From NCBI GenBank assembly GCA_032173965.1, contig CM063283.1:16596501-16660500 (forward strand): 64,000 nt of DNA, in the 5' to 3' direction. The stretch comes from Sitta carolinensis (lineage: Eukaryota > Chordata > Aves > Passeriformes > Sittidae). The notes beneath the pieces are model-generated. The model was not told the origin of the DNA. It saw only the letters and a list, made by a program, of their open reading frames with translations, and ran no database searches. The position numbers were made by a program, and so were the translations under genes. Below, piece after piece: positions 1 through 64,000 of the stretch; the first letter of the stretch is position 1, and each line of letters opens with the position of its first letter.

Positions 1-1760
1 AAAAAAATAAAAATGTTTACATGTTAAAATTAATAAATTATTTTAAGGATGGACTCATCTAGTATGTAGTTTTATAGTAGATGCTGCAGCTGTGGCTCTT
101 GAGCGCTTTTTTTCATTGTTTGTCTTGGATTACTTAATGTTAGAAAAGCTTTCAAACACTAGACAGACCTGGGGGAGAAATAAGTAAATAAAATAAAACC
201 AGGGTGGGACCCAACCACAGGAGTTGCTGTGGGACATCACTCTGAATCAGGCTTTGGTTTTCAGAGAGCAATTCGAAGTGGCACCACCCAGTCCTGCAAG
301 AGTTGTCACATGCTTTGGAAAGGACTATTTTGTGCCACTAGTGAAAGCAAAGGACAACTCTGTTTTATATAACCTTATGAATATCAAGCAGTCAGTTGTG
401 TTAGCTGTACAGGTATGACAACATCAGGAGCCTGGGGGAAAAACCACCCAAAACACGACCAAAGCTGCAATGCATTAAAAAAATAATAAAAGCATGGTAT
501 GCCCTCCAATGAGGCTAAGATGTATTATTTGAAGGGTTGGAAGATGAACTTGATTTAGTCTAAGTATTTTTGGGAGGAAGAGTCTTTTGACTGAAGACTG
601 CTTTTTAATAGCAGTAAGTGATGAATTCTGTCATTGAAAAGTGATCATTGAGTGTAAAAATGAGGAATGTATTTAACAGTGTGAGCAGCAAACCATAGAA
701 ATATCTTAGCCATGGATATGTTCACTTTAACCTCATTTGACCTTTGAAAAATTGTCTATCTCAAACATTTCTTTGAGCTGCAGGTTTGATGTACAGACTT
801 CAGGCAGAAATACTCAAGTCACTTGGCTGGTACCAAAGAGGTCAGGCTCAGAGTTTTGCAATGTTATAGCTTTTAGAGTATAGGAATCTGTGTTACAATA
901 CGTGGTTAGATTGCTTGACCCAGATCTCAGCTTGTATGCATCCCAATTATTCTTCTGTACTCATCATTCAGGCAAGAAAAATTGACTTTGGTTTCTCACC
1001 TGTGCAAGTGATAAGCTTTTTTCCAGTAAAGCGTTCAAGGCTTTTGAGATTTTTATGGTTTGCAAAGGATGTCAAGTTATTCAAATGCAAGTGCTGAAAG
1101 AAGTCAGGCAATTAGTGCCATTATGCAATAAAATATGGAATTTTAAATGAATCTCTTAAATGTTTGTTTAAAGTTGTTTATGTAAAGGAAAATTCTATCA
1201 TGACTAAATATACTTCATGTCAGCATGTTTAAATACCTTTCCTGAGCAATTGGTGCAGGAAACTAGCATGTGGATCACAGAAATTCATATTGTCATGCTT
1301 CCTTGATGTATTGCAAGAAGAAATATGGTAGCTTGAGGAATGCACATAAAAACTATTACTGATAAACCCAGAATTAAACCAGTGAAGTCTGCTTTCAGCT
1401 TCTTATACAGTACTGATGCAACAAATGTTGTCTGCAGCATTGCTAGTCTCTGGCAATCTGTTATGTCCATACATCTCCCAAGGCTTTCACACCCACTGTC
1501 TTGCATTTTCCATGAAAATCTATCTAGAAACTTGAATATTCAAGTTGAATCCAATTTATTTTTCCTTCTGTATTTAAGTATAAAAGTAATATTAAAGGAT
1601 TGATTCTTATTCTTCAACTTGGAACTAACCATTAAAATTACATGGAATAACTGATAAGCCTATGAAAACCAGGTATACAGGATTTATATATTCAGGTTTT
1701 TCCTTCTCTTTAGAGGATTTTTTTTTAATCAGACCAAGTTTCTATTTGCAGGGGGATAAA

Positions 1761-1814
1761 TATAATAATAATAATACTAATACTAATAATACTAATACTA
1801 ATTTAATAATAATG
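1761..1814. repeat. (AAT)n / (ACTAAT)n microsatellite
   Basis: This is a short imperfect array of AAT units mixed with ACTAAT units. It is a simple-sequence repeat with no sign of coding or control function. Confidence 0.8.
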
Positions 1815-4800
1815 AATCTAGTGTAATTTCTGCTTTTATACTGATCTAAAAGTATGCACATCCATGAGTTTGACTTAAAAACTGTTTAACTTTTTTCAGC
1901 ATAGGCAAGAATGCTTTTATGTCTCGTGGTGACTGAAATACCAAACGGCCCTCAGCCAAAAGATACAGTGTGAAACAGTCAAAAATATTAGTACTGGAAG
2001 CAGACTGAAAATGTATATTTCTTAAGTCAGGTGAAATCTTGGCAGCTGTATTTCTTAGAATACATGAGATGGAGAAGTCCCTCGCTAGAAGCTATAATCA
2101 TAAAAATTAGAGTTTGTATCCCTCTCACAGCCTTAAAAGCATCATAAGATGAAGCATTGATCACTACTGAACACTCCCCAGGAGCTCTGGACAGAGGGAA
2201 CTTGAAGAATGAAAAAGAAAAGGCACCAAAAAATCCCAAACCCAAAGTATACCACATCAGACTTAAAATGCCTATTCCTTTAAGTTTCTCAAATTTTGCT
2301 CTATTTCTTTGTTTGATACAATATAAACTTTAAAGCAGTGACATGGTTAATCTCATATTGCATATACTTTAATTCTTGACAAGCATTTTCTGATGACAAT
2401 TCTTTATTACAAATCTCAGCTTGGTCTCTCACTGAAACCAACTTCATCTGAACAACAAAAGCAGCTTGAAAAAAGAAAAAATTGAGCTTTATGACTGGTG
2501 ATTAATACCATTAACCCTGGTTTAGTGAAGATTTCTGATAAAGTTCAATTCATTAGGTCAACTATAATTTGATCTAAATTATGCATATATTATGTAATTG
2601 TCATTATAAAATTGTTCTGAAGAAAGTTGAAGACTAGTGGTAGGAATTTGAATCTTAATGGAAAGCTCTTGGAAGGGAAATTGGCATGTCTAATAAGGAG
2701 CTTAGAGAAGTCTTTCTATATCACAGTATCTTTTTGTCAGAATTGAGTGTGCTCATCAGGACTTGTAAAACACTTCTAAAACTTAGTATGCTGACAAATA
2801 TTAATGAATAAAGGAAATATATAAGTGAAAAAAATAAGTGGAATCCTATGGAGTTTTTGTCACCTAAAATTGATTTATCCCCTTGCTAACATAGGCTATA
2901 GTAGCACTCTGCAACCTCACCATTAAAGGGTGGGATTTTTGGTGGGCTGGTAATACAAGGTGCTGAAAGAGATTTGTCTGTCTTGTAAGACTGTTACCCA
3001 CTGGGCAATGCACTGGGTTTCAGCTGATGAAAATGAGGTGGGATGAGCCCTGGGAGAGGCAGAAGAACAGAACAGAATTCTATAAGCATGTGCCGCTGAT
3101 GAAAATGTGCTTAAAAGTAAAAGCACAGATTTTAAATTCATTGAAAATTTCTTGAGAGCTGTCAAATTATTGTTGATATATGTAGTCAATTACTGTGGAA
3201 ATTAACATGTTTCTTTTCTCTTCAGTCTAATTTTGGCTATCTCTTGTATAAGTATAAGAGCAAAGATGAATCTTAATCTAAGAACATAATGCAAGTCAAA
3301 ATAATTAAGCCAAATAACTTGTTTTTAAAGTGACTGCTAAATATTCATAAGTGCTAAAACAAAATTTTAAAAAGTTAATTTTTTACATGACTCTCAAACT
3401 TTTAAATGGTCTAAATAATCTGTGATCCTGTGATTGGAGCACTTCAGAACATTTTCCTGCTTAGCTAGCAATTACCTAAAGGTGGAAGCTATTAGCTGCT
3501 GTCAGCTTTAAAGAAAAAATATTAACCAGCAAACTGAAAATGAACTACTTGGCTAATAAATGCTATCTTCACCAGGAATGACAACAGCAATTGTCAATCA
3601 TATGTAAACCGCAGAAAAGATTAATGATGTTAAAATTGCATTATGATTTTTTTCAAAGTTTATAGGAGTTATAAATGTTTGGTTTTCCTGAGGAAGAAAG
3701 TTCATGTCTTTTAAGGATAAGTGATTATTATTTTGGGGTGGAAAAAGCTATCTTTCTGGTTCAAATATATTTTTAGCTCTTTTGTTAACTTACAGTATGC
3801 AAACATGGGCATGATTTTTTTTTTTTTTTTCTGTTACTTAGAGAAGGTACAGAACTAGTACGGAACTCTGGATTTCGCACCTCCATGCCTTTGTTCTGTT
3901 GCTTATAAGATGTGCATCTTTTATGAGTTCAATATTAGTTTGTATACAACATCTTTAAGCCGTCTGGAATACAGTTTTGGTATGATATCACCAAATATCA
4001 AAATAGTAATTACCATGTGCATCTGGAGAAATTCTCATTATTCTTGCGCATGTTCAACCCAGGAAGAGATTGGCTAAGACTTCTAATTTTTTATCAGACT
4101 ACCTAAAAAACCTCAAAGTGTTAGATTGTTTCAGATTGTATATAAGTGTATGCTAGATTGCCAGAGTGATAACTGAAATTTGTCCAGTAAAACTGAATTT
4201 TTTTTAAGAATAAACTTGGAAAAAGTTTGTTTTGAAGATGCTTAGCAAAATATTCAGACTTTTCAGACTATGAAGGATAAAATAAAATACCAACTGCTGC
4301 ACAGGTAATATGCAGTGCAAATGCTGACGTGTCTTCACAGGAGCACTCTAAATCAATGGCCATAACATTTGTGAATAAGGAGTTATGGCATGGATGGCAT
4401 AAGATCTGTTGCATTTTGAGGATGAAGGAAGCTCCCAGAAAACCTTTTAGGGCAGCACTGCAAGCAGAGGACCCACAGGATGGGCTGGAGGATGTGGTTG
4501 TGTGGATGCAGGCATATGTAGGCTCCAGCATCCTTTGCAGGGTGGCTGTCTCCCAAAGCTCTGCTCTCAGTCAGGATGTAAAATCCAGGACTGCTTCCAT
4601 GTGGGAAACAAAGCACTACCCTTTGAAAACCCTTTCTGTAATGCAAAACGAAGTCATGCAGCTTTCAAATTTGAAAGATAGCAACCAGGGATGGTGCAAA
4701 AGCATAGAATTCCTACAGTTTTTTCTGTCCTGGTAACTCACTCCAGGTGTTAAAGCAGAGGGACCATTATGAAAAATATATGCCTTGTCAAATTCTAGCT

Positions 4801-6293
4801 CCTTTTTCACTACACGGTTTATGAAACAAATAGGTTTCCTGAATTTAGTATGTTGTCGGGCTTTTCTTCTCATGTTCATTGATATTTTTTCCTAGATGCA
4901 AATTCCAGTGACAGGATGATACTTATGCTAGTTGAGACAACTGAAAGTTATGGGTTGTGGGGGAAAAAGGAGTGTTTTTTCTGTTGGCTTGAAATTAGCT
5001 CTTGAGCTTCTGATTAAAACCTAGTAAGGAGTTATAGGATTTTTTATTTTTGTTTCTCTCTTGATAGAAATATAAAATCTTGGAAGAGTAGTCTGAAGGC
5101 ACAAGTGATAAATATTCTGGAATCCCAACAGGAAGTCTTAGCAGAGTTGTATCAGATGGAGATCTGTCTTCACCTTTCAAGCTGACAGTAATTTTTCCAT
5201 TAGAGCAAGAATTGCATTGTAAAATCTTTTCAGACTCAGACCTACCAAATACATTTCATATCTTATCTTTGTACTTTTCTCCTTAATTTCAACGTGGACA
5301 GGGTTGAATCACTTCAGCTGGCAAATGTGGCAGTATCATAGGGTATTAGACAGGGAATACAGTAGTAAAAGGGTCTCAGCTCACTACCAGCTTCTATCAC
5401 TGTGATACAGAACAAAATGTCATCGGATTCAACTTCTATGTTTGCACTCAATCTAATATCGCTGCCCACAAGGCATCTGCTGCAAGATTTAATTTTGTCA
5501 CACTGGTTAAGTTTTTACCAGGGGAAATAGTTGACTATGTGCAGTTAATGATAGGACACATCTGCTGTTGTGCTGTCAAAAGCATCCATCTAGATGTAAA
5601 TATTTTACATAAGCTTAAAAAGACAAAGGCTAACATGATTTTTGCTGTTTGTACACACATCAGTGCTGCAAAGGGTAAAACATCAGTCACATTTCTCTAG
5701 AATTAGGGATATGAAAATCTCTAATAGCTTGCTACTCAGATTGGCCTCTCTTAGCAAGAATGATGCAATCTCTGCGGGGGCAAAGAGATAAAAGAGCAGA
5801 GAGAGTAGAAGATAACACCCTTACCTGTAGGAGATTTAGAGTTACTCTTCATTTTTCATTATGTGCTGTAACGGATCCTGTTCATCAGACTAAATTTTGA
5901 TGTGTTTGTGGGGCATACAGAGAAATACATACCAAGTAAAAAAGACTTTGGATTGGAGAATCATTTGAAAAAAGACAACACACTATTTGAATAAAGGAAC
6001 AGCCAAAAAGTCCAGCAGAGAACAGCCTGTGTTCCTGAGTGATCCTTTGCTGTTTAAGATGTGCAGATTAGAACACTCTGTGCAGTTGTTAAACTGCACT
6101 GGCATTTTCTTTGGCACTTGTATTTTTTGTGTACTTCAAAAGCTTGAAAACTGAAATTATGGAAATAACTAGAATGTGTGACTTTTCTTAGCCTTTCCAT
6201 TTTCTTTCTATTTATATCAAATAATAATTTTTCCCTCTGCAAGTTAATTTATGTCTGGAAAAATTATGAAATTTTGGGAAAAAAAAGAATTTT

Positions 6294-6296
<3 letters not shown>

Positions 6297-6345
<49 letters not shown>
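6297..6345. repeat. T49 homopolymer tract
   Basis: About 49 consecutive T residues make this the longest homopolymer in the window. It could be a slippage-expanded T tract or the reverse complement of a retroposed poly(A) tail. I did not recognise a source transcript to its right and found no flanking duplication. Its exact length is uncertain because such tracts are often misassembled. Confidence 0.9.
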
Positions 6346-6346
<1 letters not shown>

Positions 6347-8282
6347 TCACTAGCAACTCGTTATCATCTTGTAAGGGCATATGGACTGCTAAAATTTGAG
6401 TTCCAGGGTCATGTGCCTGGATCAACTGCTGGAACTATTTTTAGGCAAGCCCTATGTCAGCAGGCTAAAGGGAGATGTGCACCATGCACTGCAGCAGACC
6501 TTGGGTGTGAAACAGCTGTGTTGGCAGTGATTAAATCTTTCAGGACATCACTGTGTGCTGCAGAGGAACAATTCTGGAAGGCATGTTGAGTAGGAGGTTC
6601 CAGTGTCCCTACCTCCCTCTCAGATGAACCAATGCATTTCATTCTTGGCTATTAGCACTACAATTTTCTCCTGCTGAATGTTCCTAAGACAACTTGCTTT
6701 CACAGTAAACCAGCATTTTCAAGTTGCATTTATTTCTTTTTATGAATTGTAAGTTTTTTCCTTTGAAAACAACTACTTTATCTTGAAATAACAAGTGTTA
6801 AGGAAAGTTTAAAAGCATAAATCTAAAGTCAAGAAAGCTAGAAGCTTGAGAATTGTGCAAATTCATGTTTGTGATTTTTTCAAGTATGCCCACTGTTAAG
6901 GAGAGAGAAAATGGAATTCTCTCACCTAATTTATATACTGATATAGATTTGACCCAAAACATTTATTTTCTTTTTTTAATTATATTGAAATTCACAGCCA
7001 AATCGAAGGCAGCTTTCTTCTTTTTTCTCAGTCAAATGTACTGGTTAAAACGAAATGACGGCTTTGAAATACCTGTAATCACCAGACTCCCTAAGACAAA
7101 TCACTTAGTGTAGTGCTCTGCATTGTTGTAAGGTCTTTGTTGCTATAAAATATGACTTTTCCTTTTCTGTTAGTTGGAAACACACATGTACTATCTCATA
7201 GGAACAGCACTGGGGGCCCTTAAAAGGATACATATATTCATGGCATCTGCCTAGTTTCAGTATTTTTTAATTTTTTTTTTTTTTAATTTTGTGATGATTT
7301 TTAGCACGTGCTGTTCATTTCTGAATATAGAAATACCTGTTCTTGGCTCTTTTCCTTGACTAGACCATTTTCATTCTAACATATTTTTGTGTCTTCCAAG
7401 GACATTACATTGGTAACTTCTATTCTAAGCCTCCTGACATTTTTTTCCTCCCTTATTGTTAGATAGTAAAAGGTTTTACATTTGTTGTTAATTTCACACA
7501 TTCCTGATAAGAAAGAATTGTTTTAATTGTTCTAAACATGAAGTTGTATTTCTTATTTGTTTTGCCTTTTCACTCAGCGATTGGATGAATTAGTGTTTGT
7601 ACAAGTGACATGACAGGAAGGTTCATTATTTCTATTGCTGCCCTCTGAGGAATTCACTAAATTGGATGTAAAGATCGTGATATTTTCAAGCTGAAGTTTG
7701 CTGTTCTCTTATGGCAGTTGCTTCCACTCTTTCTTTCTCAATTTTCAGTTTTTTTCTGATGAATATCTTTCTGTCCTCTACAAGTTCTGCCAGAAAATCC
7801 ATCTTAGCAGTAATGTTATGTTTCACAGCATACAAATATGTAGTGATTTTACTCACAGAGCCCAGGCTGCTGCTTACAACTCTGAAAGTTGAAGTTTCTC
7901 CTATCTTTAGTAGGGTACAGACTAATTTTTTAGCATTTAAACTTTCCGTTTGAATAACAAAACGGTTATGGAATAATATTTCATCAGGTGACGGGAATAC
8001 ATTTTCCAGTAGTTGAAGGGTAAGTGTTCAAACACAACTACGTGAAAGTGTTTTTTGGGTTGGATTGTTTTGGTTTTTTTATTTATATTTTTGGTGGGGT
8101 TTTTTTTAAGCATAGTTTCCTTTAGTAGTCGCCTTCACTAAAATGGGTTGTGGTAATTTCTGCTTCATATCAATTTAAACAATCCAACCTTCTATCTTGT
8201 TTACAGTGTTTTTTTGTCTATGCCATGTGGAAAAGTAAAGTCTGATAGGTCTGTTACAAAACTGGCTTCCATATCTGTTTTC

Positions 8283-8302
8283 TTTTTTTTTTTTTTTTTT
8301 TT
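8283..8302. repeat. T20 homopolymer tract
   Basis: This is an uninterrupted run of about 20 T residues in AT-rich unique DNA. Confidence 0.85.
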
Positions 8303-9534
8303 ACTGCCACTATAATCCCCAAGTTCTTCTGCTTCTTTCTTTATTATGTAGCTGTAAATGTGTTCAATTTATTTTTACTGGGAAATGCAGGCTTAAAAAA
8401 TAAGTTAACTTGGTTAGAATTCCCAAATATATGCTGTCTGAGGGACATGGAAGTGTTTCTGTTAACTTTCATGACAACATATTCACAGGCATGGACAGCA
8501 AATAATAGTAATCATGGGCAGCAAATAAAAGCTGCTCTTGTGTTAACAGTTATCCAGAAAACCACTCTATTGCCTTTGTGTCTTTCTTGATGGTGGAGAT
8601 GTGCTGTGTGATCCTTGGCTCTTCTATGTGGTCTTGGCAACCCTGTGAAATACTTTGCTTTAAATAAAATCTATATTTGAATTTAATCATATCACAGATG
8701 CATTACAGTATTTTAAAATTTTGCCTAAATGTGAGTTGTGTTTTCTTTAGTAATGATTGGTAGTGGGCTTCTGTGATCATGACATTAAAGTGCACCTTGT
8801 AGCTATGCTTTTAGATGCATAAATGAAATTGATAAAATACTTACTCAAAAACAAGAGGGAAAAAATACCAAAGCAACACCAAACTAAAAATGCCCTAGCA
8901 ACTCCAAGCCCCACCTTCTGGCTCTCTGACATATTACCACAAATTGTTGTGAAATTAATCATAAATTAACATCCCCATCGCTGGCCATCATTAACTCAAT
9001 TTCTGTAATATTTCTTTAGCTGAGTTTACACTCACAGATTCAAAATGGGTTTTAAGGATTTTTAAGCAATGTTATATTCCTACCTTACATTAGACAGCTG
9101 GGTTCAATCTGAATAAGTGATTGTATCTTCTTGCTTCATGTTTATTCTACTAAAAAATTACTATATCAATATTAGCATGTGCCACTTATAATAGGCTGTA
9201 ATATTGTTGTGATTTAAATAATGATGCTTGTAAAACAAGCCACAGTCCCTGGACAGATTAACATTTTTATACTGACTTTTCTGTTTAGCTGTGTCATCCT
9301 TACTTCAAGTCTCCATGAAGAAGATAATAAATTTCAAGGCAGACCTCACTTGTCATTTCTTGCCATGATGCCATTCCATCTACCTATCTACACTTAATCC
9401 TAGAGGTATTTATGGAAGATCTAAAGTTATTCTTTCTGAAGAAAGAATGCTGAATGTTTTTCTGTCTAACATCAGTGAATTGTTGCTTTGGGAATGAATT
9501 AAGAAGTTTTTAAAGTATTTGCCATAACATTACT

Positions 9535-9561
9535 TCAGTTACCAGAATTACTGGTAACTGA
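9535..9561. other. Perfect 11-bp inverted repeat (hairpin)
   Basis: TCAGTTACCAG is followed by a five-base spacer (AATTA) and its exact complement CTGGTAACTGA. It could form a cruciform or an RNA hairpin. The stem is too short for a typical microRNA precursor. No function can be assigned. Confidence 0.6.
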
Positions 9562-10732
9562 GTCTTGCAAGGTCAGCTTAAGCTTCTCCTTTACTTTCTG
9601 GGACATTGAAAGATTCTAATACTTTACTGCCTCACTGGTAGTATCTCATGATAGTTAAAACTTCCTCATGGCAATATCTGCTGATCGGTTCTTGATCCTA
9701 GTATTACCTTGAAATAAATGTGTTTGGGTGCCCTGGGCATCTTTTAAGAAAGGAAGCCCCAGCAGAGCAAACTTTCTAGGTGTGTTTCATGTCAAGTCTT
9801 TAACATTTGTTATATCCACACTATTAAATGACTACATTTTTTGCTAAACTACCCCTAGCTTTCTCTTAAAGCCCCTGTCAGGACAAACTCCAGCACAGTG
9901 AGGAAGAGCCAGTATCTCCTGGCTGAGATGCACCTTCTGAACAGTCCCAGAGAAGTTGCCACTGGGCAGCTGTTTTTTCACTAGAGGTGAGGAGCCATCC
10001 TTGCTTGAACCATTCTGTTATGGGTGCCTGGAGGTTAACCTACAGGAAACACTGATATTTGCTGTCAGTTTTTGTCTGGCTGCAGTTGGGAGAATTTCTC
10101 TGAAGATGTTAACTTTGCTGTGGGGATCCTTTTACTCTCCCTTGCACTAGCAAGGCTCCAGGGTGGCCTGGAGCAGTGTTGTTAACTGCATGCCTTCTCT
10201 TTTGAATGATGGTACAAAGCTGTATTCATGGAGTAAATGTCATACTCATTCCTGCAAAGGTGAATTTGGCACATTGATGTGGCAAGAGATCATCTGGATT
10301 GAAAAAAATTGTTTGCTCTGAAGTTATCTTTTTTATAGTCTTGTTGCACCAGCTGCAGTTTCTGTAATGCCTATGAATACAGGTAGAATTTCCATTGGTA
10401 AGGTCTTCCAAACAGCACACCCAGGCATTTTTTCTTGACTCTTGAAAAGATCTTGCGGTGCTTTATTGGCAGTTCTAGTTGCATTCTAGTTGACAGCAGG
10501 CACATGTTTTCCATGGCAGGCATTTGCTGCCGCTTGCTGTCCTCTCTGAGTGGGGTGTGTGACCCCACCTGTAACCTGTACCCCTCTAGGAGGTGAGGTC
10601 CAACACTCAGGTTAGGCCAAACACAGTGTTATTTGTAGTCTTGTTGACTCATTATGATGCTGGGGACTGATGCTTGAGATGTTCTCTGTAATGTAGTTGC
10701 TACATAATGGGATAAAAGCAGACTGAGTTTGG

Positions 10733-11533
10733 TGTTGGGGGTTGGGTTCTCTTGTAGAATTTTTTTTCCCCGTAAGTTGCCAGGGAACGAATCTCTGGGT
10801 ACTTAAGGATAGTTAAGAAAGACAAAAGAAGTGGCTGAGGTGGAGGGAGGGGAGGAGCACGTGGACTTCATTTTTTGCTGGGGGGTGTGCTTGTGGGGGG
10901 AAGACACAGGAGGCTGTGGCTTTCAGACTGCGTGGGGGGGAGATCTCGTTTTCACTGGCGCCACTGTAGCGCAGTTCGGGGTTTCCTGCCACGGTCTCTC
11001 CGTGTGTGTCCCGGCAATCCTGACCCTGCCCCTGTCTGCCTGGCTGGGAGCTGCTGCAGTTCCTGCCCCCCTCGCTGTTCCTTGGCTCCTGCTCCGAGTG
11101 TTCTCCACGCCTCAGCCCGCACCCCCTGCCTGCCGGGACTCGTGCTGCAGCTCCAGCCACCGCCAGGGAGCTCCTGATCCATCTCCAGCATCCCGCGACT
11201 CTGCACCACAGCTGCCTGTGTCGGGAACTGCACCAACGGGGAAAGGGTGCCAGCGGCAGAGAAAACTGGGACTGTTTCCCTGGTTCTGTCTGTTGTTCAT
11301 ATCATAGTTATTGTTGTTCTGTTTTGCCTTGCTAAACACAAGTAAAGAACTGTTATCCATATCCTCACATCTTTGCCTGAGCCCCTTAATTCTAAAATTA
11401 TAACAATTCAAATAGAGGAGGTTTTTTTGTTTGTTTGTTTGGGGTTTTTTGTTTGTTTGTTTGTTCTTTCATTCTCCATTTCAGGAGAGGGTCCTGTTTG
11501 TCCTTAGCGATACCTGTCTTTCAAACTAAGACA
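10733..11533 (+). mobile_element. Solo LTR of an avian endogenous retrovirus, with TSD
   Basis: This 801-bp segment starts with TGTTGGGG and ends with AAGACA. It is bracketed by the identical 5-bp direct repeat TTTGG at 10728-10732 and 11534-11538. The TG...CA ends and exact target-site duplication mark it as a solo LTR left after recombination of a provirus. The body is GC-rich (about 10830-11270), unlike its flanks. The last ~200 bp (TTTGCCTGAGCCCCTTAATT through CTGTCTTTCAAAC) resemble the R-U5 part of a common passerine LTR group as I know it. A 5-bp duplication is usual for ERVL-type elements, but the class is my inference. No internal gag, pol or env sequence adjoins it. The 158-codon plus-strand frame inside it is an accident of GC richness, not a gene. 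Confidence 0.85.
11421..11465 (+). repeat. (GTTT)n tract inside the LTR
   Basis: GTTT units are interrupted by GGGG in the 3' portion of the solo LTR, where related LTRs carry a short G/T-rich segment. It looks like slippage expansion after insertion. Confidence 0.7.
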
Positions 11534-12263
11534 TTTGGCAAGTCTAGTGCTCTGTAGTTTTAAGCAAATATCTTTCAGTCTGACATTAACAGTATGGCTG
11601 GAAGTAGAAAATAGATGCGTTGAGAGTTTAGGCGTTAGGTTAATAGTACTATATTACTATACAGATAACTTAAAGTTGTAATTGATTCTAACTGTAATTG
11701 TTCACCTGGACAACTAGTATTCTCTACTAGAGTAGAGAACTTTGAGCACTCAGCTGCCTGTACTTCCTTCTCAGCTCTGTCCTTTGAGCATTCAGATAAT
11801 GTGACACAAACTTTTTAACACAGTGAAGTTCTTGAAAAAAATTATTGTCCTGAAATGCAGTTGAATTAATGTGTTGTATACTTTCTAGGGGCAGCTGGAC
11901 TGAGCAAGGAGTGAGATGAGAAATCAAGGGCTCAGCCCATGTTGTATAGGATGTGAGGCCTGCACAGTAAGTCAAGGTAATATGATATTATATCCCTCCA
12001 TTATTGCTGTGTTTATCTTTTATCTTCACATGTGTCAGTATTACACCAAGATCAACAGATTTATGTAATATAATCTAAAACTTGACAACATCTATGTAGT
12101 TAACAATAAACCAAGTACTAATTAAATGGTGTCTTTGGTATCTGACTGGTATTTGTTTCAAACACAAGAGTTTTGTATGGTGATTGGTACTGAATTCCAG
12201 AGTGGTGAATCAGGGAATAGAAGTTTAGTCAGACCTTGCCTGGCTGATGCAGACCTGTACCAC

Positions 12264-12299
12264 GGGTGAGTTCTGCTCACCCAACACTGCCTCAGTGTT
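12264..12299. other. Two abutting perfect hairpins
   Basis: GGGTGAG and CTCACCC pair across a five-base loop (12264-12282). AACACTG and CAGTGTT follow directly, pairing across a three-base loop (12283-12299). The two stem-loops touch with no gap. Chance is possible, and there is no matching family that I know. Confidence 0.6.
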
Positions 12300-12681
12300 G
12301 ACTACTGCTCACCTGGTAGCTGCAACAGAGCTTCCCCCCTGGTAGCCAGTTAATGAACTTGGTCTAAACTGGAATTCATTGTTTGTACTAGAAAAATTAC
12401 TATTCCCTGGTATGATTTTGGCACCTAACAATTAGTCTAGTAAAAAATTTGTCTCAACTCAGGTTTGAGCTTAGGCAGGGATACTTTCAGCAGGCATTTA
12501 ATGAGATTTGGAGCCAAAGGAAGTTTTCCAGCATTACTATAGGATCTTTTATGCTGGCATGCTTAATTTATGTCCCTGGGTATGTTTTATTTGCTAATAT
12601 AGATAAAGCCTTTTCTTGTTAAAAGAAAAGTTCTTGTTACCTACTAAAAATAGAGACTTACAGGTCAAAGTGTTTCCAGAC

Positions 12682-12703
12682 TACCTGAGGCTCCCCTCAG
12701 GTA
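12682..12703. other. Perfect 9-bp hairpin
   Basis: TACCTGAGG and CCTCAGGTA pair across the four-base loop CTCC. This is a plain inverted repeat with no known role. Confidence 0.55.
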
Positions 12704-13696
12704 ATTAATCAGTTAGATGATTAAACTCATCTTTTTGTCAAGTTGGACAGTGGGTATGTAAAACTTTCCAGTCAGCTGGGATGGAAGATATCTTGGGCGA
12801 AGGACTGTTGAGTCCCTGAAGGTTTTTTCCTGCTCCTGCTTCAGAGCATGTAGCTTATGTGTTTTTCCACTGCACTAAAGCACAGGAAATAACTGGTTCT
12901 TGAGGAGCCTTGAGATTATATGACCATAAACTGGTAAAAAATGAACCTTTGGCTCTGAAATTTCTTCTTACCTACCTAAAGATAGCTTATGCTTTCAAAA
13001 TCTTGTAGAACTGTGTTCTTAGTCCCTTATTTTCCCATCTTTGGAGATTTTTAGGTATCTTGTAGAATGGCTCTGTAAGGACCATCCCTGTTTTGTTGGA
13101 CCTGTATTTCAGAAAGTGGTGGTCATAACATTTAGGTGAGTATTTGAAAAGCCACACAAGGCTGCTGGTGGTAGATCCATGGTCAATAGGTCTCCTGAAA
13201 AGCAAAGAGCTGCTTGGTAATCTGAAGGCCAGCAAGCTCTCTGATCGTGTGTGGCTAAGCAGAGAATTATGGCTTTCTCATCTGAAGGGGGGGGGGTCAA
13301 GTGATGATATCCACCTAATACTTTTATTAGCTTTTTGAGAAGAGCAATCAGAAACACAAAACACCTTTGGACTAAAAGGCACACATCCTCTGAAGTACCT
13401 CTTTTTGGTGAAATTTTCTAATATTTTGTCTCTGAAGCTTGAGGCGGGGGTTGATTGAACACATAAATGCTTTTCTTTCTGTAGGTCTTCTATCCTTTTG
13501 GTTTGGGGAATTTTTTTTTCTTTTGTTAACATTTTTGACTATCCACCTCCAAATTCAGAAATGACCCAAATTTTTTCATTTATAAAGCTGCTATGTCACC
13601 TATCCTGGACACCAGACTACCTTTCACTGCACTCGTATATGAAATTTGGTTGGAGTCATCAGATAGAATGAATATTCAAAAAGTTTTGAAGATTAC

Positions 13697-14335
13697 TGTC
13701 CTAGGGTGATGTTTGTATCCCCATTTATGTGTGTTCTGCTATGTTGGATGTTATGTTCTGTGCCTGTGAGACGGGCTCTGAAGGACAAATGTTTTGTTTT
13801 GGTTCTGTTATCAGCCTGCTTCCCCCCCCCCACGACTGGCGGGACACAGAGACGGGGCAGTACATAGTGTGGCTGTTGTTTTTTGCTGCTCTCTTTTCTC
13901 CTTGACTCTAGCTCTGGCTGCTGCTTTTGCTCCTGCTCCTGCTTCGCTTCGCTCTTGCTTTTTTTTTTTTCCTTTTTTTTTTTTCTTTTTTCTTGTAACT
14001 ACTGGGACCTGCTCCGGACTGGGACCTGAGAACACCTTGTGGCCGGCAACAGCCATCCCCAGCGCCGGAGGGAGTGACAACAGGGCGACCACCCCCAAGA
14101 GAGACTCGCTGCATTTGTCATCTCTTTTTCAGAGCTGTGAAAAAGTGTTGTCATCTGGTATTGTTCATTTTGTGTACTGGGGGGGGGAGGCTGTGCCTGT
14201 TAAATAAACAGGTTCTTTCCACTTCTCTCCGAGGAATCATTCCCGAACCGGCTGGGGGGAGGGGCCGTGTGGGTTTGATCTCCGGAGGGAGCTTCCTTTG
14301 GAGGTTTTCTCCCAGATTTGCCCTAAACTAGGACA
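13697..14335 (+). mobile_element. Solo LTR of an avian endogenous retrovirus, with TSD and terminal inverted repeats
   Basis: This 639-bp segment begins TGTCCTAG and ends CTAGGACA, a perfect 8-bp terminal inverted repeat. It is flanked by the 5-bp duplication ATTAC at 13692-13696 and 14336-14340. A polyadenylation signal AATAAA lies at 14203-14208, about 130 bp from the right end, so the LTR reads on the plus strand. The downstream GC-rich stretch GGGGGGAGGGGCCGTGTGG fits the U5 of a passerine LTR family as I recall it. Interior C, T and G homopolymers look expanded. No retroviral coding sequence adjoins it, so it is a solo LTR. Open frames inside it, such as plus 13794-14207, are not genes. 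Confidence 0.9.
14203..14208 (+). promoter_or_regulatory. LTR polyadenylation signal AATAAA
   Basis: This canonical hexamer lies in the 3' part of the solo LTR, followed by a pyrimidine-rich segment. It sets the orientation of the LTR. Confidence 0.7.
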
Positions 14336-14340
14336 ATTAC

Positions 14341-15500
14341 TTAACTGTGTGTCATTAAGTGCATTTTAACTTATAACTGTAATCAGAGCTCTGTTATTCA
14401 ATTAAAAAGCCAACCTTGATTCAACCTATATTTAACTCACCCTGTGGTCGTTATGTTGCGTGGTTAAAACCTTGGGGGTTTTTCTAGATAATTGCAAGAC
14501 ACACAAAAAAACTGTCATGAAAATAAATGTGTTGATATTTTTTATAGAAATGTAGTAATCTTGTCATTAAATTATTCAGCTAATTATATGTCATGCAATA
14601 AATGTATTTGTACTTGGTACAGTACCCTGCTTATGGAAAATACTTGTAGCACTCCTACAGGTTACGTTCTCTGGGGGTTACATTCCCTGGGGAAGTGTTT
14701 GCCTCTATAGTTTGAGAGCTTCTGTACTTTTGTTGTCTGGACAGTGTTTTTCTCTAATTGAACTACAAGTTTGTTCTGAGCAGGTATTTATTTTTCGTTT
14801 AGCTGCTGCTGCTGCTATTGCAGACTTGAAGAACAGGTTGGCTGACTCAAAGCCTTATCTATTTTTTTGCATTATATTATCTGAAGTAATCAAATAGATC
14901 ATATAGATCACCCCTATTTACAGGCCCCATCTTCCATAGGAAAAATTAAAACAATCTTTTGCAGCTAGAAAGTCTCACCCCTGAAAGTCCTAGTGTCATG
15001 CAGATGAAGAATTTACTTTACATGTTAAGTTAGTCATGAAAGAATTTTACCATTATGACCCTCTTATAGATTAAGTTCTTGTAAAGAAATGGGTGAGGGT
15101 CTCATGTACAACATGAACATGGGTAACAAAAATGCTTTTGCACAGGGAAAGAAGCCTGAAAAACAGTAATTTTGACCCTGCACATTATGTGGAGGTTGCT
15201 TGATCTAGAGAAAGACAGCCAAGGCCTCGCTAAACCCTTGTCTTCTGTATGATGCAGTTGGCATTTTCTGCCTCACCTTCCCTGCTGTGGCTGCTAAAGT
15301 CACGAAGGTGTTTTACTACTGGTGAGTGAGAGTGTAGTGAGGCATTAATTTCCTGCCCCTCTTTACAACAAGCTCTCCTTAGGGTAAGAAAGAGGTGATA
15401 CTTTTGTACTTGGATTTAAACAAGCAGCTGTATGTGAAGGCTGATGGGCCAACTGGTAAAGCATCCGTATCATTCCCCTAAAGGGAGTACCCTTAGACAG
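14341..15500. other. Unique non-coding stretch
   Basis: Nothing recognisable was found. The open frames are under 75 codons and there is no repeat family signature. Confidence 0.5.
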
Positions 15501-15502
15501 CA

Positions 15503-15839
15503 TGCTTTGTTAGGGTGGGTCTAGATCCCTCCCATGATGCTTTGTACAGCCATATGTAAATGTCCTGTACCCCACTGGTCCTTCCCCCTTGCTCCACCCC
15601 TGAACCCTCATCTGATTTGCCCTGATGCTCTACCCCACCCCCTGCTTTTCCTATGTAGTCCCTGCTCCCCCTAACCTTCCCTGGAGTTCTCTGTCCCTGG
15701 ACCCCTTTGTGGGTAAAAGAATAACGATTCTCTCTGTGGAACCCCATGTGGACTCCTGTCCTCTCTTCAGCATCAAGCCTGAAGCTCGATTCACAGGAGA
15801 GCTGAAATCTCTCTGGTGAAGGTGAGATGTGCCTGTGCA
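15503..15839 (+). mobile_element. Probable old LTR remnant
   Basis: The layout resembles the 3' two-thirds of an LTR read on the plus strand. A pyrimidine- and C-rich stretch is followed by a decayed TATA-like site (CCTATGTAGTCC, near 15650). Then comes a decayed polyadenylation-like site (AAAAGAATAACG, near 15716) and a U5-like segment ending in TGCA near 15839. I found no target-site duplication and the ends are approximate. The solo LTR at 15850 inserted almost at its right edge. It could instead be a decayed gene end or unrelated unique sequence. Confidence 0.35.
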
Positions 15840-15978
15840 CCTGGGAGTGTGTTAAAGGTTTGACGTTGGCACAAGGCCAGTGTCTCTATAACGATATACT
15901 GTTTCTGGTATCTTTTGTGAGATGTGACTAAAAACAGAGTAAAACAGTGTCTAATTTAGAAAGTAAAAGGAAAAAAAC

Positions 15979-15984
15979 TTTATT
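15979..15984 (-). promoter_or_regulatory. LTR polyadenylation signal (minus strand)
   Basis: TTTATT on the plus strand reads AATAAA on the minus strand. The site is kept in the related LTR at 30677-30682 and supports minus-strand orientation of both copies. Confidence 0.6.
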
Positions 15985-16583
15985 ACTTATAATAGGCAAA
16001 GAAGATACATATAGAAGAATATGGAAACTTTAAAAAAACACTCTTCCTCCCCCCCCACCAGTTCTCAACTTAACAAAATAAACTGAAAATTCTCCATTAC
16101 GTTACCACCTTTTAGATAATTAATCTTCAGTCTATTACCACTCTTCCGATAATCAGTACTCAGTTCGTTGAGGAGAGATAGGAGTCCTTCTTGCACTACA
16201 TCGTGGCCTCTTCTTCCATGTCCAGTGCTCTCACCACTGTGCATGGACCAGAGCTGCTTCTAGGGTTTCTCTTTTTTAAAGATGTTTTGGTTAGTTCCAA
16301 GAAACGACAGCTTCTCAAATTTTGGGGACACTTCTCATCTCTGTTCACACTACTGTCTACTCTTGGCTCTAAGTCAATGCCTCTTCCCAGATACAGTTTC
16401 TATGTTATAGAAAAAAAATGAGTCTGTCCAGGGTTATACAAAAGAGTCTAGCCAAAGCTACTCCATCATCTCCTCCCACCTAGGATTCTTTTCAGCGTTC
16501 TCTGACAATCTTCTACTTACACAAACTTTTATCATCTTTGCTCAGTTCTTTCTATCTGTCTTCTTCAAATTCAGGAGGATTAG

Positions 16584-16591
16584 TATTTATA
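16584..16591 (-). promoter_or_regulatory. Candidate LTR TATA box TATAAATA (minus strand)
   Basis: This TATA-like octamer lies in the U3 side of the long LTR. It is in the part missing from the short relative at 30547-31025. Promoter function is inferred only from its position. Confidence 0.4.
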
Positions 16592-19500
16592 AAGTTTCCA
16601 TCATTTACAAAAAGGGTTAAAATCTTGGGCTTTGTTTTCCCAGAACTCTCACGGTATTTTTGCTGCTGGGCACTCTTCTCGCGCCACCCCCCCATACTCC
16701 TTCGGCCGTACTGTTTAGTTGTTGATATCAAATTTCAAGGTGACGAAGATCACACACACGGTTTCTCAGTCTCCCTCCGGGGGGGGGAAGGGGGGAGGGA
16801 AAGGGAAAAGAAGGCTGTCTGCCACCCTTCTATCCTACAGGATTTTCCTCTCCCCCTCTGTGCCCGAGGTTCTGGCCCTACCTCACCCAGGCCGCATGGC
16901 TTCCCCTCCCCCGCCCAGCCAGCCGCTGGGCAGGGGAGATCCCTCCGTCCTCAGGGACCGGAACCAAGAGAGAGCTTTCCGGGCAGCCCTCTGCTTTGAA
17001 CCCCTTGTGTTCTCAGAGGCGGATCCTTGTCCTCAGTGGCCACACCAGGTACCAGTTTTTAAACCTGAGCACTCATTAGTTTGACCACTGAAGTTCAGAA
17101 AAAACTCATTTTTTTCCAAACTACGACAGAGTGTCTTTCTAAAGACACCTCTCCAGGAAGGTTGGGGCACTCTACCACCCATGCCTGCTTTGACAGCAAT
17201 GCTGCAAAAAGGTTTTTATTTAAAAAAAATGTTAGTTTGTGAAGTTAAACCTGCTTGAATACTTAATGCAGTGCATCAGTGAATGCACAGACAGGGTGAG
17301 GCAGGAAATGACAAGACAGCATTGGAGGTAGCTGAGTATTCCCTAACCATTTTACCAGGTGATAGCTATCAAAAAGTGATGTAGTTTTTAAATGTGATAG
17401 CACCTGACTTTTTTTACATTTATATAATGAGCTCTTAAGTGAATGGCTCCAAATCTATCTTGTATTTTTATATATAAAGTAGAATTATCTCTTTTGCTTG
17501 AGATTCACTTGTTGTCTTAATTCACTTTTAGGATAGAAAATGTTTTTCTTTTTCTTTTTCTAATGAAATACTGCATTCCTTCCTTATATAAAACAGCTCC
17601 TTTGGACCTCAACAGTTCTTCTGACCTCAGCAATGGTTGACATGCTTATTCAGAAATTCATATGGGGAAAAAGTACTTTTGAATAGACAAATATGCAGTG
17701 CTGGCCTTTGGAAATAAAAATCTTCCAAATCTAACTCTTCCAGTTGGTATAAAGTATTTTTGTGATGCTTTGTCCTCTCTGTTGATGAGAATCTGAAATG
17801 TGATTGTGTGATGTGCCTCTGGATCTTAGAACAGGACCTCTCTGTAAATCTCCCCAAACTTGATCCATTTGAGATAGAAGCTGAATAACTGATTGTGATT
17901 TTTTAATGTTCCTTTTTAAAAGATGTATTGCTTTTTATTGTGAATCATTTGTCCTACAAAAAAAATCAAATTCTTTTTTGTAAAAAAGTACTAAATAAGG
18001 TATCCAATATACTCAAAATCTATTAGAACTGCTTATGAGTAGCTCCTTATTTGGTACATTTTTTGATGAAGTGTATCACAGCTGTGGATAAATACGAAAC
18101 CAGTAGTCAAATAGGATAAATATTCAATCAGTAATCAGTTATGATGTTTTCCTCTGAGTAGCATCTTCTAAACTCTCAAATATTGGGATGCAGTTTTATG
18201 CATTGTGAAGTTGTATGAGTAGGCTAGTAAAACTATTTTCCTAGGATGGCTCTTTAAATGATTGAGAGATTTTTTTTCAGGATTTTAATGGTTTATTCTT
18301 TTTTATGTATGCTTTTCTTTTATTAAATCTGGTGAACTGCAGAAACGGCAGCATTTCAAGCCTGAGGGGTTTAATATAAACCATAAAAAGACTAGTCAAA
18401 ATCTTGTCTGCTTTTGTGATGTCATTGGAGTGCCCTGTGTATTTTGATTATAGCTATTTACATTAGTCCAAATATTTATATAATGCACAAGGGAAAGTAT
18501 GAGGTGCTAAGTAGAGAATTATCATTTTCTTTATAAGAGGTGTTCATTTCTATGAGCAGATGATGTCTGCGTGTTTTTAGGGAAACGACTTTCAAGCTTC
18601 CAAGTTTTTTAGGAAAACATGCATAGCATAATATACCAAGGAGAAACATTTGCTCTTTCCTTTTAATTCACTCATCTTGTACTTGTCAGCTGGTCTTAAA
18701 TGTAGAACAGAACCAAAAGAAGCATCTATAATTGCTGTGTTAATTCCTCTCTGTGAATTAGAGTGAGCTTCCCCATCTTAAGAGTAGTCCAGACATATTT
18801 CTGAAAGAGGAGTCAAAACAGTGGTTTTAGCTCCTTAGCTAAAAAAAACCCACCTGTGGCTCTGGTGGGCCAGTCAGCATGCCCAGGGAGCAGAGCACAA
18901 GTCAGAGGCTCTTGTGAAGTGTTAAATTCACACCTGATAAGAAGGTGAGTTGCAATGTTTTAAAATCAAGGTAATCAATAAACAAATGTCTCTAAAAAAC
19001 CCCTGCACGTTATTCAGTATTTTAGAGCTTAGGGTTTTTAAATTTCCTTTCTTCTTTTGTTGTCATGACCTCAAATTGCACTGTTTAGGCAATTATTTCA
19101 GCTCTATCATAGACCAGAAAACAAATTCCCATAGTGGCAAAGTGGCAACGAAAGTACATTTAAAAAAAAAAAAAATCATTTGTAGGTCAGAAGGGAATAG
19201 AAAACACAATAGCAGTGCAAACTATGTCCTACTGGTAGTCCTTGCTTAGGACAGCTGGGTCTTCCATTCCCTTCAAACGTGTTTTTGATTACAAGTGCTT
19301 GCCTTTTGTTTTCTGCATGCCCAGACACATGTCTGAGCCTTGAATTGTGGTCTTAATACAGCCATACACTCTTGAATTCAAATGTCCATTTGAAAATAAA
19401 GCAATAAAGGAGTGAAGTACATCAATAACTGTGTCAGAAAAATAGGAATTAGATGATTGTTGGTGGATGATTTCATGATTTTGATGACTTGTTGTATAGA

Positions 19501-20232
19501 GATTGCCATATTACCTGGTGATTATTATTTCAAAATATTTATGAACAGGCAGGAATTAAAGGCTTTGCCTTTAGGACAGAACAAAAATGATATCTGAATA
19601 TCTGAATATTTTTAAGTTTTATTGCAGCCTTTTTAGAAAGCCAAACTCACTGTATGGGTTCTTTTTTTCTCTTTGAGGCTCCTGGGATAGGAATCAAGCT
19701 GCACCTGTTATGTGGGCAGGTGATGTATGTGATGGGCACTAATTGATTTGATGGGCATATTCTGAAAGACAGAAGGCACTTTCAGGAATTTTGTGATAGT
19801 TTTCAAGCAAAATAGATGAAGAGACGTACACTGTTCTGGGATTTTTTTCCATATTGGTTGACATTGTTAGCGTCAATGAATTTGACTGGGAATTCAAAAC
19901 AAAACTTCAGCAGACTCAGAATAAATTAGAATAAAATCAAAGACAATACTTGCAGGATGCCCTGTGAGGAAAATCTGTAAACTTTCATACAGTTCTAACT
20001 GACAGAAATCCTGTTCTCATGCTAATATAGCCAATGTGGGAACAAAAATACAGTGAATGTGTTGTACAAGCAGGATTGTGCTGAACCAGGCTGAATAATG
20101 GTGTTCTCTATGGGATGCCAGCCAGCCTCTTAATGCTTACTGCTGCTGCAAAAGCGCTTGCTAATCCTGCACCAGGAATTGTTTTTCTAAATCATGTTAG
20201 GACTTTGATTTCATTGTAATAGATGGGGGCAA

Positions 20233-20248
20233 GGGGGGGGGGGGGGGG
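20233..20248 (+). repeat. G16 homopolymer
   Basis: Sixteen consecutive G residues are preceded by a G5 run. This can form a G-quadruplex in principle. The length is uncertain because long G runs sequence poorly. Confidence 0.8.
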
Positions 20249-20958
20249 CTTGTGTCTGAGGCTTGGGACAGACAGCGTGTCCCTTTGGAATGGGGGTGCT
20301 TTGTAATGGCGTGTCATGCTGGCATTGCAGCTGACAAGAGCCTGCACAAGGACCAGTGTGGCTTGAAGGAAGCACTGTCTAATTCCCGGGCTCTTTTCTC
20401 ACCTGGGAAATTTGTCTACTACAGACCAGGCTAATGGTGACATTTGGGACTCTCTTGACTTGAATGCTTTTTTAGTTGCAACACAAAAGGGTGACACTGT
20501 GTTAACACTGTATGAGAGAAAGAAGGAAACAACAGCTAGTCTGGCTGCCAGCATCTTGAATTTCAGGATTTGGCAATGATATCTTATCCTGCAAAGAATT
20601 TCCCTCAGAAAGCCAGGTTTTAAATACTGCAGCTAGATAAGTATTTCGATGTCAAGGAGATTTAGCAGAAGACATGCATTTGGAATATCTTCATTTTTCC
20701 CTTAAAATCCACACTGAACTCTGTTCTGTTCTGCTAATCAATAGGTAAATATTGGAACGGTAAAAGGAACAGAGTTTTATTTAGCACCAAATATGAAGAC
20801 CTGTTTGTAGATGTATCTTGGTGTAAGAGCAGGGATTTCACAAGGGTGACAAGTAAAGAAAAGCCCAGTGTTCCCCACTGAGATTTCTGTTTTTAGATTA
20901 GAGAACATTAAATCATACATAAATATGGATTATTGCTGAAGATAACTAAGGAGTTTTG

Positions 20959-21040
20959 TAATAATGATAATTATAAATAATATTAGTAATAATATTAATG
21001 TGATAGTAATAATTAAATATTATTATTAAATAATAATTAT
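20959..21040. repeat. AT-rich (AAT/ATT)n low-complexity tract
   Basis: Imperfect AAT and ATT units continue for about 80 bp with almost no G or C. Confidence 0.75.
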
Positions 21041-22373
21041 GTACACATGGAAGTACTTAGCTCTGTGGACGACTTGTAGGAAATTATCTCTCTGCTTATT
21101 GGAAGACAGGGTGGTTCAGCGAACATGACTGCCTGGCAAGCTACCTAGGAAAGGCATCAGGATCCTTCTCCCACTCCTTTCTTTTCTCCACTTTGTTGGT
21201 TTTTAATGCCTGTTTCAAGGGAAGGTGATCTTTTGCAAAATTCTCAGCAACCAAGCTCAACCAAGGTGGGCAATGATAAGCAATGAGTGATTTCAAGCAG
21301 TTTCAGAATGTTGATATAACTTTCTATTAATAACATGAATCCATCTAAAAAATCCTTCCCAAAGATTATTTTAAGGCAAGTCTCCCTGGAAATAAAATCA
21401 TAGGCTTAAGAAATCCTATTTAATTGAAAACTATAGAATTTAAGCTTTTTAGTTTGTAAGCGATGTTCTGCTTGTTTGGGTAATTCCTGAGTGACTTTTG
21501 CTAGTTTCAGTATAGGCCATTTCTTAGGCCCCAGTACATTTCTCATCAACTATGAATCCTTGAATACCCTTTTATCTGATTTGGGCATCTTTATTTTGTA
21601 GTCAAGCATAGAACTGTGCATCTAGCACTATTATTCGTAAATTGTTTTTAATTAAAAGCCTCTGGAAAATCAACACTGAAGTATCTGCCTGTTATGATTA
21701 TAGGTAAGTTGATAAACATTCATTTTGCCTTGCTTCTTAAGAGAACCAAGTATTACTGCACAACACTTTTATAATCACAGTCGGAAGCCCAGAGAACTTC
21801 ATAAATCAGATTAAAAAATACTTTCTTATAAAGCTAAGTGACCTTATAGATCAATGTTTCTAGATAAGATCCAGCATAAGCTGCTCCAAAGACAGAGAGC
21901 ATCAATCTTAGGTGATTCATTTCCTCAGCTACTCCCAATGCAATTTAGAGATAGACAGTCTCTGCAATAAAAACTTTTCCCAAGAGGCTGAATATTTATA
22001 CTAAGATGTTCTTAATAAGTACAAAAATTGCATCATCTCACGTATAAGGGCTTTGTACAATGCATTTGAAAAATCAAATAGGAAAATTTAATGAACAGTG
22101 TTATTTTTTTGAAATGAACCATTTCCCTATCAAAAGCAGTATTTCTCTTTTACTTCAGTATGAAAATCATAAGGTAACTTTCTTCTTGTGGCATCAGGTA
22201 GTTTTACTAGTTGACATTTTACTGTCCTTCAGGTTTCTGGGAGATCTGTATTGTCAAATTTACATGCAGATATACAAGCATGTTTAAGAGTGATGACTTT
22301 TATTTGCCTTGGCTGAAGGACCAGGAAGGGTTGTTTGCATGAAAGAACTGGAAGTCAGGAGTGGTCACTTTTC

Positions 22374-22396
22374 TTTTTTTTTTTTTTTTTTTTTTT
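22374..22396. repeat. T23 homopolymer tract
   Basis: This is an uninterrupted run of about 23 T residues. Confidence 0.85.
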
Positions 22397-22941
22397 AATT
22401 TCCAATACTGACTGTCTCTTTTTCCTGGGCAAAAAATAGGGAAAATAATTATTTATATGTCAAGAAATAATTTTAGGAATTTGGATGCAAAGTGTTTTGG
22501 AAATCTGAACTTAAAGCCTAGAACTGTGAAATCCTATAAGATAATTTCTTTTTATTTTGCAAAAAGGTAGCAGAAGAAATCAGAAATCAAACATTCTTCT
22601 ACTGTAAAATGCAACAAAGTTTGTTTTGTGGAAAAAGAATGGTATCTAGAAGAATCACTGTTTGCAGTCTTGAGACTGAAGGTGGGGATTCAGGAGTGGG
22701 GAGGACTTTGAGTGTAGCCCTTTGGAGACTGGCAGGTGTGGCAGAGAGAGCAGCAGAAGAAAGGTTAGATTTCCTCTGGTCTGTATTTTGGGTCGTGCGG
22801 GGGGAGTAGACAAAAGTATACATGGCTTAGGAACCAGGGTACAATGACAGGTGGTGGACAAAGAGTTGAGCAGTTTAGAGATTAAAAAAATAATTGTTTA
22901 ACAAGGTAAATTACATTTTGTTTGGGTTTTCTTCCTTATAG

Positions 22942-23076
22942 GCCACTATGTCAGAGCACATCCAGTCACTCGCTATTCATATCAAACATACAAGGCAGCA
23001 GTTGGTATTTACAAAACAGGTGGAAGACTTTTCTTCTGAGAAAAAGCTTATGAACCACATTACAAATCATGAATAA
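22942..23076 (+). other. Weak candidate terminal exon
   Basis: A pyrimidine-rich segment ending in TTATAG looks like a 3' splice site. The frame that follows stays open for 44 codons, contains an ATG at 22948, and ends in a TAA that overlaps AATAAA (GAATAAAAGC). The peptide is lysine- and histidine-rich and matches no family I recognise. No upstream partner exon was found. Chance is the likelier explanation. Confidence 0.15.
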
Positions 23077-23935
23077 AAGCTGGTAAACTTGAGCTGATGA
23101 GCAGAATTCCAAAACAAGAACCACTCAATAGCAGTGATTTGATTGAAATGCTAGTATACATTTAAAGCACGAAATAGTTTAATTTTTGGGTAATCTCACT
23201 CTTTCTTACTGTGTTTCTTTAACTTCCACAGCCTAATTCAGAAGTTTCCTATGTGTAAATTAAGATGTAATCTATATTATGGTAGGCAACTGAGTTAGGG
23301 AGCAGTAGAAACCCTAGTTAGTCACTACACTGAAAGAATTCCCATAGGTAGCCTGTGTCACTCAGCAAAAAGTCAGCTGATGATTACTTTTGCTTTATAA
23401 AGGACATTTTCCTACAGTAGACAGAACAAACTAACTAAAGCTGGTAAATAGTGTGTTTGTTAGAGCAGCTCAGAAAATCTGCACCAAGTATGGGAAATAA
23501 ACCAAGAAATGCAGGTGCTGGGTAAATTTGCTAGGTATCTTGGGATTACCCTCTCCAAGTAGCTAAATTGTTATTCTTCAGCAGTTTAGTATTTATGTAT
23601 AAAACAGTAAATATCCTGCCTAGAAATACCTTTATATATCTGGTCTAAGATAGACAAAACGTGCAACTTAGTTCTTGTTCAAAATAGAGGCTGCTGTGAC
23701 TCTCTCAGCCTGTTCCTCTGTCCTTTGGGCAGAAACCAGCCCTGGATTGGTTGGTTTGGACTTGCTGTGTGTTGACTCTGGGGATGCTCAGAAAAAAAAT
23801 TAAATTATAAATTTCTGAGGCTTGTGGCTTTTCAGTCATTAAGACAGCAGTTTGAATCACTCTTGCTTTTGAGACTGCTTGTTATCACAAAGTGAAGTGA
23901 CCTTCATGCCTGGGAAATTCCTACTCCTCTTCCAC

Positions 23936-23956
23936 ATTGGGCTGTACCAGCCCAAT
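23936..23956. other. Perfect 9-bp hairpin
   Basis: ATTGGGCTG and CAGCCCAAT pair across the loop TAC. No role is known. Confidence 0.55.
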
Positions 23957-24233
23957 AAGCGCAACAGTTCCCAATGACTCTCTCAAGTTTCATTTCCTTG
24001 AGTAGCCAGAGTGAAAGTGGGTTCTGGCTTTCTGGAGTTTCATGAGTAAATCATATGCATGGCAGTTAATGTTTTCTGATTGTGGAAGACAGGGTCTGGC
24101 GAGCGGAAGATATCGCTCTGTACGGGAAGACAGGGTCACTCCCCCCCGCACATAACCGATAGTCATATTAAGTTAGCCAATAGTGTGAAGCTTATTGTGT
24201 AAGCAAACAGATATAATGGCAAGAACTGAAAGA

Positions 24234-24240
24234 TATATAA
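24234..24240 (+). promoter_or_regulatory. LTR TATA box TATATAA
   Basis: This well-formed TATA box lies in the compact LTR, 15 bases upstream of its polyadenylation signal, as expected for an LTR core promoter. Confidence 0.65.
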
Positions 24241-24255
24241 CGCTGTGCAACCCAG

Positions 24256-24261
24256 AATAAA
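24256..24261 (+). promoter_or_regulatory. LTR polyadenylation signal AATAAA
   Basis: This canonical hexamer sits just downstream of the TATA box. The arrangement implies a short R region, as in avian leukosis-type LTRs. Confidence 0.65.
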
Positions 24262-24376
24262 GCGCCATTTGCTGTCCATCATATTGGTGCGTGTGAGCTT
24301 TTGGCCTGAGCACCCTGAGGTGGCTGCCATGCCGTTCCCGAAACAGGTCGCTGCGCCTCGCAGAGGCGACACTGAT

Positions 24377-27300
24377 AAACAAAATAACCTAAATAAATAC
24401 TGCTGACAACTCTCAGCTTTTGAAGCCCACTTTCTTAGCTTAGTTTTATTTTCATTTCTCAGGAAGCAAGGTAGAATTGCTTTCTCTGTAGTGAGGTTTT
24501 TTGCTTCCCAAGGTAGTTAATACCAATAATGTAAAAAAATATCAGAGTTTGTTTCTTTTTATCATTCTGTTGTTAGCTTTCTTATGACAAGAAAAAAAAA
24601 ATACTTGCTATTTGGTAATGATAATTGCTATGAAGCGACACCAACAGACAAATGCACTACAAGGCTTCATGCTAACATGCTGCCTGTCACTATTAAATGT
24701 GTATACTTTTCAGATTTATTGTCACCTTTAGCTGTCCGGAAGGAAGAAAAAATAGCTGTTAGCAGAGGTAATTTCCAAGGACATAACAATTAAGAGGAGG
24801 TGAGTGCCAGTTTGTTTAAACAGGCTGCAATATATGTTATTTTTTTAACATTAACTACTTTTCAAGCCAAATTAATCCTCTAAAATACAGCTTTCAGTAC
24901 TGAGCATGGCTGATTCAATGGTTATTTCCTATGAAGATGATCATAAATTGGGATGCTGGTGAACATGCTATTTAGGGTTTCCAGTACAGAAACAGCTGTT
25001 AGCAGAGAGTGGTCATGTACACCCTGTCAGGGAGAGTTTACTGCAGCCCTGGGTGAGCTATTTTGGCGTTCCAGGATATGCAGCTTAATAACTGCCTGAT
25101 ATTCAAACAAGGGGAACAGCTTGGATTTCAGGCCCTGAAAGCTCTAACATTCCTTTCTTGCACAGTCCCAGAGGGCCATGTGGTGCCTTTAATTGTGAAC
25201 AAGTAAACATTAGTCTGGTGGCTTGAGCAATTCAGGAGATGAAATGAGACAGAATCTGTCTCTGCAGGTGGGTTAACAGCTGCTGCCAAGTGCCTCTCTA
25301 TCTTACTATCTCAGAGCAAGCCTCAGAGATGAGCCTGAATAATTTCCAGTGTCATATAAAGACTGGCAAGCAGCAGGAGTGATTTGTTCTGATTCTTGTG
25401 AAAAAGATTGATCCAGTGTTTGTTTTTGAAGATTTGAATTTGAGAGAGAAAAACCTACTATTTTGCTTCTCCAGTCATTTAAAATCTAGGTTTGCAGATT
25501 CCAGCTCTTTTAAAAATCTGGTTGCAAGCAGTAAACAATTAACCCTCTAAATGCATCTCCCTGTAATTTAGCTATCAATTATCTTTGTCTTAGTGCCTCA
25601 CAAACTGTTACAAAAAAGTTGTTGGACAATCTGTCAGAAACAAGTTGCTTAGAAATGTAATTACCTGGCTTATTTGTAGTTGAATGTTTTTGACAGAAGT
25701 TTTAAGGAGAGGAGAGCAGAGTTTCATGTGGAAATAGCTCTGCAAAATTAAAGTCACTTCTCCCACTGCAATCCTTTTCAAATATGAAGACCCTCCTGCT
25801 CTCTTCCTGTTTTTATCTGTAAGTTTACCATGTTATTGCCACTGCTGATATATCTTAAATGTGAGTTTCCCATAATGAACAAAGGGCAGAGCAAGAAGAG
25901 AAGTTATGATTTAATAAGTAGAAGACAAAGATTTTTTTTAGGAAAGAGAAACTATTTAGTGTTTAGCTGAGCTATCTTCATTCTTCAAATGTCTTATGGC
26001 AAACTGACTTTTCTAGTACACTTTTGTGCATCTCAGTAATTGAAAAAGGGATGCATTTCCCATCATCTATACATTGGATACATCAGCAGGCCATTTCTGT
26101 AAGTGCATATCTGTGATGGTAGATAAAGGTTGGCTTTCTAAAAATCCATAGAAAGCAGAACAAATGTGTGTCCTCTATGCAACTGAATCTTGAGTTGGGA
26201 TCTAGCTGGCTTTTATGAGCTAATGAGGGTCATTGTGGGTCAAGACTTGAATGGAAACTTCCAGGAAAAATAAAAGTGTAGTAGAAAGTACTCTTTACTG
26301 CATCCATAAGAGGTGTTTGCCCTTTGACTCAGTGATACAATATAGCTTGAAAAATACTTATAACAGTTTATGAAGTCTTCTGGGTTGGTGTCCAAAAAGA
26401 CCAGTTGCTTTTAGTGTGTGGAACAACAGCTTCCCTCTGGAAGGTCTGGCACAATGTAATGGCAGGGCTTATAAATATCTGGTACTTCTAATGTCAATAA
26501 CACAAGCTGGGGAAATAAAAACTTGTCTGAACACTTCAACAGAAAACCAGCTTGATGGAAAGATTTGTTTTTCTTTCATAATTTACCAACAGTGAACATA
26601 TATTTATACAAATAAGAAGTAAATAGTAGAGTATATTCTAAGAAGCTGTAAAGGCCACAACAGCAAATGGATTAAGAGCAACACAGTAACTTCATGAAAA
26701 AATTGGTGGCAATAACATAAAAGATTTGAAGGCAATCTTCAGACTATGAACAGCTAGTTTGCCAAATCTAGAGAATACACAAGAATGATAATTCTGTGCA
26801 TGCCTTACTTCCTAAGATGGCATTCTTTAGTGCCAACTCTGAAAGAAATGAAATTCAGGGGATATTTTCCTAACCCCACCCATGCAGCCATTCCTACAAA
26901 AACATGCACAGACAACAGAAGGGCTGTTTATAAAGCAGAATGAACTCTGTTTGGATAGTCCATAGCATTAAATAAAACAAAGAATTATGAAGAGCTGGGA
27001 ATTCGTGAACTGGAACAAGGGAAGTGAAGAAAGCAGAAGGGCAAAACACAGTGTGTCGGAGAAGATTTAAAAGTCTGTCAGTATAACCTTATCTTCATCA
27101 CAAATCCATTTATACCAGATAAAACTACATGTAATTAACTTCAGTTAACTTATATTGTAGAATAGATGGATTTCTTTTTAAGCTTTAGTGAATGTCTTTT
27201 TTTTTTTTTCAAATCCTATTGCTGAAATGTTCAGTAATCTCATTTTATAACTATGGTTTCCTATTAATGCAGGTTACCAGGTGAAAGGGACTTGGACCAA

Positions 27301-30300
27301 GACCCAGGTCTCACACTCTAAATGCCATTCAGTCAAATGTGAGTGCTACTCTGCATCTGAGGAAGCAAGGCAATTAAGGAGTGTTCCGTTTTGTTCCTCC
27401 TTGGTAATCATACCCAGACTACTTCAATTTCCTTTTACCTTGAGAGAATTGCAGTGTGGAGTATAAGACTTTCATCATGTTGCAGTGTTACCAGGCCAGC
27501 ATAAATATTGCATATGAACTGACAAAAAAGCCCTAAAAAAACACTTGAACAGAAGACTTGTACCTTCGTTTGGAAACAATTATTTAATATTTTCTTTTCA
27601 GCCTTTGCATTCTAGACTTACACTTTTTCTTGACAGAGATATTTTCAAAGTTTTAACTCTAAAATCTCTTCTGTCTTTTTGTATTCAAAATAATGCATGC
27701 TGAAGTGAAAATATGAGCATGGTGAAGACAGACACTGAAATAAAATCCTTGAGATTTAGATTAGACCAAAAAATTAGGCATGCATGCAGTTTTGTGAAGA
27801 ATGCGAATTCTGAATTATGTGCTATTATCAAAACTTCTGGAATAACTCAATCCTATCTTTTAGCAGTCTTTCAAAATAGTATTCTAATTTCAACTAAAGG
27901 TACAGATTCCTGTTAAAAATGAAATTTTTAGGACTTTTCACTACCATCTTCAACATGTAAATTAATTAGCGAAACAGCTTCTGGTTTTCATACAAATTAA
28001 TATTAAGTCACCCATGGAATCCTCATGCTAGCCCTGAATTTTGTCTGTGGCAATCTCTTCTTTCCCATCTCTTGCAACTCCTTATGGGTATTAATATGAA
28101 TAATTGCACTAAATTGATCAATACAAATAACCCATGCATTAGTAAAGGACTTTTAGTCTATGAAACAGATTTACATTTCCCATGGCAGTGTTAGGGAGCA
28201 CACAGAGAGCAGCAGAAGCACTGATCATGTGTTTACAGAACTCTAAGTGCAGAGGGAAGTTTTACAGTAAGTCAGCAGGAGCACTTCCCAAGCAGCCCAT
28301 CTGAGCTGCTGAAGGATGAGACTGTTTAGCTCCAGGGGAGCAGGGCTGGAGGTGATCTGTAGTCTTTAGACTGAAGTAGCTCCCTGGTGCTGATGTGCAG
28401 AGGTGAGTCTCCCTCTGCAAATAAATGCAGTGGTTAACGATACGGGCATATACCTTCTGTATACCTTCATTTTAGACATGTGCTGGGAACCAATGCTACC
28501 TGCAAAGAACAACCTCTGGGGACTTGATAAATGAAAGTGGGATTTTGGACAAAGTAGTGTTTGATGGTGAATTCTTCTTCCTTCTTCAGAAGATATATTT
28601 CAACCATTAGTTAAGATGATGCATTTTGGGCTTTGGGCCTTACAAATAGGGTTGCCCAGTATCTACTGGGTAGGTTAGAAAGAAGCTTTCCAGGGACAGG
28701 TTTTATGTTAAATGAGAAATAAAATCTAACCCAAAGAACTTCTCTCAAGCAGACCAGTTCCACTTAACATAGCTTTCTCAGTAACATTCAAATTATGATG
28801 AAAGTATAGGACATAGTGTTGTGGAAGGGAGAAAAAGTGAATAAGGTGTTTACCTATAGCTGTCCTGCAGAGGTTTTAATCTATTTTGTCAATTTATATA
28901 TGCACAAGTGTTGACCTGTACTAGTAGGTGAAATGTGCTGACACAGCCCTCTAGCCCTGTCAGCTTAAATTTTCACAGACCAGAATGTTTTGCTTTGTTT
29001 TTCACTCTCTCCACAGCTCCTCCCGTTACTACCTAATTCTTGCAAACAAAAAAGTCTTTCTTTTGAGGAAATTCACACAGTACAGTGGAGAAAGCTCTAG
29101 GTAAGGCACAAGGAGAATTCGCTTCCTTTTTAACATTTCCCACTAAGTTGTTAGGTATTTGGCACCTCACAGGTGCCAGAAATATTTGCGTAATATTTGT
29201 GTGTCTTTTGAGGAAACACCAGTACTTGAATTAAGCAAGACATAGCTTTAAATCCTGTGCTTGGGACAAAATGTGTGTATATATATACACACACCACACA
29301 TACATACATACATATATATATAATTAATTAAATATTAATATAATTATAAATATTAATAAATAATAAATATGTTTTTCTGACACAGATGTATTTTTACTCG
29401 GAGATGTACATACACTGTATCAGAGGGTATACAAAAGTTAATTTGGTGCCATCAAGTAGAACAATTGTGCACATGGTTAATTTGCTAAAACCTGTGTGGG
29501 GTGTTTTTAACTCTTATTTTTGATGAAGCGTCGGGACCTCTCAGTGCCACATACAGTACTGTTCTCTGTATATATGAGAGTAAGTCCTGAAAAAAGAGGA
29601 TTTAGACAGAAACATTACCACAGCAGAGCTAGCAGGAGAAGCTATGAAGTGGCACATTTAAGATGCTAATTTTCTCAGTGGCAGTCAGATGATGGGGTCC
29701 TGCAATGGCATGTGTGGAAGGGAGTTAACAGCTGCTGTCTTCTTTTGGTGGATCACCATATTAGAGCTGATTCCTCAAGCACTGCTAATTAGTGTATGGA
29801 GAAGAATGAGGTGTAGAGGATGGTGAGGTTTGTCATTCTTGATGCACAGCAGACAATGTTTAAATCATAATTTGACAGTGGAATCACAAAATTTATTTTC
29901 TCTGTGTCTTTATTTGTGCAATGATGAAAGCTATCAAAACCTCTGTTAGAACTAGATGTCTCTTACTGTTTCTGCCATATATAAACCCCAAAATTCATTT
30001 GTTTACTGCTACAGAAACAGCAAGAGGCATACAGAAATGTCTTGGAGAAAAGCTTTTATTCCAATTCTTGTGCATACAAAAAAAAAACCCCAACCCAACT
30101 AAATAAATTATATGCTAGAAAGGCTTCTTATGTCCCCTGCTGAATTTACATGTCCACGGGTATCATAAAGGATTGCAACTTCAGTATGCATGCTCGATTG
30201 TGTATATTACAGTTCATTACCCAGCCCTCAGGCTGACTAATTGTGCCAGATGGTATAATTTCTGTGTGTACTTGACTTGCCACGAGTGTTACTATCTTGA

Positions 30301-30541
30301 TTCTAATATTTGTCTGCAGTAAGTGTGTATGAGGGGGAAGGGTTTCTAATTCACAAGCACCTTCCCTGAAAAAAAACAATTGCAGATGGAAACAATTTAA
30401 TGAGTTGTGATTCCAGATATATCAACATGAATGTGAACAGTCAGCATTCATCAGGGGAGATAATGAATAAAATTACAACCTTCAAAAAGTTTCTAATCAG
30501 CCTTTGAGCATGATGCTTTGCAGTTGTGGGGAGGCTCATGA
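24377..30541. other. Unique AT-rich non-coding stretch
   Basis: No gene was recognised and the longest frames are under 80 codons. The stretch contains a compound dinucleotide/AT tract with a 22-bp palindrome near 29.27 kb. Segments around 25.0-25.7 kb and 29.6-29.8 kb have the mixed composition often seen in conserved non-coding DNA. That is only an impression, because conservation cannot be judged from one sequence. Confidence 0.5.
29272..29370. repeat. Compound (TG)n-(TA)n-(CA)n / (ACAT)n / AT-rich tract
   Basis: The first 22 bases form a perfect palindrome: TG units, then TA units, then CA units. ACAT units and an AATT-rich run follow. It is simple sequence with strong cruciform potential. 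Confidence 0.8.
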
Positions 30542-30546
30542 CCATG

Positions 30547-31025
30547 TGTTAAAGGTTTGACGTTGGTACAAGGCTAGTGTCTTTATAACGATATATTGTC
30601 CCTGGTATCTGTTGTGAGATGTGACTAAAAACAGAGTAAAACCGTGTTTAATTTAGAAAGCAAAAGGAAAAAAAATTTTATTATTTATAATAGGCAAAGA
30701 AGACACATACAGAAGAACATGGAAACTTTAAAAAAACACTCTTCTTTTCTCTCCACTAGTTTTCAACTTAATAAAACAAACTGAAAATTCTCTATCACGT
30801 TACTACTTTTTAGATAATTAATCTTTAGTTTATTACTATCTTTCTGATAATTAGTACTCAGTTTGTTGAGGAGAGATAGGAGTTTTTCTTGTACTATATT
30901 GTGGCCTTTTCTTCTATGTCTAGTGCTTTCACTACTGTGTATGGACTAGAGCTGTTTTTAGGGTTTTTCTTTTTAAAGATGTTTTGGTTAGTTCTAAGAA
31001 ACGACAGTTTCTCAATTTTGGGACA
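30547..31025 (-). mobile_element. Short solo LTR related to the 15.85 kb LTR, with TSD
   Basis: This 479-bp element runs from TGTTAAAGG to GGGACA on the plus strand and is flanked by CCATG at 30542-30546 and 31026-31030. It aligns end to end with 15850-16330, and the AATAAA on the minus strand is kept (plus-strand 30677-30682). By eye, nearly all differences from the long copy are C in the long copy and T here. I count about 43 such sites, about 9 in the reverse direction, two transversions and no G/A differences. Relative to the long LTR it lacks 798 bp of U3 including the TATA-like site. The different TSD shows it is a separate insertion, not the partner LTR of one provirus. Confidence 0.85.
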
Positions 31026-32327
31026 CCATGCTGAGGGCAGGCAGGAGCAAAAAAAAAATCATGTTTCAAAGTTTACTTTAATGATGAACCTCTAAAATAC
31101 ATAATTGTATTTTATTTGGTGTTGACACAGATATACTCCATCCAACTTTTGCACTCTCCTCTAAGGAGCATTTCTCCTTAGCACTTGGGAAATTTGTCCT
31201 TCTTGCTCACCTCTTCTCCCAAGTTCTCAAGTTGATATGTGAGTAAATTTTGTGAGGATGAACATGAGATTGCTTTCCTTAGGGACTCAGTACAACACTG
31301 TATGTTCCCTTCTAACTTTGGGATGAAAAGGGTTTTATTTATGTAGGTAATTTTTCATAATAGATAAACAAATCAAATCAATCCCAATGAAATTTCTAAG
31401 GGCAGTGAGTGGAACCACTTAATTCAGCCTGAATTTCACTAAAGAAGTGAGTTGCAAAACCCGGTAGGGCACTTTTGTTGGAATTATCCCTCCAGTGTTC
31501 TTCACACACTTCAGATGCTGTGATTTCAGAGGGAAAGAATGATTACTCAAAGGGTCCCTTCTGTAAATATGTTTTGTTCGGGAAAAAATAATCCAAGCCA
31601 GGGAAAAACCCTTCAGTGGAGAGAAGATAGTTACGGCAGGACATTCTTTTTTTTTCTTCAACCCTGCTTCATTGGCTTATAGAACTTTCTATCCTTTTTA
31701 TGAAATAGATCTATTTTTATTGCATAGAATATACTTAACTGTGTGAAATTTGCAGAAATCCAATATTTTATGCTCTTAGCTTCCTCCATAGTCTTTTTCT
31801 TTAACTAGCTTTCACTGAGTTAAAATATTAGTATGCAAGGCTTTGAAGCTAAAGAAGTAGAGAATTTTGGAAAAAAGTTTATGTACCTCTGAAGACACTG
31901 GAGACACTGAGGATATGTATTGAATAATCACGTTGATAGGCACAAGAAAATGGAAGGTAAAGGTCCTGAGCTGTAGTGGGATTGATTTTTAACAGGCACA
32001 AATAATCTCTAATTGTGCCACTAACATAAACAAATAAAGTGCTGTACTACCACATTTTTTCACAAAGAAATCTCTTTTGCAAGAAAAAACGTCTAAAATA
32101 AAAGCTAAACTCTAATTTTGCTTTCTGATGCCTAACAAAACTACTTATCCCATCAATAACTGCCTGATAAACAGATCTACAAAAGGCATATTAAAAAGCA
32201 AATCTTCCTGCAAGCTACTTTAATTTTGTCACAGCACTTATCGTTTAATTTTAGTGGTAATTAAACCCCTTCTCTAGAACATCTGAACAGAAACGGCACG
32301 TTCTTAACAGTTTCTTGAAACGTGTAC

Positions 32328-32357
32328 TTTTTTTTTTTTTTTTTTTTTTGGGGGGGG
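32328..32357. repeat. T22-G8 homopolymer tract
   Basis: About 22 T residues are followed directly by eight G residues. Confidence 0.85.
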
Positions 32358-32454
32358 TAGCATGCAAGGCTGGATAATTTAATTTATTTAAAAAATGTGG
32401 CTTGGATTGTGTGCTTGGGAGGCTTGTGTGCCTGTTGCTAGGTTTGCCTTTCAG

Positions 32455-32584
32455 TGCTATGGCAACCGCCGGGAAGCACAGCGCAGCGGGAGCTGGCGGC
32501 CGCGCCGTGCATCCCGGAGGACTCCTTGTCCTTGGGGTTAGCAGACAGAGGGGTTACACCCAGGGGTTTGAGGAGAGATGAATG
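32455..32584 (+). promoter_or_regulatory. CpG-dense patch with a short open frame; possible promoter or first exon
   Basis: About nine CpG dinucleotides fall within about 60 bases (32464-32518), in a region otherwise nearly free of CpG. An ATG at 32459 opens a 41-codon frame starting M-A-T-A-G-K-H and stopping at about 32584. Reading the minus strand across the ATG gives GGTTGCCATAGCACTG, which resembles one half plus a decayed second half of an RFX X-box. Together these could be a small promoter or first exon. The patch is far shorter than a standard CpG island, and nothing shows transcription. An alternative is a fragment of a GC-rich repeat. Confidence 0.25.
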
Positions 32585-33682
32585 TTTTTTAAAATCCTGC
32601 AGCTTCACACCTACCTGCCAGCCTTGTTCTCTTTTCCTGGGGGCTGAAACTGGCAGCAGAACCTAAGCAGCAGCTCCTTGGTGGAACAAAACACACACAC
32701 AGGCAGAAAGAGATGGGCAGAATTTTTCGAGCTCATCAGGAGCACACATAACCTCACCTATTAGAATCTTGAATTGTCCAGAACTATGTGTAAATGCAGC
32801 TCATGGTATTTGCACGAGATGCTATAACTTCCAATATTTATTCCAAATGTTAATTACTGGTCTTCTGGCTAATTGAGATGTTTACTTTTCTGAGTGCAGT
32901 CATTTTCTATGAAAAGCTGTGTTCTTGGAAATTGTTGCTTAAAAAATCGGTCCCTGAGCTGTGACCACGCCCCTGAATGAATAAGGGATAGTCAATTTGA
33001 GCAGAGAGCTCTGGGATACACTCACTGCCTAGGGAGGCCATCACCTTGCCTCTTTCCAGGCTTCAGTGTTTGCGTTGCACATACTTTGATTTGGGTATCT
33101 TGCTCCCTGTGCTTTGAGCTCCAGATTGCGTGACCTCATCCTGTTGGTAAATGTTTACATGCGTACTGTTCCCAAAGGACATGTGGTTTTACCCCTGCTA
33201 CAAAAGCACATTGGCCCTGGTCCCCATACTTACCTTTACCTGGCAGCTGAACCCCTACAGGGCTTTCCTCTGCCCCTCTCTGATGGCAACCAGCGAGGTG
33301 CAATCACCACAAGGTCTAGCCTGGCTGGAATGGACCACACAGCCAGTGGCTGCTCCAGGGAAAGGATTGCAAGATGTGGGGCAAAGGGTGTTAAACCCCT
33401 CTGTCTGAGAAGGTTTTTAATTTAGAGGCAGTAATTCTTGGCTGAGTATGGATGACTGCATTGCTATATTAAGAGTGCTCGTTGCTCCATATTTTTTACT
33501 TTTGTGTGTGATTTTAGAAGTAAGGACCAGAAAGGAATTTGTTGCTATTTTGGGTTTGTTTGTTTTTAAAACATGTATAACTGGGTTTTTCAAAGTCCAA
33601 GATAATGCAAGAACTGGCTTCTGTGATGTTTTTTTCACTTGGAAGTAAACATGGATTTTTTAACTTATTTAAGGTACATGTC

Positions 33683-34930
33683 TGTCGTGGTTTGATATTG
33701 GCTAAATACCAGGTACCCATGAAAACTGTTTGCTCACTCTTTCTTGTTCTCATCTGGGCAGAGGAGAGAGTAAAAAAAATTAACTAAGGGCTCATGAGTT
33801 GAGATGAGGACCAGGAACAAGCACTCTAAGGGCAAAAGAAGTTCAAATTTAAAAGTATAAAGTAAATTTATTATTAACAGAGCCAGAGGAGAATAATGAG
33901 AAGTAAAATAAGTCTTTAAAACACCTTTTCTCTCCCCATTGTCTCCCTCTTTCCTGCTAACAGTGCAGGGAGACATGGTGTGGGGGTTTTGGTCAGTTTG
34001 TCACCTGAGATCTTTTTCTGTTTGCTCATGGAGAGGAAGCTTTCCTCTGCTATGTTGTGGGGTCCCTCCCATGGGAGACAGTTCTCCATGAACTTTTCCA
34101 GCATGCCTCTAACTTCACAAGCAGCAGTCCTACCAAAACTGCTGCAGCATGAGTCCCTCTCACGGGCAAACAGACTTCCCAAAACTGATGTGGCATGGGT
34201 CAATCATCCATGAGGTGCAGTTCTCTAAGGATAGACTGCTCTACTTTGGAAGCAAGGGCTCTCTCTCTCTAGCTCTGGAAGCAGGGGCCCTCTCTCTCCA
34301 TTTGGGACTCCCACTGGATCACAGCTTTCCTTGGCATCCACCCGCTCTGGTGTTAGCACTTTTCCCATGGGCTGCTAGTGGATTTCTGTGTCCCCTGCAG
34401 GCTTCATGGGCTGCAGAGGGACAGTTTGTTTCACCATAGTACTCACCACAGCCTGCAGACGAATCTCAGCTCTGGCATTTGGAGCACCTCCTCCCCTTCG
34501 TTTTCCACTGACATCAGTGCTGCCATGTTGTTTTCCCTCACATGTCCTCACTTCCTCCTCCTCTCAGACTAGAAAAAAACCTGTTGCTTGTAGGTACCAT
34601 TGCAAACAAGTTCCACCAATTCAAACATTCCTACAGTATCCTGCAGTGCTGAGAGGTCTAGATCCCATGTTGGGGAGCTGCTTGCCATGTCTTCACTGCC
34701 AGCCATGCTACCCCGCCTCCATCATGTGGGCTGTGGCAGCCACCATGGTGCTGGTGCTGTTTAATGCCTCTCCCCATGTGGGGCACTGAGGAGGGGAAGC
34801 TGCCACCACCATCCCTGCCCCTCTGCCCGCAGTGACTAGCTAGGGTTGGCCAGGCAGCCAAGGCCGGCTGTGGGTTGCATTGGCATGGTGGTGCCCCCTC
34901 CCCACCCCTGGGGAAAATTTGTGCACAAGC
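33683..34930 (-). mobile_element. Probable ERV LTR, right end uncertain
   Basis: The left edge TGTCGTGGTTTG resembles a common terminus of passerine ERV LTRs. The next ~250 bp are AG-rich, with TTTATTATTAAC giving AATAAA on the minus strand. After that comes a long C/T-rich region with repeated GGGTCCCTCCC-, CATGGGCTGC- and TGCAGAGG-like modules, as in the U3 of those LTRs. That places sense on the minus strand. A CATGTC repeat occurs before the left edge and at 34541, but the LTR-like sequence continues past 34541, so I do not accept it as the duplication. The right edge at about 34930 is where composition returns to background. Open frames inside, such as plus 34388-34789, are not genes. 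Confidence 0.6.
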
Positions 34931-35124
34931 TGTTTTGATTTTCTTCTTAAAGATATCATCAGAGAAGCGTTATCAACCTCTCCAATTGGGCCAGCAGCAT
35001 GTCCATCTTCAGAGCCATCAGAGCTTGATGTTGTCCCTGAAAATCAGCCTTCTGATTTGTTTTAGTATAGTGGAGTCAGTTCTCATGAATTGTAAGATAA
35101 ACAAGAATCATGTTTGCATTCCTT

Positions 35125-35326
35125 TGTAAAAGATATCACCTGATGGACTTCTCAAGTGACCAGTGAAGATGGAGAGGTGGTAACTTCTCTGTCCAATCTC
35201 TGATCACTGTCCAGAAACTTATATATACGAGGTCAACAATAAACTAGAATCTCCTTCCTTTCTTCTTCTCTGCCTGAACACCTGTTGTGTGTGTTACTGT
35301 GTGTTTCTGTCTGCGTCACAGTAACA
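35125..35326 (+). mobile_element. Probable short LTR, ends uncertain
   Basis: TATATATA (near 35220) is followed about 12 bases later by AATAAA (35239-35244), then a C/T-rich stretch and a GT-rich end. This is the compact TATA/polyadenylation order of a class II LTR, as in the element at 24081. The final bases form a perfect 10-bp hairpin, TGTTACTGTG (35292-35301) with CACAGTAACA (35317-35326). I could not find a convincing target-site duplication. It may be a partial LTR or a chance promoter-like site. Confidence 0.4.
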
Positions 35327-35330
35327 GATT

Positions 35331-36600
35331 GGCTCTGTGAGACATGGTTGAAGCTTCTAGCAGCTTCTCACACAAGCCATTTCTGTGGCCCTTCCCCACT
35401 CCCAAAAAAACCAAGGCTCTGCATCAGCACAGTGTTCCTGTGTAGTTTCAAATGGATGCTGCAGTAAACTGATTTGAAGCTTTCCAGTTACTCAGTATTA
35501 CTTTTGTTCATAAACTAAAAAAAACAAAGTTCATTTCACTACCTATGTGTAAATTACTAAGTTTATATTTTCTAATACCTTTCTAGACATTAGTTCATAG
35601 TTTAAATTCAGTTTCTGAAAAGCTTACCAAACAGGAGTGGCTTGGGTTTGTATTTTGGTTTTTTTTTTTTTGTTTCTTTTATGTCTTAAAGCTGTGGTTA
35701 TGAGTACCCCACATACAATATGCTTGGACTTTTTAACTGGGCTTATCTACGTGTAGTTCTGACACTTGCAAAGCCTCAATACATCCAGCAGCTAACTTCC
35801 AAGGCACAAGAACAAGTGTTCCATCACTCAGTTTTAAAAATTAATGTATATTATTGTTTTTTAAATTGAATATTCATCTTGGCTTAGACTTTAGGCAAAT
35901 CAGCTGCCCATGTCATGGTCTTGATTTTGATTTTCTTCTTATTTGTCCATCTTGCTTTTCAAGATTATTTGGTCATTGTGAGGAATGACATAGGCAGCAG
36001 GTATAAACTAGAAGGAAATTTTTCCTCACTTTGAGGCCTCTAGTTGGTGCAAGGAGCAGCACTGGCTGCTCAGCACTTTTGCCCCTGTTTATTTGGCACT
36101 TATTGACTCTCAGCAAATTAACATGGTTGAATTAATTCTGAGTTACTGGTGAGGGAACAATGTCCTTACGCTGTTCCATTTCAGTCACTTGCAGGAGGTT
36201 TTAGTCTGTTTTCAGTACACAGTCAAAACCCCAGGAAGCTGAAGGCAGCCCTTGCTGTGTGCCAGGAGGAGGGTAATAGCAGCAGTACCAGCAGTGGTAG
36301 CAGCTTGTCCTGCACTGACAGGAGCACCAGGACACAATGCCTGACAGGGTTCCTGGGCAACTGTGGCCCTTAGGCTGTGTGCAGGGAGGGACAAGGTTAC
36401 AGCAAGGACAGAGAGCTGCTGGAGGGAACCAAGATACTGGGCAACAGCAGCTTTGCCAGCCAGGACACCCATCACTAGCCATAATGCCCTTCAGTGAACT
36501 TGATGACTGGTAACAGGCCGCCACATCCTCTGTGTCCCCCTGTGGTATTAGTGCGTGCTGGGACTGAGGAAGATATCCAGGCAGAGTTCCCAGGGAGCAT
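35331..36600. other. Unique sequence leading into the CR1 element
   Basis: AT-rich unique DNA runs to about 36.15 kb. The GC-richer sequence of 36.2-36.6 kb could be the 5' untranslated part of the CR1 that is clear from about 36.64 kb, but I cannot fix the boundary. Confidence 0.45.
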
Positions 36601-36639
36601 GCAGCTCTCTAGACCTCCAGATGCATGGTGTTCCCTGGT

Positions 36640-37830
36640 TGCTTGCTGCTGTCTGAGATCAACAGCAATAATGTCTGTGTGAGGTGTACACAGGTAGAAG
36701 AGCTGCTCTGCTTGTTGATTAAACTTTGGGATACAGGTTGAGGAGCATCTGTGAGTCTGAGAAGGGGGAACCCTGCTGTCCACTCTGGAAAAAAAAAATG
36801 TTAACTAGCTACACCACCTCGCAAGGGTATCCTGCACTCTCTGCCTAGGCAGAAGGCAGTGACTTGAGGGACAGAGGTAAAAGGAAATCAGTCTCTACTT
36901 GGGGCCAGGGAGAGAACCTCCTTCTTGTCTCCTTGCCTCTCCATGTGCCCTTATGCAATAGATATCAGGCTCTGCAGGATGGACTGGGCCATGATGAGGT
37001 TGAAGATGACCCACACATTCTTGAGGAGTCATCAAAGTCAAGTCAGCTTATTTCCCCTGTTGAGAAATACATTCAGTGCAAGCAGATCTGTTTGCAAGCG
37101 ATGGTGTGAGCTGCATAGCAGGACCAGCCAGGTGACAGGACACTCAGAGACACAGTAGGAGCTGACAATCCCGACTATCACACACTTAGACTGTAGACAG
37201 GTTTTCTTTTGTTTTGGGTCATTCCTCAAAGGCACACAAAATGTTTGAGTTGTTATGTTGTTATTTAGTTATTGTACCAAGATTAAATTATTTGAAGGCT
37301 CTGTGAGGCCGAGTTCTGCTATGGGAAACCTACTGGTTACAGTAAAAGTGGTGAGGAAGCCTGGTCTGACTGAGTGTGGGCTGTGTAGCTGTGAAGGGGC
37401 TTTAGCTCCATCTCAGATGGTGCAAGTGGCTTCTGGATGACAGAAAATTCTCTTTTCACAGAGATGGCAGAGAAGTTTTCTTAACACCCACATCATGATT
37501 GCCTCCATGAAGAAGAAAATGTAAGTTTATAATTAGGAGAGGAGCTGCAGGTCTGGTCTACTGACCAAACCTGCCTTTAAGGGAAGTTTGCTGCTTCTCT
37601 GGGGCTTGTGTTAAAGATATTAACAGGAGACTTCCTGATACATGCTTTTTTCTTGGGAGTACCGATGAAGTTGTAATTGGAAGTCTGAGGGTCATCAAAA
37701 AAGACTTCAAGGCCTTGGGGAGATTGAAAATGGGATTGAAAATGCAGATAACATTTTTCTTTATCCTCCCTATTGTAGGGAATGACAGTGAAAGAAACAG
37801 TTAGCCAACCTATTAATGCCTGGATCCTGA
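36640..37830 (+). pseudogene. CR1 ORF1 remnant
   Basis: ORF1 of CR1 encodes a nucleic-acid-binding protein with a cysteine-containing motif and a leucine-rich segment. Near 36677-36730 the frame reads C-V-R-C-T-Q-V-E-E-L-L-C-L-L, matching the start of that protein as I know it, followed by a stop. Around 36840-36990 the sequence matches the GGCAGAAGGCAGTGAC and AGGGACAGAGGTAAA landmarks of the element. At 37655-37800 it again matches ORF1 (GTCTGAGGGTCATCAAAAA, GGGAATGACAGTGAAAG). Multiple stops and frameshifts leave no functional product. Confidence 0.75.
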
Positions 37831-37849
37831 ATGATGGTGTGTTAGTGTG

Positions 37850-38600
37850 GGTTTTCATGCTTCACCATAATGTATCTGAGCAACTGGAATGCATCTGAAA
37901 TGTTCATATGTGAAGGCAGGCAGTATGTGGGATAAACAAAAGGAGATGATAGCTTTGTCTCTGTCCCAGACCTAAGACATCACTGTCATAAGTGAGACTC
38001 AGTGGGAAGAGTCCAGTGATGGACTGCTGCTTTTTTTATCGGCTCCTCAGGGAGAGGTAGGTGGGACAGGCAAGGAGGAGGGAGAGTGCTGTACATAAGG
38101 GACAGGCTGGACTATATAGCACTCACAGTTAAAGATGATGTGGTTGAGAACTTCTGGGTAAGGACCAGTACAAAAACTAATGAAACCAATATTGTCAGTT
38201 TACGAAAAATTGCTCTGCCAGCAAGATAACAACAAAATATTGTTCTTGAAAGAATTAAGGGAAATTACTACATCGATCCCTCCTGTCCTTATGGGCAATT
38301 TCCATTTCACAGCTGGGACTGTCATACAGTAGACACTGAAAGGCTGAAAGGGTTAAGGAAAAATCCTGAAACACTTTGAAGATTACTTTTTGAAACAAGT
38401 ACTAAGGGAGCTGACTAGCAAAAATGCCATCCTGGATCTGTTGGTCTGTGGATAAAATAATGTTTGGTGTCTGTCTTGGCCCCAATTACCACAAAGTAGC
38501 AAAGTTTAAAATCTTTGGTGAAATGAAAAAGCTATGTTAGCAGAGCAAACATCCATGGCTTTTGGGAGAGCAGATTGTGGGCTGCTCAAGGATCCAGTTA
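37850..38600 (+). pseudogene. CR1 ORF2 endonuclease-domain remnant
   Basis: ORF2 begins with an APE-type endonuclease that nicks the target. The conserved S-E-T-x-W block is visible as D-I-T-V-I-S-E-T-Q-W-E-E-S-S-D near 37976-38022, keeping the glutamate. Downstream matches include the CATCCTGGATCTGTTGG segment (38.43 kb) and TTTTGGGAGAGCAGATT (38.56 kb). Stops and frame changes separate the blocks. Confidence 0.75.
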
Positions 38601-40030
38601 GTAAGGTCTCATCAGAATCTGCTTTTGAAGGAATTGGGTTCCATAAGTGCTGGTAAATATTTAAGACCACAGGAAGAAGTAATTCCAATGCATCAAAGTA
38701 TATGGACTTTGGAAATCAGGTCAGGTTTCACAGAAGGATGACAGAAATACTGCCAATGCAGGCAGAAAATTCATATGGCTTGAAACTCCATTAGATTTGA
38801 AAATATGCAGTAAGTTGTGGGAACACAAAAAGGCTTTAATCATGTTAGCAGCAAAAGGAGGACTCAATAAAACATTGGTTTGTTACTTTATGAGGTTAAT
38901 TAGCTCACAAATAGAATGTAGATAAAGCAGAGTGTATTGAAAAATTGCTGATATTATTGAGAGACTTCTCTCATTTATAAACAGTCTTGGGACTCTGGAT
39001 AGGTCCTGGTCAAATGGAAGTTGGAAAATAAGTTATTGAGAAGAGCAAGAAAGAAGAACCTGGTAGTTGTAGGACTGTCAGTCTCATTTGGTGTCTGGTA
39101 AAATTATGGAGAAAATTGTTCTGGGAGTTAGTTGAAATGCTTGGAAGACAATGCAGTCATCAGTCAAAGATGATATGGCTCAATGAAAACAAAGTCAGGT
39201 TACTAACTTGATATCATCTTATGCAAATGTTAACTACCTAGTGGACAAAAAAAAGAAGATAGTGAATATGTTGGTGTTTGGGTTGGTTAGTGTTATTTTT
39301 ATTTTAAGAAAGTTTTAGGTACTGTTTTGGTATCCTTCTGGACAAATATAAAGCTAGGCATGTATTCAATAGGATGGATGAAAAATTGCTGAAAGATTGG
39401 GCACAAAGCAAAGTAAAGGGGTAACATCTGGCCAGTCACTAGTGGTGTTTCCCACAGCTCAAGTTTAGGAACAGTTTTCTTCAGTGCTTTTAACAGTGAC
39501 CTGGACATAGGAGTCAAGTGCACACTAAGTAAATCTGCCAGTGATACAAAACTGAACTGTTGATTCCCCAATGGGTAGAGAGGTCTGCAGGGAGATCTTG
39601 GTAGTCTGAAGCACTGGGCCCTTCCAACCATATGAAATGTAGCAAGCATCAGTGCCAGATTCTGCATCTGGGGTGGGATCATCCTGTGATGTGTGTACAG
39701 ACTAGGGGACAAGAGGCTGGAATGCTGCCCTGCAGGAATGTACCTGGGGGTTTTGCTTGATGGTAAGATCCATATGAGTTAACAATGTGGCCTGGTGGCT
39801 AAAAGGGACAATCCTACCCTGGGGTGGGAGCAGAGGGGGAAATGCCCATATCTCGCCTCTGATGTCTGGTGATTGAATGCCAGGGAACGGCTTAAAGCTT
39901 CACTGGGGGAAATTCAGATGGGATATTAGGGCCACTGAGAGACTGCTAAGCACTGGAACAAATTCGATAGGGAACTGATCAAGGCTGTAAGACTGTCGAT
40001 GTTCAGGAAGTGTTTGGACAGGACATATAA
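38600..40030 (+). pseudogene. CR1 ORF2 reverse-transcriptase remnant
   Basis: Several reverse-transcriptase landmarks are recognisable. These are GTCACTAGTGGTG followed by a frameshift, which is the V-T-S-G-V-P-Q block, and [12 protein letters not shown] near 39500. The catalytic F-A-D-D-T-K-L block reads S-A-S-D-T-K-L (39534-39554), so the first catalytic aspartate is lost. The C-terminal block is reached after an apparent internal deletion near 39.85 kb. The copy cannot be active. The 137-codon minus-strand frame at 39299-39712 is antisense to it. Confidence 0.8.
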
Positions 40031-40120
40031 GGTTTAACTTTTAAGCTACTCTATGTATAGCCACACAGGAGTCGGACTCAATTTCTGGGTCATTTCCAAG
40101 TTAGGATCTTCTGTACGCTT

Positions 40121-41923
40121 GTTTTCCTCTTCCAGCTGAAAGAAGATGATGAACATTATGATATTTACATAGTAGTTACATTTATTTGTTTTTTCCACAT
40201 GCCTATATTTGTAAAGTAAGGAAGCTGTATTTCACATTCTTGTTTGTAATATCATGTAAATAAGAAAGATCTGGAGACAGAATATCCTGTTTCTAAGTTT
40301 CCTCACAATAGTTTTCAACGCTTTCATTCTTTTCTTACCCTCTGCCACCACTTAAAAGAATAAAATCTGTTAACAGGCATATGTGATCAACAGCTCCTCC
40401 TACTTTAAATCTGTCTTTAAGCTTCGCTTTTTGGGAATCCATCCTACATTAACCTTCTGCTAGAGTTTATATCAAACCAAAAATGTGGTAACTGTGGTGC
40501 TTTGAAAATATGTGTGTTTGTGAAATTGTGAACTTCGGCATTTGCTAGTCTGTTGATGGGTTATGGCTGAAATCTACTGGCAGAAGTACAAACGTAGGCT
40601 CTCTGAAATTTGAATGAACAGTTACTTGGAGACGCACAAAAATTTTAACTTTCATCCATTTAGGAAATAAAGTGTTCTAATTTAGGTGATACTTTAGAAT
40701 AAAGTGATGTCTTCAAATTCTGAGCGTTCAGTCATTTCATGATACAAGACAAAAAGATGGTGCTGAATGAACTAGTGGCTTAACTGAAGAAAAAATGTCT
40801 GATTCATCCTTTGATTGTTTAAATTTATCCCTCTTTAGGAAAGGGTTTTAGGGAAAGTTTGGTTTACTTCAGTACAGGAAGGTTAGCATCTCATTTTCTA
40901 ATACTGGCTTTTAGAATTCTGCTCAGCTGTGGGTGCTTGAGGTTTTTGTGTTGATGACTGTAGATTGATTCATTCATTCTGGTCCATTTTCAAGGTTATG
41001 CCTCTATCACAAATGTCAAATATATTTGTGTCTTGAGGGATCTCCATCATTCTGAGGGGTTTTTCTTCTTATTTTTTTTTTCTTTTTTTTTATTTATTTT
41101 TTTATTTTTTTTTATTTAAGCAGAATATCTGAAAGGGAAAAGGATGTTGAAAGCTAACAAAGAAAATAAAAGATTTAAAAAGAAGCAACATACCCACAGG
41201 CTATCTCTGACTGATAAGAATTCAAGCGGCTGTGTTTTTTTCCAAGTGAGTGACCAAATGAAGCTTTTCTGTTTGACATTCTTTTCAGCTTCTTCACCTG
41301 TGGCACACAAAGACTTTTAGTCTCCATCCTCTGAATAAAATCTATTTCTAGGTCAGGCACACCTCACAATGGAAAGGGAGAAATGTGGCAGAGATGAAGA
41401 GAGGTTCAAACCTTTTACTCCCAGATATGATATGGTTAATGTTTCCTAGGACAAGTCTGAAAACTAATGATAACTATTTACTTTCTAAAGTAAATGCTAC
41501 TCCTCTCCTTGAAGTAATTTCAGAGGTGATTGAATGCTAATGAGTTTTTCTTCAGAGTGGGATAAAGGCTTCTCCAACCTGGTTGTGTTCTTACCGATAT
41601 TCAGGAGAAGAAGAAAGATATCTTGCAGAGTAATGAACACCCAAATTTATTTTCTGCAGAAGGAAATAGCATGCTGTGTCAGCTGACAAAAGAGGAAACC
41701 TTGAACAGTTACAAGACAGCCCAATGTGCATGATTTTGGAGTTAAGCTTTGACAGATGCGTAAGACTCACAGTAGCTCACTGGCATCTAAACCCTTCCAC
41801 AAAAAATGATGTAACTAAACATCACTACAGTGTAAAAATTGTTGGGTTTGGGGTTTTCTGGGGTTTTTTTTTGCCTTTTTTTCCTAGACTCATATAGGAA
41901 AGAAAAAGGAGAATTCTACATAA
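40121..41923. other. Unique AT-rich non-coding stretch
   Basis: No gene or classifiable repeat was seen apart from a T-rich low-complexity tract at 41060-41118. Confidence 0.5.
41060..41118. repeat. T-rich low-complexity tract
   Basis: T runs of 8-10 are separated by single C or A residues, with several TTTA units. Confidence 0.8.
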
Positions 41924-42094
41924 AATCATAGGGTGGTTTGGGTTGGAAGGGACTTGGAATATAATTTAGTTCCAACCCCACTGCCAAGGGCAGGGATACC
42001 ATTCACTAGACCAGGTTGTTCAGAGGTCCATCTAACCTAGCCTTGAACACCTCCAAGGGTGGGGTTTGTCTGCGCAACCCATTCCTCTGCCTCA
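41924..42094 (-). mobile_element. CR1 LINE 3'-end fragment
   Basis: GGTTTGGGTTGGAAGGGACT, AGTTCCAACCCCACTGCC and ACTAGACCAGGTTGTTCAGA, in that order, are hallmarks of the reverse complement of a CR1 3' end. The copy is about 170 bp and truncated at its 5' end, as usual. Its 8-bp end repeat is reduced to AAATCATAG. Confidence 0.9.
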
Positions 42095-44640
42095 GATGAA
42101 TACATTCATGCAAATGGTCAAACTAACACCATATTCTCTTATTCCAGATAAGTGTCCAGATAAAAAACGAACTGCAAAGAAGGTAATGAACCTTCTTTTG
42201 CCTTTTTCGATCCTCCTTCTGCCCTTCTTTTTCCTTCCTAATCTATCTTCATGCTGCATATTGTGTCTTCAGTGCCACCACAGCCTGGTGCTGCATGGTG
42301 CCATCCAGTATCATTTAACTCTGGTTCACTTTTCCTCTTTCTAAGAGATCAGGGTAATTATTCTAATATCTTTTGTAATCACAGATTTTATTCAAGCTTA
42401 AAATGGATATAAGAACAATTCCCACGACAAAGAAGATTGTTCTTTTTTTGAAGAAATCACACCTGTTAAAAAAGTTATGTGCATTTCTGGCTAAGTAAAG
42501 CAGGAGTCCTGATTCTTGTGCCAAAGGCTGAGACTTTAACTCTTTGGAGAAATTAAAAAGGTTATCTTAATTTGATCTTTTGATGCATGGATGTAGGGAG
42601 AGGGGTGAGATTGTTTCAGTAATTTTTGAGTTTGTTTTGGAGTGTCTTTTACACATAACTAATACTCTAAGACTCAGGTTTGTCTTTTTGTCTTTCAGGC
42701 TTAGGAACAGCAATATATTGGTTCTGATAATTCATCAAATGGTGAAGCATTACTTTAGAGAATTTTTTTTTTTTTTTTCCAATCTTAATCAAGCAAAGCT
42801 TTCTCTTACAGACATTTTGTATAGATGTAGTTAGTAGAGAGACATTGATTATTGGATTCTTAATTGTTTGAATTTTGTTCAATGAGCTATATAAGAGACA
42901 ACCATTGGAGATGGAGTTTGCTTGAAAAACAGGGAGACTGATTTCATTCTGAAAAGGGAATAATGTATTTTGCGAAGTTTCTAAATAATAAAAATATAAA
43001 AAATATGCCTTGTTAGGGTAAGATGCTTTACATGCATAGGGTTTGTAGTGTATACTTTTCAAAAGTGAGGACTAGGCACAGTTTGGGACTATTTTAAATA
43101 AGTGTTTCAGAACCATATTAGGGACTCAATCCTATGCTGTCACGAATAACAGTCCTACTTTCAAAGTACTCTTTCCAACTGTGCTGAATACTAGAGTCAG
43201 TTAAAACTGAATGCGAACAGAAGCTGGAGGTAATATGCTGTCCTGACTTCTGCATTTCAAGGCAGGCACAGGAGATTTAATTGCTGCTCTTGTAACTAGT
43301 CAAAATGACAAAGGGAATGCAGTAGCTGAGACTGAAAAATCTGTGACTCTGTAGTTCGAAGCAGAGATGTCTGTGGTAGGCTATAACTGAGGTTTATTAA
43401 ACTGATGAAGGCAAGAGATGAACTGTTATTCACTAAATCTTAACACAGAAGAGCTAGGAAATCAATTTAAATAGATTTGAAACCGGTAGGTATGCTAAAT
43501 ACAGTGCATAGTGGACTCCTAGATGTCATGGAAGAGGACACAATGTGAACAGATGCAAAAAGAGATAACAAACTGTGAGGGATGACTGGTTCATAGACAG
43601 ATAGGGATATTTTTTAGCATTAATAATCCAGTTCTTGTAGGTGTTAGGGGAGCACCAGAGTGATGTACTCTAGGTAGTGTTGAGTATCATGTCTCCTCCT
43701 CTGGGCAAGGTTCTCCATGGCTCTGGCCCAGTAAGGTGGATTTTGTGTCCTTAACACAAAAGAGTATTAAGTGGAAAACAAACAAAACAGTGGAAAATTT
43801 CATGTAGTGATCACTGGGGTTTTTACCCCAGGGGAGGAAGGGTAAGATGCATTTTGAACTTAATGTATAGTTTCAACTTGGGCCTCGGCTTGCTTGCCTT
43901 AGCTGTTGTTACTCTTCTGAGATAAAGCTGAGCTGCTGGCTTGCGGTTTGAAATTCCAGGCCTAAAAGTGACATCCATTTTAATGTGCAGTACTGGCAGA
44001 ATGGTGGATTGCAGCTGTGGGCAGGGGCTACCTGTCAGCCCCGTACCAGCTGCTGTCCTGATGTAGTCAAAGTCAGGCTGCATGACTGCTTTGTCTCTTT
44101 TACCTTTTACTGCCTTCTTTCAGCTGACAGTGGTGCTGCTTGCTGCCCTCCTTCAGGCAAGGAGAGAATGAAGAGGGGAGAGGTCCAGGACTTGGCTGGA
44201 AGGCAAGGCTGCCTTTGCTACCTCCCAGCTGAGATTTTCTTTTTTTCTTGACTATGTGAGTACATAGTTCAGAATTGCTCTCTTGCCGCTTTTAGTCAAA
44301 TCACAGAGAATAAAGTATGATGGCAGAAGAGCTCTTGGGCAAACACCTGTCTTACCTGATGATGATGATAAACACCAGTGACTGAAAGTCTCTGTTGAGA
44401 CCAGTGTCTGCTTGTGTGAGTGCTTTACTGATGTGCTAAACTTGATTGCAGTTATTGGTTTGAGTGGAAAAGTTATTGCTGCCAGGAATAGTTATCTCTC
44501 AATAGCCCTGACCTTGGCATAGGCCCTAATTTGGAGAGGACATGGGCAAAATAATTTCACAACGTGATCAAAATTATAATGTTTACCTAGTTATTTGAAA
44601 ACTTTAAAGTTTCAGACTGAAAGATATGCGTAGTTATGAC

Positions 44641-44680
44641 CCTTCCTTCCTTCCGACCCTTCCTTCCTTCCTTCTTTCTT
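44641..44680. repeat. (CCTT)n microsatellite
   Basis: CCTT units with one GACC interruption make a polypyrimidine tract. Confidence 0.85.
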
Positions 44681-45056
44681 AGGCTTGGATGCCCAGTGTA
44701 AAATACACTACACACAATTTAGCTGCTCACAGTGTTTATCCCAGTACCAAAAGATAGGGCCAGAACAAGGAATTCTGAGTTGCTGTAACTATAGATGATC
44801 ATTAAAAGTCCTTCATCCTAACATGCAGCAGCATGAACATATTATTTACTAAATTTTAAAATACTGACGTGTTGGTGAAGAAGTGTTTGAAATGTTGAGT
44901 AGACTGTTTATATTATCTCCTGTCCTTGTCAGTTGTTGACCTGAATAACACCTTCAAATATGTGAAAATTATCACCATGTATAGTATACCATGTAGATTA
45001 CATGAACAGAACATTATTTGTTCTGGAACCAAAATATCATGAGATATTGATGTAAC

Positions 45057-45090
45057 AAAAGAAAAAAAAAGGAAAAAAAAGAAAAAGAAA
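45057..45090. repeat. A/G-only low-complexity tract
   Basis: Runs of A are broken by single or double G residues for about 34 bases. Confidence 0.75.
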
Positions 45091-46444
45091 TTCTGCTAAA
45101 ATTAGTTAGAAGCACAAAATCTTACCATGGCATCATATAATCAAGGTGTGGAAATCAATGCTGCTAGGTGTCAAGTTAGGTCTTTATAAAATAAAATCAG
45201 GAAATTACATTAATGTGTCTGGACCTATGAATTATGGTATTTAGCTACAGTAGTAAATTACAAGAATATCATGTTCTCATTTCCATTTATGAAAGTGCTC
45301 TTTGCTGGTGCTGCTTGTACTTTGGGCAAGGCTTTGCTGTTGGTTGTACTCTCTGTGTGCCCTCTGTGGTGACAAATGAGAGTCGACCAAGGACAAAGGT
45401 CTGTCCCTAGGCAACACTGTTATACTCACAACTACATTTTATAGACAAAAGCAATTGGTTTATTGGCCTGAAGACACCCATGTCTGTTTGGACATATTTT
45501 TTGTTATTGAGATGTAGTCTCCCACTTTAGAATGGTCTCGACAACTGTATGCCATTTGTGACATTTCATTTAAAAAATAAGGTAAAGTTAAAATAAATAA
45601 GACTGCAGGTAGTGGCTGAAACAGCACTGTGGATTTTGCATAAGAGAAGTAATCCTTATAGTTGGTTTTTCTTTCAGGTTTGGTTTCACATTTAAGTACT
45701 CAGCTGTCAGATATTGATATGCGCAATCCTGAGTAACTGTTTGTACTGTCTCTGTGATAGGCACTCCTGTTCTTTGCCAGCTCAACATCCAGCTGAAATG
45801 ATTTTAAAAACTCTTGTAGGTTTTTAAAATTATGTGAAACATTTCTTTTCAAGTACCCTGTTTAGAAATTGTTATAGGGCTGCTGGAAACTAGAAATCTT
45901 GCAAATTGAAGTGTTTTTTATGTTTTGGGTTTTTTTTATTTCCAGAGGAGACTGATGTCCACTTTTTTCTCAGGACTGACTCAACAGAACAACCCAAATT
46001 TTCAGAGGCATTTGTAGTTATAATTGACAGGCCCAGCTTTTGATGCTATCAAAAAATCCTATATAGAACAGTTTTGATATTATCATACCAATGTTTTGGA
46101 AAGTGAAATAGCCACTGTTCACCTGGGGAAAAGTCCCAGCAGTTTTTGATGTACCCATACACCAAGCAAAGATCTGTTGTGGCCTCTGCTTCTGTAGTGA
46201 AAGAAAACTACAAAAGTATTAAGCTTTTTTTTGTAATGTTTCTTCTTGTAGCTTCATCCCTTCAGCTATTATGATAATACAGATTCAGAGAAAGGGAAGC
46301 AAATTCAGTCAGTTGTCAGGTATTTTATAAACCAAAGATTTTCTGCTCATCTCCAGCTGGCCATCCATTGGCTTTTGCATATTCTGAGCCAACTGTATTC
46401 ACATTAACCACATGTTTTCTTGGGGTTTTTTTGGGTTTTTTAAC

Positions 46445-46516
46445 AGCTTGACATTGGAGCTTTTAGGTTGGACTTGATGATCTCAGAGGTATTTTCCAAC
46501 CTAAGTGATTCTGTGC
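46445..46516 (+). mobile_element. CR1 LINE 3'-end fragment
   Basis: GGTTGGACTTGATGATCTCA, TTTTCCAACCTAAGTGATTC and TGTG match the last ~60 bp of CR1 on the plus strand, including the start of the terminal ATTCTGTG repeat. Confidence 0.85.
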
Positions 46517-48101
46517 TTTTCTGGTAACTGTAACATTCACTTGGCATGGGAGTTCAGTCTGACAAATCTTCTATTCCTCATTTTCCTTCAGCTTCTATCT
46601 CTTCAAAAGTGTTGATATTGAGCCATGGCATTTGGGATTAATGACAGATGAAGTGTTTAAGTGTCTCTGAAAATGAAAATCACAGAAAACATCTGAAGGG
46701 CTGGTAATTTTTGGAAGTATGACCATTAATCATGATGTTCTCATTCTCAAAGGTGGATATTTAGGAAAACCATTTACAAAAAAAAACCCAAAACGGCTCT
46801 TATCACAGTTAGAAATATTTGAACTACAAAGAATAGGTTGCTGGTCTGAGCGAAGTTTTAAGAGGGTAATAAGCCTATCCCTATAATAGCAGCACATAAG
46901 CCATCCAAGTTTAGTTGTGAAACAATTTACCAGCCTACTAACAATCTGTATTTCCAAAAATCCCACTTGATGTGAGGGCAGCTAGATGCAGTACAGTGAG
47001 AGGAGTTGAAGTAACTTTGAGATTTACCCATTTGGACCTAAAATGTAGGCCATATATGCTAGATTCCTAAAAATAACTTTAATATCTGCATTAGACTAGT
47101 TGTCAGACTGTGTTCAGCCTCACAGCCTGCTATGTTTCAACATGACTTGAATAAGCTTTTAGATTATGGCTTTAATCCCAGAGATTTTGAAGTAGCACCA
47201 GTGTGTCTTTTAAAACACATGGGTATGAAGCAGCTGTTGAAAATAGAATACCATGGATGTATAGACTCCTCTGTTATATATATATAGGACTTGCTACCAC
47301 TTTTCCTTGAAAATGCATTTCTGCAATGAGCTGGTAGAAGAAACATGAATTGATACAAGGCGTGGCTTAAATCAACTGTGCAGTAAAGAGAGTGACTAAA
47401 GAGTGGGCCCAACTGCCTATAGATTAGCTTCCAATAATCTTCAATATATCCTTACCACCTACTCTTCAGAGTATGGCTTTTGCATGTAAGAGCCACATAT
47501 ACAAGTGGAGTGCAAGGTTGATACTGGCCTGGGGAAAGGAGTTCAACTGGTATATGCTTTGTATCTCTTAGGCTAAGCCTGAAAGCATGCAGGCTCAGGT
47601 CCACATTCCCAATGAGACACACAAGAAATCATGGCATTAATAAATTCAGAGTCAAATTTGTCAGAAAATAAAATGTAGGAACATGAATGTTTGAGTAGGT
47701 TTGGACCTGCTTGCTTTCTGTTTTTCTTCCCTGTCCATCTTTTGTTATGACTAGACTCCACACACTAGATGAAAATCTTGCATTTATTATTAGTGTCTTT
47801 AGATTTATGTGTATTAATAAAAAGGGGCTCTTGACTTAATAGCTCAGTAGAGAATAAAGTATTGCTGTTACTCCTGGAGTGAGTCAGAGCAATGGCAAGT
47901 GCCTGCTGCTTTTGGGGAAAAAAACCCAAAAAACAAACCAAAAAAAAAACAAACCCAGTTTCCAGGGAGACTTCATTATCTTGGAGGTCCCACCCACAGT
48001 GGATCATCAAGAGCTATCAGCAGATTCTGTCTTGCTCTAGCTACTGGTGGTTGCCCACACAAGGAGATGGCATTATTGTGCCTGGAAGGAGAATTCCATG
48101 A
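46517..48101. other. Unique AT-rich non-coding stretch
   Basis: No gene was recognised. An A-rich AAAC/AAAAC tract lies at about 47919-47956, just before the CR1 copy. The open frames are under 85 codons. Confidence 0.5.
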
Positions 48102-48635
48102 TCGCAGAATCACAGAATGAACTAGGTTGGAAAAGACTTTTGAGATCATAAAGTCCAACCTATGACCTAACACCTCCTCATCAACTGAAGCATAGCACAG
48201 TGCCACATCCAGTCTTTTTTTAAACAGCTCCAGGGGTGGTGACTCCACCACCTCCCTGGGCAGATGATTCCACTGCCCAATCACTCTTTCAGTGAAGAAT
48301 TTTTTTCCTGATGTCTAACCTAAACTTCCCCTGGTGCAGCTTAAGGCTGTGGCCTCTCATTCTTTCAGTGGTTCCCTGGGAGAAGAGACCGACCCCCCCC
48401 CCCAGCTACAACCACCTTTCAGGTAATTGTAGAGTGATAAGGTCTCCCCTGAGCCTCCTTCTCTCCAGAATAAACAACCCCAGCTCCCTCAACCATTCTT
48501 CATAGGGCTTGTGTTCCAAGCCCTTCACCAGCCTTGTTGCCCTCCTCTGGACACATTTGAGCATCTCAACATCATCTAAATTGAGGGGCCCAGAACTGGA
48601 CATAGCACTTAAGGTGTGATCATTCTTTTCCATTC
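48102..48635 (-). mobile_element. CR1 LINE fragment (C-terminal ORF2 and 3' end)
   Basis: This is a 5'-truncated CR1 of about 535 bp on the minus strand. Its 3' end lies at the left, where the minus strand reads ATTCTGTGATTCTGCGATCA. The minus strand also encodes two recognisable pieces of the ORF2 C-terminus. One is [13 protein letters not shown] followed by L-R-E-L-G-L-F, then [11 protein letters not shown] (48406-48560). The other is [18 protein letters not shown] (48210-48270). A C run at about 48390-48402 breaks the frame between them. It is much less diverged than the CR1 at 36.6 kb, so it inserted later. It is a transposon fossil, not a host gene. Confidence 0.95.
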
Positions 48636-51600
48636 AATATTCATTATGGGTGTTGCAATCCTTGAGTTAGCATGGGTCCAGTTCATTCAAAAGTGTTTGA
48701 GACCCAACTGGATGGCTGATTAAGCCCTTTGAACTATTGCATTTGGCTAGAGTCCCTGCTGGCTCACTCTTATGCAGGGCTAGGCACATCTTGCTGAGTG
48801 ACCCTTGCACCTTTAGCCTGATCTTCTCCTTCAGCCGTGAGGTGATGGATGGCTTGGGCACAAGCCAGGAGATCTACAGAACATTGCACTGACAGTTTTA
48901 AATATGTGTCTGTTTTCTCCCCACCCCTTCTCCCTTTCATATCCATGCATGTGAGGGTGTGCTCATGTCTCTTGCTGCTGCTAGGGAGTATGAGCAGGTC
49001 ACAGCTCAAGCTATAGGTGTTTCAAAACCATATGCATGTGCTGGTTGCTCAACTGAGTCATCCAGACTTGAAAACAGAACTCAGAGCTCTAGTCATTCCC
49101 TCATTAGAAGCAATGACTTGGGCTTTGTGTCCTCTGCACAGCAGCAAATTTTCTCAGAACATGTAGGATTTGCCTCTTGTCTCTTCTCTGACAAACGATG
49201 CTGAAATTTCCTAATGAGAACAAAATTGTTGGAGAGATCAGGTTAGTTGGAGGCAAGGAGGAGAATTAGATCAATAGTTCAATCTTCTAAGTAATCTTTC
49301 CTTAGGACCCAGTCTTTAAATAACCTTTGGTGTCTTTCTCTCATCTTAGAGAAATGTTCCAGTTTTCACTCTTGCAGCAAGTGGCAAAGGAACACTGCTT
49401 TCATGCTGTGTATTGAAGGATTGCTTCAGTAGCATGACTCCTATGTTGCCCAAAGGAAGCCCTTGTTTCTGTTTCTAAACTTCACAAATTAGGCAGAGTG
49501 GTGTAGGAGAGAGGAGGGGGAATCTTCATAGACAGACCTGTGAAGCTAGTTAGGATCCTCAGACTCAAAATCAATTACTTGAATGCCGAAATCTGAAAAA
49601 ATTCAGACTTATTTTTGACATAAATTCTTGGATCTAGTCCACTTTTCTAAAAGTTTGATTCTGCTTCTAATTCAAGATAAAGTATTTTAGAAATAAGGTA
49701 GGTATCAACATGTATTCCCTGGATAATCTCAAAGTGGAGTAATAAAAAACAAAGGAAAGAACAAAATTTAGTTCAGTTGAAATCAATATTTTGTGTGCCG
49801 GCAGGTTCAAATGTACCTGCACTAGAATCATCATTATAGTTCTTTTGGTTTTCTTTCTCTTGTATTGCCATGAGTTAACTGTGAAGTTGGCAGTGGAAAA
49901 TTTTAAAGTAAATTTTTCTCATCTTCAATTGGATTTTGATATATTGTCTTCCCACTGAACCATTGTGAAACTTAAGGTATTTTAAGAAACATGGCTGATT
50001 AATTCTGTAACTTTTGATCCATCATTTGTGTATTTCTTAAAATCATTCATACGGAAAGCAAATCATACTGACAAGTTTTTTCTGTTTTATCAACTCTAGT
50101 TTGAAACAGCAACAGAAAGTAAGTCATGAAGCTATGTCAATGCAAAACAGAGACCCTTGTTTCTGCTAGGTTAGACCTGCAACCACTCTGCAGTATTTGG
50201 AAATTGGGCACAAGTTCCCTTGAAAGTATGAAGTAAATTAACCATGAAACAAGGAAAATTATGACTTAGTTAATAATTCAACAGCATAGTTTTGTTAGTT
50301 ATCATTTAACAACTTAGAAGACTATGTGGTATGAGAAAGAAACATGAAAAGGGCCAATTTTGTGAGAAAATTCCAGATTGGTGTGTAACTGCCTGTTACA
50401 TTGTCTGTAAAATGAAACCAAAGAGTTTGCTAACTATGCCAATAATTCTTGTTTCTGCTTACAGAGTAGGTAAGTAGGGGCATATTTATTGTCTTTAAAC
50501 AATAAATGAAACAAGTATATTCAAATATATTGTCTTGCTGTTCAACTTTTTTGCAAAAGAGTAGCTAGATATGTGTGGTAAGTTTTAATGAGACACAGTA
50601 TCACAAGGAATTTCTTCTCATGGCTTCACAGTCTTGCTGACCTGAACATTTGACCTTGACCAAGAAGGGTATTAAAAACCCACTTACATTTCTTTTGATT
50701 ATTTGTATGATGAAGTCGCCTCCTGGGCATCCTCTTAATGACAATGAACTACTCAGTGCTGCACAAGCCAGTCATGCAGCAGGTACTAGGAACACACTGG
50801 AATGGTGGAAAGATGGATCAAGCAGTTAGCCAAGCTAGTGAGTAAAAATACAAATTAAGCAAAAGCCTTGCTGTGAGAAGCTCTCTGGCTAGGCATCTGT
50901 GCTGCTTTGCACACTGAGCCACTCTGACCAATTTGAAATTAGGGCTGGACTTCCACATCCACTGTAACTACAAAATGAAGACTGGTTCTTTTCAAAACAT
51001 GCTTGCTCTGTGTGAATCACTCATCTTGGGCATGGAGCTCCTGTGATAAGGAGGTCAGTTACACCAGGTGTCTGTCACCTGCCCTCAGTCAGGCCAGGCC
51101 AAGGCAGTGTGGGGAAATTAACCTTTAAGACAATTTGCAGGGATAGGGGATGATTTCTTGAGTTCTTGAGTTTTTGATGAGAAGTTTACAAAGCTCTTTG
51201 AGTGTTTGTAAACTATTCACGTATTTCCCAGACAATCTTCCCTGACATGTAAACCATCTACTTGTTTTCACAGTCACGTGAGTTTCAGAAAAGACAGAAT
51301 GGATCTAAAAAAAAGTATCTCTAATGGATTTTATTTGGTCTGAATTAGGTAGCAGTTAATCATAATCTATGAAATATTTAAGTCATAAGCTACCAGATAA
51401 TGGTCTTGCACTGCAGTAAACAAAATCAAAATAAGTCTAATGGTTTATATGCTGGTAAAGTAGTGATCTCAATTTGTTTCTTGAAGGTTCTTTGTGAATC
51501 TGGGTTAATTTCCCAAAGAAAATTTAGAGGAACTGACAGAGCAGCTGTTGGTCAACTGTATTGCATTGATCAAACTTCTGAATGTAAACCAATAAAGAAC

Positions 51601-54600
51601 TATAACTACTTGCTGCCCATTTGGTAGGGATGCTGAACCCTCATGCTGAGCATTATCTTAACATCCTGTAGAGTGCTGGAAGAATTGGATGACGTTTGGG
51701 CTTTGACTTTGGTCTTGACTCAAATGATCAAATTCTTTTTTGATATCAGCATCATACACTGTACATTCCCCATGCATTCCTACTGTAAATACTATTTTTT
51801 TAACTCTTGTTTGAATTAGGCTGAGTTCTCTTGAAGTCAGTGTTTACTTCAGTGGGAATGAACTCATCTTGTGTTTTAAATGCACATGGGACATGCTCAC
51901 ATGGATGCTGGGGTTAAAGGGGACGTACTACAAAGTTATTTCTTAGTTTCTTGTTTTGGTTTGAATTACATTTAGCTCATTGATTACATTTAAGTAGTTA
52001 GGAAGCTCATGCTTTAACCAAAATATATTCAGTAACAGATAGATTGGTTAGAGAAAAAGGAATGTGTTTTATAAGTAATATGAAGCCAAGCCCACAACTT
52101 TTAAAATGTTCATATAATTTTTCTTCTTGGTACGAAATACTGCACTTGCTGGGAGAAGTTCCTGTGAAAATAAGAAAGCTGACTCTAGATTGTCAGAACA
52201 AAATGGTAATCAATGTAACTACTTCAATAAAAGTGGCCTTCCCTAAGTTTAATTTTGTGTACTTTACAGATTAGAGAATTCTGATTTTCCACTTGGCAGC
52301 TCTATTACTTAATATCCAAATCAATCTCAAAGGCTATATAAATCAAGCCTGTACCTCTTCTATTCCATTGTTACCTTTGTGTCTGTTACTCATGTACCAC
52401 TTGGTAGGAGTCAGAAATGTAGTAACCAAAGTTACAGATGCATATAGAGACCTAGGATATAAAAGGCAACATATGTGACAGTTTCACATGATTGTGATTT
52501 TCTCCTCTATACAGACTAGTCAAGTGTATTTAAAACATTAATACCATAGGAGGACAGGAGACACTAATTAGAGGAGTAGCTTTGTTCAAACTGAGATGAT
52601 GATAGAACATGGAGCGGGGGTGGTTGTGAGGCAGAATGCATGGGTAAAGGAGACATCTTTAATTGGAAACTGCTGTGATATTGCTGAAATAAGCAGACAA
52701 ACTTTTAAACATTTTTAACTGTGGCTGAATATTGAACATACAGGTTTCTTGTCTGGATGCTGAAGAAAGTAACTACAATTTTATTATTGCCATGTAAAAG
52801 AATTTTGCCAGCAAATAAGGAACTGTAGGACAAAAATAGTAAGTAATGAATTTTGTATAACTATAACAGGCCCTAGTGACTAGTACTGGTATTTTAACAG
52901 TTTTGCAAAGTACCATCTGCTGCCATAATCAATGAGGTAAATAAGACCTAAGTGACCATCTTGCTCCAAAATGTGTGTGTATGGGCACATACTGGTCCTA
53001 TTTGATACCTAATGCATTCACAGTCACTCTTACTGTATTGGATATCAGTACTTGCAATTAAAATGTCATTGATATCCTGAAATTGTCTGAGAGGTGGATA
53101 AAAAAGGCTTCACTTAACTGATGCTTCCATTTTTTGGATAAAACCTGAACTGCAGATGCTTCAGAGGGTGGATCAGCATAGCCATCATGCATTAGATAGC
53201 AACAGTGAAGTGACAACTGACTGGAACTCATGGAAGGAATATATTTGTAAACTGTGGGGTTTTAAAATTAAATTAAGTTGATATTTGAACAAAACTTGGC
53301 AATACCCATGTTCTGTAAAAGAGACATGGGACCTTTGACCAGAGAAAGGGCAGAAAAGAGCTGTAAAAAAAAAATCTAAATGATAGCTGTGCAGTACTGT
53401 ATATTGTAACATTAGATGAATTGGCTGGAAACAGATCAGAGAAAAATTCAGCACCTTGTGTGGAGAAGGATTGTTAGCTATGTGACAGTTAAAGCTACAG
53501 GCACTAGATGAACTCCTGAGAGAAAACTACAGAACAGTTGCAGCATCATTACTTACTCATCTCAATATAGCAAGAAGATTTTAGATCAGGAAATTCTAGT
53601 TATCAAGTGAACAATGCATCTCAGTAATACCTCTTGGAGAAAGATGAGATCAGTGGTTGAATACTTCACTCAACATGTAAATGAGAGTACAGATGATAAA
53701 ATTACGGAATTACTAGGAAATAAATTGAAAAAGACTGGTGTTTTATCCATTTTATATTAAACCTAAGAAGGTTCATTTTGGAAGTAGAGAAGGGAGTATA
53801 CAGAAATTTCATCTCAAGTTCTAAGCCAATGACATTTTATAATAGAAAAAGGTAAAACTCTGAAATATGTCTGACAAAGGGTTGCCTCAACAAAGTAATA
53901 GAAGATGTTTGCATTTTCCCTTTGATTTTTAGAGGAGGATGTATTTTAATCTTCTTTAGATTTCATTTCTCTGTCAAATTTTTTTGCAAATGGAATTCCT
54001 TCTGAAAGGCTTAACATTCATTTTTGTGCAGCTGACTCATAGCCCAGTCCTGGCACACAGAGAAATGCCCTGTTTTGAGCACTAAGGTGATGCATCATTC
54101 TTACCCTGTGCACAGAGCACACTGCATGTTAAGTAAAACAAATGATCTTATTTATTCTGCATTCTCAAAACAAAAAAAAAAGGTGTGTGAGGGGAAGTGG
54201 AGAAGAGAGATGGGACTAAACCAAAAAGTCTGTTAGCAGAATAATGATTTTCAGCCACTTCCAAATGGGAAACTTGGCATGCTAATTCTCTGCTTAAAAT
54301 GTGCTGTAACTTTGGTGCTGGGAATCTTGTCCAAACTCCATTTTTCACAAATATGAAGTAATTAAAAATATATATTTTAAGAATATGGGTGCTTTGCAAT
54401 TTTTTGTGGTTATGTGTGAAATCTGGTAGTGATGGGCGGCTTTAATGGGTTTTTCTGCATTGTTGGGAGAGATGATTAGAATCCAAGGAAATGTTAGTCA
54501 CAGCAGCCTGTGGACAGGTCAAAGTTTGTGAGTTAAGTATAGCCTTTCATAGTCTTACTGCTTTTTTAATTTTTTACATGAGGGGTAAACATACATCTGT

Positions 54601-55192
54601 CACTATTTTGCTGATGTAGGGTCCCTCTGAATAGCTCTGCACGTGCAAATGAACTGGTATTTTTGCTCATTTTACAGTGCTTCTTCAAGAGTGTAAATAA
54701 GGAACAACTCCAGCTCAGGCTAAAGACAGCAACTAGTGTTATGACTTGAAGAAGACCTATGACTTTAAGAAAGGCATCACTCATGAAGGCCTGAAAACCC
54801 AGTATATTGGCAACAGATGGGAGATAAAACAATTCTTGCCAATTACTTGTGCTACACCATGCTGGGAGAGATGCTGTTATGTAAGTGTCTCAAACTGGAG
54901 GGTCACATGAATAAGAACGGATTTGCTTTCAGGTTCTTGAAACAATGGACTTGAATTAAGATTGCTCTAGCAATTCCCTCCTTCCTTCCTTTCCCTTTTT
55001 GTGCCAAGTATCATTAGCTCTGTGGTTTTGTTTCATTTGCTTTTAATGCTTATATAGAACCAGAAACATTTTCAGACTCATCATGAAAAATATGCAAGTA
55101 GAAATACTGACAACGCAGAGAAACTCTTTTAGTCAGTGCAGCATTGCCAAGAATAGTGATGTCTTGAGGAAAAATTTAAGTCTCTTAATTGA
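48636..55192. other. Unique AT-rich non-coding stretch
   Basis: This is the longest featureless part of the window. I saw no gene, transposon or notable simple repeat. The open frames are under 90 codons and unrecognised. Confidence 0.5.
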
Positions 55193-55265
55193 CCCTGGTT
55201 TGAGCAGAGGTTTGAACTCGATGACCTTCAGAGGTCCCTTGCAAAATGAATTTTCAGTGCTTTTG
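55193..55265 (+). mobile_element. CR1 LINE 3'-end fragment
   Basis: GGTTTGAGCAGAGGTTTGAA followed by CTCGATGACCTTCAGAGGTC matches the CR1 3' end on the plus strand. Only about 70 bp remain and the terminal octamer repeat is lost. Confidence 0.8.
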
Positions 55266-56076
55266 TGGTTTTAGCAGTTCATCAAACAGGCCAGGGGTGT
55301 TAGACTGGTTTGAGATGCAGGGTGCTGACTAGTTGGATCAGAAAGTTCAGATCTGCCTCTTAGATACAGTCCATACCATAGGCTTCCAGGCTGGATGTGG
55401 TTGTCCTACGGTACTGGAATTATGTGGAGGTGAAATAATGAGTCTTCAACTGCATGGCTAGTTCTTGTTTTCAATACCTGGTAGTTACCCTTAGTGCACA
55501 AAATTCTGTAAAAAGTGCTGCCTTTCAGGATCTTTTTTCCTCAATAATGCCTCTTATATACTCTTTGAAGGACCTGATCTGCTTTGATGTCTTCAATGTT
55601 TGGTCTGATTTCATTGTTGTGACCACATTTTCATTGTTGGATCGCAGATGAGCTAGAGAAAGTACTTTCTTTTTGCTTTCTATTTCCTTGTGTTTCTAAC
55701 TTTCTCGTTCCTCTGAAATTCACTGTTGTTTTGTTAAAGCGAGCTGACAGGAAGGATATGCTGAAACAACATTTGACATAAGAACACTAAAAATATTCCA
55801 ACTGTCTATACTTTCTGAAATCCAGGATTTACTAGAATATTTTCTAGGCTGCTCATTATTGAGTAATGTGCAACTTGTATTCAAACAAAATATGTGCATT
55901 GATAGTGAAGGCCTTCTGAGTGATGTTTATCAAGATCCTAACTTTTATCGGAGATTTAAGCTGTGTGGTGAAGAATCAAATAACAAACAGTAACTCCATT
56001 ATAGTTTTCCAGAATTCAAGTTAGGTTTTTACATTTTACCCCTTTCTTATATATGGCAAATGCGGGAACAAAAATA

Positions 56077-56111
<35 letters not shown>

Positions 56112-56861
56112 CATAGAGGTCAGGAAAAGTTGGTGTTCCAGTTCTTAAGAAGTGTGAGTTAGCTATATAAAAACCCAGTAGTGTTACGTACTTTCTTCAC
56201 ATTGATATGCTTCTAATTGAATTTGGCATAGCAATGAAGTTGATCCTTTAATTTTGTGATTTCAGTATGGCTCTCAAAAGAAACCAATTTTACAGAGTCG
56301 TGCTATCTTGGTCTCTCCTCTTCCTGGTAAATTTAAAATGTTTTGACCAGTTTTCTAAAATTTTGCTGATTCATGCCATTTTATTAATTTGAAACTGGGT
56401 GGGCAGGGAAGAGAAAAAACATTAAATATGTTAATCTGAAAAGCATAAACTGCATCATTAGCTCACAGTATTAGACAACCAAAGGTTTAATGGAGCTTAA
56501 CATATCGAAACATGGCTTTATAGAAAACTGAGCTTTCTTACTTAGGCTGGAGATTAGAATGAAATTTCTGGAGCAAAAAGATGTAAAGCTTTTAGTGAAA
56601 CTGTAAAAATAAGTATGTGTAAGTGAAACAGAGGTGGAATTGAGTGGTAGTATTCAAAGCTATGACTGTTGCTACTAATCTACATTTTATTCTCTTTCTG
56701 ATTTGATTTTTTGGAAACTTGCTGGTGCTATAACTCAAGGAGATTGCAGTGTGTGTCTATCAAGCCTGGGTAAATGCCTTCTGTAGATTATGGATGCATT
56801 TGCATATTATCAAATCTGGATGCTATGTCACAGGATAATTTATGTAAAATACATTCAGCCT
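55266..56861. other. Unique AT-rich non-coding stretch
   Basis: No gene was recognised. The only marked feature is the T29 tract at 56080-56108. Confidence 0.5.
56080..56108. repeat. T29 homopolymer tract
   Basis: This is an uninterrupted run of about 29 T residues. Confidence 0.9.
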
Positions 56862-56935
56862 TACAGAAGGGTAGGGGTTAGAGGAGACTTCTGAAGGTCA
56901 AACCCTCCACTCAAGCAGGGCCACCTAGAACACAG
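56862..56935 (-). mobile_element. CR1 LINE 3'-end fragment
   Basis: GGGGTTAGAGGAGACTTCTG, AACCCTCCACTCAAGCAGGG and CCACCTAGAAC match the reverse complement of a CR1 3' end of the CAAGCAGGGCCACCTAGA type. About 75 bp remain. Confidence 0.8.
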
Positions 56936-58080
56936 AACAACAGAACTATTGTCCACATCTTCTGCAAGATTTAGATCTATTCAGTTTTATAGACATTATA
57001 TATGTAATTTATAAACTAATGCATATTATACATATATATGTGTAATATTCATACATATATTAAAAGCATAATAGTACCACAATTTTTTGACTGGATACAT
57101 TACTTCAGGGAAAGTTGTTAGTAAATCTGGAAAAGATTTACTTCAAGAAAATGTTAATAACTGCATGTTGCTGTTGTTGCAAGAAAACAAACTTCTAGGG
57201 CCTTCAGACCTTTAAAAGGTATGATCACGATTTTTGTCTCTTTTCCTATTTTCCTTCATAAACACAGCTAAGATATATAAAATTTCAGGGATATTTTTCA
57301 TTTAAAAATAACAACTTTCAGAAAAAGTGTAGTTTTGGGCACAAAGAATTGTGAAACGATTTTTAAAAATGCACTTGTGAGTAGCAATTTTAATGTAATA
57401 AGCTGTGGGTAGTGATTTAGACCTTGTTTCGGCTGATTATAAAAAATAAACGAATGTATACAAAAATGGACTTTTGCTGCTGAGTGAAGAAAAAGTACAC
57501 AGAAAACAAAAGATGATCATAAAATTGCTTTTAAGGATCTTCTGTGCTGCCAGTCTCCAAGAGCAGTTTTCTTTTATCAGGCTCCATAAATCTTTTCTGT
57601 AGCTATTTTGTTTCTTGTGTGAAATAATAAAATAAAGGAGAAAGTATTAGCAAGCGGGCTAACTGTAGCTCTGACACACTTTTTTTTTCAAACTGAAATT
57701 GCTCTAAAAGACATTTCAATTAAAATCTAGAGAATATTTCATTTTTTTAAAAATTACCAATTCTCTTACCTCCTTCTAACTTTTTTTTTTAAACAGACAC
57801 TTTGTGTTTAGTAGTAGACAAGTGGAGTGTTGGTTATCAGTTTAACATGACAGCAAGTGTGGAGATAGTCTTTGCTGGCTGCTTAATTTGAATAGTGTTG
57901 CACTGCAACTTGGCTTTCACAGAGTAGCTAAAGATGATTGCCCTCTTTTGAGAATATTTCTTAATTGTATTTATTGATTTTTTTTTTCCTTTTGCAATAG
58001 AAAAGTATGAAATTCTTCATCTACATTTTCCTGTTTTGCAAAATGGAAATTTCTTTCTTTGATTCAGAAATATACATATG

Positions 58081-58084
58081 TATA

Positions 58085-58153
<69 letters not shown>
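58081..58153. repeat. (TA)n microsatellite, about 30 units, with a short (TG)n leader
   Basis: About 61 bp of pure TA repeat follow a few TG units. The plus-strand open frame across it encodes only an isoleucine-tyrosine repeat and is an artefact. The true length is uncertain in any assembly. Confidence 0.95.
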
Positions 58154-58156
<3 letters not shown>

Positions 58157-58282
58157 TTTATGCCCATAACACGTGTGATATCCTGCAGGTTTTTGCAATA
58201 AACATTCTATGGATGGCTACCAGAGGCTGTAGAACACATCTCTTAAAAAGAACTTAAGTGATACTTGTAATTTTGCAGCCTG

Positions 58283-58301
58283 TTTTTTTTTTTTTTTTTT
58301 T
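58283..58301. repeat. T19 homopolymer tract
   Basis: This is an uninterrupted run of about 19 T residues. Confidence 0.85.
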
Positions 58302-59899
58302 ATCAAATATTATGATCTGCAGGATGAAGAAATTAAAACCTTGCCTAAGTTAGGAGGGTCTGATTATCTTAGTAGTCAATCCTCTGATCTTGTCCTTTAC
58401 TTCAGTTTTCCCAGTTCTTCCATTTTGATAAAAGCCACATTAATCTACCTTGACACTGAAAGAAACAGCTGGTTGTGAGTTTCATAGATGCAGAAACAAA
58501 GCAGTAAAAATATTTTATGCATCAGTGTTTTGAAGTATTTTGCAACACCAGCTTTTCCTGTAGTTGCACATAGGACTACTTATAGCATTTCAAACCTTGA
58601 ATTTTTTTTCCATTCAGAGTATCACTCACAGGTATTATGTTGGAATCAGGAAATTGCTATTGCTTAGTGCAACAGTTTTCATTGATTTCAGTTGTAAACT
58701 AGAAATTATGAAAATGCTCTGAAGAGCATGGTCACTGAGAGTTAGTGGAAGAACTGGTCAGAATGAAGTATGCATGAATTTGTAGTGCTGTACTGGAATT
58801 TCTTTCATCTCATAGGTTTCTTACCTGTAATTAGAGATTGTCTAGTAACTGTTTATGTAGTCTGTAGTTTGGCAAGGAGGAACTTAATTGCATCAGACTG
58901 TCTTCTAACTACTTGGGTATAAATGAGAAACAAGCTTATTTATTGTCAAACAAGTGACATAGAACCACAGACATTTGAACTTCTATAATATGGCTGAACT
59001 CACTTCAGTATCCCTAATTTTTCCTGGGAGCTTATGTACTTTCACAGTAGCTTCTTCTGAAGAATTAACTTTTGGCTTTGGGCCTGAACAAAAATGAATC
59101 TATCCCTATGTTTACATGTCCTAGCTGTGATGTCCCTTAAGTGTACTGATAACATGCCTATGGTTATTACAACACAAACGGATGGGCTTTTGGAATAGCT
59201 TTTATATATTGCAAGTATTCCAGATTAGTTCCTAACAAACTCCAGGAATTTTTTACTTGCAGCCAACTTTCACAGTGTCTTCAGGGATCAAAAGCTTAAG
59301 CAGACATTGATGAAATGATTATGTCTACAAAGTCAGCATGACTGATGTAGCAACTTGCAGTTTGATTTTCTTTGTGTTAACCTCCTAAAAACCAGATTGG
59401 ATCCACAAACTTCTAATTGTAGAAGTGACAGCACAGCTATATAAATTGCCTGCAGTTTCAATAAGAGGTGTGTCTGTTGAGCGTTACCTTAAATGAACTC
59501 CATGATAGGCCTATAGTGTGAAAACTATAGTGGCCACGTGATTTTTCAGTATTAAATTAACTAAAGCTAAAATTAGACAAGTGTGAAACAGGACTGAGGG
59601 AGCATTAGCTTCAATAGTGATTGGTCATAGGCAAAATTCAGCTTTGTCTTGTTATGGAAATACATTTTAATGTAAATGGTGTATTTAGGTTTTTAGTTTG
59701 TGATGGAGTGAAATGTGTGAGTAATATGAGTCCAAAATCTTAATGTGTCAGGAAAAAACCCAAACAAGGACCCAAAAGAAATAGAACTCTATCTTCCAAA
59801 TCACAAGAATTATCACTCTTTATATGCATATATGTGCTGCTCAGAATGGTAATGTCTTTTGCCACAGCTGATTTATCCCCCAAATCTGTCTGTTCCCAG

Positions 59900-60400
59900 T
59901 GTGGTGGGGTTAAGCCTGACTAACAGCCCAACTTCAAACCAGCTGCTCATTCCTCCCCTCTGTTCCCCCTGACCTTTGCAAGATGCAGAAGAGAAAATAG
60001 GAAGAAAAAGTTCAGAGAGATTGCTCACCAGTCATTTCTGGCAAAACAGACTCTTCTTGGGGAAAATAACTTGTTGCCCTGTAAAAGAGATTCAGGCAGT
60101 GAGAAACAAAAAGATCGGTGTTAAAGTATCACTTTTCCTTCTGCCTTTCCCAATCTCACCTTCTCTCTACTTTCAACTCCTCTCCAGCAGGTCTGCTGTT
60201 TAGCAGGGGAAAAGGTGAGGTTATGGTCAGTTCATAATTGTACTTCTCTGCTGCTCCTGTTTTCCATTTGCTGTGGTGTGGGATCTGATCAGGGAAATCT
60301 CTGCTCCACTGCCTGAAGCTGCTCTTTCTTCTCTTCTTGGCTTTCTTCTCCCTCCCCATTGATCTCACCTGGGCATCTACATCCTGTGTATGCACAAGTG
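59900..60400 (-). mobile_element. Probable ERV LTR fragment
   Basis: The left edge TGTGGTGGGGTTAAGCC resembles the TGNNGTGGTTTAACCCC terminus of common avian ERV LTRs. The next ~450 bp follow their layout. An AG-rich part (GAAGAGAAAATAGG, CAAAACAGACTC) is followed by a C/T-rich U3-like part with repeated TCTGCTCC- and CTGCTCTTTCTTC-like modules. Orientation is inferred from the related LTRs. No target-site duplication was found, and the right edge is approximate. Confidence 0.5.
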
Positions 60401-63400
60401 AAGGATAAAACTCATAAGGGCTTTACCAAATGGGGAGAAATGGTTTATCCAGTATATTTTGAGAATTGTTATCGCGTAACAGTTCATGTAGCAATCTTGT
60501 GTTTTGCTCAAGTTTCATATTTTATCATGTTAAGTATAACCTTCTACAGTGGTAAATGTGGGAGCGGCATAAATTGCGGATCATCTAACAAACAAGCCAC
60601 ATAAATTAATATATTACTTAAAGGCTCACTGGTTTCACAAAGCTTGAACACCAACCAAATTCTACCTAGTAGAGGTTTGCAGAGCATAATATTAATCATA
60701 AAAATCAGTCATATAACCTGTTGGTCAAAGATTTCTCTTAGTGACTCAGAAATTGAACAGTCTAGACCTCAGGACAGAAAGTGTAACAGCTGCTGTGTAG
60801 AAATCAGAAATACTTCAGCTTTTCAGTAATTTCAATATATCTTACTGCTTATCCATGTTATAACCCTTAACATTCTTTTTAATAAATTAATGGATAAAGC
60901 TTGATACTGTCTTGAACGAAGTTTCAATGTGTTTCTGTCTCATTCAGAGCTGGAATACAAGATTTTCACTATTAATAGAAAGTTCTTTAATCTGGTTATC
61001 TAAATAAGTTAACATTTTAGGGGGAACGCAACAACTTTTTGTTGATGGTGATCATTCTGAAGAACTTCTAAAGGTCACAAACTGTTTGAATACCCCCTGA
61101 AAGACACAAATTAGTGTGCTGACAACAGATTAGACCATTAAAGATGTGATAAAAAGAGAATTAATCACTAGGATGTCTGTCTACTGATATACAGATAGAG
61201 ACGTGATCATTGCCAGTTTTAGTCAAACACGTTATCTCACGGACATGCAGAACTCTCTCTACAAGGTAATGCCACATGCTAAGGACTTCCTGCAATTTAG
61301 GATGTTTAAACTATAAAAACAAAGATGTTTAAATTATAAAAATCATTAGGCTTACAGTTTCTTTGACATCCTCAGCTGCATTTGGGCAGCTTCATTAATT
61401 GTTCAAGATGAAGAAGAGGGATGCACGGATGCCCTCCTAGGCTTCAGTGCCGTGGATAGAGGTTTTACAGACCCCAAATCCAGAGGGAATTGCTTTGGAG
61501 TGTTATATTGCTGCTGATGGGCAAGGCACATGAGTTTCTATTGCAGTGCAGGTAAGGGAATGATTGCTCACTAGAGTTCTTTGAATTATATAAGAAGTGG
61601 TAAAGAAAAGGAAAAATTGAATACACTCCACTGATCTACAAATTTTCTAGGGAATTTATAATTCCAGGTTCAGAATTCCCTTAGCGACTACCAGTTGAAA
61701 AATGAAAAAAACCCCACCATATTTGGCCCAGGGACCCGGCCTGAAAGCTGCATTCACATCTTGCACCCTTCCTGCAAACAGGTGTGATGTGGGGCTAAAG
61801 GGAAGGGAGCTAAAGTACTTTAGCTGTGTGGGACAAAGAGCAACTCTGTAGTGCCTGGTGCTGAGATTCATCCAATGGAACCACACTGAAGAGATGGGTG
61901 GGATTGGCAGAAAACCAAATACATATTAGAAAAATTCTTGGGGTTTTAAATCTTTAGAGAAAAATAGTTTTTCATATATGGATCTTGACTCCTTTCACCA
62001 AACCACTTTGTCAGGGAAAGACTCTGTAAAGGTAACTTTTTTTTTAATGTTAAAGACACTTCCAAAGTTCAACAGAAGAAATTATTCTCTATGAACTGCC
62101 TTCAAAATTGTTAAAATTGGCTATAAAACTCTGTAAGTTAGTAGACTCCTGCTGAAAATACTGAATTTCTTCTGTTGTACAGTCTTACCAACATCAATCA
62201 GATAAACTGATTATATGGAAGTTCTTTGAATTTTAGTGCCAGAACATAAAGATAAGACCACCCACAAACTTGTTGCTTACATCTCAATTTGTCATCTTTT
62301 TTCTCCTGTATCTTACTGTGTTTTTAATGTCTTGAAAAGATAATTATGCTTCATAAATCCTTTCAGTAACTGAGAGTTAAATGCCCATGAAAATGAAGGT
62401 TTGTCACTGTGCTTATCAAGTGGAAACTAGTGAAATTGGTAGGAAAGAAGAAAACTAATATTTCCATGAAAATGGTAGTTTTTAGAGACCTTAGTATTAT
62501 TTCCTGTCTCAGAGATTTCTGTGATAAATATTTTTCCACTTGAGTCAACGACGACTGTGTTCTCTTTTGCCTATTAGCGTATTCTTGTTCTGTGGATCGT
62601 AATGTCAAATAGCTGTAATAGAGAGGGCAGCATTAACTCTGAGTTACCTGAAGGCCAGCAGAAGTCTGGTGAGCAAAGACTCCTTCTGATCCTATGAAGT
62701 TGTTATTCTGTCATACATTTGACTCGAGATATGGTGGAAACAGTTTTGCTTTCCTGGAAAGCAGCATCTACTTTTCCCTTCATATCTAACAAACTTTAAT
62801 ATGTCATGTCTTTTAGCAATTGAGAAGATATATTTGTGGACAGGAATGTTTTATCTGTTTTCAGTGCTTATGTGTTAAAATATATTTATGAAAGTACTTC
62901 CTGCTCATTCACTATAACAGAGAAGGGGAACCTGCCCACAAACACACTTCCCAATTAGACTTGTCCAACTTCTCTTGTGTAGGAAGAATAATCAGGGCTT
63001 CCCAGCATGAACTCAGCAACACTCTGTCTTTCATGTTTCTGTGTGCTGAATGTAGATACAGTACTTGTGAAGTTGCTCATAATGCAAAGAGCAGCAATAA
63101 TCTGCCTGTATTCTAAGAAACTAGGAATAGAAAATAGCGAGATTTTTATATGTGTCTTTGGAAAGAAAAAATAGAAGATATGCCTTTAATATGAGGGGAA
63201 TGATACTTCAAATCATGGAGTTGAGGTATTTTTGCTGAAGAGTTTCATGCCACCTTGATTGTGGAAGCATGCACCCTGATTGTTCCTTTGTGCTCAGGTT
63301 TCGTGGGATGCTATTGAAAATATGGTGCCTGCCTGGCATTTGTACATTTGGTTTTAATCATCTGCTATAAATTAATTTTTTCTCTTGTTAGCTTTTAACT

Positions 63401-64000
63401 GGACATTTTATTTTGTTCTCAATTTTGCTTTTAACAAAAGCTTTTTAAACTAGTAGTTTGCTTGGGTAATTAAGGTGTTTTAAATGTACTGGATTTAATC
63501 ATAAACCCCTCTTTATGTCGCAGTGTAATCTGGCTGATGAAATGCCACCATTGAAGATAATTCAAAAATAGCTGGTATACAAGAAACCTGGACAAAAGGC
63601 ACATAGGGACTGGTCTTTGAAAATGGGGAACCACCAAATTATTAACCAGTCAGCACTATTTGGGTTTCTAAAGAGAATATTGTGGCAAATCACAAACAAA
63701 ATTTGGACATGAGCTGGAACCATTATATTCTTTTCAGGGCTTTGCATAGGAGCAGCCCAGTCTGTTCACAGGATGGCTAAACAGCCTTGTGCATAGAGCA
63801 ATGGTAAAGGTCCCTGAGTATAGAAAAATGTTCTACAGTGCACAAACTGCTGTCAGAAGAAAGATTAGCAAACACAGGATATAGGAATAATAACCTTGAC
63901 CCTAAGGTGAGCAGGCAGGGAGGATCATTCTGCCCAGTCTCACAATATGAGTAATGTGGTGGGCCACAGTGACTCTGAGCTCTGTGTGTGGAAAAGAACT
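60401..64000. other. Unique AT-rich non-coding stretch to the window end
   Basis: No gene or classifiable repeat was seen. It contains an 18-bp perfect palindrome at 61808-61825. The open frames are under 85 codons and unrecognised. Confidence 0.5.
61808..61825. other. 18-bp perfect palindrome
   Basis: AGCTAAAGTACTTTAGCT equals its own reverse complement. It could bind a symmetric protein dimer, but no known site is implied. Confidence 0.55.

Follow-up and report, generated by a model that had tools for sequence, protein, structure and literature searches.

Strand-specific transitions in the LTRs of a non-autonomous bird retroelement point to cytosine deamination during reverse transcription

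Editing of LTR elements has been described in birds, as the original prediction for the present locus rightly stated. According to passages of PMC6523648 and PMC6497032, APOBEC-type G-to-A changes were found in bird LTR elements (Knisbacher and Levanon 2016), most strongly in the zebra finch and in oscine passerines. For HIV-1, part of PMC4488724 describes gradients of APOBEC3G (A3G) editing that are set by single-strand exposure, the load rising away from the polypurine tract. The sites favoured by A3G are of the CC type (PMC5391955, in part), and the A3 enzymes are described in the abstract of PMC5399452 as specific to eutherian mammals. Avian retroviral LTRs are in addition known for A-to-G hypermutation, which was ascribed to ADAR (Felder 1994, Hajjar and Linial 1995; as related in passages of PMC12925331 and PMC8586724), and HIV-1 proviruses with asymmetric LTRs are treated in part of PMC9278108.

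The family described here, encountered as two insertions in a 64,000-nucleotide stretch of the Sitta carolinensis genome (hereafter the window), can be set beside each of these systems. Like the bird LTR elements of those partial accounts it carries G-to-A changes, and to what they relate it adds evidence on direction from the 5' and 3' LTRs of single proviruses, together with plus-strand C-to-T changes in 5' LTRs. G-to-A change traceable to minus-strand cDNA, and gradients of the kind that single-strand exposure leaves, are likewise features of HIV-1 APOBEC3G (PMC4488724, in part); in contrast to A3G, the bird family is edited at GC as readily as at CC. With the ADAR-type avian LTRs, as far as the passages on them go, the family has in common a bird retroviral U3, purine transitions on one strand and the involvement of up to about half of the sites. 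In those LTRs, however, the change is made in RNA and its direction is opposite. Asymmetric HIV-1 LTRs also differ from the start through reverse-transcription events, but there the asymmetry is mostly 3'-LTR deletion, whereas in the bird family it consists of strand-specific base changes (PMC9278108, in part).

Table 1. Coordinates of the two LTR insertions in the window, with their target duplications, and of the deaminase-like exons elsewhere in the same genome
Feature	Position	Strand	Remarks
Short-form LTR, 479 bp	30547..31025	-	sense TGTCCC...TTAACA; G-to-A editing rank 3/41 copies
CCATG, left 5-bp target duplication of short LTR	30542..30546	.	
CCATG, right 5-bp target duplication of short LTR	31026..31030	.	
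Complete solo LTR, 1,279 bp (long copy)	15850..17128	-	sense TGTCGTAG...TTAACA
Long-LTR segment homologous to short LTR, 481 bp	15850..16330	-	
GAGTG, left target duplication of long LTR	15845..15849	.	
GAGTG, right target duplication of long LTR	17129..17133	.	
AID/APOBEC-family exon cluster	C1:72974808-73022566 (L122-L125, L127, L128)		

In an alignment that tolerates transitions (479/481 bp), the sense (minus) strand of the two window LTRs shows 43 sites with G in the long and A in the short copy, 9 sites with the reverse and no C/T difference, next to 4 gap columns and 3 transversions; these number two or three depending on where one gap is placed. The counts originally given (about 43, about 9, two transversions and no G/A difference on the opposite strand) were thus reproduced for the transitions. 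A default alignment yielded 41 and 8 C/T differences by direction on the plus strand with 2 transversions, BLAST gave 51 C/T and 0 A/G on that strand with 4 transversions, and one MAFFT run, which aligned the ends differently, produced a single C/T column. On the sense strand 52 of 245 purine columns differ and none of 230 pyrimidine columns (Fisher p 6e-17); the nine reverse-direction sites taken alone stand at 9 vs 0. The sole other repeat pair in a self-comparison of the window at E 1e-3 consists of CR1-like LINE 3' ends, which are typical of bird genomes. These two arms, 55 bp each and in opposite orientation (46464-46518 and 48108-48162), differ by 0 A/G, 3 C/T and 5 transversions, numbers too small for a control.

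Copies of the element were sought in the genome that contains the window (252 contigs with 1.03 Gb in all), where a first look gave 1,925 LTR candidates. Homology of the long copy to the fetched copies continues for 798 bp beyond the segment shared with the short one. Its end was consequently moved from 16330 to the position given in Table 1, and its reading as a 3' LTR with an internal region on the right was rejected, the rightward sequence being further LTR. A full LTR of 1.26-1.38 kb was present in 37 of 38 fetched loci examined, and perfect 5-bp duplications flanked 25 of 38 LTR loci and 30 of 39 provirus pairs. At its sense 5' end the short form is missing some 800 bp of U3; despite this, the window copy keeps its target duplications and the TGTCCC start. 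This form is not unique: in L063, which is the copy also fetched as L008 and the one exception among the 38 loci, homology ends at approximately the same internal boundary.

The TG...CA ends and the constant length of the target duplication fit an ERV-like LTR retroelement; 5-bp duplications are linked to ERVL. One provirus (L047) has the plan 5' LTR, 205-bp internal region, 3' LTR, with GATAA flanking both sides. Its interior starts with TTTGGTTCCCTGACCGGGAA, a primer-binding-site-like stretch which we take to match the 3' end of tRNA-Glu, and ends in a purine-rich tract. An interior bounded in this way fits a non-autonomous LTR retroelement, and at 205 bp it is too short for pol. Being small and non-coding, the element must, we infer, have borrowed its enzymes. 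With this region as query, a first look at the genome gave 103 candidates; 40 of them were scored matches, each spanning all 205 bp. A protein search with LTR reading frames scored none of 124 candidates, Pfam returned nothing above cut-off for seven window ORFs, Rfam had no match to the window or to L047, a tRNA search of L047 found none, and pattern scans of viral contigs gave no match. Matches over about 19-32 bases in six prokaryotic contigs were judged to be chance. The explanation favoured below takes the two elements of the window to be solo LTRs, inserted copies of a young non-autonomous bird LTR retroelement; the retroelement is called young, without a date, because the pair is nearly free of ordinary differences and the duplications are intact.

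On the pair alone, composition and likelihood leaned towards G-to-A, but the outcome hung on priors, and ADAR was compatible with the contexts too; this polarity is superseded by comparison with copies from the same genome. Thirty-nine copies of the 479-bp part, fetched as best matches to the short copy, were analysed with the two window copies (41 in all). The sample is biased, and rates derived from it are not family averages, because the copies are best matches to a heavily edited sequence. Compared with either window copy, those fetched show 24-53 A/G differences, 0-5 C/T differences and 0-8 transversions. Across all 41, 130 columns vary as A/G and 11 as C/T, and the invariant columns hold 1 G, compared with 111 A, 135 T and 72 C. 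The more A residues a copy has at the A/G-variable columns, the greater is its mean distance to the other copies (rho 0.85); the same correlation reaches rho 0.94 in 40 full-length LTRs, two of which belong to one provirus. A-rich copies lie farthest from the rest, as independent derived hits predict, and hence the change is G-to-A. Both window LTRs being on the minus strand, this upholds the original assignment of G-to-A to the retroviral sense strand.

Hyperediting of the element RNA by ADAR would have worked the other way round, A-to-G changes on the sense strand making the long copy G-rich and leaving the short copy near the original state. A-to-G change in avian retroviral U3 is documented (PMC12925331 and PMC8586724, in part), and changed sites of the pair are enriched where the A of the short copy precedes G (16/37 vs 27/144) or follows A or T (36/127 vs 7/54). 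However, the outliers in both correlations are A-rich and not G-rich copies, the pair likelihood is about 5-20 nats higher for G-to-A, the figure varying with the prior, and the RNA fold is unremarkable (z 0.38 and -0.46).

Triplet comparison assigned 21.0 G-to-A, 1.9 A-to-G, 0.2 C-to-T and 0.0 T-to-C changes to the short copy. Of the 40 full LTRs compared, the long LTR belongs to the less edited ones. In lightly edited copies A-to-G exceeds G-to-A in this test (L046, for example, has 2.3 G-to-A vs 11.4 A-to-G), which we read as both comparison copies having been edited at one hot site. At all nine reverse-direction sites G is commoner in the other copies, so that these, as proposed earlier, are most simply edits in the long copy. 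Of the 43 forward sites, 30 have G as the commoner base; at none is A present in all 39 other copies, and at one it is present in no other copy. Most of these sites have therefore been hit repeatedly in different copies and are not peculiar to the short one. The pair had been put forward as a candidate edited insertion; editing is supported, but the pair is not special, as editing runs throughout the copies examined. Nor are C/T changes absent from the family, since the median pair among the 40 full LTRs shows 16 of them, next to 87 A/G and 12 transversions.

The pairwise distances are reproduced by a model that gives each copy and each site a rate of its own (observed mean 80.5, sd 23.2; model 78.6, 22.1). 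The distances thus fit independent hits in each copy and not old subfamily markers shared by many copies, the outcome that the original prediction had named as contrary to it. A related account, in which such markers descend from a few edited founders, draws on two observations. Transversions to the long copy number 0 in 12 of the 39 fetched copies and 2-8 in the rest, which points to a few subfamilies, and certain pairs resemble each other a little more closely than they should under the independence model. Yet the 12 transversion-free copies still differ from the long copy by 25-53 A/G and 0-1 C/T, the distribution of pairwise distances is that of independent hits, and the two LTRs of a single provirus differ in the same manner. 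We consider founder markers very improbable, though marginally less so than the other two alternatives weighed here. The edited fraction at 357 G-type columns ranges from 0.05 to 0.46 per LTR, with a median of 0.16, and the mean A fraction at these columns depends on the following base (GG 0.27, GC 0.23, GA 0.13, GT 0.06).

LTR pairs of single proviruses were obtained for 39 of the 40 internal matches (L083 gave none), the proviruses being best matches to one internal region, so that their rates, too, do not stand for the family average. L092 and L115, which carry many transversions, were set aside, and 37 pairs with 51 transversions in total were analysed; L119 and L120 are not independent, because they overlap and share an LTR. 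At A/G differences the 5' LTR has G and the 3' LTR A in 333 cases vs 59 of the reverse, with an A excess in the 3' LTR of 27 of the 37 pairs, the opposite in 6 and ties in 4. At C/T differences the 5' LTR has T and the 3' LTR C in 407 cases vs 26, with a T excess in the 5' LTR of 27 pairs, the opposite in none and ties in 10. When L092 and L115 are put back, the counts become 409 vs 169 (A/G) and 486 vs 96 (C/T). Three proviruses (L107, L081 and L086) contribute much of the total, and the direction stays when they are removed (201 vs 45 and 277 vs 23). L107, L084 and L116 are cases of extreme plus-strand editing, with 125, 43 and 48 T-for-C changes in their 5' LTRs and no transversions; the LTRs of L107 differ at 126 C/T sites over 1,026 aligned columns. 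The original prediction, which invoked the minus strand only, was right as to G-to-A, but a second, plus-strand phase has to be added, which brings C-to-T into the 5' LTRs. Editing of the RNA by ADAR would give a provirus two identical LTRs, whereas hundreds of strand- and LTR-specific transitions were observed; as the main process ADAR is refuted by this comparison, and we regard it as extremely unlikely for the window pair as well.

The two kinds of change are distributed along the LTR in opposite gradients. Counted by tenths of the LTR, C-to-T in 5' LTRs declines towards U5, with 0.096 in the tenth at the U3 end and 0.001 in that at the U5 end (rho -0.87). G-to-A in 3' LTRs increases in the same direction, with 0.010 in the first tenth and 0.107 in the last (rho 0.76), an uneven rise that lies mostly in the last tenth. 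The base before the edited C matters on both strands: plus-strand rates are 0.068 after C, 0.057 after G, 0.041 after T and 0.017 after A (p 7e-17), and minus-strand rates 0.040, 0.041, 0.017 and 0.011, respectively (p 2e-17). The preferred target in cDNA is C after C or G, and the order CC ~ GC > TC > AC is common to both strands, which makes one enzyme the simplest reading. Dinucleotide context, a check suggested with the original prediction, is thus non-random in the pair, in the family and in the proviruses.

Ordinary decay after insertion, be it methyl-CpG deamination or a strand asymmetry linked to transcription or replication, was weighed as another source of such transitions. In 5' LTRs C-to-T is indeed more frequent at CpG (76/921) than elsewhere (331/7,942), and because of this some ordinary CpG decay is probably included in the counts. 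Decay does not, however, account for 0 changed pyrimidine columns out of 230 in the pair, nor for C-to-T loads that do not follow G-to-A loads among LTRs (rho 0.01). The LTRs of one insertion share their orientation and start about 1.5 kb from each other, yet each bears its marks on a different strand, and the gradients are opposed. Damage linked to transcription would be expected to peak downstream of the promoter, whereas C-to-T in 5' LTRs peaks at the U3 end. As the source of the pattern, ordinary decay appears to us highly improbable.

Taken as a whole, the evidence very probably means that the copies were edited during reverse transcription by an AID/APOBEC-type cytosine deaminase specific for single strands. 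The original proposal of an APOBEC-type deaminase acting on cDNA is supported by direction, independence and context, the assignment to that enzyme class being our inference. An enzyme that prefers C after C or G would deaminate minus-strand cDNA and so give G-to-A on the sense strand. Plus-strand strong-stop DNA copies the LTR and then jumps to the other end, which would leave two stretches single-stranded. The plus-strand LTR, copied from the primer-binding site in the direction U5 to U3, and hence last at U3, would fix C-to-T in the 5' LTR. For the minus-strand LTR that has been displaced, recopying would start at U3 and proceed towards U5, and its G-to-A would become fixed in the 3' LTR. 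For single-strand deamination, opposite gradients in the 5' and 3' LTRs are what the textbook order of reverse transcription predicts. The short LTR of the window would be a heavily minus-strand-edited copy and the long LTR a lightly edited one. Rare C-to-T changes in the HIV 5' U3 were reportedly seen by Yu et al. in 2004.

Editing of GC as often as CC fits, to our knowledge, no known APOBEC motif. The context does not fit AID as the editor either: AC is the coldest context, though GC is warm, and the WRC motif (sense GYW) is not enriched at edited positions of the short copy (9/43 vs 15/55 unedited, p 0.49). Eight APOBEC_N matches were found in the same genome, comprising two pieces of one gene on contig C31 and the cluster on contig C1 (Table 1). 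Three exons of the cluster, at 72.975 Mb, are presumably AID-like by their sequence. Those at 72.985, 73.007 and 73.022 Mb have the H-x-E and PC-x-x-C residues and lie within 50 kb of the AID-like gene. The 72.985-Mb exon has APOBEC-1 as best PDB match (5e-29) and APOBEC4_like and APOBEC1 as top Pfam families. For the other two the top Pfam family is SNAD4 and not APOBEC1 (APOBEC1 7e-22 and 2.5e-19), and the 73.022-Mb exon, the only one of these tried against PDB, again matches APOBEC-1 best (8.5e-18). By their sequences, genes of this cluster are perhaps candidate editors of the LTR family. That one or more deaminases, perhaps from the cluster, edit both strands and thereby write an LTR-specific record of strand transfer into germline proviruses is a proposal for which we see about even chances. 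The 73.007- and 73.022-Mb copies form a recent duplication, 96.5% identical in DNA along 2.9 kb; between their exons 22 of 131 residues are different, most of which fall into two short blocks. Positive selection between these exons (22 amino-acid vs 5 silent changes in 131 codons) is unsupported, as pN is 0.098 and pS 0.128 after correction for sites.

Editing of bird LTRs is known as such. None of the literature matches listed described germline proviruses whose 5' and 3' LTRs are edited on opposite strands, in a comparison of titles and abstract openings whose coverage leaves out most subscription journals; the marking of the two LTRs on opposite strands accordingly looks new, if tentatively. 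On this reading the insertions, germline events in animals that do not belong to the groups with A3 genes, are a footprint of reverse-transcription intermediates; the context, CC and GC but not AC, is a lead for finding the responsible bird deaminase. If the reading is true, the order of DNA synthesis is legible in genomes, and dating such insertions by LTR divergence is invalid. How badly LTR-LTR divergence, a widely used clock for insertions, can be inflated in such families is illustrated by L107, whose many C/T differences come without a transversion. Repeat libraries may split one edited family into spurious subfamilies. In estrildid finches, APOBEC modification was speculated to raise LTR subfamily diversity (PMC6523648, in part).

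Two arrangements of the family in this genome may be added. A provirus (C1:16664409-16665894; L050, L084) starts approximately 4 kb past the right end of the window. In L119 and L120 (C8:56281954-56286619) the internal regions lie 1.46 kb apart in the same orientation, which suggests a tandem LTR-internal-LTR-internal-LTR array.
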